Origin: Spinacia oleracea
Taxonomy: Eukaryota; Streptophyta; Magnoliopsida; Caryophyllales; Amaranthaceae
DNA length: 64,000 nucleotides
Direction: 5' to 3'
Assembly (NCBI RefSeq): GCF_020520425.1
Contig: NC_079487.1
Location: 127,060,385-127,124,384, forward strand
In this document: positions 1 through 64,000 of the stretch, in pieces
Layout: each line of letters starts with the position of its first letter
How positions within the stretch are numbered: position 1 is the first letter of the stretch
The notes under the pieces: model-generated
Seen by the model: the letters and a program-made list of their open reading frames with translations, nothing else
The model's database searches: none
Told to the model about the DNA's origin: nothing
Made by a program: the position numbers and the translations under genes

Positions 1-1480
1 TTTAAGTCATGCCTTTTGCTTGTTTAACCAATAACCCATTTAAACCACGGCAATCAAGAGGCCTATTACATATAGGGAAACTAGAGTAACACCTCCACGC
101 TTGAGTAATTTCACATATAGGAAGATTATTTAATTTTTTTACTAATATTATTCATCCTCTCTACTTGGTAACCAGGAAACTCCTAATTTAAACATTTTCC
201 AAAAGAAATATGAGCATAATGAAGCATTTGCAAATTACACACTCCCCCTTAAAAGTATAAATGTGGTTATAAGGATTTAACCTATGCATTCTCTTGATCA
301 ACAGAGGAATAACCACATCACTCTCAAGTCTCAACCCTAACACTCAAGTACCCAACAATAAAATGCCACGAAAGGTACACTGAAGGCTATTTTTTAACAT
401 TGTGATACTACAATTTTTGTTAAAGAGATTTCACAAGTTGCATTTACGACCAGTTTAGTAGCCGGTCATAAATGGTGTTAATGGGAATGAATTTGTATGT
501 AAATTTGTAAGAAAAATCAATATTCATTCCTACGGTAATGCTAGTTCACTCAAAATTATTTATTTTTTCTTCATAAATTTTCATTATCATCCATTACCAT
601 CTGGAGAGTGGTATTAGGTGGGAGTGCAAATTTATGAAGAAAAACACCAAGTTTGAGATAAGGTTTCATTGCCATGGACATTGTGATGTTATTTTTCATA
701 CCGAATAACACTTGGATTTATTCTCATTTCACCATTTATCACTGGGTATAGAGTTTTAAACAATCCACAACTATCACTAAAAACAAGTCAGTGGTACATG
801 TCTAACCTCCCTCCCTTGTATGAAAATGTGAGCTCTCATCTTAAAAGGTATTCCTATAATGCCATCGATGACTACTTGCTAGTAGAATACACAGATATCA
901 GAGAACTTCCCAGATATAGATATCATTCTGGCATCGGGCCAAGCGGGTCAGGAAAAAATATGATCAATGGAAAAAGTAGGGGTATCCTCACTCTACAACC
1001 GGTTGTACCTTGCAAGGTACAACCAAGGATATTTTTTAGCCCATGTGCTCACAAGGCACAAGCACATCGGCAAAGAAATAGCCTTGGTTGTACCTTGCAC
1101 GTGTTACAGGCAGTTGTATCTAATTTTTTTCCCAAAAGTAGTAATTGGTGAATGTAAGTTGATTAAGGGTGCTAATTCTAATTAGTAGGTTCAAAACAAG
1201 TGCCAAACAAGTGTCCCTGGCATGTATGGTTTCCGCAAATATTGACTATGAAGTTGTCACTCCCATACTTAGCAGTTAACATCCTTCTCTTCGGCTCCCC
1301 CACCCACCTACAGGGGGAAAAAAGGGGAGTAGAAGCTTTCTGATACTAATGCAGAGTCCACATAGCAGCTAATCAAAATGGGTGTATTCGGTAGAACAAA
1401 TTATATCACGCTTTGAAGTAACTGGAACACCTTTACTGGAAAATGGAATTACATGCATCTCAAGTACTAGAAAAACAGAC
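1..1480. other. Distal intron of the pantothenate kinase gene, no exon seen
   Basis: The last visible kinase exon ends at 1481 with a GT donor, so this stretch should be intron running off the window. I searched it on the minus strand for the next conserved kinase block and did not find it. Short open frames here (798-1185, 1382-1768) overlap in different frames or run opposite to the exon and show no family motif. An imperfect inverted pair around 560-580 and 630-650 (CTTCATAAATTT / AAATTTATGAAG) may be a small foldback element. Confidence 0.5.
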
Positions 1481-4400
1481 CTTAGAATAGTCACTTCCAT
1501 AAATGTCGCTGACAAGCATATCAATATTTCTATTATCTCCCTTGTGACTCATCTCCAGCAAGTCATCAAAGCTGGAAGTAGAAAATTGTATTCAGCTAAT
1601 AAAATACACCCAAACATAAAAAGAAAAAACAGAACCAAAACCAAAGCATTTAATTATCTGACCAAAAAAATCTCAAACATCTCAGTTTCTCACCATGAAC
1701 CCAAGGATATTAACATTTCACTGTGCACATTCAGTACAGAAGAATCCTCTAACAAACATGATAAATGAAACAACCAAAAGAAATGATAAAAAAAAATATA
1801 CTTCCTTCATGTTTTTCTTATTGCACTAATTGGATTCGGACGAAGATTAAGCAAGGGAGTAAATATTAAAATTGTTCATGTGGTTATAAAGAAAGGAGAG
1901 AGAGAAAAAGTGAGGTAACAATGGAAAATACTAAATGTGTGCAAGGGTAGGATGGGTATTTGGTACGTGGAACGGTGCACGTGTATAAAAAAGTGTATGA
2001 AAGCATACCAAAAGTAGAAAAAGGTGCAATTAGCCAATAAGTATGCAACTACCAAAAAAGTGAAATAGTACAATTAGAAAAAAGAGGAAGAATGTAACAA
2101 TGTTGATATCATGATTTTTTGTGTGGTAATTAACTAAAAATAAATGAAAATTTTATTTCTATACCACAGAACAAGTACATCCTAAGGACACCAGCCGAGT
2201 AATACACCTTCTAGGAGAGTTTTTCTCAACAGCAAGCTCCTAAAACATTAACCTGAGCTCAGGTATTTATAACCAATTACTCAATGACATGATTACCTTT
2301 GGCATTTTGTTAAAAGCATTCCAAGACCCAAGAGGGTGCCACCACCTAAACTTGTCCCACTAACTCGCTCAAACTTTCCATCTCCAACAACCTACAGAAG
2401 AGAAATGATACTGACAATTAAAAACAAAAACTGAAAAGAGATGCTAATTGTTAACAAGTTACTAACAGAAAAATGAGAAGAAACATTGGAGACACTGAAA
2501 ACTGCTTTCCATTTTATTAATGCAAAAATTAATAAAGAAAAACTCAGCATAGGAATCTAAACTACAGTATATGATTATTACCTTAATCATGCTAATTCCA
2601 GATCCAATGTTGACTAGGAGATAAGGAAATAAATCACTGGAATTAATCTGCACAAAATCTTTCCGACCTTCCATGTACGTGAAAGCTTCACAAGGGACTG
2701 CCTACTCAAAGTAAAGTTACAATGCCCTTAAGACAGTGGTTTAAATTAAAAAATATAAGAAAGAACAAATGTTTAGCTTAAATAGACCTAAGGCTCACGT
2801 GAGATAATCTATATGATGTCCACTATAAGTCAAATTGACAAACATCACAAGATAAACAAAATACATGTTACTTTCAGTAGTATCATATCTATAATCTAGG
2901 ATAACTTACAAGTACATATACATAAATATTTGTTACTTTATATTTTGGGGTGTTTCATAATGTTCTACCACTTCTAGTTTATTCTATTTTTGGCAAACAA
3001 TTTTTTTGCCATCTTGCGCCATTTCCCCACATGATTTACACATGGAGTTCATATATAAAAACAAAACTAGGAGTTGATGGATATGGAACAACCTGGTTTG
3101 TGGCTCTTGATAAGATCAGAACAAAGGTGAAGCTGAAGCAGGTGGAAGCGAGTGATAATGAGATGTACTTGTTATGTGGGCAATTAGCAGAGAATACTTG
3201 GCACCTCTTCTTTAGATATGCTCACAGAAACAGTGGAACAGAAGATATGCTAATTCAAAGGTTAATAAGAAGATATGCTTAACAGCTTTCACTGCTTCTG
3301 CCTATCACATCTAGAGATAAAGAAATAAGTCTTTTAGTAAGCAGTGAATTCCTATCCCAGAATAGTTGTAAAGATCTTTTCTCTCTTCTGTCTGAGAAAT
3401 GGAGGAGCACTGATGTTGTATAGTTTAGTACCTTAAAGGAGACTAGTTGATGTTTTTGCTAGCTGAAAGCCTAGGTTTGAAGAGAAGTCTTGTTCACCTT
3501 CATTTGTTTCTTTTGTTTGTTGACTTGGTGATTCATATTGTTGGTTTCTTTAGATGCTTTTATTGAGAAATTCTTACTTGCTTACCAAAAAACATAAAAG
3601 CCTGCCAGCCAATATTCAGTATCTTACTCTAGTACACACTCTAATTTCAACCTTAAATTTCTCTCATTGGGAAAAACCCTTGAGGCTTTAGTCTCATCTT
3701 AATAGGTAGTAAAACCTAATCTCAGGGCTTTACCCTATCACCACAGCCAAACAGAAGAAGAATAGGGAAACGCCATAAACAGTCCTTGTTGAAACGCTGT
3801 ATACCACAAGTGTTATCACGTTCACAAATCCTCACCTTTAGCAAAAAATTAGCACCAGACACAAGGGAGTTCATCTCATCCTCCTTGTCAAACGTAACCC
3901 CAAATTTCTCTTTAAAGAGATCAGCATATTTATAGGCTCCACCGCCAGTAGCCTACAACCAACAATAAACAGTTAGCAGAGTTCCACAGCGAAACAGAGA
4001 AAAAATTATTTAGAGGGAATGGAATCAAGGAGGGAGATACAAATGGGAAACCAAGCCTCAATGTCAAATTCATAGAAAAATATATGTGAGATTGTGAGGG
4101 GCTCATAAAAATTATTTCCCTGCAGGTCATTGGTGACCAAACTGTTAACATCTTAAAAGAGGAATCATTAAAGAGATTATCCAATATTATGGTTGTGCGG
4201 CTTGTGCCACACTGCCACCCCGGGTCCAACAATTGAAAAGAAAACCTTAATTTACATCTTTGGTCACCAAATCCGCAAGATTAGTTTAGATAGGTATTAT
4301 GCAACCCAATACTCAAACTTCCACGTAAGAAAGTGTATAATCAACACACAGACTCATTTTGGTAGGTAATGACCTTCCTGACTTTGCATCAACCGCTAGT

Positions 4401-4990
4401 AAGACTTTTTATGTAGTTACACCAGTAGAACTTCGTAAATAATTCAACAGACTAGATTTCAGCCAGTAGATTTAAATGCTCTTTTAGAAGCTGCTGCAAT
4501 AAATTTTACTGCTTCACTTCAAGTAAAACCAGCAAGCAGTTTATCAAGCAAAGTCTGCTCAGTCTCGACGTGATCCAACGTAGTTATACATTATTGTATA
4601 TACTTCATCTAGCTTAGTTCCAAAAGTTTCATGTACTTTAGTCTAGGTCTTCTGACTATTCTCACAAGCCAGCAACTTCATTCTGGGGGCACAACGCACT
4701 AAGAATAAATAAGAAGCAAGCAGAAAGAAGGCTATGTTCTTACGATAACTAACAAATAAGACATTAACTGCTATGTTCTAGTCACAACTATGTATTGTAT
4801 CTAACGGGTCACTACCTTCCTATTCTTCACGTAGAAGCAAAGTATGATGTGCAGAAACAATTATCGGGAGAAAATTGAGAAATAATGAAGAGGATAAGAA
4901 ATTTGAAGTAGGGCTTCAATTTTATTCTTATTGTTGTATAAGCATTTTGAAGAATTCGAAGAGCTTCTTTTGCTTCTAAAACTTGATTAG

Positions 4991-5051
<61 letters not shown>

Positions 5052-7939
5052 GAAGAAAAACATCATTACCTTGATTATCAATTTTTTTTTGCCTGAAACC
5101 TCTTGATGCCTGCAACCTAGATTCACCTAGATATGTTAGAACTTTGGTCAAATACAAGTATATCATATTGATCAAGCTATTAGTAATCTGAAGCACACAT
5201 AAAGAAGAACCTAGCGAAAAGGCTGTCCTGTAAACTGGTAAAAGTGTAAAACAGTGTGTGGTCATATATTTAAGTTGTTTAGAGAAGACACCACAAATGG
5301 GTAGCTGCAAAGCAGATCACTAAACTAATTTTCAAACTATGTTATGGACTAGAGCTTTTTTTTTCCCAAGGAGTAAGAGCAATATCCTGTAGAACAGGAT
5401 ATCCTTTGCTAAAGTGTGTACCGGCATACGTATTCAGTAGAATCCTTAAAAAGGAACAACTCACGAGTGTACCATTTAGGATAACATGGATTAGATAGAC
5501 CTAATGTTACAATTACTGGCCAATCTTTATTTAGTGCTTTTAAAGCACCTTTTCTGAGGTCCAAAAGTTTCATAAATATCTGGTGAGTGTAAGAATAGAA
5601 TCTAGCTATTAATGTTGAACTGTATGTGAACTGAATTCTATAAGCCATGCCTGCATGTTATCTTTGTCTTAACTAAATGCAAGAAAAAGTCCATAATGAT
5701 TAGTACAATATGACCTCCATGATGGGAGATAAGAAACTTTAGGACAGACTACAGGCCACCGGTTCAGCATGTATAATAAACAAACTAGCTAAAGCTTTGA
5801 ATCTCTAGCAACCTTACTTATGTTAAAAGAGCCATTTCTGAAAACTCGAACTCGATTGTGTTCAACTTGAAAGGTAACACACTTCTAATTTCAAATTATT
5901 TCTATTTGAATTACTTGGGGGGGAAAAGGGGAAAAGAAATTTCCTGCAAGTGATCCGAGATCAAGCTTGGCTCAGACTCATTATTTCATAACCATGTCTA
6001 GGTCAAATTTAACTTTACAGCTCGATTGAGCTAGATCTTAAGACATTAACTCAGTTAAGCCAGGTCTGCCTTTAGGAACATCATGAAACATCTAATTTAT
6101 TCAACACACAGAAGATCTAGGCTAGTCACCAGCTTCTATTGAATGTTTGACAAGGTAGAACCGTAGAAGCATGCACGCGTAACAAATTGAAGGTCAGGGG
6201 GAATAAAAAATATAGACAAGGGTTGGTAGAGGAGATAGTGTCATACAGCTTCCCTGGAGTAACTTGGATTCAATAAAGTCCAAGCACTCATTTATTTTGC
6301 TGGTCTGAAACTTTTTAAAATGGAGCTTGCCATCGAGAATAGGATAATTCTTGGAACTAGTTTCAAGTCCAACCTCCTCAAGTCGGACACTGTTTCCAAA
6401 ACTGTTCTCTAAACAACCATCTTCTCTTGAAAAATATACCAACTTGATAAGAGTACCTACAGATAGAAGACAAGCATTGCAAATAACTGCATTAAAGCCA
6501 CATACATGCCTTTTAATGAGAAGCAATGATACAGATCTCCTAATAAAGCGAAATCATCTTAAAAAACAAATGCTCCTTCAAGAGGAGAAATAATATCAAT
6601 GAATGGAAAGTCAGTCCAATGTAAGAAAAATTAGTATATATCAATTTTCTTACAGGTATTATTGACAAAATGCAAGTAATAATGATGCAATTTTCTAATA
6701 ATGAACATTCAAAATAATGTGAGTAATTATGATCCATTGTTTTAAGTTTCTAATTGGAAAGAGTTACATGCAAAAGGTCTCCTCTAGCCTTGCCCCTGCA
6801 ATTGCAAGGAGACTATTTCTGTTAAATGGTTAGACCCTTGATCCGAATAGTAAAAAACCAACTCACTCCCCCACTACTTCGCTGAAAAAGAGAAGTAGCA
6901 AAGAACAGTTCAATGAGAAATGAAAAAGTCAACTACAACCAAAGTCGAAACATTGCCTATTACAAAGTCTACCAATTTCGTTGAAGATGTTCTATTTCGT
7001 AGTGTATTTTTAGCTACGGCCCCTAAAATTTGTATATAATTGTATAAATTTCATACTATATTTGCTTAATTCTTCTACTGCCCCCCTCGTAAAAATGTCC
7101 AAGGTCTGCCAATAGAAAAACATTACAAGGATATAAACACCTAAACTAACACAATAGTTACTTGTAAGCATGATCATAAATTCATAAAGACTTGTAATCA
7201 CTAGAAGTCGTAAAGGCAATAATTTCAACTTCGGCTTATAACAACTCAAATCAAACGTCTCTCTTCAGTCTCAAACTACTTAGTCTTATGCTCTGATCTC
7301 ATTTTTCTATGTTATGTCTGATTTGGTCTAGGCTGATTTTAACAAGAATAACGTGAAGAGAATTAATTCATTGTTAATTCAAAGGTCAAACAAAATATGG
7401 CCTTTTCAACCTTAATCAAGAGGTTAAGCATTATCATATCCACCCAGAACTCACCCCGAATCCGGATTAGCCCTAAGGGTGAACCGGTGCTAACACCAAA
7501 AATTATCATATCTAGCTTAGATGGTAAATTCGGGGATTGAAATCATCGAATCTCGTCTACATCACTACTCAAGTACTCATTCATTCATTATACACCACAA
7601 AGAAACAAAAGAGTATTGAGTTGACTACCCTTAGTTGTACTCTTGGTAGGTGCTACCCAGTTTAGTTGGTAAATTCGACCTAGGATCGAATCAGACTACA
7701 TAACTGCCCTTTACAAATGGGCTCTAGCAAAAAAAAAAACTACAAATTACCAAAATATATCAAATTCGAGCTAGAAAACGCATCAAAATTCAACAATTAT
7801 ATTCCCAACTTCACAAAAGAAAATTTGAAACAAAAATAGAGAGAAATTAAAAACCTCCAATATCAAGAGCCCAAGGAGAATTGTGATCATATGAATCAAA
7901 ATCATCAATTTCGACGCTGCTGCAACTTTGATCCTCCAT
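1481..7939 (-). CDS. PANK: Type II pantothenate kinase, first seven exons (partial, runs off left edge)
   Basis: Phosphorylates pantothenate with ATP, the committed step of coenzyme A synthesis. I joined exons by frame and GT/AG borders: 7939-7855 (ATG at 7939), 6456-6247, 5116-5070, 3952-3836, 2701-2582, 2391-2297, 1571-1481. They give 255 uninterrupted codons ending in phase 0. The nucleotide-binding start DIGGTLIK is at residues 26-33. Then come IKATGGGAYKYADLFKEKFG, LLVNIGSGISMIK, VSGTSLGGGT and DMLVSDIYG, in family order. The second AG of a tandem acceptor (5118-5117) is the one that keeps frame for exon 3. The rest of the kinase fold and the stop lie left of base 1, so the kinase-only form cannot be told from plant PANK2 with its fused DUF89 phosphatase. 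Oddity: exon 5 begins AVPCEAF where I recall the family having Arg-His in place of Pro-Cys. Intron 3 holds a (GA)n run and intron 1 a SINE-like fragment. Confidence 0.9.
4994..5049. repeat. (GA)n microsatellite, about 28 units, in a pantothenate kinase intron
   Basis: Perfect GA dinucleotide run lying 20 bases beyond the donor of exon 3 (5070) of the kinase gene. On the minus strand it reads as CT-rich intron. Open frames of repeated Leu-Ser across it are artefacts of the repeat. A likely polymorphic marker. Confidence 0.95.
7441..7500. repeat. SINE-like 3' fragment in kinase intron 1
   Basis: The segment CCGGATTAGCCCTAAGGGTG through GCTAACACC is nearly identical to the tail of the SINE at 38159-38320 (about 45 bases shared) and is likewise followed by an A-rich stretch. 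I see no matching left half or clear target duplication, so this is a fragment. Confidence 0.6.
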
Positions 7940-9631
7940 TGAAGTGTCGAAAATTTCCTCCTCTTTCTTTCTCTCTCCTCGTGCTCAATCAAATTGATGA
8001 ACTGCAGAAGATTGGTTGATTGATTTTGGGAGATTTCAACTCTTATTATATGATTCTTACCTAACCCAGAATTAAATTAAGTTACTTTATTAATTTATTA
8101 ATATTATAAATCTAGAAATTGGAATGTATAGTGTTGGAAATTTTGTAATTCGAGTAGAATTTAGAGACTGGTAATTTTGAAAAGAGGGATTGACTATGAG
8201 ATGGATTGGGAGGAGGGAGTTGTATGATTGCACAGTTGCATGTCTCGTGGCCCACGTGGAAATCTGTTTTTTTTTTTTCATTAATCTCGTCAACATTATT
8301 ATCCTTGCACTCGTAAATTTAGCAAATTAATCAGATAAGAATAACAAGATTGTTTGGATAGGGAATTTATGTCTACATTGTTTGGTTTAAAAGTTTTGGA
8401 AATCGTATTTAGAATAACATTAAAAAATATATATATTACAAATTCACGAGTATCACCTAACTTTATACATGAAACGTTTATTTGTATAAGAAATCGCACC
8501 AAAATTACTTATAAAATTATAAGAAATAGAAAATATCTGGACCATTGTCAAGTATTGGTTGAGTATGCTCAACAACACAACATTTAAGTGGAGCAATGCA
8601 CATCAACTCACTACTTAAAAGAGCGAGTGCATTTTGTGACATAACTAAAATCCGGCGTCAAGTATTCCAAATAATCTTAATGTTTTAATTTTTCGCTTTA
8701 TTTTAACGCCCGCATAATTCTACTTTGGATTCCAACTTCCTCCATGATGCAATTATATAGCAAATGTACATGCTAATATGCTATAGCCTAATGCATTGCC
8801 AACAAATTTGACCCAAATCATATGAAAATAAACCACACAAACCATAAAATTCCCAAATAAATAATATAATAATACATTTTGTTTCAGATGCCGGATTTGA
8901 TTTAAGTCATAGAATGTACACACCTCCACACCTGGTGTTGTGCATTGCCCCAAGATTGTCTTGTTTGGTGCACCCTGCCATAGTTAGTGTTGTTCTAACT
9001 AATTTTGCCTATAAGAAAAAGGTACCTTGTCGATTTTGCTCATTGACATTTCTCTAGACATTAGATGGGCACGTGACTTCACTAAAACCCTTATTTTCTA
9101 TTCTACTTTTTTTTTCCAAGCATTAACAATTTACAAGCTAGAGTGTGTTCTTCAACAATTCGCGTAACAGGTATTGCATGACATTAACCTTACGTTTGAA
9201 ATGTCAGAACTGACCCAAACAATCCATTTAGAAATTGCATAGTACAATAACTTGCCTTTGCACCTCACTTAAATTCATACTTACCAAATCAACCCACAAA
9301 AGTTTCAATTCTAATCTCAATTGATGGCATTTGAAATCCACCAATCTCCCTTTCTTAATTTCAAGATTTTTGAGTTAACTAACACTTAAAAAAATAAAAG
9401 GTGTGGACCATCATGCTTGTGCAAAACCCCTGCGCATTGCCGGTTGATGTGATTTTTTTGCCGTATCGGGGTATACGACGGACTCATATCGTGACGAACC
9501 TATTTTATATCGGGTTGCCTCATACATCCCACCTGCCCCAAATGCTCATGCCCCATGCGCCATTGCCCATCTCTAAGGTAGTATATTGAGTCGATTTGAG
9601 TCTAGTGACTAGTGAGTACCGTACTGAGTAG
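7940..9631. other. Intergenic spacer, pantothenate kinase to MTOPVIB
   Basis: Holds the upstream region of the minus-strand kinase gene. No coding exon, tRNA or clear terminal repeats seen. The short open frames here lack any recognisable motif. Confidence 0.5.
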
Positions 9632-9964
9632 TAGGGGTGAGCAAAAATTGGTCCACATCGAAAAAATGGATCGGATCGGATCGAAGGCAATCGGTCCGGT
9701 CTCCGGATCGAGAAATATTAAGTTCCGGTCTTCGGTCCGGTCCGGTCAGGTCAGGTCCAAAACTCGATTTTAGACCAGACCAATTTTTTCTTAATAAAAT
9801 ATAATATAAACTATTTTAAAATTTAATTTTTTCCTTTAATATGTTGTAAATATTATTATATTGTGATATATTTTATTTTAGTTTCAAAAAAAACCTTAAA
9901 CAATTGATTTTTTTTAATATATTTTTTACCATATTTTTTGAAAAAATAAAACATATATAGAAAT

Positions 9965-10409
9965 CAGCGCGTCTCCTGTGAGACCAGTCACACCATATAT
10001 AAAACATATATAGAAATCAACTTGATGGTGTGACGAGCGCGAAAACAACAGCGTACCTCCCCTAAAACTATATAAAAAAAGTAACAGATCTAAACTATAG
10101 AAGTAACATACCTAAACTAAAAAAGTACCTCCTCTAAAATTATATAAAAAAAATAACATGTCTAAATTATAGAAGTAACATACCTAAGCTAAAAATGTAC
10201 CTCCCCTAAAACTATTTCGTATAAAAAAAAGTAACATGTCTAAACTATAGAAGTAACATACCTAAACTAAAAAGGTACCTCCCCTAAAACTAATCCGTAT
10301 AAAAAAAAGTAACATGTCTAAACTATAGAAGTAACATATCTAAATTCGCAAGTGTGAACTGGTCTCACCATCAGTTGATGGTGAGGACAGTCTCATATAA
10401 GAATTTGGG
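9965..10409. mobile_element. Non-autonomous Mutator-like element (MULE MITE), 9-bp TSD
   Basis: Flanked by perfect 9-base direct repeats TATAGAAAT (9956-9964 and 10410-10418), the target duplication length of Mutator-like elements. Ends are imperfect inverted repeats sharing TGAGAC and ACCAT blocks. The interior is a tandem array. No transposase. It inserted into the older element 9632-10587. Confidence 0.75.
10047..10345. repeat. Tandem array, about 3.5 units of roughly 90 bp
   Basis: Repeating blocks TACCTCCCCTAAAACTA, then an A-run, GTAACATGTCTAAA, CTATAGAAGTAACATACC and TAAACTAAAAA. Units differ by small substitutions and by presence or absence of a CGTAT insert, so the array is moderately old. 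It forms most of the MULE's interior. Confidence 0.8.
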
Positions 10410-10637
10410 TATAGAAATAGGTCTAGCCGGTCCTAACCGGTCCAGTCCGGGTTTTAGACAAAATTTTCCGATCCGGTCCGGGTTCGGTCCGAACATAATC
10501 GTTCCGATCTTCGGCTCTTAAATGATCAAATTTCGGTCTTCGGTCCGATCCGGGTGGGTCTGGTCCGATCCGGTTGATTTCACCCCTTTGGGGCGCGAAA
10601 ACCCCAAATTAATTCTTTGCAGAGTTGCAGCTGCGAA

Positions 10638-13600
10638 ATGGAGGTGACGAACCTCAGCAAACAAGTACGGTTTCATCAATGGCGAACTAATTACTTTATC
10701 TCATATTCTCAATAAATCAATCTCAACTTCTCCTTACTCATAATGTTTGCTTGCTGTTCATTATTTTGTCAGTTGATTTCACTTGCAGTCCAAAGATGTC
10801 GATTATCAGGAGATCCCTGCAGAATTTCCGTCTTCCTCCGACAAATCACGGTTTCCGATTCCGTCTTCACTCAAATCTCAAGTATAATTTCTCTTTGTTT
10901 GTCTGTATATTACTTCGTATAATGTGATTATTATGCGCTCCAATTGTTTGATTGTATGCGACTAAAATTGTGAAATAAGGGAAAATGAATTTGGATGTAA
11001 ATGTATTTGTTATTTTAGTATTTGATTATTGATTCCCCCCAATGATTGATTAGTAGTTTGATGCTACTACTAATTTGAGGATGAATGTAAAGGATAGTTT
11101 CTAGTGAAATTCACTGTAATTCATTGATTGTTTTATGGGGTCTGAAAAAGTCTATTTGGATTGTTGACAGTTTCTGATACTGGAGTTGGAAGTTGCTTGA
11201 AAGAATTCCAGGAATTGAAAATTGGCTATAATGGCTTTGCCGAGTGGGGTTTGTACCATGATAAACCTTACTGTACTATTTTTTTTGAAGTTTGGGGCAC
11301 GAGCAAGTCGAGCATTATTGATGTTGATGTTGATGTTGATGTTGGATGATTGTTCGTGTCTACTTATGTTTGCTCGTTTGTTTGGGTTTGTGTTATAATG
11401 CAGATGGTATGCTTTCAGTCACAACAACGAGTAAGTTCTAATCATATCTTTGTCTCTCTAATGTGGCTAAACGTTATCTTTGATGTTGCAAGGTTGTTGT
11501 TCCGGTTGTGCTTGCTTAAGGTTTCTGGGTAGTGGTGAGTCTTGTGGAAATAGCTGGATCAACTTTCGTCGAACTGTTTTATTATGTGGCTCCGCAACAC
11601 AAACTTGGCATGATAGTGCATGACTTTCTTACGTTGTGTTAACTTCTCATTACAATGTACGAGTAATGACATAATGAGGGTGTGAAATTATATAGAGTGT
11701 ATGCTGGTGATCTTAAGTGGGGATAGTCTTTTTTGTTTCATTACTAAGATGTAGCCTAAGCTGCCTAACTACAGGATTACTACTCTATGCCAAATACTTC
11801 GTTATTTCTCAGCTAGTGCTACGTAGTCACTAAAGGCAGATTCTGCAGGCCTAGGTGATTCTGAGATTTTCCATTACAAGGTAAACCTAAAAGAGAACGC
11901 TCCTAACAAAAGGCTAATTAAGCTCCCTTCAAGCCCAAAGAAAAATGCTGTTTTCAGGTCTGGTTATCAGCTAAAAGGTCTAGTTTCCTAGTTATTCTGT
12001 ACATACTACCTACATGCATGGTTTGGTAAAGTCATTTTACTTTGATTCTTCTTTTCCTCAGTGGAACTGAAGTGTCTACGTCTTCTGCTGAAGACATGGA
12101 ATTATTATTGGCAGATATGTCTTCCTTTCTCAGAAAGGTACATGCTTTTTGTATATAGTCTTCAGATGCTTCACATGATTGTAATTATCTCCAAATGATT
12201 GACATCAAAAGTTAGATGGCTTAGCATGATCTCTAATATCATCAATGTCAAAACGGATCTGAGCTGGTACTATGTTACATTAATGCCATCGTTTATTGGT
12301 TGTTTTTCCTGGAGATTTTTGATATTCTTATGCAAAACAGGCTTCATCTTTCACTCTAAGTGAGTATGGAACATGTTTATTTGCTTGCCCTTTTTCTCCT
12401 TCACACAAGGACTTATTTTTTAAACTTGTTTCTACAGATGATTATTCTGAAGATGCATGTAAGTTCTGCTTCCTATATTAGTTTCTGTATTGCCACAGAA
12501 AGCTATGTTGTTGCATACTGACTTAGGGCATGCTTGGTTTGAGGTAATAGATTATGGGGTAATAAAAGTCAAACCACCTTAGTAAAAGGAAAATGAGGGT
12601 AAATTAAGGTGGTTCCAAGGAGGCAGGGGCGGACCTACATAGTCCTCGAGGGGACCAAAGGGACCCCCATTATTTTTGGAAGAAAACAACTGATAAACTA
12701 TATATTTATTGTTTATGTCTGCTAAAATCTACTAAAACTTAGCGTAGCTCAGTGGCTTTTGCAGTCTGCTGAAAACATTTGGTATGCAGGAATAGTGTCG
12801 TGTTCGAATCCGAACAATAGTGCTTTTTATTCTTTCTTTTTTTTCCTGTTTTACTTAGCAATCCTTCTTTTATCTTTCAGGGTTTCTTAGTTTCTTACTT
12901 TTTCTCATGAATTACATAATACCCCAATGCCCATAAGTGTTGAAAAAGATGTGAACTTAATTTTATTACTAGTCTCTTTTTTATTAGTTCAAAGACAATA
13001 ATTGTACCAAAGAAAATTTTCTTTAAAAGCATAAAGTTTGTCGTACACACTCGTAATTTTTTCCTTTTAAACGGAAATAGCCCCAAATTGTGGTTCTACT
13101 TTGGGCTAAGATGTTGAAATTCTATACTCACAAACCAAAATTCCTAAATACTCCATTCAAAAAATTTTGGACCCCCATTTCTAAATTTCTGCAAGGAGGG
13201 TGATGTGGTGGTTTTATGATGTGAAGTGGTGGTGTTGTGAGGAGAAGGGAGGAAGGGGGAATTTTATTACCCCCAAATGAGTGTTAATCATCCTAGTGGG
13301 ATGGTGGATAACAAACTAACAATTAACCCCATGACGAGGATAACTATTTCCCCCTTTTTCTTTTTTTCCTTACCAACACTCGCTTATTCTCTTTACCACC
13401 ACTTTATCCCCTTATCATCACCTTCAATCACCTTATTTTTTCTTAGTTTGACTTTTATGACCCCTTAATGCATTACGCTCAATCCAAGCATTCCCTTTAG
13501 GAGCAAAATTAACTGCTTATATCTGTGAATCCACAGAACATTGCAATTGAGCTGGTGGCTGAATCACGTGATGAACATGGATTACAACATGAAAAGGTCG

Positions 13601-15695
13601 TTCTGGCTACTGAGTTGACATTACCTTCCCCAAAATCATCAAACGTACTACAGCTAGCATCAGGACTTGAGGATTATGTTTGTAAACATAGAAACTTTAA
13701 TGAAAAGTGCCAGTCTTGCTTTTCAAGCAGGTAAACATTGCATGCTATTGTAGCTTTAATAGGATGAAGTATGAGCCAGGTTTTCCCTTCTTTTAGCAGA
13801 AGGGGAAAGAAATGGCAAAGTCGAAAACAAGTAATGAGAAAATGGTTATGTATTTTGCTCTGTTTATCTGTAATGAGGCATTTTGCTTTTCTCCTTCCCT
13901 CAGAGACAACCTGAAGGTAGGGAATGGGCAAGCATGCAGACAGAAGCACGGAAATGATGCATTGACCGTGGAAGTTGTAATTATCATCAGTGACAATGAG
14001 TTATTGGGTCCATCAAATTCAAGCCCGTCATGCTTGAAGGCTTTTGAGTCAAAAACAGAGGTCCGTTCTCTCTGGTGAATGATGTGCTCTTAATATGCTT
14101 ACTGTTCTGACAATAAGCTGATAAAATCGTTCGCGGTCCTGAGTGAAAACCTCAAAAGCTTTGAACTGATTATCACTTTCCTATATTTGCATTCAAAGTT
14201 TGCTGTTGTTTCCTGAAAGAACTGCTTATTGTTTAGTAGTACCAGATGTATGAGAAAATAATCTTTAATCCAATTTATATAGGCTCGGCTGCATGAAAAA
14301 TGTGCGTCTCTGAAACATTCTGATGCATATATTTTCATGCATTAAAGAAAGCAGATTCGGAATTGTATGAACAAGGAAATACAAATGTATTTATATTTTA
14401 TAGTAAGACAATTGAGAATTGTTTCAAAACTTCTAAAAATCAAATGGATCTTTATGATTCAGTCTGTAGGTAACCCATTATTGCCAAATAAAAAGCTTCT
14501 GAGATGAATACATGATAAGAGAGTCTACAGCAACACTTACCTAACATGCGTGGACTGTGACTATTTTAACTTTCAGGTTCTATATTACAGAGAATTCTCG
14601 CCCTGTTCAGTCCACCAGTCGGCTGTCAAAGCATTAGGAAGCATCAAGTGGAATAAGTATGGGTTGACTCCAAGAAGTATTTCCGATGAAGAGAATTCTC
14701 TTGTATTTGAATGGGAGAACTTGCCACCAAACACCCATATTGACATTGCCCTTCATTCTTACGACAAGCAATATCCAATTTTAGTTGCATTTTTGTAGTT
14801 ATAGTTGGCAATAGTATTCAGAAGCTACATGCATCTCGTTTGTGCTATATTCTGCTGTATACAGTTATTTCTTGACTTATTTTCAAGGTGACTGTACCAC
14901 CACTAAGGCAAGGAATTCAACTCGAGACGAAGCTTGTGAAGGAAGCCATCAGTCTTGCTCTGGATGATTTGAAAGAAAGGTACACTGGAGCTCTTCTTAG
15001 TGATCACGCTTTGAAGGTACCTCTCTGTTTAAATACTTCAGCCATGTTTTTACTTCCTTCTGATAAATAATATTATTAAAGGTAAACTTACATAGGCGGA
15101 ATGGCAGATAGGCCCCTATTTTAAAGGTTAGAAGGAGGGATTGATACGCCTTGAACCTGGGACAAAACCACAATATCTGAGGGAAACTCTAAAGACGTTA
15201 TTGTACGACTAAATATTTTGATAAAATACTGGCTTAAAAACAGTGAAATTTAGCATCAAACATTCCTATTTCCCTAGACCACAAGCAAAGCTAAAAAAAA
15301 TCGAGTAGCATATTGAACCACATGCCTCTACTTGTACACAAATCTAACATTTAGTCTTCTGTTTTGGTTATCACTCTTATCAGATCCATAATTATGCCCC
15401 TGATCTTGCAAGAAGCATCTCTGGTCTGATTCTGTCTTCAAATGATCCTAATTTTCGAGATGAATGTTTCAGTCTCCTTGGCATGCAAATAGGCAATGTT
15501 GAAGGAGAACTCTTAGAGAAGTGCATAAAAGGTAAGATTATCTCGGCAATAGACATGAATGACAGGAAGCCTCCAGGCTTGGGATGCAAAGCAGCTGTGC
15601 CATTTCTTTTCGGAGATGATCATTTCCAAGAACCAGAATACATGGATGAATATGATGAAGGTGAGGAAGACAGCTGCAATTTGATGGATTTCTAA
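10638..15695 (+). CDS. MTOPVIB: Meiotic DNA topoisomerase VI subunit B-like protein
   Basis: Partner of SPO11 in the complex that makes meiotic double-strand breaks. Exons by frame and splice sites: 10638-10664, 10773-10881, 11171-11248, 11404-11430, 11849-11957, 12062-12137, 12438-12458, 13537-13730, 13904-14060, 14577-14783, 14888-15016, 15384-15695. They total 1446 bases, 481 residues; Arabidopsis MTOPVIB is close to this length. ISISDTGVGSCLKEFQELK (about 45-63) matches the GHKL ATP-binding-like motif D-x-G-x-G of TopoVIB relatives. QRCRLSGDPCR near the N terminus, SGLEDYVCKHRNF in the middle and YAPDLARSISGLILSS near the C terminus agree with plant MTOPVIB as I know it. The C terminus is acidic (DEYDEGEED). 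Three exons are very short (27, 27 and 21 bases). Intron 7 (12459-13536) carries a nested transposon pair. Identification rests on family motifs, not a search. Confidence 0.9.
12526..13496. mobile_element. Tourist/Harbinger-like MITE in a MTOPVIB intron, interrupted by a hAT
   Basis: Left end GGGCATGCTTGGTTTGAG; the complement of the right end starts GGGAATGCTTGGATTGAG, and similarity continues through GGGGT, ATAAAAGTCAAA. TTA sits on both outer flanks (12523-12525 and 13497-13499), the TSD of Harbinger-type elements. Without the hAT inside it would be about 400 bp. Confidence 0.7.
12624..13191. mobile_element. Non-autonomous hAT element, 8-bp TSD
   Basis: Starts CAGGGGCGGACCTA and ends in CTG, flanked by perfect direct repeats CAAGGAGG (12616-12623 and 13192-13199), the 8-base TSD of hAT elements. 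No transposase. About 115-200 bp from the left end it has a tRNA-like pair: TAGCTCAGTGG (A-box-like) and GTTCGAATCC (B-box). Confidence 0.8.
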
Positions 15696-17257
15696 TAATG
15701 TATATCTATTTTATTACTACATTCAGATATATAATTTTCCCGGATTCTCGGTTAGTATATACATAGTGCAGCATACAAACTCCAATGGTATTGATTACCA
15801 TGCTTGAAGGAAAAGGCTCTCATCTTTATGTAGATTAGATGAACTGCAAGCATGTCTTCTCCTTTACTACTCATTATGCTAGTTCAATTAAAGGTGTTTT
15901 GCTTTTATGTTGTTTCCGCACAATATAGCTATGGTGTGATATACAACACATTTCATATATTTTTGTATTAAATATAGCAGTAATTTAGGGCTCATGCCTG
16001 TGAGATTTCGGAAAAGATATCAGAAAGGGAAACCAGATAATCTGATATATTTCAACTGTTTTGTTTATGTGGAGGGATTTTGTGTGAAATCATGTGTTAA
16101 ATAACGGGAATTCCGCTAGTTGAACCGTTATGCCTTTGTTTCTGGGATATGGTTCAAAGTTGAAAGCTTACTTGGAATAGTTTTCAGATGAATGACTTAA
16201 GCACTCTACGTTTTTGTCAAAGGAAGAGCTGTAGCCTAGTGTAGTATTCTGGATGGATGGCCGATGTGTGAGCCAGATTAAGCAAAATCAACTTCAGACA
16301 TAAACTGTGAAGTTGAAGGATCCAAAAAGGCTCCGAAAATGTGTTGGTTACCTCATTCACTTTGCTATTACCAGGATCAAACTAATTACTATGTTCATAT
16401 TATTTCTTAGTTTATACAAAGACCCCCGCTAAAATCAGCACTGCATGTTTGGTAATTTGATGTCTAACAAAAACTTGCAACGACAGCTGAAAACATCCCG
16501 GAAAACGGGATATATATACAAGGCTTGTAGTTGAATTTGATTGTTTGGATATTGTTACTTAGATAAAGAATCCTGTTATCCTTGGGTTTATTGATTTATT
16601 TTGCTACCAACCTTGACCCAGAGCACATGTGCGACTGCAACCAAGCGAGCCTACAGGCTACAACTGACAAAATCGTTAGTGGTGCATTGCGTTTTGTTTG
16701 ATCTAGTTGTCTAATAAGAAAATTATTTTATATTTTATACCAATTTCTTTCAGACAACGTAAAACTGCCGAACACAAGTAAAAGATCCATAAACTGGTCA
16801 ATGTAATGAAACAACTGAATAACTCCATTGGCTAACTGGTCTTGGATGTCCTGCAGCTAATACAGATTGCATTATCCAAGCTCACAAGGCCATATAAACT
16901 ACTGGTAAACGAATAATGTGAAAGTAACTTAAGGATAGTAATACAAAATCACTAAACTGAATCACCACTATCAGGAGCCTCACAAAGACGGCTAGTATTT
17001 AACTTTCAGTTACATCTATTGCAATTACACAAATGGGAACCCAAAGAATCTTGTGTTTACAAACAACGCTCAACCGCTATTTAGTAACATATATCCATAT
17101 GCAAAGCTCTAAGCCAAAAACTTATCGCTCCGGTCCACAAAATTACAACCACAAACTGAGTTTTCTACGGTAAAAATGGTTAACAAAAACAAACGCGACT
17201 TAGATAATCTTCACCCCTGCATCCAGGACCAACAGGCCATGACAAAATTCCAATTCC
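15696..17257. other. Convergent spacer between MTOPVIB and ARF1 3' ends
   Basis: Both neighbours end into this stretch, so it should hold their 3' UTRs and polyadenylation signals. I see no exon, RNA gene or transposon with clear ends. Confidence 0.5.
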
Positions 17258-19766
<2,509 letters not shown>

Positions 19767-20642
19767 TTAAATAAGTCACTAACTTCTACATTCAGTAAAA
19801 ATTCATGCATCAACATCCGGCACCAAAAATGCAATAATAATTCAGGCTCATTTATAATACGAGATGCACAATTAAGCAGAATATAACGAATTAACGTAAG
19901 AAGAAATGAAGCAAGCACTAGATCATCTAGAATTCTTAGCACATTGCCACATATTTGGTAAATTCACAACACCAAACTAAAATCGGCATTTGAATTTCAA
20001 AATCAAACGATACGCTTGGATCCATATGATTTAGGCAACTGAATTCTCAGATCGCCACAACAAATGATTCGCAGGCGCTAAAAATCAGATCAAAAAAGCT
20101 GATTAAACTATGAAAATCCGTAATTCAAACACAATCAAGCTTTGGAACTTCTAACATTTGCGCATTACATAAAGATCTTATAAATGACAACATTATTCAA
20201 CAACCACCAAATCGCATCATAATATCATGTTACTATCTAATTCGCAAACGACTGAACCAAATCGTCATTTTCAAAATTCAAATTCCATCTAAAAATAATT
20301 CTACAGATCTATACGATTTACACCAAAAAATCTTCAGATCATCGAAAAAAGTTTCTAAAACCAGCAGTAATAAGAATCAAACATCTAAATGACAATTATC
20401 AAATCTAAATCAACAATGAGAATGCATAATTCACTGAAAATACTGCTAATTAGATCAAATAATCACATGAAAGTAAAATCACTTAATAACCTAAAAGATT
20501 CTCTAATAATCAGCAATGAGGAATCACAAAATTCAATGCGTCGATCAAAAGCTACATAAAAATTCAAATTTAAACGCAAAAAAATGCAGACGAGATCGAA
20601 AAATGAAACAAAGATTTGCAGAGTGCAAGTTTCGAAACGCAC

Positions 20643-20760
20643 CTGTGAAGCGCGTAGAGACTAGAGAGAGAAAGAGGAGAGAGAGGTAGCGTAGAATATC
20701 AGTGAGGGGGAGAAGAAGAAGAGAGGGAGGTGGGATATAAGAGGGGGTGTTCTTTGACAG
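20643..20760 (-). promoter_or_regulatory. ARF1 5' UTR leader exon and core promoter region
   Basis: On the minus strand a CT-rich leader (complement of the GAGAG-rich stretch 20656-20735) ends at a donor CACAG|GTGCG (20643). Matching acceptors lie 20-40 bases upstream of the ARF1 ATG, so the 5' UTR holds an intron of about 0.85 kb, common in plant ARF genes. A weak TATA-like TTATATCC lies at about 20735. The transcription start is inferred. Confidence 0.55.
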
Positions 20761-21080
20761 AGGGGTACCGGAAAAAATTGCGTGGTTTAATTGTGATTAC
20801 GGAAATACCCCTTGAGATGTGATTGAAGAAAATGTGAAGGGAGGTGAATCTTGGGGTTGTTTAGCCATTAACATGGTGCCACGTTTGATTTGTAGAACGA
20901 CAAATGGAGGGTCAGCTGCATTGGTGCTCAATTGGTCAATGGAAGTTTGATTCGTATTGGAAACTGAATCCAAATGATGCTTCCATTATTTGACCTTTGA
21001 ATTTTACTCCTTTGTACAGATTAGGCCTGTTCTTTTTTTTTTTTTTTTTCTTAATTTTAGTTTCAGGATTTATTTGTCAA

Positions 21081-21140
21081 TTCAGTTCAGTTCAGTTCAG
21101 TTCAGTTCAGGAGCATTCAGTTCAGTTCAGTTCAGTTCAG
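21081..21140. repeat. (TTCAG)n tract, left copy
   Basis: Six TTCAG units, GAGCA, five TTCAG units, then a run into TTTAATTTAA and (TAA)n up to about 21173. The same order, TTCAG run, GAGCA, TTCAG run, recurs at the right end of the retroelement. Confidence 0.95.
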
Positions 21141-21199
21141 TTTAATTTAATTTAATAATAATAATAATAATAATCCTCTCAAAAACAGGCGATTAGGGC

Positions 21200-22015
21200 A
21201 CGATGTTTACGTGCGTTTAAGGCTCCCTCCTCGTCGATCATCCAGGGATCTCCGGCGTCGGCGTCGGTGTGCCGGGGTCAGGCGAGGGCGGTCAGGTGTC
21301 AGGCGACGGCGTTCAAGCGGTTTCCAGGCGGTTTCGTGGGGGTTTTCGCAGGTTGTTAGCAACGATTTTCGCAGCCTTTTCCGGTGGTTAAGCAGGCATT
21401 TCCGGTGGTTTTCAGGGGGCTTATGTGTCGGCGGTTTTCAGGCATTTCCGGTGGTTTAGCGCGGCTTCAGTTTCAGGTTCGTGGGTTCGTCAGTTCGGCA
21501 GTTCGGCAGTTTCAGTTTGGGTTTCATTTTGGGTTTTCAAACATTTCCGGTGGCTTTTCAGTTGTTCGGTGGTTTGGGTTTCAGTCTGGGTTTCAGTTCC
21601 GTTCGAGAGTTTCAAGTGCGTTTGTTCGTAAGTTCGTGGGTTGTTCCGTTTCAGTCTGGTTCGCAGGTTGGTGTTGCGTTTTGGTTTTGGTGTTGCAGTT
21701 TATGTTTTTGGTGTTGCAGTTTGTGTTTCGATCATTTCCCGGCAATTTGGAGATCACTTTGGGGTTCTGTTTCAGTCGTGGGTTTCAGTTTGGTGCTCAG
21801 CTTCATTTTGGGGTTCTCTTGGGCGTTTCGATCTTCTCTTGTGTGCAACAACCGTGATTGTTGTTCGTGAGTGTTTTGTTCACTTGGGTGTTTTGATCGT
21901 GAGTGTGCAACAACCGTGAGTGTGTTCTCTTGGGTGATTTGTCCTCTTGGGTTTGCTGTGTGGTGTTCGTTGGTGTTCGTTGGTTGAAGTTACTTTTTGG
22001 TTGAAGTGCTTTTTT
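21200..22015 (+). other. G/T-rich leader of the retroelement with short internal repeats
   Basis: Strongly depleted of A, with overlapping open frames in several phases that look non-coding (Phe/Val/Ser/Gly-rich in each). TTTCCGGTGG occurs four times (about 21377, 21398, 21444, 21543), and TTTCAG, GTTCG recur throughout. Likely 5' UTR/promoter of the element. Confidence 0.6.
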
Positions 22016-25000
22016 ATGGCGGCTTCCGTAGAGAAGTTTCATTGCCCTTTTGTGGGTCTTAGCGGGTGCCAGGATGGAGGTGGGCGTGGTTTGGTGAGGA
22101 GTTCTCTGATCACTCACTTACGTGATCGACATTGTTGCACTGGTGTGCGGGATGTAACCCGTCATTCCCTTACTACCAATTTGCAGGTTTTTACTACGGC
22201 TGAGGTGACCTTTCGTCGTATGGGAATTTGGTTATGTGGAGATTGTTTCAAGACGCATACTCATCGTATTAGGTGTCGTCATGGAAGTGGTTCTAGTACG
22301 GTTTTTGTGGACCCACCTGATTCTGGGGATGGTACTATTCGTTTTACTCTCTACGGTATTCAAAAACCGCAAGCTCCTGCTTCCGAGCTGTCTACTTCTG
22401 TTGCGCCTCGAGAACATCATTTTTCTTTTGATGTTGCTCTTCTAAACACTTTATGGTCCAAGCGGCTGCGTTCTGTGAAATCCATCCCTCCCAAATGTCG
22501 TTTGGGTTTTTCGCGAGTTCTGAAAGGGGCGCTTGATAAGGTGATTTGCAGGCCAGATGACATCGCTTGTTGGGTTCAGTTGCTCGTGTTACCTCTTTGT
22601 GCCCTCAAGACTTTTTCTCCACGAAGTAATCGTGAGTGTTCCTCCGGCGTTAGGCGGCGGCAACAGGAAGAGAGTATCACCTCTGCTATTCGTTCTTGGG
22701 GTGTGCCTGGTGGTTCTGAGCAACTTGTCATAGACACATTGGCTAGTGTGTCTCCCCCTCTATTGGATGTTGACGACGACCATGGTTTGGCGGAGCGTAA
22801 TATTAAGCAATGCAAGAGAAAGATTTCTGACGGTCACTACACTGCTGCCGTTAGGGTTCTTTCTTCCTCAGATTATGGGCTTTCCGCGTGGTACTTCGTG
22901 CGGTAGAGATGGCTTGCGTGCTCAACACCTTTTGGATTGCTTGGGTGGTGCTGCTGTAGCTGTTTCTGATGAGTTGGTGGATGCTATCACTCAGGTTGTT
23001 AATCTCTTTCTTGCTGGAAAGTGTCCCGCTGAGCTTGGAGGATACATTGCTAGTGCTCCTCTTACGCCACTTATTAAGCCTGGTGGGGGTATTCGGCCTA
23101 TTGCCGTGGGCACTATTTGGAGGCGCCTTGTTTCTAAGGTCGGGGCAGCTTTGATTGGTCCGCGTTTAGGAAACTACTTTGGAGGTCTTCAGTTTGGAGT
23201 TGGGGTTCCAGCTGGTGGTGAGGCCAGTCTCCATGCTGTCAATCGGTTGGTTGAGGCTCGTGGGGCTGATGTTGGCCTCTCTATGTTATTGGTGGATTTT
23301 CGGAATGCGTTCAATTTAGTTGATCGTTCGGCTTTGTTGCGTGAGGTACGGCTTCATTGTCCTGCTCTTTCGCGTTGGGTTGAATTCTGCTACTCTTCTC
23401 CAGCGCGGCTGTATTATGGGGAGCATACCTTGTGGTCTTGTCAGGGTGTACAGCAAGGGGATCCTCTCGGCCCTTTGCTTTTTTCTCTGGTTCTACATCC
23501 ATTGGTGTGTCGAATCAGAGACTCATTTGATCTATCTCTTCAGGCTTGGTACTTGGACGATGGCACTATCGTTGGTGACACTTTGGTGGTTGGACAGGTC
23601 TTGGAGTTGATTTTGGAGGAGGGTCCTCATTTAGGTCTCCATGTTAATGTTGAGAAGACGGAGGTTTTCTGGCCTTCGGAGGACCCCCGCAGTCGTCTAG
23701 AGGGTGTCTTTCCTACGGATATTGCTCGTCCTGCGCTTGGTGTTAAGTTGCTTGGTGGCCCAGTCAGTACGGATTCCTCTTTTTGTAAGGAGTTGGTTTC
23801 GCAGCGTGTGTCGAAGGCTGTTGTGTTGATGGATGCTGTAGCCAAGCTTAATGATCCCCAGTGTGAGTTGTTGCTTCTTCGTGCGTGTACTGGAGTTTCT
23901 AAACTCTACTTTGCTATGCGCACTTGTCCGCCTCATCTTTTCGAAGCGGCCCAATTATCCTTTGATGTGGCTTTGCGGGCTTCTTTAGAGCGCATCGTGA
24001 CTGCTTCGGGACCTGGTTTCGGTGACTGGCAATGGCGCCTTTCCACCTTGCCTTATTCTTATGGAGGATTGGGTGTTTATTCAGCTGGTGATGTTCGGCA
24101 TTATGCTTTTCTTGCATCCCGTTTGCAGTCTTCTGGTTTGCAGGATTCGCTTCTTCGGCTTTCAGGTGTTGATGGTCCGGGACCGGCCTTTGACGATGCT
24201 CTTGGTCTTTTCAATAGGACCGTGGAGACCGACCTTATGCGTAGCCCTAGTGAGATCGCTGCCCCCAGACTCATGAAGAAATTGGCAGACATATATTTCA
24301 CGAAGGTTACTGCTGATGCGGAATCCGCCTTCTCCTTATCTTCGCGTCTTGTTGCCCTATGGAAATCACAGCAGGGGGATCACTCCTCGGCTTGGTTGCG
24401 GGCAGTCCCCATCTCGGGGTTAGGCCAGACTATGAACGGTAAGACTTATCGTTCGGTTCTTTGCTATCGGTTGGGTATTCCGTTGTTCTCTTATTCGACG
24501 CCGTGTTCTGCTTGCTCTCGGGTTTTCGACGGGGACATTTATGGGGATCATGCCGTGTCTTGTGCTGGGATTGTGGGTATCAAACATCGGCATAATGTTG
24601 TTCGTGATACCCTTTTGGATATTTGCTATCGGTCGGGGATTTCTGCTCGCAAGGAGGTTGATGTTGGGCTGACTAGTGAGAGTGATGGAGCTCTTCGTCC
24701 TGCAGATATACTGCTTTACTCATGGGATGGTGGTCTGGATGTGTGTGTTGACTTGACTGGGTCTTCCCCTATGACGCAATCTGGGTTGTCAGGCTTCGTT
24801 CCGGGTCGGGTTGTGGCGGTTGCAGCGCAGCGGAAGCAGAATAAGTATGGGGCACGTTGTAGGGCTTTGGGTTACGGTTTCTTCCCTTTTTCCTTCTCTT
24901 CTTTTGGGGAATTAGAGAAAGGGGCTGTTTCTTTGCTGAAGCGGGTCCAGGCGTACTCCAGGGCTCAAGACATTGGGGCACGGGCAGCTGCCCACATTTT

Positions 25001-25076
25001 CAGCAGGATCGGGTTCGCCATAGCTAGAGGAGTGGGGGCCCAGATTGTATCTCGGCTCCCCTCCAACTTCTTGTAG
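22016..25076 (+). pseudogene. Retroelement polyprotein: zinc finger, reverse transcriptase, CCHC, restriction-like nuclease (one frame break)
   Basis: The 5' part, 22016-22867, begins MAASVEKFHCPF and has a C2H2-like finger (Cys-x7-Cys, then H-x4-H in THLRDRH), then CGDC with later His/Cys. Frame changes between 22868 and 22880. The 3' part runs from about 22881 (FPRGTSCGRDGLRAQH) to TAG at 25076. Counting from the 22746 Met: IRPIAVGTIWRRL about 116-128; RT motif A VDFRNAFN 183-190; motif B GVQQGDPLGPLLF 234-246; catalytic YLDD 269-272; a thumb-like region follows. Then a CCHC knuckle (C587, C590, H602, C606) and RHNVVRD, RKEVDV, RPADILLY (651-658), DVCVDLT (665-671), consistent with a PD-(D/E)xK fold. 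The missing RT-proximal linker suggests a deletion rather than a single-base slip. Similar proteins are common in plant annotations as unnamed RT-domain proteins (recalled, not searched). Confidence 0.75.
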
Positions 25077-25109
25077 TTCATTTGATCTTTGTAGCTTGTT
25101 AAGCTTGTA

Positions 25110-25558
25110 ACGTTTTATAATAATTATTATTATTATAATAATAATAATTATTATTATTACTATATTATTATTAATATTACTTATATAATTATTTATATTT
25201 ATATTATTATATTATTATATTACTTATTATTTATATTTATATTTATATTTATATTATTATATTACTTATTATTATTATTATTATTATTATTATATTTATA
25301 ACTAATTATTTATTAATATTATTTATTAATTAGTTACGGATTATTAGTTATTAATTATTTAGTTATTAGTTATTAAATATGAAATATTATTATTATTAAT
25401 ATTTATCATTTATTGTAATTATTGAGTAATCAATTACAGATTATTATTATTATAATTTATTATATAGTTATTTAGTTATTAATTAATAATTATTATTTAG
25501 TTATTATTTAACATTTTTTATTATTAATTATTAATTATTTATTTCGGTAATATATTCT
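25110..25558. repeat. TTA/TAT-rich low-complexity tail
   Basis: Almost pure A/T with long (TTA)n and (TTTATA)n runs, starting about 35 bases after the RT stop. Fits an expanded microsatellite 3' tail of a target-primed retroelement. Confidence 0.85.
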
Positions 25559-25679
25559 GTTAAGTTAAGTTAAGTTAAGTTAAGTTAAGTTAAGTTCAGT
25601 TCAGTTCAGTTCAGTTCAGTTCAGTTCAGTTCAGGAGCATTCAGTTCAGTTCAGTTCAGTTCAGTTCAGTTCAATTCAG
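25559..25679. repeat. (GTTAA)n then (TTCAG)n tract, right copy
   Basis: About seven GTTAA units pass into eight TTCAG units (25595-25634), GAGCA (25635-25639), then six TTCAG, one TTCAA and one TTCAG. Same order as the left copy at 21081-21140. Confidence 0.95.
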
Positions 25680-25699
25680 CTCTAAAGAACAGGGCCTTA

Positions 25700-26700
25700 C
25701 TCCTTAATTCCTTATTACGGAGTATGTTTCTTAATACAGATTATTCCTTTGTACAGATGAATCGCTTAATTTTTTATATTATTTTTATATAACTTTGATT
25801 ATTAATATCTTTAATTATGTATTATTATAATAACTTTTTTAATAATATAAAATATCTATTGTGGTTAACCCAAAAACAATCAACTTATGAAACCTTTTGA
25901 CCTCGCAGTCACAACTCATAAGGTGAATGCCTACACTCGTAGTATTGACTATTCCTAATGAGGATTTGTATAATCGTACGAATGATGGAGTGTATACGGA
26001 GTAATAAAGATGACATGTATTGTGAGGGGGTGTTGATGAGTTAACCAGACTATTAAAGATGATATTGGATTAGTAGCGTGGATGAGTTAGCAAGTCTATT
26101 AAAGACGATATTGGATTGTGTCGTGTAACCGATCATACTTTTGTGTAGTGACTCTTTTTTTAAATGGAAAGGAATAAGGATACATTGGCAGAAGATTCAT
26201 ATTGTTCTATAAATTGGACATTTCTCCGACCATAAACTTGGAGCTACTGTAAAAAGTACTCCGTATACGCGTAAAATGTGTGTAACATCGACAACTTTGT
26301 CGGTCACATAGTTCAAGTAATAGAGATAGTATGCTGTCCAAAAAAAAAAAGAGAGAATACAGAAACGCAAATGGTTACTTCTAAGATTTCTTAAGATTTG
26401 AATTTGGACTCGTTTATAATCTTTATATAGCACAAGTGTGAGAAGTACAGAATTAGCACCAAAAAGATCTGGTACATGTACATAAGACAAAAAAAATTGA
26501 AATGGTACTTTCATTAGCTTTACAAGGAAGTGACCAAAGATCTATTTTTTACACCTAAAAAGTACTCATTAGCAAACTAATCAGCTATGCTACACTGTAC
26601 AATGTTGAACAAGCAAAGGAAAAGGGAGTGCAAAAAAAAAAATGAGAATTAAAACACCTGCTGTAATACACAATTATGTACAACTTTGCCTCCCTTCATT
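25700..26700. other. Spacer, nothing coding recognised
   Basis: AT-rich. Contains a short imperfect duplication (26035-26120: GATGAGTTA, CTATTAAAGA, GATATTGGATT twice). No exon or element ends found. Confidence 0.45.
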
Positions 26701-26972
26701 GCCTCAACAATTCTGCATCCCATCTACCATATGAAGTACTCTGTAAGAGGAACATATAAAGATCTCGCAATGTTTCTGATGTCTATAAAGGCATGAAAAA
26801 CTCACGCCAGCGGTTGAACATGGAGATTGTAGAAAGTACCAATCTGCAAGAAATGCAGGGACACCTACAGAAAAGTATGCCGATGATATTACCAAAGGGG
26901 AATGGGAGGTGTAGTACTAACAGTAGAGTTAAGAGGCCACAACCAGTCTCTAAACCGTTGCTAAAGTTGGAG

Positions 26973-27155
26973 TTAATTAGGTCCCTCATTTTGGATGGAA
27001 GTCATAACAATAATAAAGAGAATAATAATAATATAAAAAATGGCATCCCCAGTTGTTATATTGAACAAACCAGCACCACCCGCCACAAGTACCAGAACAT
27101 AATACAGCCACCGCGGTACGGGGTGCATCCACTGTCGTCTATCTTCCCTCACCAC
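26973..27155 (-). CDS. Possible small membrane protein ORF, unrecognised
   Basis: Sixty codons from ATG at 27155. After a charged start (MVREDRRQWMHPVPRW) come two hydrophobic stretches, about residues 17-35 (LYYVLVLVAGGAGLF) and 38-51. I do not recognise it. A MULE sits 31 bases upstream of the ATG. Downstream on the same strand looks like UTR, not coding. It could equally be chance, or part of a spliced gene whose other exons I cannot place. Confidence 0.2.
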   Translation of the reverse strand: MVREDRRQWMHPVPRWLYYVLVLVAGGAGLFNITTGDAIFYIIIILFIIVMTSIQNEGPN

Positions 27156-27185
27156 CCAACTCCCTCTTTGATGAAAAAAAGGAAA

Positions 27186-28112
27186 GGAAAAATTGATAAG
27201 GGCGGTCCTAACAATGAACGTTCGTTTTTAAAAGGGTCAAACTATGGATTATTACTGGCAGGTCCCAACTTTGGGGGTGTGTTTTACAAAAACGGTCCTA
27301 GCAGGTCACCTAACCTGCTACAACAGGTAAACCACTAAAACCACCACCCTTGCCACCCTCGCCACCCTCTCCCCTGCACTGCCACCCCCTCCCAGCCCTA
27401 GAAACCTCATCCCCTGGTCCGTCACCCCCTCCCCCACCCTCGTTGCCTCCTCTCGCTCCCGGCCACCCCTCCCCGCCCCTGAAACCGCCACTTCTTGCCT
27501 CCCTGCCGCCGGCTCGCCGGAGCCCGGCCTCCGTCCTGCCTGCCTCCTCCCTCTCTCGTGTCCCTCATTTCCCCTCTTCCCACGCAACACTCTCTCTTCC
27601 CCTCCCCCTAGTTCGCTGCTGCACCACCACCACTACTGCCACGCCACGCCATCATAAAACCCCTCCACCGACCCCCATCCCCTGCCTAGAAAAAAACAAG
27701 CGATTAAGTTAGGTGGGGGTTCGGGTGTTTTCCAGCTGCGGCCAGACAACGAGGGGAGGCAATTGACAGTCGGGGGGTGATTCTGTCGGCATTGTTGGGG
27801 TTAGGGTTGGCGGCTAGGTTGGGGTCGACGGCTGGGGTTGGGGTTGACAGTTAGGGTGGTAGAAGGTTGTTGTCGGTTGAGGGAGGGAGGAGGTAAAATA
27901 AAAATTTCAATTATTATTTATTTAAAATCAAACACCCAATGATGTTGTGCCATGTGGCTAGGAAAAAAAAAAAAAACTTGTTTAGCAGGTTATAAGTCAA
28001 AAAGCCCGTTTAAACACCCCTCAAAGTTGGGACCTGCCAGTAATAATCCATAGTTAGACCCTTCTTTTGATGACGAACGCTTATAGTTTGGACTGCCTTT
28101 GTCAATTTTTCC
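27186..28112. mobile_element. Mutator-like element with long TIRs and GC-rich cargo
   Basis: Flanked by a perfect 10-base direct repeat AAAAAGGAAA (27176-27185; 28113-28122). Ends are inverted over more than 100 bases: GGAAAAATTGATAAGGGCGG on the left against GGAAAAATTGACAAAGGCAG from the right, continuing through ACTATGGATTATTACTGGCA. The interior 27345-27870 is unusually C-rich on the plus strand then G-rich, unlike the AT-rich host. No transposase. The proline-rich open frame at 27350-27712 has no recognisable domain. Confidence 0.85.
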
Positions 28113-28153
28113 AAAAAGGAAATGTGAGACAATATTCTCAAAAACCTGACATC

Positions 28154-28619
28154 TTCAACAACAGAAATACTTCCCAGGTAAATATTACATTTCAGCATTA
28201 GCATATCAAATTCCGTTGATTTGCTTTACTATATCGCTTCCGTTGCTTTGCCTTGGTCCACATCCGAGCTTGATTATATGTACCTAAGATATACATTTCA
28301 GCATTTGATATGCTAATGCTAAAAGGATATAGGAAGTATTTATCTCATTTAATAGGCTTATTTCACTACACCTGATTTGGCCCATATTCAACAACAGAAA
28401 TACTTCCCAGGTAAATATTACATTTCAGCATTAGCATATCAAATTCCGTTGATTTGCTTTACTATATCGCTTCCGTTGCTTTGCCTTGATCCACATCCGA
28501 GCTTGATTATATGTACCTAAGATATACATTTCAGCATTTGATATGCTAATGCTAAAAGGATATAGGAAGTATTTATCTCATTTAATAGGCTTATTTCACT
28601 ACACCTGATTTGGCCCATA
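28154..28619. repeat. Tandem duplication, two 233-bp units
   Basis: Unit 1 is 28154-28386, unit 2 is 28387-28619. I noticed one difference (CCTTGGTCC against CCTTGATCC). Each unit contains an inverted pair, CAGCATTAGCATATCAAAT and ATTTGATATGCTAATGCT, that could form a large hairpin. It lies about 120 bases 3' of the VPS34 stop and so may be in its 3' UTR. Confidence 0.95.
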
Positions 28620-28735
28620 TTCCACTTTCGCGCCCAGCTCAAGGAATCTTACTCGCATTTACATATATGAGCCGAGCTAGAGGAATCTTACCTAGACTCT
28701 GCATCGATGTTGTTAGGGCCCCGTTAATATACAGA

Positions 28736-31700
28736 TCAACGCCAATACTGAGCCCATCTATGAATCGTCTCAACCATTTGTGGGAACAAGGCACTAACAC
28801 TGTCATTGATGAGATCTTGAAAAAAGTGTATGCTGGCTTCATCATCCAGGTCCAACCGGAACTTCTCTTGCAGCTAGACAACACCAATTTCAAACTTACA
28901 GAACTTAGTGATGAAATTGTAACCAGGCTTGCAGTGACTGATCTACGCAGAATCGCAGATCATAAAAACTTAGCAAGCGGAAACAAATGTTACCTTCAAA
29001 ATACCCTTTTCAGGATCTGAAGCAATGTCAGGAATGTTAGAACCCGCCATCAAATGGAACAAATTTAAAATTAAGTTGCTGGATTTGCGAAGAATATTGT
29101 ACGCTTCACAACAATATTGCTTGAATCTTGTGTAATATTGGCTGCAAGAATAAACAAAAAAGAAAACAAACAAAAGAAGTGGTAGGTATAAATTGTAACT
29201 CCTGATGCAATGACAAGGATACCAACATGAGATATCAAACAAAATCTGGAAAGTAATTAATACCTTTCAGCTCCACCCATAGCCTCAACCATCTCTTTAC
29301 AAAGTTTCATTGGTGGTGGAAATGGTTTAGGGTCTCGACCCAATATGAAGCCAAAATCTACATGAAACAATCGTCCATCATCCCTCAAGAGAAGGTTGTC
29401 TAGATGCCTACAAAACATGAAGATTAATGAATTATAGCCCATATATTGTTCCAAAATGCAAAGAAAAAGACTATCCAGCAAACAAGAAAGAAACGAAAGA
29501 GAACAATCAACAGAAAGTACAAGGCACTGAATGTACAGCACAAAAGCTGCACATCCTGAAAAATTACAGAGCCCCGCAGATTAGGGTGTAAGGCTTCTAT
29601 GTTCAACATGGAAACAAGAACAAACAACTTCAGGAAGGAATAGTTTCATAATCTATGTTCAATAGTTTCTAGGCGTAACGAAACTTTTCAAAACAGCCAA
29701 AAAAGCTAAAAGAAAGTAGATATGAACCAGCCATACTACATGAAAATCAACTGGAAACGGACAATAAAAAGCTCAACTGTTATGACATCATTTTAAATGC
29801 TAACGGATTACCTATCTCCGACACCCAGGATGTATGTGATAACCGAATAACCAGCACAGCTCTTAATAAATGTTTCAAGACAGGTAGCAGTTATTCCAAA
29901 TGGTCCATCCTCGTCAGGGTGGAATTTCTGAAGAAAACCAATGATAGTGCGATGTTCTGAAAGAATCTGGAGATCAAACAGAATATAGAGTTCAACTTTC
30001 CAGAAACAAAAGAGACCTCTGCACCTCATGGAAGGCAGGAAAGACACAACAAATACAAAGATATAAAGTATAATCATATTGCCCTGCTCCGCAATTTGGC
30101 TGCAAGGGAAGAAGTAGGGTAAGATTCAACACCTGAGCTAAAGAACGCGATGGTATAAATTCCATCATGCCTTCATCTTGCCCAGTTGCCAAGACTCTGT
30201 ATGGAGTAAGATGGAGGTCAAGATTCTCCAACTTAAGCAACCGATCCATCAGAGAGACCATTTGAATTACCTACAAGATAGTATTATTACCATATTAGGA
30301 TGAAATAGGAAAAAGTGTTCCCTCCAACATTAACTACATTATGAACTTCAAATATCAGCTGAAGGTGTACGAGTGAATAAAAAGAAGTATACTGTACCAA
30401 TTGGTCTTGCCGCATATCATCTCCCTTCTTAAATATAATCTTACAACTTTCTCCACTAGAAGTACGGAAAGTCAGGCGTAAAGGGTGCAACGCGCTTTTA
30501 AATAATCCACACTCATTTGGAACAATCCCAGTAATGAGCACTTTTGGATGCAACGGGGATCGTATTGGCTTCATCAGAAAACATTAACATGTCAGTATTA
30601 CAGAAAACAAGGAACTGCTTGATTTGACAAGAGTAAATAAATCATAAATATTTACAAAATACAAAGTAAAAGAAACAAGGTCTATCCAAGATATATAGTC
30701 ATACGGTCATACCTCCTCAAAATAGGTAAGCTCACTAAGAAGACCTGAAAGAAGTTGTCTAAGCTTTTGCATTTTCTTTTGCGTACTACCACGCACGTTA
30801 CGAACATCCCTCATTATAGAACACAACTGAGCTGTCAGTTCGGTTTCACGAACTAAACTTTGCCATAACTTGAATCCATCCTCATCTCCAGTGTCATCAG
30901 CTGATAGCTGCCAGCACGTTGATTATAAATGTAATAACAACTAATCAGAGGAATAAGCAAACATGTTTACCAGTTACATATTCACCTAGGAAATGAACTC
31001 ATTTGCAGAAACATTAAGTAATATGTTTAATAACGCTTTAACATGATTCCCGCAACAAATTTACTTTCCCCAGGAAATCAACATTTTGACCTTCAAAATC
31101 TTACAGGCTTGCACAAGAAAAGTACAGCCAACTTACATATAGTATGTCAGTCACAGAACAAGCAATTCTTTCAGCTATACGTAAAGCACAGTATACAATC
31201 AAATAGTACACTGTACACGTGTTTTTCAAGTACCGCAAGTGTAGACTTTTACCAAAGACACATAATTTGGATGGTCGAGTTTATACTCCAAAAAATACTG
31301 CAGCGTAAACTGTTAAGTAAGCCTTTTCACGAGGGCGACTTCATTAAAATCATTGCAAGGTATTCTTTCCAATCACCTTTTTTTGTAAACTCGTAGTAAA
31401 TCATATAAAGACAATTCATATTTCATATGACTAATTGTGCAAGAACTACATGACTAAGAAGCAATTTCCGATTTTCCTCTAGTCAGAGCATGAAAGTTGA
31501 AGTGTGCCTACCTTCAACATATTCTCTTCCAGCATTTCGTAAGTACAATAAAAGCGCTTTGCATACGCAGGATCGTGAAGTTCCACAGCGACATACCAAC
31601 GAAGAAAACTGGCCAATTCAATATTTCGCAAGGCTGCAAATAGGTATTCAAATCAATCAACCCCAATATACCAGAAATTATAACCATTAAAGAAAGATGA

Positions 31701-34700
31701 AGACAAGAAAGTACAGCGCTGCACAAGGAAATGAGAAAGGCGCGATCTATCAGAGCGCTCAAATCGAAGGGCCTGGACTAACTGAAGAAGATAACACTGT
31801 AGTTCATCATCATCAGCTCTTTCAAGAACACTTACAGCATATGCACGAACCTGTTGAAAAACATCAATTGTATTAAATGTAATGTAGCTCAGGCATGAGA
31901 TTAGAAAGAGATGCAAAAAGAGAAGCATAAGTGCCCCATCCACCTACCTCCACCACCCAAAAGAAAGGGAAAAGGTAGTGAAATGATAAAATGATAAAAT
32001 AAAGGAACCTATGTGTGTAGTACCACAAGAATGCATGAATAGCAAGAGAGAGCAATAGCCTTACAAAGTAGATCCAAAAAAAAAGGAAAATAATTGTTTC
32101 AACTGAAACTATATCGTTCAATAAATAACCATTGGCAACACAGACCTCTTCACTTTCAAATACAGGAGATAACAGCTCCAGTGCATCACAAACATCAATG
32201 GTCTCCCATCTTCCCATCAGTTCAGTTGTCTGCTTCGCTTCCTGAAGATGCATCAACCACGTCAACACTGAGACTGACTAATAAAGTATTCTGTCACAGA
32301 AGATTCTTGAAGTACTGTTGTAGAATGTGGCAATCCAAATAAGGAATATCAGGTTATCAGAAGACAAAAAATCTGAGTGTCCTGACCTGTACATCACTCC
32401 ATTCAACACACCGAAGAAACTTGGTGAGAGCTTTCTTCTCGGACATCAATGAGAATCGAAATTTCCACAGAAGCTGCTTTTCATCTCCACTTAAAGTCCT
32501 TGTTGGTGGGTGCTTTAATATCCTTTGTATCGCTCTTAACATTAAGAAAAAAAAAATTGTTTTAAAACCTTGAGCTTTTGTTGTGAAGATATATTAAACG
32601 AGCTATAGTAAGAAAGAAAAAGGGGATATCCAATATGAAAAAATACGAACAAGTAATTCCTATGAACACCACAAGTAAACCAGGTGTGTTGACAGCGAAA
32701 AGACATTGAAACACAACACATTGTTGCAGTTGCACACAGAATTAAATGATAATACATCATGGACAAGTACCACAGAGTTATCATTGGAGATACAGAGGAC
32801 TTTATTTACAAGCTACAATGCTACTAAATCTTTAGGTTCTTTAGCTACATGTTAGATCAGATAGGTTAACAGTTATCGCAGTGAGGGTGTATAAAGAAAT
32901 ATCCTGCCTTGAAGAGGAAGGACAGATAATCTAAGCAATGAAACATGACATGCATTGAAATATCCTCTTTTCAGAACGACAGGTATAACATAAAAGAATA
33001 AATTACTACTCAAAAATTGTCTGAAATCGAAGCTTACTTCCTTTCATTGGAACTTGGTTTCAGATCTCGATCAATGATTCCACGAGTTAAGCTCCTAGCA
33101 AGTTTTATTTGTTTGTGCTCTGAAGGATTTATCTTCCCAACTTCTGGATCCCACACAGTAACAAGTTCATTTGCACCAATTGGAGATGGTAAGAAAACGT
33201 TTGGCCCAGATTCCTGCAATAAGATTAAAAGAAATCACCAACCAAGCCCACCATTATTCGAGGGTACATAGTCATAATCCTTATGTAAGAATGAATAATT
33301 AACTCATAACTCAACATCATTGTCAATGAAAACAACAAGGTGTGCATAAAGAGAAGGCCAAAAGATGTACGAACTTCTGTCAGCTGATTATGGAGTGGGA
33401 AATATCAAGATTGAAGTGACCTCAGAGCCCAAAAGCTACATAACAGTAACATGTTAGACTACTAGTTCACCTTTAGCAGTCCAGAAGTACAGCAGATTTC
33501 ACTGCACAGCTTGACCGGAATTCCGCACCCTTAAATTATCAATAGCGCAACCCAGCAAGAGAAACCCAATAAAGCAATGATGGGCAATAGGCATTTCATG
33601 AATAAACAAAATCTCACAGTTTTTGAGGTCAAACTGTGAGTGATAATTTCTTTTGAGAAATAGTAATAAAATTAATACAAAAGATTAAAATTTAAATATA
33701 CTTGAAAATATTATTTTCTTATAACTCTTGTCAATATATTTTGAGAGAGATCAACAAACAATGTATATTATGAAACTGATAGGAGTATATTTGTCGTGGT
33801 AAAAGACAGGATTTAGGCCAGAATAACAAGGAACACATTATACCCATTTCAGAAAAGCTTAAAACAAGACAAAATCAACAAGAAACAGACAATGCAGTAA
33901 AATAATCAAAACCACAATTGCCATCTGCAAATATATTAGTTGATTTCTTGATAGAGAAACACAATTTATCCAATCAAGTCTTAGGTTGGCAAACGGCAAG
34001 TAATGATAGCAACATTCAATCCCCGCAAAGAAATCACATAACATTAGTTCTCACAAACATTTAGACAATAAAAGACAGTTGCCGGTTAGGAAGAAGACTT
34101 AGGCCAGGTTCTCCTCACCTGATTTTTGCTGAACTGGAATTACTTTTACTGATCTAAAACTGAATTTAACACAATAAAACTTTATTTTACTGAATTAAAA
34201 TGGTTTTTACTGATTTGAACTTATTTTCCTGATTCCCTGTTGTATTTTCTTAATGGAGTTATTAATTTTTACTATTTAAAACTTGTTTTACTATTTTCCT
34301 GATTCCCTGTTGTATTTTCTCAATGGAGTTATTAATTTTACTATTTAAAACTTGTTTTACAGAATCTTATTTATTTAAGGTTAAATGGAACAGGACTTTA
34401 CAGAGTTTATAAAGAAAATAATATAACTGTAGACAATATGGCGTAGTAATAACAAAAGGGGTGAAAACAAAAGTTGGCATAATACAATTCAGTAAATATA
34501 ATCAAGGAAAAACAAGTAGTTACCTGGAAGACAACCTGATGCTCGAAACTGCAAAAATCAACAACAACATATAATTGGGAACTCCTGGTACCACAACTTT
34601 CACGATCTTTAATCTTCTCCATTGCTTTAAATGTGAGCCGATCTAGCCAATCAACGCGTGGAATTTGTCCTCTTTCGTATTTATTCATAAGCTTCTCTAG

Positions 34701-37700
34701 ACGCTCCAACTCCCCCCGTTCATGCCTAGGGACCTAGATAACATAGGATGTTCCACTAATATTCAAAACTCTGTAGGTTGTGAACTTCTAACAGAAATAA
34801 CCATACAATATGTGACCTGTCTACATCAGAAAGAAATTGATTACCTTTCCAGGTGTGGAAGAAGGAAATGCTCCATCAGCTTCTTTCCCCAGCCACAGCC
34901 TAAGTTTTTGCTTTCCCGTTCTAAGTTGCTTCTTGCTGTTAAAAAGAAGAATTGTTGCTCCACCAATAAGCCCTTCCTCTTTGCAGCAGGAAACATCCCA
35001 TACCTAAATTTTGAGAAAAGGCAACCAACAAACAGATCTCAGACACAGGATAAGACCAACCTGGGAAAATTATAATTGAAGGCATACTTCTTCCAAGAAC
35101 CGAAGGGAAAAGACAGGGAACCACAAAAGAGTAAGTGCAACAAAGAAAACTAGCCTAATGGAAATGAAAGCAATTCATTCAGATTTCAGACAACCAGAAA
35201 TCAACAACTTGCAAGTGGCAACTATACTGACTGATCTACAGAAGGATACTGAAACTTAGTAGCATCACGAAGCAAACTCATGGTCCATATTATTCAAAAC
35301 AGCATGCTGGGGGTTGATCTCAAACAAAGTATTATGTCAGAACACAAAAGAAAACATATCCTTGTTGCATTTTGACTGATAAGGCAGAAAGGTGCAAACT
35401 AGGGAGTATATAGTGTAAAGCTACAGTCTCATTTATGGTTCCTTAAAAGACAAAACATACACAGAAAATAAGACACATGCACCTAAGCATTTAACAGGAG
35501 AAAAGGTAAGAAATAACTTGGTACAACATACCACGTAACAATTTCCATTAAAAGAAATAGAAGAAACTAGAAGGTACAAACTGGAAGGTACTGGTTACCG
35601 TAAAAGAAAGTTGTGAGTGTGCAGTGAGATCCCGATATTTGGTACTCAGTGTAATAAGCTCACTCCAGCAAAAAGACTGACCAGATTCCAGCCTACAAGA
35701 ATGTTTTACATCACAACAGTTAAGAACTTAAGCTTAGAAAGAAGGGAAGGGGACAAAAAAATGCAATATTGTTTTGCAACCAATTAGTAATAAGCTGTCA
35801 AAAAATGTTTGGAGATTTGCTGAAAACAAAGGCTCTGTTTTGTTCGACTTATTTTGACTTATTTCAGACAAAGTAAGTTCAGATAAGTTCAGTAAAGTTC
35901 AATTAAGCCAAGGTAAGTTCAATTAAGTCCAATTAAGTTCAGATAAGTTTAGATAATATAAGTTAGCAAAAATAAGTTTTTTGAGACATTTTCACACACA
36001 ATAAGTTTTTTCCGGATAAAATAAGTTCAGATAATATAAGTTCAGACAAAATTAGTCGAATTGAACGGAGACTAAATGGAATCATACTATACATCAATAA
36101 AATCTGAATATAACACAGGAATACAGGGAGCAATCAAAATTTCAAACTCTCATCTTGTATCTTTGCCCGAAACCAAAAAGAATTTCACCACTTAAAAAGC
36201 AATTACTCCGTAGTTTTTATCCAAAGATACAGAGACTTACAGTCACAGCAGCAAACAAAGAAGCTTTTCAATGACAGAGACTAACAACAAAACCATACAC
36301 AGGACTACATGTAGGTTGTCCATGCCAATAAAATTACAGCAAGATCATTGCTAAAGGAAATTTTCCTACTAAAACACTAATGGAATGATCCACCAAATAA
36401 TCCATATCAATCACAGATCAGAAGGCTTACTGTCTTTTCTCAAGAAAAGATACAAAAAATATCCGGGTAGAAAGCCCAACACGTAAGTGGACTCTGATAG
36501 TTAGGACAAATGAGCAATGCATGGGTCATTTGGAATACAGCTGCACTGCCAGCTCCCTGCATAGTATAATGTGGGCCTATGTGGCTGCTTCCAAGAATTG
36601 CATGGCCGCAGGTGTGTGCCATGTACTGGAGCAATTTCACACTTTTGACTTGTTTCAAAATAAATTTCCAGCTTGGTTTTACAAACTTTAGCACCAGTCT
36701 TTCAGACACTATACGGGACATAACTTGAAAAATAACTGTAATCAGGAAAAATAGTGTGTAACTACGGAAGAGGATTTTTTTTAATTGGATCAAAGTCTCC
36801 TAAGAGAGTATCCTAGTGAATTCCAAAGAAGACTAGATTTGTTGGCAATAATCAGTAAGAAGGTTGGAGCTTTTAATTAGGGGTATACTGGCTAACCAAT
36901 GTTGCTGTACAATATCAATATGAATTAGTGCGTACAACATTATCGGCCATTCTAAAATATCAATGCAGCATCGAATAGACGAATACCTCTTTCAACATCA
37001 ATATAACATTACAAAGCGTTTCATAGTATTCAATACAACATCAAGTAGAGCTTCACGATCCCAATGCAATTCTTTTTTGAAATAGACCGAATTTGTAATG
37101 CGTATGAAAATGACTAAAAATATTTAGACTTAGTATCAGGGAGACTGAGAGAGTATAAGACAGTAAGACCTGGTTCTCATAGGTAGTCCAAAAGAAGCAC
37201 CATCGACGTACAAGGCGCATTCAACATAAAGTTCCCCCCTCCTCTCATCTGCAGCATAACCAGTGTCTACAGCAGCTTTGATCACAAACACGCAAATAAT
37301 AGTGGCGATTATTATAACTTCAGCAAAATCTCTTATCAAACAAATTCTACTTGCTTCAGAAAAAATTCCCTAACTCTTATCACAAATCTAAGTTCAAAAT
37401 TGTATCATAATTAACAAAATTGTCTTGCAACTTAGCAGCAGGAGGAAATTAAGACTTTGAAATATCAAATTTATGATGATTTTTTAGGTCCCCTCCAATG
37501 ATTTTTTAGATATCATAAGGCACTGATGTACATGGAATTCAATCCAAGTTCTTGTTCGACCACCTAAGACTTTTACCCAACTAAGCTAGTTCCCATCGAC
37601 TTGTAAACTAATTTCCATCAGAAAACTAGAAAATGGACTCGTTTGACTAAAATTGAGCAACTGATTTCCGAAAATTAACAAAAAAAAAAAACAAATTAAC

Positions 37701-37842
37701 AACTAAGACAAATGGCAAGGTTACTCGTACCTGAAATAGGAGATTTGAGATGGGGCAAAGTGCCCTCCAAACGATCAATTCGGAAAGTAACAGGGAGGTT
37801 GATATCGCAAGACAGGAAGAATCTGAACTCGTTTCCGCTCAT
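28736..37842 (-). CDS. VPS34: Class III phosphatidylinositol 3-kinase
   Basis: Makes PI3P on endosomes, vacuole and pre-autophagosomal membranes. Seventeen exons by frame and splice sites: 37842-37731, 37266-37170, 35692-35599, 35003-34845, 34733-34524, 33213-33038, 32534-32387, 32241-32146, 31850-31715, 31633-31512, 30907-30713, 30568-30398, 30270-30133, 29966-29812, 29407-29264, 29141-28994, 28873-28736. Total 2439 bases, 812 residues; plant VPS34 is about 814. N-terminal C2 region ([35 protein letters not shown]), helical PIK region ([34 protein letters not shown]), then kinase: FKKGDD with the ATP lysine near 562-563, catalytic D669-R670-H671 and N674, DFG 687-689, and the C-terminal HRWAQYW helix that contacts membrane. 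No frame break. Introns 2 and 5 carry MITEs; a SINE lies about 320 bases upstream of the ATG. Confidence 0.96.
34102..34397. mobile_element. Tourist-like MITE in VPS34 intron 5, TTA TSD
   Basis: Left end GGCCAGGTTCTCC, complement of the right end AGTCCTGTTCC, with TTA on both flanks (34099-34101; 34398-34400). Inside is a 70-base tandem duplication (34223-34292 and 34293-34361: CCTGATTCCCTGTTGTATTT in both). Related by its ends to the MITE at 21024-25696. Confidence 0.65.
35831..36073. mobile_element. TTCAG-rich MITE in VPS34 intron 2
   Basis: Left end GGCTCTGTTTTGTTCGACTT; complement of the right end AGTCTCCGTTCAATTCGACT. The interior repeats AAGTTCAG/ATAAGTTCA. It looks like an uninterrupted relative of the TTCAG-bearing MITE at 21 kb. 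The TSD is unclear. Confidence 0.6.
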
Positions 37843-38158
37843 TGTTTCTTATGTTATTCAGTAAATTTGGCAACGCATCAGACCGATAAATGATGATTTC
37901 CCCCAATTTGCAAGACAAGATAGATAATTTTCAATTGAATGATTATTTTCCCCAATTTGCAAGACAAGAGAGACAATCTTCAATTGAATGATGAGTTTCC
38001 CCAAATTGTCTCCGAACACTGTAATAGTGTAATTTGATTGAGGGGAAAATCTAGCAGAGGGAAATTTAATTTAGCATTAGAAACACTGGGTCGCCGGAGA
38101 TAATATGTACTTGCACGTCTACGGATAAAGGAACGAGTGTTAAACAATTGTAACACAA

Positions 38159-38320
38159 CCAATTGCTTGTGTGATTGGGGCTGAACTTAGTAAGGAGAAC
38201 CGTGTTCGGTCCTCCGTAATAATAATTGGGAGGGGATTGGAACCTAACCACCCAAAACTCGTCACGAATCCGGATTAGCCCTAACGGTGAACCGGATGCT
38301 AACACAAAAAAAAAAAAAAA
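38159..38320 (+). mobile_element. SINE with poly(A) tail and 15-bp TSD
   Basis: Flanked by ACAATTGTAACACAA (38144-38158) and ACAATTGTGACACAA (38321-38335), one mismatch. The body ends in about 15 A. The tail segment CCGGATTAGCCCTAACGG matches the fragment at 7441-7500. Pol III boxes are not clear, so it may be 5'-truncated. It sits in the VPS34 upstream region. Confidence 0.75.
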
Positions 38321-38403
38321 ACAATTGTGACACAATTACTGAAATACTCCCTCCATCCCGGAATAATTTCACTGCCTTTCTTATAAAGTCTTGCAATTTA
38401 TAG

Positions 38404-38660
38404 AAATTCCAAGCTACTAGCTTGATCATTGGAGTTGAAATGATAAAATAGATTGGCCAAGCAAATTAGCTTAAATAAGCTAATTTGCTTGAAAAAACTT
38501 GGCCAATGAAATGATATTAACTTAAATTAAATTTAAATATTGATTGACAAATATGAGTATAAATATCAAGCTAGTAGCTAACCACTAAAATACTAAATAG
38601 CTAGAAAGGGAATTAGCTTGAAATATTATGTGGCATGACAGCTAATTTAGAAATTAGCTT
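38404..38660. mobile_element. Foldback MITE with near-perfect hairpin
   Basis: TTGGCCAAGCAAATTAGC at 38453 faces GCTAATTTGCTTG and CTTGGCCAA up to about 38507, with a loop of a few bases. Outer parts CAAGCTACTAGCTTG and TCAAGCTAGTAGC are also inverted. Boundaries approximate. Confidence 0.5.
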
Positions 38661-38834
38661 ACCGTTAAAGATGCTCTTATATAAATGGTAAATTTTTATA
38701 CGGAGTAAATATTACTCCAACTACCCCTTCACATGTCATTTTGTGGTCTCATGCACCCTCCCCTACTCCCTTACCCCCTTTAAAAAGTTTATACGTATCT
38801 CTATCTATATTTAAAAATAACTCACTATCAACTA

Positions 38835-39189
38835 CTCCCTCCGTCTCTTTTTGTTTTTTACGTTTTCCTTTTTGGGTATTTCAAAATGTTCTTTACATTT
38901 CTTTTTATACCATCACATAAATAACTTAGTATTCTATCAAAATTTGTGTCCAATTATTATTTTAACCAATCAAATTCATTGGGTCATTTAATTTCTCACA
39001 CTTTTCCATTTTGACATTAAATTTTTCTCATTTCCCAACATCAGAATTTTGATAAAAGTGAAAACATTATAAATAAACGTAATTTATCTCGTTTAAATAA
39101 AAAAAATTGAGGAATTTCAATGCAGATTAGTTATTCGTTAAAACGCGTGAAAAATACCAAACGTAAAAAACAAAAAGAGACGGGGGGAG
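38835..39189. mobile_element. Stowaway MITE, TA TSD
   Basis: Long terminal inverted repeats: CTCCCTCCGTCTCTTTTTG at the left, CAAAAAGAGACGGGGGGAG at the right, extended by TTTTTTACGTTTTCC and its complement; TA on both sides. Nested in 38347-39275. Confidence 0.8.
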
Positions 39190-39427
39190 TACCATGTAAT
39201 TAAATAATAAGTCAATTACTCTGCATTAAACTCTGTGCCGGTCAAACCGTTTTAAGTATTCCGGAACGGAGGGAGTATACACCAAAACGTACCGTCTAAA
39301 TGGTGGAGAGAGTGTATCTCTTAAATAAATACGGCCGAAAAAGGCAAGTGCATCCCTTAAATAAATAGAGATGGAGTACTCCACTGCTCCAGGATTTTTT
39401 TTTTTTTTTTTGAAGGTACTCCACTAC

Positions 39428-39967
39428 CAGTGGCGGCTCCAGTATGGGTTCAGTGGGTTCAACTGAACCCATACTGGAAAAAAAAATATTAACTAGTTTC
39501 TGAAACTAGGAAATATGTTATCTATATTTTAGCGCTAGTATTACTCAAAAAATTAATTCTGAATCATTGGTTAGAGAAGCAAACTCACAGAGAATGGACG
39601 CAGGTTCGATTCCAGTGAGATGGACTTTTTGATTTATTTTATTTATTTTTCTTCCTTTCTTGTTTACTTTGTTTCTCACCCCTTTAGCAATAGTTTTAAA
39701 CTTTTACAAATACATATTTTTATAAATTCCTATTACTATACTTCTTTCAAACTTTGAAAATTATAAATGGCTTTTGTTTTATTCATTTTCTTTGATTTTT
39801 TTTTAAAAAAATTATTTATCTTATGTACGGAGTACTACAGTACGTATAAAACCTGTTATTTGTACACAATAAATCAGTAAAATTTGCTAATGTACGTTTT
39901 GCACCAAAATATGACATGTTTTTAAATTTTTCGAACCCTTAATACAGATTTTCTGGCACCGCCACTG
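39428..39967. mobile_element. Non-autonomous hAT element, 8-bp TSD
   Basis: Begins CAGTGGCGGCTCCAG and ends CTGGCACCGCCACTG, flanked by perfect TCCACTAC (39420-39427; 39968-39975). No transposase. About 125-195 bp inside the left end it has TTGGTTAGAGAAGC (A-box-like) and GCAGGTTCGATTCCAG (B-box), as in the hAT at 12624. Confidence 0.85.
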
Positions 39968-40512
39968 TCCACTACTCCAGTAATTCGTGGACCATTGTCA
40001 AGGTACTACATTTATTAGTGGATTGTGGACAATAGTGCACAATAAGTATAGTGTAAAAAGAATTATGTGTACAAGCAAAAAAAACACGACCTTGCGACAA
40101 AAGAACATGCGATACATTTTTTACATTTTTTTGTTATAAAATAATATATTATTTTACTTTTTATTAAATTTATAATTATAAATATAAGTATATTAATTCA
40201 TGTTCTTTTTACATAAGGACGATAAGGTAATGTTCTTTTAGCTATGCATGTACTTGTATTCTTTAAGGTGTGTTATGTTCACTAGCTATGTACCATGATC
40301 TACCTTTTTAAATTGCGCCAAAATCATAAGATGATACAACTATACAAGGGAGTATTTGTGGGTTGAATTACTGAATTTTACGTGAAAGGTGGTTTTCATG
40401 AAATTTGGGTGACATTTTGTGACAGATAGATAGTGACTTTAATCACCAATCTATTATGTATATAAATTAAAGCTTTAAGAAAATCTAAGAAAGTTTTCAT
40501 TCATTTATTTAT

Positions 40513-40851
40513 GGAAATTTGGTGAAACACTATTTTTAAGTTTAGTGATTTTGTGAATTTCTATCTTATAAAAACATTTTAAATTTTAACTACCTTATAA
40601 GTTTGGTTTGTTTGACTAACACTACCATTTCAAGTTTTTCGTTAATGTTTTCCGTCTTTGAACTCCACTACAACGGTTATTTAATATGGCAAATGAGAAA
40701 AAACAACAAATGAACAGAGATATTTAAAAGAATAGAATAAATATACGACGGAAAACATTGACGAAGAACGTCAAATAAACTTATAAGGTAGTTAAAATTT
40801 AATAAGTTTCTATAAGGTAGCAATTCAAAGATAGTGTTTCACAAAATTTCC
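40513..40851. mobile_element. MULE MITE with roughly 100-bp TIRs, 9-bp TSD
   Basis: Perfect 9-base flanking repeats TTTATTTAT (40504-40512; 40852-40860). Ends GGAAATTTGGTGAAACACT and its near complement; the inverted similarity continues through AAATTTTAACTACCTTATAA. No coding capacity. Confidence 0.85.
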
Positions 40852-41959
40852 TTTATTTATTAGGTATGTTGACATGGGCTTCTTAACATTGCAATCCAAA
40901 TTCCTCACTTTCCTTTAGTTTTTAAAAGAGTTTCACTTTATATACTTGTACCAATTATTGTATGAGACCACGATTCTCTTATACAGATCGATATAATTCC
41001 GTTTGATTAATAATTCGTGTGATATCTTAAGTTTCAACACAATAAGTCAATAACTTACTGAAATATATACTACGTACAAAGTATAACCCTTGTTATCCAC
41101 TTGATCAAATATTTTAATACCTATAATACCACTGACCATTGTATAGCAACAAACTCTAAAGGCATACCCTATACTAGGGTTATCAAGCTTCGATCAGTAA
41201 CTTAGTATTTTGACCGCTTAGTCAAACCACTCATATATACATGAGTGGTTGTTTCCCTTCGATCAATGATATAAATTGACCACAAAAACGAATAATACAT
41301 GACATAATATGGATAATTAAAGTTTAATAATTCGAACGGCCATGATATGATTGCACTACGATCACTAGATCAGAAGATAAAAGACTTTCATATGAAATAT
41401 AATCATATTTATGTCATTATCAATATGTATAGGGTAATATACGGATATCGCACAAAGATTTGAGACTAAGGAATAAGTCTATGGTTGATTAAATTGCCAT
41501 TTGCCACATTTGTTATATATATCAACAAATCAAATAACATATATAAAATGAAAAGGAAATTAAGAAAAAGACATCGATGATCAATATCATCCCCCACATT
41601 ATTGAATGCTCATCTTATTACTTTGTACTTGTTGTTATTAATCTCTACTCTCACCATCCTAAATTACTCTTTAAACTTACCTATGCATATAATTTTAGAT
41701 GATAGTGGTTGTTTGGTTATCAATTGTTATTTTATTGAAAAAGTAGATGTGATGGGAGTTAGTGAGATATTTTTTAAATAGAATGAGAGATGGGGTGGGG
41801 ACAAAAAAATATTTAGTGGGAAGAGATAGACAATATAATAATTGTGTGGTCATTCCTAATTTAAAAGTGTAACAACAAATCTGGAACGGGCGAAAAAGGA
41901 AAGTGTAACAAATAATCTGGGATGGAATGAGTATTATATAAGTGAATATGTGAGATTAT

Positions 41960-42290
41960 TTTATTAAATCCACTTTTGGTGTCCTCCTTGAATTACTAAA
42001 ATGCCCTCCACACTTATAGAATAGAATAGAGAATATAATGACAATCTACCTAACAGAAAAAGCCCAAAGAAGCATTTTAATCAATCTAACACCTTAAATA
42101 AATTCTTATCATTTTAATCAATATGTTTATATGCGTTCAGCTCTATCTAACTTATACAGTATGTTTCTTATATTTACACTCATCACATTTATATAATATT
42201 TTTTACATGTTATTTCAGGTTAAATATAATAACACAAATATATTTCTTATATTCGCACGCATCGTATGCATATAAATATAAGAATAGTAA
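41960..42290. mobile_element. Helitron terminal remnants
   Basis: The complement of 42012-42032 reads TCTCTATTCTATTCTATAAG, like the Helitron 5' terminus at 59352. On the plus strand CGCACGCATCGTATGCATAT (42254) followed by AGAATAG|T resembles a Helitron 3' hairpin and end. The two lie on opposite strands, so they are pieces, not one element. Confidence 0.4.
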
Positions 42291-42654
42291 TAAGAAGAGA
42301 CATGGCCAAAATTTTGGGTCCCACTTTTGGACCATGACTCCATGAGTATGACTACACACACAAGGATATCAAGCAGGTTTGTAATTGGAGGATGAATTCA
42401 ATGAAAAATTCAAAGTGTAGCTTCATCGATTGAATGTTCCCTCATTAAAAATAAAGATAATACTTAAAAGGTACAATTCAAGTAGTTATTTATGAAATCA
42501 ATCAGTAATATAAAAGGGAAATTTGTAACATGTTGATCATAAATAATGCAAGAAAACCATACACATAAAATGAAGCACATTACTTGCTAATACTCGATCC
42601 GTATTACGGAAGTAGTATTATTAATACGTTGACCCAATTAAGAAATAAAATACT

Positions 42655-43163
42655 TCACTCGATGTCGATACCAGTGATAACTATGGAGTCCGTTCCTGAT
42701 TTAGGGACAATAGTGACCTGAATAGAGTCGTCGTCGGTGGCATCAAGGTCTTCAAGGAGCTGGTTCAATGCCAACTTGAGGACAGTGTTCTTACCCATAT
42801 CCTCCTCTGCCATGTGGCTCATGTCACCTCCACCTCCACCTCCACCATGGGTTAAGCTGGTGAAACTTCCAGCATACTCAAGATTGATTTTAGTCTTATC
42901 CTCGGGTTTATAATCAGTTCCATCATTGATATAAACATCAAACTTGATAAAATCCTTTGACTTTCCTAATTTGAAATTTATAACAAGAACCTCCTCATGT
43001 TCCAGCTTGTCTTCCTTTGTTCTAGACTTTTTAGGCCTATCGACCTTCGTTTTTATGACCGAGTACTTTAAGGGCAAAGGGAGCATCACCTTTAATTCCG
43101 TTAAAACCTTTTTAACTAGAGAAAACGTTCTCGTCTTGAGTCGTCCCCCCAGCAGCGGTTGTC

Positions 43164-43196
<33 letters not shown>

Positions 43197-44574
43197 GAGT
43201 AATTGACATCCATGGCAGTTCCTGATCTTCGTACTTGTACCCGAGTCTCTCCGTGTCGAAACTATCCCTGACATAAACCCTTACAGGGTTAGCGTTTTCA
43301 TCGTAGAAGTAGAAATACGCATTTCGATAATCATCGTATTCAGGCGTCTTAGGGAAGTTACCCCCATGGAGAACGTCAGTCCAAAGACTCCACATTCTAT
43401 CTACATTAGAGTGATGACAATAAAACAAAGGGTCACGTCCAGCAGACCAGAAGGCACCCATGTCTTGATTACCCTTAATAGTATTACTTCCGGTCCATAC
43501 ATGGACCGAGTTGTGAGGCATACGCTCAAGAATCCCAGCACCACTTACATCCCCCTCCATTTTGTCTCCTGCACGGTACGGACTCCCTAAGAAGAGCTCA
43601 GCCTTGTTTGGATCGTCGGAAACACTCGGGTACACCATCGCCTTACGCATAAGCAATATGTTTTCTTCGTATTGATCATCTTCATTGACATCGGAACCTT
43701 CCTCGTCGGATACAAACGACAAATTCATCATCTTGTCAAGGTGGTTTGTATTCCGGTTAGGATCAAAGAGGGGAGAATCCATTTCTTTGAATATCTCAGG
43801 GATACGCATCCCATCACGATGATCCCAATTCCAGTAAGGCAAGGCGAAATCAGGTTTGTTGATCAACTTCCCAAGGATCCTCTCGTAGAAATAGAGATAC
43901 CATCTATGGAAAGAAGGGAATAACCAACTAGCGTGGACCTCAAGTCGAGTATCATTGTGACCGAGTACCGGATAAGATCCATCACAATAAGCACAATGTA
44001 CCCTAGCTTGTTGCATGTGGCTGCGAGGGTCGCTCATTGGGAGTGACTTCATTATGGCAATTGCTCTTTTATAATCATTTAGCCATTCTTGGTCCTCGTA
44101 GGCTTTGTGTGCTGGACGCCGAACCTTCTTCACGTGGTTATGATAGTTCTTAAACTCGAAATCTTTCGTTATGTTGAGATCGAAGGGTGGAGGGCAGCAA
44201 TGATCACCAACTGACCCGTCCCATAGGGCGTCACTCAGGGTACATTTTTCCACGTCAGGGAGAATGGGGGCAGCTAGGGTATTATAGTAATTAGCTCCCT
44301 CACTCCCTAAGGCAGCATACATGCCACCTAAACCAAGGAGTATATTTCTCCTATCTAATAAATACGGTGTGTTTGTGTTAGGGTTTTGAATGAGTTGAAA
44401 TTGGTTATTGTCATCGTTACCATTGTTGTTTTTTGTTTGGCACGAGACTTTTCCGTTTACAGATCGAACACCACGGTGGTGATGAGCGGAAAGTTGGGGT
44501 GTTTTGGGGAGAAAAGGGTTGTTGAGGAGGATGGAAGTAGTGGTGATAATGGTCGGAGAAGAGAGAGTTGCCAT
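42655..44574 (-). CDS. PPO: Polyphenol oxidase (catechol oxidase), chloroplast lumen
   Basis: Oxidises o-diphenols to quinones with O2 through a type-3 dicopper centre; the basis of tissue browning. 639 codons, no intron. A Ser/Thr/Asn-rich transit peptide leads to a twin-arginine lumen signal (RRNILLGLGG, 75-84); the mature enzyme probably starts near residue 100. CuA: H193, H214, H223, with C197 placed to form the thioether with H214. CuB: H354, H358, H388; the gate residue F375 fits the catechol-oxidase pattern. LPWM (453-456) sits in the place of the DWL motif, and KFDVYIND marks the C-terminal domain. Between them is a Gln/Arg run (460-471), and near the C terminus a seven-Gly run. From memory it matches the spinach enzyme almost throughout, which is my main clue to species. 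A TATA box lies about 75 bases upstream. Confidence 0.97.
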
Positions 44575-44648
44575 TTTGCAACTAGCTACTAGCTAGAGGG
44601 TTAAGATATTTGTTGTTGAGGTGGGAGTATTGTGTAAACCTTAAACGG

Positions 44649-44656
44649 TATTTATA
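44649..44656 (-). promoter_or_regulatory. TATA box of the polyphenol oxidase gene
   Basis: TATAAATA on the minus strand, about 75 bases upstream of the ATG at 44574 and followed by a short AC-rich leader. Spacing fits a normal plant core promoter. Confidence 0.6.
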
Positions 44657-44858
44657 ATATACAAAGGTTGCAAAATAATGAGCTACGGCAAATGAAAAGA
44701 GGAAAATTCAAAGTTTTGTAATCGGCCATCATTGTTTTCTTACCGCTAATCCCACATTTTCTTAGGTTCCCTAAATATTGCACTATAGTTGATTTTAATA
44801 TAATCGAATTATGTATAAATAAAAATTATAAAAAACTGATATTTAGAAAATATATATA

Positions 44859-45117
44859 CTCCCTTCGTTCCTTAATACTCAACCTGTTTTGACAGGATAC
44901 GTTTGTCAATGCATAACTTTGACCACCAATTTCTTTAACTACATATTATAAAAACTCATAAAAATATTAATATTTTTAAAATATATATTAAGATGAAGCC
45001 AACAATATATTTTATACTAACATTTATTTTCATATACTAGAAATAAAATAGGGTTAAAGTGAATTTGTGAATAGCGCAAAATGTCAAACCGGGTCGATTA
45101 TTAAGGGACGGAGGAAG
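44859..45117. mobile_element. Stowaway MITE, TA TSD, upstream of PPO
   Basis: CTCCCTTCGTTCCTTAATA at the left and TATTAAGGGACGGAGGAAG region at the right, flanked by TA. Internal CAACCTGTTTTGACAGG and TGTCAAACCGGG are further inverted blocks. About 280 bases upstream of the PPO start. Confidence 0.75.
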
Positions 45118-45801
45118 TATCTGTACAAATCTAACAAGATGCCGCATGACTACAATTTTCCTTATGTACGAATCATAAAAGATGATCAATGATCTAATAT
45201 AAATCGTATTCATCAAAATTCTGTCAACTTATTGGCTATTCTATTCAAGATGATAACAGTTAAAGGAGAAGGATTGATATGGGAAACACTACAATATTTA
45301 AAGGAGAAGATTGACATAAATCACTAACATGCCTTTGCAGTAGTTATTCAACCCCCTTTTGTTTTTATAAAATTGTACCATCAATTTTTTGAATGATAAT
45401 TGTTCTCTAAACCATTATTTGTAAAATATTATGGCTTTTGAAAATAACAAGTATCAATGGCTATATTTTCCTAGCAAAAATGTCCTTATGCTTTTTGCAA
45501 AGAGTGCATTTTATGCGGCTATTTAGATATTTAGGTACTAAATTTACAACTCATGAGTTAAGGACATTGTAGAGGAATATAAAAACACTCAAGCACATAT
45601 ACTTGATGAGCTACTCAAACATCTTTTATAAAGCTTTATATCTCATTTCAAGTGGCTCTATTGCGTAGATTTGCGATACAATTAGATTTTTATACAAGCA
45701 ATACTTTTGCTAAACATAATTTATATAGGAGAATTTACATAAATTAACAAGTGCTTATGTTTTATGTAACATTTTTACGAGATGATTTTGTATACCTTGG
45801 G

Positions 45802-45836
45802 GGACTGTGCGCGCTAGCGCACAGTCCAACAACTAG
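45802..45836 (+). mobile_element. Helitron 3' terminus (hairpin plus CTAG)
   Basis: Perfect 11-base stem GGACTGTGCGC / GCGCACAGTCC around a 3-base loop (45802-45826), then CAACAA and CTAG followed by T. That spacing, hairpin 6-12 bases before CTRR with a 3' T, is the Helitron signature. I could not find its 5' end, so only the terminus is called. Confidence 0.65.
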
Positions 45837-46079
45837 TAATGTAAAAAACAAGATGGTGTAATATATATGAAACAAAAATATTTTTAATCATTTTCTCAAT
45901 ATCACGTGGAAATGGCTATTCATTGTCGAATAATCCATATAGATATTTTAAATCCAATGTATTATGCAAAAAAAGACACAAACAAAAAACAATTGATTTC
46001 TTTTTACGGAGTAGTTTTTAGTATACAGCTGGTCTAGCTGGTCCATATTGATTTACAATTCAATTATACATGTGCGAAT

Positions 46080-46262
46080 TTGAATATCGTGCATTCTGCG
46101 AGTCCTTTGGATGTAGCGTCTGGTGTTGGTGCTACTTGGTTTATACAAGCTGTCTTGAAAGAGTATCCGTCTGCCCTTGGTAGAGCACCCTTAGCTTGGA
46201 TTAAAGCATGTAGGAATGGTTATCGCGAACACAAATTCTTATTTACAATGGGTGTACAATAA
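46080..46262 (+). other. Unrecognised 60-codon open frame between transposons
   Basis: Reads MNIVHSASPLDVASGVGATW onward with a natural-looking composition and higher GC than its surroundings, ending where the element at 46251 begins. No family recognised. It may be an exon fragment truncated by that insertion. Confidence 0.25.
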
Positions 46263-46532
46263 ATATTGTACACCGAAGTAAAAGTTAACTCAAAATGTTT
46301 AAAAGTTACGCTCTTTTATATGTAAAAGTTATCTATTTTTTAGTGATATTTTTTCATTTTAGTAAAATTTATTTCTTCTAAATCACTAATAATGTATAAA
46401 ATTAATCATTTAACCCTTTAAAATGTTTATCTATAAATTTTTTTTACTAATATAAAAGTTAATCAAACTAGGTTAAAGTTACTTATAAATGGGTAAAAGT
46501 TATCTTGGTGTACGATAAATTTATTGTACACC
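46251..46532. mobile_element. MITE whose two ends are each palindromic
   Basis: Both ends start GGTGTAC and close TTGTACACC within 24-26 bases, so each terminus folds on itself (46251-46274 and 46507-46532) as well as pairing with the other. The interior repeats AAAAGTTA. An inverted truncated copy is at 47150-47339. Confidence 0.65.
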
Positions 46533-46899
46533 TTGCGCACGCAAGACCTTTTGTATCTCGAATCCCTTCCTGCCTTTATTGACCATAATCCTGGAAGTTT
46601 TAGAGATATTTGTATTAAAATTTTGATTATGACATGTTATTGTAAGACACATCTTTCCATGCTGTGTATATAAGCTGATCGGTGTGTTGAATCAGTTTTC
46701 ATAAACTACATGTATGCAACACATAGCGCAAAACCTGAATCTCAACTTGAACCATTTATGTCATACTTCATTGTTTCATTCGATCACTTCTTTGCATATA
46801 AAACGTAGTGTGTGTCATGCGTTGCACCCCAAGTCTCACTAGGTAGTTTGTAATTCGGAATGCATTCGTTTTTTTGTTGTTGTTCCCAACTACGTAATA

Positions 46900-47132
46900 C
46901 TCCCTCCATTCCTTTTAGTTCTTCCTGTTTCTATTTCGGGCGTTCCTATATTTTCTTCCTATTTCCTTTTTGGACATACCTTTTTAGCATAAAATTCTCC
47001 AGCATCCCTTATTTAATTCATTCACATTTCCCTATTCAACCACCCAACCCCACTTTTATGATTTTTTATTACTTTATTAAAAATATCCTCTCTCTCCATT
47101 TCTTTATTACTTTTCTTTAGGAACGGAGGAAG
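46900..47132. mobile_element. Stowaway MITE
   Basis: CTCCCTCCATTCCTTTTAG at the left, CTTTAGGAACGGAGGAAG at the right, flanked by TA on both sides. T-rich interior without coding capacity. Confidence 0.75.
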
Positions 47133-47149
47133 TATATATAAAAAGAAAA

Positions 47150-47339
47150 TTGATAGATAAACAGGGTAAACGGTTAAATGATAATTTTATACACTATATT
47201 AGTGATTTTGAAAAAATATTTTTTTTGCTAAAACGGAAATTTTTATCATTAAGAAATAGATAACTTGTACATATATAAAATGTTAATTAAACATTTTGAT
47301 TTAATTTTTACTCTGTTGTACTATATTTTATATACACCA
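47150..47339. mobile_element. Inverted, truncated copy of the 46251 element
   Basis: On the minus strand, GGTGTATATAAAATATAGT then AGTAAAAATTAAATCAAAAT and TAGATAACTT-like blocks follow the same order as 46251-46470 on the plus strand. More diverged; the far end is missing. Confidence 0.5.
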
Positions 47340-47739
47340 CGATCAGCTCGTAAATAAGAATGTAATATTATAAATTCAGTATATTGTACTTCCTGTGTTC
47401 CTATTTACATGACACAATTGGGTTGTGGAAACTATTCATACAACCTACTTTGACTATATTTTGTGATTTATACTTACGAAAACACATAAATGTCTGGTGG
47501 AGTGGGATCTTAATGTCTTATTAGATTCGTTTCAATAAATATTTTTTAAATATCAACTTTTTATAATTTTTTCTTATCCGCAATTGAAGAGATTAGTGTT
47601 TGAAAGAACGAAAGAATTTTTTTAACAAAAGAAATAAATAAAAAAATTATATAATAAATTAAATGATCCATATTTGTGTAGCCTCATACTATAATACTCG
47701 TAAGTCGTAACTAATACTAGTAGCGCTTTCCTTATAAAG

Positions 47740-48026
47740 TCGTCCCAGAATACTTGCATTGTTTTTATAAATGACATATTTTACTAATTTTATATTATTT
47801 CTCTCACTTATCTAAGGTCCCACTTTTATTTCTAAGATCTTAAAAAACATTAAAAAAATCATCCCACCCCACCAGCCTCAAAAAATCGACATATTTTCCA
47901 CAAATAACTATATTAAAAAAAATACCTAATATCAATTATCACCTAATTAAATAATAAGTCAATTAAATTTCATTAAACTATGTGCCGATCAAATTACCGA
48001 TACAAGTATTTCAGGACAGAAAGAGT
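47740..48026. mobile_element. Eroded Stowaway-like MITE
   Basis: CGTCCCAGAATACTTGCA at the left and AAGTATTTCAGGACAGAAAG at the right, with GTGCCGATCAAATTACCG inside, correspond to parts of the intact element at 48971. Terminal bases are degraded. Confidence 0.5.
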
Positions 48027-48029
48027 ACA

Positions 48030-48960
48030 AAATGAAATATAATAAGTAAACTGCAAAATACTTCGTAGTTCATACTCCATAGGGAGCTCATACACTTACT
48101 CCAAGGTAGGTCTAGTCATCATACCCTGCAATGGACAATAGACATATCAGCAAGTGAAATTTCACCTTGGGGGGGAAACAACTGACTTTAAGGGGGGGGA
48201 AATTTGGTAAATACCGCCATATGTATTAGCGGGATTTATTTTTACCCTACCTCCTCCCAAAAATCTGCCGCCCAATATTTGATTTAATTTTTTACAAAAA
48301 TTATTCTTTTGTTTTCCTCATAACCTCCATTATCGTTCAATCGGAAGTTTTACAAGGTAAATTTTTCTCATATTCTAAATGTATTTGCTTGTTAGCCTTT
48401 CAAACTTTAATCCTCCAATTAAGAAACAACAACTATATTTTTTTCGTAAAATATATTGCAGATCTGTTTTAATAATAATAAAAAAATCTTAAATATATAA
48501 AAATTTCAATTACTTCAGTTGAATTTAAAGAGGGAAAAAAGAATGAGGTAATAGGACAAAGCAATTAAACAATGGTTGAATCGATTGATTCTTGAAGACT
48601 AAGAAATGGATCGACAATAACAAGGCAAAAGAAGCAAACTTCGGTATTACCGATAATGAATCGACCTTAAGCTTAATGTGTTCATGGAATTGAACAATTG
48701 ATGATCTAAATGGAGTTGTAATAGCGCAAAATAAGATTAAAGAGGGGAAAAAAATGTTCAACGGGATTAGCAGAAGAGGCAATGAAGAAGGGATCCAAAA
48801 AAGAAAATGGATCAAAGTCTCAAACACTTTGGTTTCATCGCCGTTCACGGACAAAAAAAATTAAAGGAAAATAAGTTTGGTTTTTTGAAATTCAAAATCA
48901 AAATGGGTCTGGAAATTTTGAGTTTGATTGGAATCTGACTAGGACATGACTTGGCAAAAA
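48030..48960. other. Spacer, nothing recognised
   Basis: Includes a G run (48192-48199) and a minus-strand hydrophobic open frame (48525-48854) with no motif and low-complexity Leu/Phe composition. I do not call a gene. Confidence 0.4.
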
Positions 48961-48970
48961 TAATCAATTA

Positions 48971-49299
48971 CTCCCTCCGTCCCGGAATACTTGACCTGTT
49001 TTCCTTATCGGACCGTCCCTTAATACTTGACCTGTTTCTAAAAATGGAAATATTTTAACAATATTATATTATTTTTCACTCCACCCCTATTAACCCACCT
49101 ATCCCCTTACTCTATACAAAAATTAATTAAAAATTCAACCCCTACTCTCCCCCAACCCCACCTCTTAACCCATCTCCCACTAACTACATTAAAATAATAC
49201 CCCACTATCAACCACTACCTATTAAATTAAATAAGTCAATTCAAGTCCCTTAAACTCTGTGCCGGTCAAACCGGATCGAGTATTTCGGGACGGAGGGAG
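48971..49299. mobile_element. Stowaway MITE, intact ends, TA TSD
   Basis: CTCCCTCCGTCCCGGAATAC and its complement with TA on both sides. Internal CTTGACCTGTTTTCC and CCGGTCAAACCGGATCGAG. The best preserved member of this family in the window and the reference for the degraded ones. Confidence 0.85.
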
Positions 49300-49838
49300 T
49301 ATAACAAGGGTATGATGAGTGTATGTGCTTCTCGATAGACATACTAGTCTGATACACGTCCGGAGCTGGACGCCTTGACCCCTTGCAAGTTGGCAAGTTG
49401 TTAGTGTAGACTGTTAACAAGAATCACGTGATCATCCCCTAAATTTCCATGAGATTTGGACATAAAAATATTCCTTTAGTTTTGTTTTTTATGGAGAAAA
49501 GTTGTTTGATAGTTACTACTCCATTAAAGGTCTAGATTATTGATGGACCTATTAATCTTTTCTACTCCTGTAACTTTTATCTATACGGGGTGGCCTATCG
49601 ATATTAATGAATATCGGTATTACCCCGTAAGTAAAACTAACCAGCAGCTGATCTGGTCATCTTAGATACTCATCTCTTAGCGGCATATTTGTAATGTCTT
49701 TACTGGCCAAAGTATATCGACGATCGATCATCGATCAATGTGTTAAAGGGTGAAATTAAAACATAAGTCATAGGTTTTTTGTGCAGTGAATATATTAGCA
49801 GATTTTTCCCGGCTTTCATCAAGTTAGCGCCTTAGCGG

Positions 49839-52800
49839 CCGCCATTTTTCCCGTCAGTACTCATTATATCCCCCAATTATCCGTTTTTGAGGTTTGCGAA
49901 AAGCGTATGATATTTTCTAAATTTAAATCTCGTGATAACGGTTTTTGCTAGGGTTTGGTATGTTAATTTCGATAATTGGATGATTTAGTATGTTAGTTGC
50001 AAACCTATTTGTTTCAATTGTTTGGTTGATTTGTTAAGAATTCCGAACTTCGAAAATTTTCAAGAATTAGGGCTTGATTTTTCTACTGGTTAGCAGTTCC
50101 GTAAAATTTAGTGGTTACTTGAGATGATCATGTGAATGTGTTATTTAATTGTTGATTGAACTGGTATGATTATTGGATTGATTTGGTAATGATTAATGAA
50201 CTGCTTATTACTTGGTTGTTAGGTCCGATTTGACGGTAGGTTGGCGATTTCGTATTGTTAGTGTGGATTGATTACTGGGAAATTTGTTGTAGATTTCGTT
50301 GTTAGAGATGTGAAGTTGTTGTGGACTCGGAGTTACGAATTACGATGGTTATTGTGAATTTTTGATAGGTTGGTCAAACCCTAGGTTTGATGGTCGACCG
50401 GTTGTTTTATATTCTAGATTTCTAGCACGTGAACGGAAATGTTACCCCTTTGAAGGGTAATAATGTGGTTTTTCTCATTATATGATTATGTTAGCAAACT
50501 CAAATGATTTTATCCTATCACAAGCTTGTTAAATTTTCGACCATGAGTCAAAATAGCCTGCAAAAAAACCAAAGAAGGGAAAAAAAGAAAACCAAGAGCA
50601 GTTTAGCTTAGGGGGTGATGCGTATTTATTAGGAATTTTGCACATATTGTCACAATGTTAAGTACGAAATTGAGCTTTTTGATGTTATATTGATGTGTAG
50701 GATTTTGGATGAACAACAAGGAGAACAATCAGAAAACTATAAGGTCATTAAATTGCTTCAATCACTCACTAATGCTGTAAACTGGCTTATTGCATCAGAA
50801 TTTGTGGCACATTCTTCTTCCTTAAAGACACACAAATTTAGTGGGAGAAAGGGGAATTAATTTATTGAGATAATATGAATTAAGCAACTTGTGAATTTGA
50901 TCCTGAAATTTACATGTATCATCATCCCCCTTTCATTCCCTTCATGTGTATAATTTTTTTTCCCCCCTTGATGTTGTGGTTTTATCTCTGATTGTTTCCG
51001 ATAATGTACTGCTTCAATGATCAGTGCTTAAGATATTTATCCACTTTTCCTACCCGTTGATTGGTTTACATCTTACGGAATGTTGCACTAAGAATGCAGC
51101 TCAGCACAAATCTATATCTCGGAAGACCTCCTAGTCTAAGCCTGTTGACACTTGACAGTGCTTTAACTTTTGATCCAGACAAGATAAGGGTGATTTCGAG
51201 TTTAATCGTAAGATTCTGAAAGCATATGTAGAATTCGCTTCTGCTGAAAGGGATTCAGAGCTGAAGTTTTCGTAGGAAGTTGAATACAGTGCGCACCTGA
51301 TGAGAAATCTGATATCTCAAGTTCAGTTGATTTTTTGGTCACTAATAGCAGTAAAGGCTCAAAACAAGAACTGCAGTACACTGAATTCAATTGCAGTTGA
51401 CGTTTCAGCTGATATGTTTGTCTCAAATGTGAAAAGTTAGTTAGTCAAAGCAGCATGGTTGTCTATTCTTCGTTACAGGAAGCTAGAAACGTATTGATTG
51501 TATTTTGTTCGTTTATGCATTTACCTTTGCAGGTTTGGTGGAATACATTTGGTCGTGTTTATAGTTGAAGGCTACCATTCGTTCCCAAACTGCCACTTCC
51601 TGCCCTCTCTCAAGGATATGGTCTGTGCAAGGACAGTGATGAAGAAGGCACAGGGGCAACTTCATGCATGCAGGGTTTTCTTTTCAATCTCGGGGAGGAT
51701 GGATATGGTGTTAGTGTTGCTCGAGAGTCTCAAAATAACAATGCCACATTTTGAAAGTTTTGGTAAGCTTTTATGTATTGAATTGCATTCATTTGACATG
51801 GTAACGTCTGAGCTGACTGATACAGTAATTTAGTTACCTAAAGTAGCAATTTGAACAGAATGAACTGACATATGGTTCTAATGGATTCTGTTCTCTGTGC
51901 TCAAGAGGGGTGCGGCCATGAGGCTGTTCACTTAATTCCCTCTGAAGATCCCAGTTCGGCGGGACATGTCTGGCTGTTGCTTTATTGTATGCCTTTAGTT
52001 ACAGCATTACAGGAATTCTTGCATAAACGACGTCATTTTGCATCAAACTTTCAACCCTAAACAAAAGAGAGGAAAAATTAAACGAGTAAAAAGATTCATC
52101 AATGGAGTTAGGCATAGTTATCAAGAATGCTTGTATTAAGAGATGACCGTGTCAGAGTCTTAACCTCGATAGGATGGGGTCATCTGCAAAAACCGAATAT
52201 TTTATTTCCAATGGTCATCGACAAAGATTTCAACTCATGCTGACATTTAATTTTCTGCTAGCTTACTGTTTGACATTTTTGATATCATACTAATATAGAC
52301 TTACTAAAACTTTTACTTCACGATATTTAGTATTATTAGTTTTAAAAGGAAGCTCAAAACTTAATGGGCATATACTTATTAGAATAAGACTTCACTTGTG
52401 GGCATCTATGATGCGGGGTTCTGTACTTCTGTAAACTCTACCACTTAGCTTTCCAACTAAGTGAGTAAGTAGGCTATTATTATGTTATGAAAACAAAAAC
52501 GTTTGCCTCAAGTTATGTATTAAGGGCATGCGAATGGTCTTGGGATTTTCTCATTTAATGGTCATTGCTACTTATGTGGAACTATATGTATGATGCTGAT
52601 CACTGAGATTGAATTGATGTTAAGTTCTATGTACATTATTGATGGGAATGTGGGAATGTTGCTCTTGAGCCTCTTGGAATCTGCTTGTTAGAGTAGCAGA
52701 ATCTCATTGGAGTTTTAGTGGTAATTTTGGGCTTCTGTTCCTTATCTAGGACGTTAATGCTTGGTAAATGTGCGCAGAGGTGTTTTGAAGAGAATTATTG

Positions 52801-52960
52801 ATGTTTTTTTTTCTTTTTAACCATCAAAACTAACTTCTACAGTGTTAGGCATTGCTTCTTTTCCATATTGACCAATTAGGTTGGAAGGTTTTTAACTCTC
52901 AGGGTAGAAATGAAGAATACTTTCTAGATTTTTTTCTCCCAGGTTTGGAACAGGGTTGGT
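49839..52960 (+). repeat. Large direct duplication, copy 1
   Basis: From GCCGCCATTTTTCCCGTCAG onward this matches the block from 60904 to the window end, in the same order and orientation. The offset drifts from 11065 (start) through 11054 (51.5 kb) to 11050 (52.9 kb), so small indels separate the copies. The content looks like a spliced plant gene or its remains: TAGGGTTTGGTATG-type first-intron sequence, TTTGCAG acceptors, and open stretches such as DFEFNRKILKAYVEFASAER (about 51193-51252) bounded by stops. I could not name the gene. The right edge lies near 53265, where a MITE begins. Confidence 0.9.
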
Positions 52961-53265
52961 ATGACTTGGCTGGCTCACTCCAGAATATTACAGCAGAAGT
53001 CTAGTGTGTGCCTTAGAATCGATATTGAAGGGTTGAAATTAGAGTAACTGGATCACAATGAGGATCACTCTCTTTCCTCTTTTTTGCCAAGTCATCTACC
53101 ATTAGGACATCTTTCATTGTCTCATTTCTGCTTTCAAGCCCTGGTTGATATTTTTGTGAGGCAGTAAGGTTTCAGCTATTGCAATTGGTGTAAGTTTTAA
53201 AGATAGCGAATCAGGGTAGAGTTTATTGAATAGTTACCAAGACAGTGATGAAGATATATATTTCT

Positions 53266-54275
53266 AAGCCTTTGTTAGGTAAAAAAGAATTGGAAGGAAA
53301 AAAAGAGAAAGGAAGAGAAAAAAATATGGGTTCCTGTGTTTGCTTGGAAAAAACATACTCCCTCCGTCCCTTAATACTCGCACCGGTAAACCGGTGCGGA
53401 GTTTAAGACATTTGAATTGACTTATTAATTTAATGGGTGTTAGTTGATAGTGGGGTATTTTTTAATATAGTTAGTGGAAAATGTGTAAGAGGTGGAGAGT
53501 GGTGAGTGGGGGTGTGAATTTTTAAATGATTTTTTGTAGGGAATATGGGTGTAGGTGGGGTTAATAAGTAAGTGTGAGAAATAATATAATATTGGTATAA
53601 ATTTCCATTTATAGAAGCGGTGCAAGTATTAAGGGACGGCCCGAAAAGGAAACCGGTGCAAGTATTAAGGGACGGGGGGAGTATGAGACTTAATGGGAAA
53701 TGGAAGGAAAATATCATTAATAAATCTTCACTTTTCTTTTCTACCAAAAGTAGGGAGGTTTGGAAGGAAAGAGAAAAACAAAACCTGTTTAATAATTTTC
53801 CTTTCCTTTCCACTCACTTCCTTTCATTTAAACCAAAAAATGAAAAATAAATTAAGTTTCTTTTCCTTTCTTTTTCTTTCTCTTCCCTTAAATTTTCCCT
53901 TTCTTAATTCCCTTCCTTTATTGCCTATTTGGTTCATTATTAGTAAAGGAAAGGAAGAGAAAAGAAAGGAAGAGAAAAGAAAGGAAAAGAAGGGAAGGGA
54001 AAGATATTTTATTTTCATGTGTTTGGTTTAAGAGAAAGAAATGAAGGGAAGAGAAAAGAAATATAAATGACAGCTTTTTTATTTTCTCTTTCCTTCCGAA
54101 TTCCTCCAATTTTGGGAGGAAAGTAAAGTGAAAATTGTACAAAGGAGTTTTCCTTCCAATTCCCTTCCTTTCCTTCCATTTCCCACATAATTATTTGTAC
54201 CAAATACAAGAAACATTATTTTACTTTTCCTTTCTTTTCTTTTCCTTCCAATTCCTCCCAACCAAATAAAGCCTT
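53266..54275. mobile_element. GGAAGG/CCTTCC-rich MITE, Tourist-like ends, split by a Stowaway
   Basis: Left end AAGCCTTTGTTAGGTAAAAA with GAATTGGAAGG; complement of the right end AAGGCTTTATTTGGTTGGGA with GAATTGGAAGG. The interior is purine/pyrimidine-skewed simple sequence (53690-54270). The Stowaway 53358-53681 is nested near the left end. Confidence 0.6.
53358..53681. mobile_element. Stowaway MITE, TA TSD
   Basis: CTCCCTCCGTCCCTTAATAC and complement, flanked by TA. The right part carries the terminal block twice (GGTGCAAGTATTAAGGGACG at 53620 and 53656), so an internal terminal duplication has occurred. Confidence 0.8.
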
Positions 54276-55478
54276 AGTAATGTCGTACCAAACAAAATGT
54301 AAAAGGAAAAATAACTAATTAACCAATTAGATATTATTAAATTGTGCATTTTAAAATGACAATCATGTATCACATGCATATAAAAGTAGTTTTCTAATAT
54401 TTTAGCCAAAAAGCACTCGTTTTTATAAAAGCATCACGTCGGAATTTTCCTATTCCTAATATTGCAGATGGAGTAAGTTTTTAGAGCGGACCATTTGGCT
54501 ATTGTCCCACACGTAGGGTCCAATTCGGACAAACAAGTCGGTTTGCATTGGGTTCATCGATTCGGGTTGAAACGGGTACATTTGGCTATCGGGTCGAGTC
54601 GGGTGGGTTTGGGTTGAGTAATTAACGATTCGGGTTGGTATTAATCCACTTCGTATTAATAAAACATTTATTGTTTAATTAATAACTAATAGCGTAGTAA
54701 TTAATAATCTATAACGATGAACTAATATTTAATAATTTTGTAAAGTTTGTAAATTCAAGTCTATCATATATTCGTACTAGTCTTATATGCACGCTATGCA
54801 TGCGATATTATATAAAAAAAATTAAAGATTGTGTTATGACAACTAATCACAATAAATAATATGCTAGAAAAATTGTTCAAATAGTTCATATGAAGAAATA
54901 TTAGATATAATATCTAATTACAAGCATTTACACAGCTAAACAATGTAATACACGTATATTGTATGACGAAAAATCTAAATTGTAGTACTAAAGTAAAGAA
55001 AATTAACATATAAATAGTGCGTTTCTTAGATAAATTGGAAAAAAGAATATTGGAAATAGATTCACTTTTTCATAGAGAAATTGTAAAAAATAAAAAATAA
55101 AAAAATAATAATAATCGGAAATTAGGTTTTGATAGCGAGTACAAAAAGAATGTCGTTGAGTGGATTATTTGGACTACAACATTGAGCGTCGTTCCACCAT
55201 TTGGACTGCAACATAGTGTTTTTTTTTTAATTTGTAATGAATTAAAATGGAGAGAATTAAGGGGTGGTGAATTAAAATGGAGAGCATTAAGGGGTGATAA
55301 ATGGAGAGAATAAATGATTTTGTCATTTTTACCCAAGTTATTAGCAATGTAACATTAACAAACATACATTATGGAGGTGAAAATTAAGGGGTAATTGATT
55401 GACTTTTTGACTTTTTTAATTTCTTTTTATTTTTTATTCGTGTGTTATTACGGAGGGTTAGTTTGCTGTAAATAAGTA

Positions 55479-55737
55479 CTTCCTCCGTTTAGAAATAGTT
55501 GCATCACTTTCACTTTATGCACTATTCATATATTAACTTTGACTCTCTTTTTACACATATATAAAATATAAATGTTATTGTATAAAAAAAATGGTTGGAT
55601 TAGTCTTAATGTATACTTTTCAAATTATCAAAAAATAATTAATTTTACTAATGGATAATTAGAGATATTAACGGTCAAAGTTGTGCGTTGGAAAACGTGA
55701 AAGTCAAAGTGATGCAACTATTTCTAAACGGAGGAAG
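55479..55737. mobile_element. Stowaway MITE, TA TSD
   Basis: CTTCCTCCGTTTAGAAATAG and complement CTATTTCTAAACGGAGGAAG, extended by TTGCATCAC and GTGATGCAA, with TA on both flanks. Long, nearly perfect TIRs. Confidence 0.85.
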
Positions 55738-56705
55738 TATTTGGTAAAAAAAAATATTTTTTTAATTCATGGCTTTGATTTTGGTGGGTTAAGTTAGCTG
55801 TAATTAAGTACTTGGTAAAAAAAAAATTCTTTTTAAAATTTTGAATTTTTGCCAGTTGTTAGTTGTTGTTTCATTAGTGGCGTAATTTGTGGTAGAGCCT
55901 ACGTAATCTTTACTGTGATTAAGTTATTTTTTTGTATTTTTTCGAACTTTTTTCCTTTATGACATTATTTATTGTGGCTATTGACTGATTTTCTTTTTTC
56001 CCTTGTTTATTGTATTTAATACTTATCTTTATTATATAAGCCAGCTCCTGAGGTCATTTGAGTAACTTAACTTTTCGTGTCCACTTGCAAAAATACAAAA
56101 ATACCCTCCCCCGTTCAACAGCTAATCTCAATTATAAGGCTACTTTTATTCAGTAACGTTCCTCCCTTCCTGCTCTCATGCCTCCCGTCATTCTCTTCTC
56201 TCTCCTCCCTCAAATCCTCCCGAAAAAACCCAAAAAGTCAAAAAAAAAAAATCAAGATCTAACTGAAAAATTCAAGACCTAATCTATGCAAATCGAGATC
56301 TTCTTCATGACCCATGCTCCGACAATTCTGATTCGCGAGACGTGGTCGGAAAATCTTCCGGTTGTTTGACGCCTCTGCTACCATGACGTCTACAAAAATT
56401 TGCTACATCCACCGCCGATTCAGAAGAAAAGTCACACAGAGGAAGAGAGAGAATTCGAGGACATCCTCCCATTTCTTTGACAACCAATTAACAAGAAATA
56501 TCCCAGCAATTATTATACGCATTCACAAAATTCAATCGAAAACCAAAATTTCCCCAAAATATAGTAGTTTTCTTTGAATTTTTACCCTGGAATTTGTGCA
56601 TTTCGTCCAATTTCTGATCTGGGTTCCCCAAATTTTGTCTACTTTTGTGGGATTTGAAGTTTATTGGGTATTCCAAGCTAGGTTACAAAATTTCTGATTT
56701 GATTC

Positions 56706-56801
56706 ATGATGATGTGGAGGGACCCTGGACAACCGGCAGATTCTTATTATGAAGTCAGACCTGATATTACCGATGCTCCAAAGACCAAGTTCAGGATCAA
56801 G
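56706..56801 (+). pseudogene. RabGAP/TBC protein, captured 5' UTR and first coding exon
   Basis: MMMWRDPGQPADSYYEVRPD, then APKTKFRIK, 32 codons ending in AAG|GTTTG at phase 0. This is the conserved N terminus of plant GYP7-like TBC-domain proteins, which continues with GKTLS and the TBC domain; no such exon follows here. A CT-rich leader upstream (56100-56230) looks like the donor gene's 5' UTR. A first exon without the rest cannot give a functional GAP. Confidence 0.65.
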
Positions 56802-57006
56802 GTTTGTTGGGTTTTTTTTATTTTTTCGCATTTATTTTCAGCTATTAGCTATTGAAAATGTTGATTTTGTCTAATGAATTTTATTTTGTACTTATATTAT
56901 ACGACCTGCAATTGCAATGGTTGCATAAAGTTGTGAGGAAAATGGTGAATGTTGCCTATGTCTTGCTCAATTGACGTATTAGCTTATGAGTCGGTTTTCG
57001 ATTTGT

Positions 57007-57048
57007 TGGATTTCGGAAGTGATGCTGCAACAAACTAGGGTTGCTACT
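57007..57048 (+). pseudogene. MutY-type adenine DNA glycosylase fragment
   Basis: WISEVMLQQTRVAT, 14 codons, is the signature N-terminal helix of MutY/MYH glycosylases (E-V-M-L-Q-Q-T-x-V). Family similarity stops at both ends; the iron-sulphur region and HhH-GPD motif are absent. Called as a captured exon piece on one strong motif. Confidence 0.5.
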
Positions 57049-58402
57049 CCCTTTACCATCTTTCTCTTGCTTCTCTTGAGGTTGTTCTTCTTTCTCCTTT
57101 GTCGTTTTTTTTCTGAATGTTATGGGATGGCAAATTATCTTATCAAATTCATATGTTCAAGTCATATGAATCTATTTTTACAATGACTATAATCTTTCCA
57201 ATGCAAATAGCCATGACTGTAGTAACTATGAGGGGCTTCACCAGTAGAAAATTGTGGAAAACACTTAAGCATGATATTCATTAGATCACTAACACCAACA
57301 ATTTCTATAAATTATTCTTCCTGTTAAAGAAAATATTCTTTTTATTTGCATCCAAGGTGAAAACAAATAAATACTTTATTTTAAGTTAATACTGGTCACT
57401 GATGAAGAAATACATTTATTTATTCTGCTGTTTTTATTCTTTCTGTATGAAGTTATCTTTCTAAGATTTGCTGGTGGAGTGGTTTTGTTGGAGGTTGATT
57501 ATTATCGTTTTCTGCTATTGTCTTCTAAAACGGATAATAATTATTAATAATGGTAAGTAAACTGTAATAATATATAGCATGTAAATTGTAATAGAGGAAC
57601 ATAAACTTTTTACAATTTTTTGAACCACACTTATAGCAGCAGGAGAGCAGTCCAGAGTTTTGACAGAAAGAAGTGGTTATATCATATTGCATTTTTGAAT
57701 TAGATCTTACTTTGGAGCTTAATGTGTAGAAACTTGGGACTAGCTTTTGGATGTTGTGGTGTGTCTTATTATGGTTTAGTAAAGCTGTTGCTCTAGACTC
57801 TGTGAAGTGATTTTTCAGCCATTGGTCGATACATGTTTCCATAAAGACACCAAATTAGAGAATGGGATTATTCCATTGAGTGACTTGAACAAAATTTCAG
57901 GAACACTTCAGGTTGTTTGTTGTAGGACCGAAGTATTAATGTGCTATGTGTGTGGAATTGGGCGGGAACTAAGGGTTAGAAGACATATCCCCTTGCTGCA
58001 GACTTGCAGGATATCTATCAAATGTTGGCAGAAGCGAGCACCAGCTGTCCAGCATACTAAGCTTATCTTTCAATTTGTTTAAACAAGTTCTGATGGAGAA
58101 ATTTTAATTTGGAGGTCTTATGTGTTATGATATTAATGTATGTCGGTTAGTATTTGAAAAATGAAAATAATTATCAAATTAATATGAGTCATTAGTGTCA
58201 CTAGAAGCATCCATGTTTAGCTTTCTTGGAGCATTTCTATTTAATACATGGTAAATGAATGAGGCATATTTGCTTTAGGGTTGTACATGATTCTCATAAA
58301 TATCCTGTATCTCAATTTTGTTGTCTTCTTATTGTAATTTAATCAATGAATAATTATTTTGATATTTTTTGTTTTGCTAAATCATTCAATTTCTCAATGC
58401 AG

Positions 58403-58965
58403 CCACCGAAAGAGTAACAACAAAAATACATGTGTTTGCATTTGGTGTAGTACTAATGGAGATAATAACCGGGAGAAAAGCCTTAGACGAAAGCCTAGCA
58501 GAAGATCAAGCACAATTAGCATCCTGGTTCAGAAGAGTGCTCATCACCAAAGAAAGCATAAGAAAGGCCATAGACCCTAACCGTGATAGTGATATAGTGG
58601 AAACTTTCGAAAGCATTTGCAAAGTGGATGAGCTCTCATGGCACTACACAGCTTGAGAGCCACATCAGCGTCCTGAAATGAGTCACGCAGTTAACATCTT
58701 GTTGCTCTGGTGGAGCAATGGAGGCCTGCAGAGCTGGAAACAACAATGATTGTGTTGGGAAAAATATCGACACGAGTCTTCCTCAAGCTCTTCAGAGATG
58801 GCAAGCTGGTGAGACTACGACTATGAGTGAATATAGTAGTGTTATGGATGATGATAATAGCAGACATTATCACTCTAGCTCCTACTACACCTACTATGGG
58901 GGAAAGCTTTACCAACTTCAATGGTCAATGATGTTAAATTCTTATAATTGTTAAGATTCATGAAC
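58403..58965 (+). pseudogene. TMK-type receptor-like kinase, C-terminal exon, degenerate
   Basis: Preceded by a TTCTCAATGCAG acceptor, it reads ATERVTTKIHVFAFGVVLME, IITGRKALDES, SWFRRVLITKESIRKAIDP, matching kinase subdomains IX-X of TMK kinases. An in-frame TGA replaces the expected Arg codon after HYTA (58654-58656). EPHQRPEMSHAVN follows, then a frameshift within about 15 codons, after which VGKNIDTSLPQALQRWQAGE appears in another frame. The N-terminal ectodomain and catalytic core are missing. Confidence 0.8.
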
Positions 58966-59591
58966 CTTATAAATGGGAGGGGGTTGGTGATGACTGATGA
59001 GTGAACTCCTTCTCTCGAGGCCGAGCAAAAATCGTTAAATCTCAAGGGGGCATGCTAAACTTAATTTTGAGATGGCTGTTTTTGAGATGGGGCAGAGTAT
59101 TACCACTTGAGATTTAGAGGTTGTTTTAGCAGATCATGTGTGAGAAATGTTTCTGTTTTACTTTTGGATTATAGATGTACACTTACAATTTTTAGTTTTT
59201 ATATAATCTCGCACGCATCGCGTGCATATAAGATTAGTTGTTAATATAATTTATGGTTAGTAGAATAGTAGGGGCATGTTAGTCTTTTTATAGGGGGACC
59301 CCAAAAGTGCATTTATTAAAATAACAACAAGTGTTCCCTTATAGAATAGAGATTGGTTTAAACAACAACGAGACAAACATATTCAACAACGAAACGAGCA
59401 AACAAGTTCAATTATTAATGAATAAAGTCTATTTAGTTAAAACAACATAGTTTTCCGATTAGTTGGTCGGTTATAAGTTATAATGTAATGAATCATATCA
59501 ATTAAGTTTAGTAATCGATTAATCAGTTGAATACGAGTCAATAAAAGAGTGCAAGACTAATAAAGTTACACGAACACATAAGTTTGATAAC

Positions 59592-59910
59592 TAGACCTAA
59601 TCAAGACAAGCCCGACCCTTCGGTCAGGCCCGCCCCGCCCGAAATTTTTGCGGGTTTGGACAGAATTTTTTGGCCCGATTTCCGAGCCCGGCTCGGAAAT
59701 TTATTTTTTTGGGCGGGTTTGGGAAACACAAAACTACACTTTTTAGTTATAAATTTGGCCCGACCCGAAAATGGCCCAAAAAGCCCGGTATTTTAGGCCC
59801 GGAAATAGCGGGCTTGGGCACAAATTTTTGACCCGGTCCGACATAACGGACTGATTTTTCATGCCTAGACCCGACCCGAACCCGGCCCGGTCCGCTGTTT
59901 GATCAGGTCT
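59592..59910. mobile_element. Inverted-end element of CCCGACCC/GGCCCG degenerate sequence
   Basis: Left AGACCTAATCAAGACAAG, complement of the right end AGACCTGATCAAACAG. The interior is biased to CCCG, GGGCGGG and GGCCCG. Same style as 9632-10587 but different ends. No coding capacity. Confidence 0.45.
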
Positions 59911-59940
59911 ATTGATAACAGTGTAAGTAATTAAGGACTA

Positions 59941-60224
59941 CTCCCTTCGTATTTTAAAAAGAGATGCACTTTCCTTAAACGGCCACATTTTTGAAAAGAG
60001 ATACACTTTTCTTTTTTGACATGTTTTGGTCCCTACTTCCCACTATATTAATATTTTTCTCTTTCTTGTGGTACCGATACTTACTCACATCATCTTTTTA
60101 CTATAATAAATAATTCACTCACTACTCCACTTTCATCTTACGAAGTATATTTTAGTAAATTCAACTCACTCTCTTAAAACGACGTGCCGATCAAATTGTA
60201 TGTCTTTTTAAAATACGGAGGGAG
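59941..60224. mobile_element. Stowaway MITE, TA TSD
   Basis: CTCCCTTCGTATTTTAAAAA and complement TTTTTAAAATACGGAGGGAG with TA on both flanks; further inverted AAGAGATGCAC-type blocks inside. Confidence 0.85.
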
Positions 60225-60295
60225 TATAACATTTTACATTTGATTACTCTAATAAGATCGATAATAACTGATGAATTGATGATCATAACTATAAA

Positions 60296-60610
60296 ACGGT
60301 TTGGGTTAAACGTGTCAAGGGTTGCAAAACGGTTTGGGTTGAACGAGTTGCGAGTTGTAAACGGTCCGGGTTGAAACAATTCGGGTTATAAACGGTCTGG
60401 TTGTAAAATGTTTGGATTAAACAAGTTTTCTCAGGTTAAAAGGGTTTGGATGAAACAGATCGGTCACTAACGGGTTTCAGATCCATCGGTTCGGGTAGAA
60501 ACGGTTCGGGTTGTCGCAAAATGGTTTGTTATCGGGTTCCAGGTCTTAATCGGGTTTAAATTTCCAAGTCGGCTATATTCGGTTGAATAACTTGCGGGTT
60601 AATAACAATT
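60296..60610. repeat. Degenerate GGTTTGGGTT/GGTTCGGGTT array
   Basis: Loose repeats of AACGGTTTGGGTTGAA with many substitutions; no fixed period. A shorter stretch of the same style is at 54540-54640. Confidence 0.6.
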
Positions 60611-60659
60611 CAAGTTTTAAATGATCGAATTAACCCAACGAATTTAACGATTCGAATTG

Positions 60660-60903
60660 AGAATTGACACCTCTGCCTACACGAGTTACACCAGACACAC
60701 ACTAACAGTCTAACACTACCACACGTCCACAGTCCACAGTCCACAGTCCACACACAATTTTTTAAAAAATGCGCGCGCTCACTCATTCTCTCTCCTCTCA
60801 CACAAACACACTCTCCCTCCAAAGTTGAACAGCACCGCAAGAGTTCATCAGCAACCGCCGCCGACGAATTGTGCAACCGGTAATTCAGCTTTCGTCTAGT
60901 AAG
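60660..60903 (+). promoter_or_regulatory. Promoter/5' leader-like sequence before duplication copy 2
   Basis: Contains GTCCACAGTCCACA repeats, a CTCT-rich stretch (60785-60825) and GCCGCCGCCGACG-like GC-rich sequence, typical of plant 5' UTRs, followed by CCGGTAATTCAG. I cannot find it upstream of copy 1, so copy 2 may keep the 5' end of the gene that was duplicated. Confidence 0.4.
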
Positions 60904-63900
60904 AGGCCGCCATTTCCCCCGTCAGTACTCATTATATCTCTTTTCCCCCCAATTTCCGTTTTTGAGGTTTGCGAAAAGCGTATGATATTTTCTAAATTTA
61001 AATCTCATGATAACGGTTTTTGCTAGGGTTTGGTATGTTATTTCGATAATTGGATGATTTAGTATGTTAGTTGCGAACCTATTTGTTTCAATTGTTTGGT
61101 TGATTTGTTAATAATTCCGAACTTCGAAATTTGTCAAGAATTAGGGCTTGATTTTTCTCCTGGTTAGCAGTTCCGTAAAATTTAGTGATTACTTGAGATG
61201 ATCAGGTGAATGTGTAATTCAATTGTTGATTGAACTGGTATGATTATTGGATTGATTTGGTAATGATTAATGAACTGCTTATTACTTGGTTGTTAGGTCC
61301 GATTTGACAGTAGGTTGGCGATTTCGTATTGTTAGTATGGATTGATTACTGTGAAATTTGTTGTAGCTTTCGTTGTTAGAGATGTGAACTTGTTGTGGAG
61401 TCGTAGTTACGAATTACGATGGTTATTGTGAATCTTTGATAGGTTGGTCAAACCCTAGGTTTGATGGTCGACTGGCTGTTTTATATTCTAGCACGAGAAC
61501 CAAAATGCTAACCCTGATTGTGGCTTTTCTCATTGTATGATTATGTTAGCAAACTCAATTTATTTTCTATCACAAGTTTGTTAAATTTTCGACCATGAGT
61601 CCAAATAGCCTGCAAAGAAACCAAAGAAGGGGAAAAAGAAGGGAAAACCAAGAGCAGTTTAGCTTAGGGGGTGTACGTACTTGTTAGGAATTTTCGCACA
61701 ATTGTCACAATGTTAAGTGGAGATTGAGCTTCTTGATGTTGTATTGATGCATAGGATTTTGGATGAACAACAAGGAGAACAATCAGAAAACTATAAGGTC
61801 ATTAAATTGCTTTCATCACTCATCCTAATGCTGTAAACTAGCTTATTGCGTCAGAATTTGTGGCACATTCTTCTTCCTTAAAGACACAGAAATTTAGTGG
61901 GAGAAAGGGGAATTAATTTATTGAGATAATATGAATTCAGCAACTTGTGAATTTGATCCTGAAATTTACATGCATCATCATCCCCCTTTCATTCCCTTCA
62001 TGTGTATTTTTTTTTTACCTTAATGCTGTGGTTTTATCTTTGATTGTTTCCGATAATGTACTGCTTCAATGATCAGCGCTTAAGATAATTTATCCACTTT
62101 TCCTACCCGTTGATTGGTTTACATGTTACGGAATGTTGCACCAAGAATGCAGCTCAGCACAAATCTATATCTCGGAAGACCTTCTAGTCTAAGCCTGTTG
62201 ACACTTGACAGTGCTTTAACTTTTGATCCAGACAAGATAAGGGCGATTTCGAGTTTAATCGTAAGATTCTGAAAGCATATGTAGAATTCGCTTCTGCTGA
62301 AAGGGATTCAAAGCTGAAGTTTTCTCAGGAAGTTGAATACAGTGCTTGCACCTGATGAGAAATCTGATATCTCAAGTTCAGTTGATTTTTTGGTCACTAA
62401 TAGCAGTAAAGACTCAAAACAAGAACTGCAGTACACTGAATTCAAATGCGGTTGACGTTTCAGCTGGTATGTTTGTCTCAATGTGAAAAGTTAGTTAGTC
62501 AAAGCAGCATGGTTGTCTATTCTTGGTTACAGGAAGCTAGAAACGTATTGATTGTATTTTGTTCGTTTATGCATTTACCTTTGCAGGTTTGGTGGAATAC
62601 ATTTGGTCGTGTTTATAGTTGAAGGCTACCATTCGTTCCCAAACTGCCACTTCCTGCCCTCTCTCAAGGATATGGTCTGTGCAAGGACAGTGATGAAGAA
62701 GGCACAGGGGCAACTTCATGCATGCAGGGTTTTCTTTTCAATCTCGGGGAGGATGGATATGGTGTTAGTGTTGCTCGAGAGTCTCAAAATAACAATGCCA
62801 CATTTTGAAAGTTTTGGTAAGCTTTTATGTATTGAATTGCATTCATTTGACATGGTAACGTCTGAGCTGACTGATACAGTAATTTAGTTACCTAAAGTAG
62901 CAATTTGAACAGAATGAACTGACATATGATTCTAATGGATTCTGTTCTCTGTGCTCAAGAGGGGTGCGGCCATGAGGCTGTTCACTTAATTCCCTCTGAA
63001 GATCCCAGTTCGGCGGGACATGTCTGGCTGTTGCTTTATTGTATGCCTTTAGTTACAGCATTACAGGAATTCTTGCATAAACGGCGTCATTTTGCATCAA
63101 ACTTTCAACCCTAAACAAAAGAGAGGAAAAATTAAACGAGTAAAAAGATTCATCAATGGAGTTAGGCATAGTTATCAAGAATGCTTGTATTAAGAGATGA
63201 CCGTGTCAGAGTCTTAACCTCGATAGGATGGGGTCATCTGCAAAAACCGAATATTTTATTTCCAATGGTCATCGACAAAGATTTCAACTCATGCTGACAT
63301 TTAATTTTCTGCTAGCTTACTGTTTGACATTTTTGATATCATACTAATATAGACTTACTAAAACTTTTACTTCACGATATTTAGTATTATTAGTTTTAAA
63401 AGGAAGCTCAAAACTTAATGGGCATATACTTATTAGAATAAGACTTCACTTGTGGGCATCTATGATGCGGGGTTCTGTACTTCTGTAAACTCTACCACTT
63501 AGCTTTCCAACTAAGTGAGTAAGTAGGCTATTATTATGTTATGAAAACAAAAACGTTTGCCTCAAGTTATGTATTAAGGGCATGCGAATGGTCTTGGGAT
63601 TTTCTCATTTAATGGTCATTGCTACTTATGTGGAACTATATGTATGATGCTGATCACTGAGATTGAATTGATGTTAAGTTCTATGTACATTATTGATGGG
63701 AATGTGGGAATGTTGCTCTTGAGCCTCTTGGAATCTGCTTGTTAGAGTAGCAGAATCTCATTGGAGTTTTAGTGGTAATTTTGGGCTTCTGTTCCTTATC
63801 TAGGACGTTAATGCTTGGTAAATGTGCGCAGAGGTGTTTTGAAGAGAATTATTGATGTTTTTTTTTTTAACCATCAAAACTAACTTCTACAGTGTTAGGC

Positions 63901-64000
63901 ATTGCTTCTTTTCCATATTGACCAATTAGGTTGGAAGGTTTTTAACTCTCAGGGTAGAAATGAAGAATACTTTCTAGATTTCCCCCCCCCAGGTTTGGAA
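60904..64000 (+). repeat. Large direct duplication, copy 2 (runs off right edge)
   Basis: Aligns to 49839-52950 throughout. The stretches 51498-51833 and 62552-62887 have identical translations; 51872-52060 and 62926-63114 differ at one residue (Val against Ile). Differences are frequent before about 51.4/62.5 kb and rare after it. No LTR signature (TG...CA ends, primer-binding site) at its start. Confidence 0.95.

Follow-up and report, generated by a model that had tools for sequence, protein, structure and literature searches.

This locus of Spinacia oleracea raises the question of whether a flowering plant can harbour a LINE whose reverse transcriptase (RT) is paired with a C-terminal restriction-like endonuclease (RLE), and how such an element finds its place in the genome. 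The endonuclease of plant L1 and RTE elements, which like the element described here are LINEs of flowering plants, is of the APE type. Where a review names the LINE superfamilies of land plants, only L1 and RTE are given, both of which carry EN, and an RLE-type endonuclease is not listed for plants (PMC9033089). According to a survey of spinach repeats, LINEs make up less than 0.1% of the genome (PMC7840529). We estimate, with a probability of roughly 85%, that the window (the whole 64,000-nt stretch analysed) carries a degraded member of a LINE family that is young and present in many copies, combines finger-like motifs, RT, a CCHC knuckle and a predicted RLE in one protein, and would multiply by target-primed reverse transcription in TAA repeats.

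The preliminary description had placed a retroelement at 21174..25565. A LINE is present there, but its body extends only from 21175 to about 25114, while 25115-25543 is a degenerate TAA/TTA tract. Within this body, the observation of a LINE was confirmed by finger-like clusters, an RVT_1 domain, the knuckle and ordered RLE residues, and all motifs named previously (YLDD, the knuckle, RHNVVRD, RPADILLY and DVCVDLT) lie on the plus strand where they had been reported (Table 1). The copy is nested in a TIR-bounded short repeat with a 76-nt direct repeat (95%), and related copies of this host repeat were found. The CCTCTC start following the TAA tract is common to the window copy and two others (L017 and L026). 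The ORF starts with the ATG at 22016; since 128 nt present in other copies are missing at about 22870, the window copy is frameshifted.

Table 1. Features of the window LINE and its immediate surroundings
Feature	Position	Strand	Details
Short repeat bounded by TIRs and containing (TTCAG)n arrays	21024..25696	.	termini GGCCTGTTCTTT / AAAGAACAGGGCC; host of the nested LINE copy
TTTAA/TAA tract	21143..21174	+	abuts 5' junction; (TAA)7 at 21153
5' UTR	21175..22015	+	begins CCTCTC right after TAA tract; motif GGCGATTAGGGC at 21188
ORF, N-terminal part	22016..22903	+	RT part in another frame (128-nt deletion near 22870)
Finger-like motif C-x7-C...H-x4-H	22043..22135	+	also in family-B fragment (L015)
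Second Cys/His cluster CGDCFKTHTHRIRCRH	22235..22282	+	counterpart in family-B fragment: CGGCFCSHTFSKNCKH
Reverse transcriptase (RVT_1 extent)	23076..23672	+	RPIAVG 23091, DFRNAFN 23289, GVQQGDPLGP 23445, YLDD 23550-23561
CCHC knuckle CSACSRVFDGDIYGDHAVSC, C-x2-C-x11-H-x3-C	24504..24563	+	ahead of RLE, as in RLE LINEs
Predicted restriction-like endonuclease region	24588..25073	+	RHN 24588 (RHNVVRD 24588-24608), KEV 24651, RPAD 24696 (RPADILLY 24696-24719), CVDLT 24738 (DVCVDLT 24738-24758), KQNKY 24834-24848
Short 3' UTR	25077..25114	+	end GTAACGTTTT
Degenerate TAA/TTA tract	25115..25543	.	at 3' junction

At the N-terminus, the C2H2-like finger proposed previously was seen as a C...C...H...H arrangement, and both Cys/His clusters are common to the window LINE and the family-B fragment; the 296-residue N-terminal frame had no match in Pfam, including no finger or Myb. 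The C-terminal knuckle sits at the expected place, its spacing (CX2CX11HX3C) differing from the CX2-3CX7-8HX4C published for RLE LINEs (PMC5678591). Downstream of it, the diagnostic residues of LINE RLEs, described as RH, D/E, PD (PxD), D and KX2KY (PMC5678591), occur in order; the K of KX2KY is among them (in KQNKY, a further motif that had not been named before), and relatives as distant as 42-44% identity retain most of the set. This supports the earlier suggestion of a restriction-like nuclease, and we predict from sequence that the C-terminal domain is an endonuclease of the R2 type. The ordered pattern, written after the window protein had been seen, was present in 20/20 fetched family-A copies and in 0/616 control ORFs. 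The D...D pair and K..KY were present in all of five diverged sequences or fragments, the P of PxD and the CCHC in four each and RHN in three; two of the five matched the strict ordered pattern and one the core pattern. No match up to E 10 was obtained when the last 218 residues were searched against PDB sequences, and no RLE-type Pfam model matched the window ORF or 12 family members. A weak CoiA_N match in two of these 12 (best E 0.01) was not used as evidence.

The RT domain matched Pfam RVT_1 (4e-14), as did four of the 12 family members, and the best PDB sequence matches of the window LINE were R2 retrotransposon proteins (2.4e-6, or 3e-9 by profile); NCBIfam returned only group II intron RTs, far below cut-off. 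In an RT tree, proposed as a check in the preliminary description, the family formed a clade of its own (100/100), and in the best tree it stood outside the plant L1 rows of this genome (84/92) and outside the L1 group (77/84). However, an AU test did not reject grouping with plant L1 (p 0.173) or with all L1 (p 0.377), and a joint group with R2 was supported at 58/30 only. The tree lacked R4/Dong, CRE, NeSL, HERO, Dualen and RTE sequences and does not settle the sister group; it is too sparse for the clade to be named from it. Public databases may contain plant proteins with a comparable RT that have yet to be annotated. An aberrant plant LINE of L1 or RTE type, whose C-terminal motifs merely resemble those of an RLE, would agree with the AU test and with the occurrence of CCHC knuckles in APE LINEs as well (PMC5678591). 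We nevertheless regard it as very improbable, considering the position of the clade outside the plant L1 rows, the ORF in which an APE-type domain was not found (the N-terminal frame having no Pfam match), and the purifying selection acting on the C terminus: over 193 C-terminal codons compared with a family-A' fragment, dN was 0.147 and dS 1.27. As silent sites are saturated between families A and B, dN/dS was not derived for this pair in the RLE.

A genome-wide search for intact copies, suggested earlier, covered the host genome (894 Mb). Many relatives emerged, among them 62 protein matches, the window included, that scored 97-100% identity, as well as more distant families, 66-76, 56 and 42-44% identical. 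Thirteen of 20 other fetched copies encode the LINE-type RT within a single open frame of 1063 codons, and pooled pN/pS within the family was 0.22 (19 stop-free sequences of 22). These open frames and this ratio, together with an RLE pattern found in every fetched copy and in none of the controls, argue against a chance origin of the LINE. The family looks recently active; the 3' ends were identical over 255 nt in 10 of 40 scored, window included. As for relatives outside the host genome, none were found, at the sensitivity of the search methods used, in viral contigs, genome contigs or phage collections, and the sole match in the plasmid collection was one distant group II intron RT. The collections searched hold no plant genomes as such, and this result therefore has no bearing on other plants.

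That copies of this LINE sit in TAA microsatellites is a new result. The 3' junction was TAA/TTA in 21/21 copies examined, and the 5' junction in 20/21, a count that is circular for seven copies because in these the TAA tract itself served to define the 5' end. Where the 5' end could be set by homology with another copy (n=14), TAA was found in 12 cases, TTA in one and neither in one; as background, 59,350 nt of the window contain three TAA runs of at least four units. At the 3' end of four copies (L015, L017, L019 and the window copy), TTA units occur beside or in place of TAA. For one insertion locus (L026), paralogous empty sites were examined: all 40 places scored among 502 candidates bridge the joined flanks at 95-98%, and all 12 fetched ones read GAAATAAA(TAA)3-8TATAG. 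L019 occupies the same microsatellite in another copy of the L026 target repeat, in opposite orientation. It might be argued that the element does not truly select its target, the TAA being a 3' tail only and the 5' TAA arising from microhomology or slippage. Such an origin could account for the TAA run in the tail of 18/20 copies, for tracts of 8 and 18 units at the occupied L026 site, longer than the 3-8 units of its empty paralogues, and for L013 and L024, which inserted without a long TAA target, L013 having no TAA at its 5' end. It is nonetheless quite unlikely, since TAA tracts adjoin the 5' end even of the 5'-truncated copies L009, L011, L023 and L028 (the last with 5 nt between), TTA adjoins that of 5'-truncated L019, and every fetched empty paralogue already holds TAA units.

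RLE LINEs and the targeting of TAA repeats are themselves already known from R2-type LINEs and silkworm Dong, respectively. The silkworm element belongs to the R4 clade. The R2 elements of Bombyx mori, Taeniopygia and others have an N-terminal zinc finger, RT, CCHC knuckle and C-terminal RLE with RH, PD, D and KX2KY (PMC10499050, PMC5678591), an architecture shared by the spinach LINE with its finger-like motifs, its own knuckle spacing and its predicted RLE, but they target 28S rDNA, a trait of their clade in place of which TAA/TTA junctions were found here. Microsatellite targets are also described for some HERO families and for the NeSL-related Togen, likewise RLE LINEs but with other repeats as targets, Togen differing in its fish host and (TG)n target (PMC4640811). 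A close parallel is Dong of Bombyx mori, an RLE LINE (PMC5678591) of an animal host, located in TAA repeats (PMC3774820), and the family might accordingly belong to the R4/Dong clade itself as close kin of Dong, perhaps acquired by horizontal transfer from an animal. We consider this unlikely. Several families of 42-76% identity within one genome point to a long stay in the plant, and an HDV-like self-cleaving ribozyme, reported at the 5' end of Dong and also for R4, was detected in the spinach family neither by Rfam (seven loci and window positions 21100-25600) nor by a descriptor, searches that could miss a divergent ribozyme. The descriptor matched 1/16 sequences and 19/320 shuffles, lending no support to such a ribozyme. 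When seven 5' ends were folded to an RNA consensus, a single weak stem of 7 bp emerged, in which one pair had changed on both sides.

The reading of a separate plant RLE lineage, put forward previously, is supported by the RLE residues, the distinct RT clade and the microsatellite location. In its wider form, which we propose tentatively and with slightly more doubt than confidence, flowering plants would have a deep lineage of RLE LINEs to themselves, separate from the five RLE clades described so far, residing in TAA microsatellites, lengthening them with each insertion and thereby making its own future targets. In the cycle proposed as part of the main reading, the endonuclease would nick a (TAA)n microsatellite on its TTA strand. 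Element RNA, ending in (UAA)n because transcription is proposed to run into the element's own TAA tail, would pair with the nicked strand and be copied by the RT through target-primed reverse transcription, frequent early stops leading to 5' truncation, and the other strand would be closed within the repeat. Each insertion would leave TAA tracts on both sides, reusable as targets, and head-to-tail neighbours might therefore build up. A young, multi-copy RLE family would alter, at least for the spinach genome, the view that plant LINEs are confined to L1 and RTE, and would offer a direct test of mutual feeding between a LINE and a microsatellite. Among RLE enzymes, of which those of R2 are under study for gene insertion (PMC10499050), it would also provide an example from a plant.

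As for target-site duplications, flank pairs of the same copy share on average 7.7 nt vs 6.6 nt in mismatched pairs, the outcome expected of cleavage within the repeat. A clear exception in this comparison is L024, in which a 17-nt repeat, ATAAAGATCACGCAATT, is present on each side, the left one lying 81 nt outside the 5' TAA tract.

The two open frames of the window copy are pieces of one gene, since 128 nt present in other copies at about position 22870 are absent from it. The preliminary description had proposed a genome search for intact copies, and these were indeed found: a single open frame of 1063 codons, with common start and common stop, was present in 13 of the 20 fetched copies. 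Four copies were 5'-truncated (L011, L013, L019 and L023), and three contained stops within the region from the reverse transcriptase (RT) to the restriction-like endonuclease (RLE) (L020, L026 and L028, the last being 5'-truncated besides).

Features of the window copy and its surroundings (window positions)
Feature	Position	Strand	Remark
LINE	21175-25114	+	
N-terminal frame of LINE ORF	22016-22903	+	piece of single gene
RT-to-C-terminus frame of LINE ORF	22734-25076	+	piece of single gene
Putative RLE signature residues	24504-24848		published residues, in order
First exon of small GTPase-type gene	19608-19763	-	presumably ARF-type
TTCAG-type minisatellite	35874-36056		
Open frame of 645 codons	42655-44592	-	we take it to resemble polyphenol oxidase

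The RLE signature described for LINEs comprises an RH placed at the first helix, a D/E that follows strand one and a PD-(D/E)XK variant whose catalytic lysine is provided by the first K of KX2KY; a CCHC knuckle stands in front of it (PMC5678591). The corresponding ordered pattern was detected in 20/20 fetched copies of family A versus 0/616 control ORFs (76,895 residues), a contrast to be read in the light of the pattern having been composed after inspection of the window protein. The preliminary description had read a restriction-like nuclease into the C-terminal motifs, and the ordered signature in the window protein and its relatives favours this reading. Of the five diverged sequences or fragments compared, all retained K..KY and the D...D pair, four the P of PxD, four the CCHC knuckle and three RHN; two matched the strict full pattern and one the core pattern.

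The sole Pfam match of the LINE protein was RVT_1 (4e-14). R2 retrotransposon proteins ranked first in the PDB search (2.4e-6 with the sequence, 3e-9 with a 12-row profile), followed in the profile search by L1 ORF2p (3e-7). An RT tree was built from 13 rows (three RLE families and five plant L1 elements of this genome, three R2, human L1 and one group II intron RT), with RTE, R4/Dong, CRE, NeSL and HERO outside its scope. The three RLE families clustered at 100/100 on a long stem. Support for their joint group with R2 was 58/30. Therefore, the RT of these families forms its own lineage, outside L1 in the best tree, its sister group being left unplaced by these rows. The separate lineage claimed previously stands as a clade in this tree; a grouping with plant L1 (p 0.173) or with all L1 (p 0.377) was not rejected by the AU test.

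In related families of the same genome, identity to the window protein was 66-76% in fragments of family A' and 56% in family B (L060); the two family C sequences reached 44% (L061) and 42% (L062). Genome searches with family B and family C fragments gave at least 152 (1452 candidates) and at least 150 matches (1234 candidates), respectively, in lists that share entries and each mix several families. Selection on the LINE protein is purifying. Pooled pN/pS was 0.22 in family A; between family A and an A' fragment, dN was 0.147 and dS 1.27 over 193 C-terminal codons, and the comparison with family B was saturated in the RLE. The best 62 of 2941 first-look candidates scored by tblastn (window included) were 97-100% identical, and 52 of them were stop-free over 721 codons. 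With the 255-nt 3' end of the element as query, the best 40 of 1148 candidates all scored 99-100%, ten of them, including the window, being identical; these places represent the nearest copies and no sample, because scoring covered the best candidates only. Pairwise DNA identity among 19 stop-free RT-RLE regions was 95.1-99.9% (median 98.7%). Such high identity points to recent activity of the family.

Junctions were surveyed in 21 copies (20 fetched and the window copy). TAA or TTA repeats followed the 3' end in all of them, and the 5' end was preceded by TAA in 19, by TTA in one (L019) and by neither in one (L013). For seven copies without a homologous 5' UTR (L010, L012, L015, L016, L022, L024 and L025), the 5' end was put at the TAA tract itself; the 14 copies with 5' ends fixed by homology to another copy comprised 12 with TAA, one with TTA and one with neither. 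As background, the rest of the window (59,350 nt) contained three TAA runs of at least four units and none of at least five. Empty sites were surveyed for one locus, L026. L026 and L019 occupy two members of a single repeat family (flanks about 94% identical, opposite orientation). When the L026 flanks were joined as query, the best 40 of 502 candidates, paralogous to the site, crossed the join at 95-98%, and 12/12 fetched empty paralogues read GAAATAAA(TAA)3-8TATAG. At the filled site, the left TAA tract has 8 units and the right one 18, as opposed to 3-8 in the empty sites; therefore, insertion also lengthens the microsatellite. Six of the 20 fetched copies come after the 3' end and TAA tail of another copy (L009, L010, L012, L022, L028 and L027, the last separated from its predecessor by about 25 nt), and two have another copy behind them (L025, and L020 with a piece of about 36 nt).

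One copy, L024, carried a 17-nt direct repeat (ATAAAGATCACGCAATT) in both flanks, and the left one is separated from the 5' TAA tract by 81 nt of extra sequence. This would be a possible case of 5' transduction, in which a transcript started upstream brought foreign sequence and was inserted where TAA is scarce. Several unrelated 5' UTR types were present on nearly identical ORFs (L010, L012, L014-L018, L021, L024, L025, L027 and the window copy), and this may reflect 5' UTR exchange. The sole likeness among most types was a motif near the 5' start, GGCGATTAGGGC-like and then GTTTAGGGC- or GATTAGGGC-like. In L018, two inverted tRNA-like sequences, perhaps SINE heads, flank the insertion (857-927, + and 5531-5601, -; 54 bits each).

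Location in TAA repeats is shared with silkworm Dong, for which an HDV-like ribozyme at the 5' end is also described (PMC3774820); a ribozyme of this type was looked for in the spinach LINE and none was found. In the Utopia paper, CRE, R2, R4, NeSL and HERO are named as the five RLE clades; four of these are mostly target-specific, and microsatellites serve as targets in some families (PMC4640811). In its basic design, the element would be an ordinary RLE LINE. Its host is apparently new and its lineage perhaps so. Land-plant LINEs are given as L1 and RTE in a 2022 review (PMC9033089), the LINE share is put at <0.1% in a Spinacia repeat survey (PMC7840529), and no plant RLE LINE was found among the listed titles and abstract openings of open-licence papers, Repbase lying outside this coverage.

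The window copy sits inside a short repeat that is bounded by TIRs and contains TTCAG arrays; L075 and L077 are LINE-free relatives of this repeat. In L076, a TTCAG array passes via TTTAA into a TAA microsatellite and then into other sequence without match to the LINE, and the window copy looks similar at its left junction. Internal TTCAG units differ in number among L075, L076 and L077. The start codon of the small GTPase-type gene is about 1.4 kb away from the LINE, which lies upstream of it.
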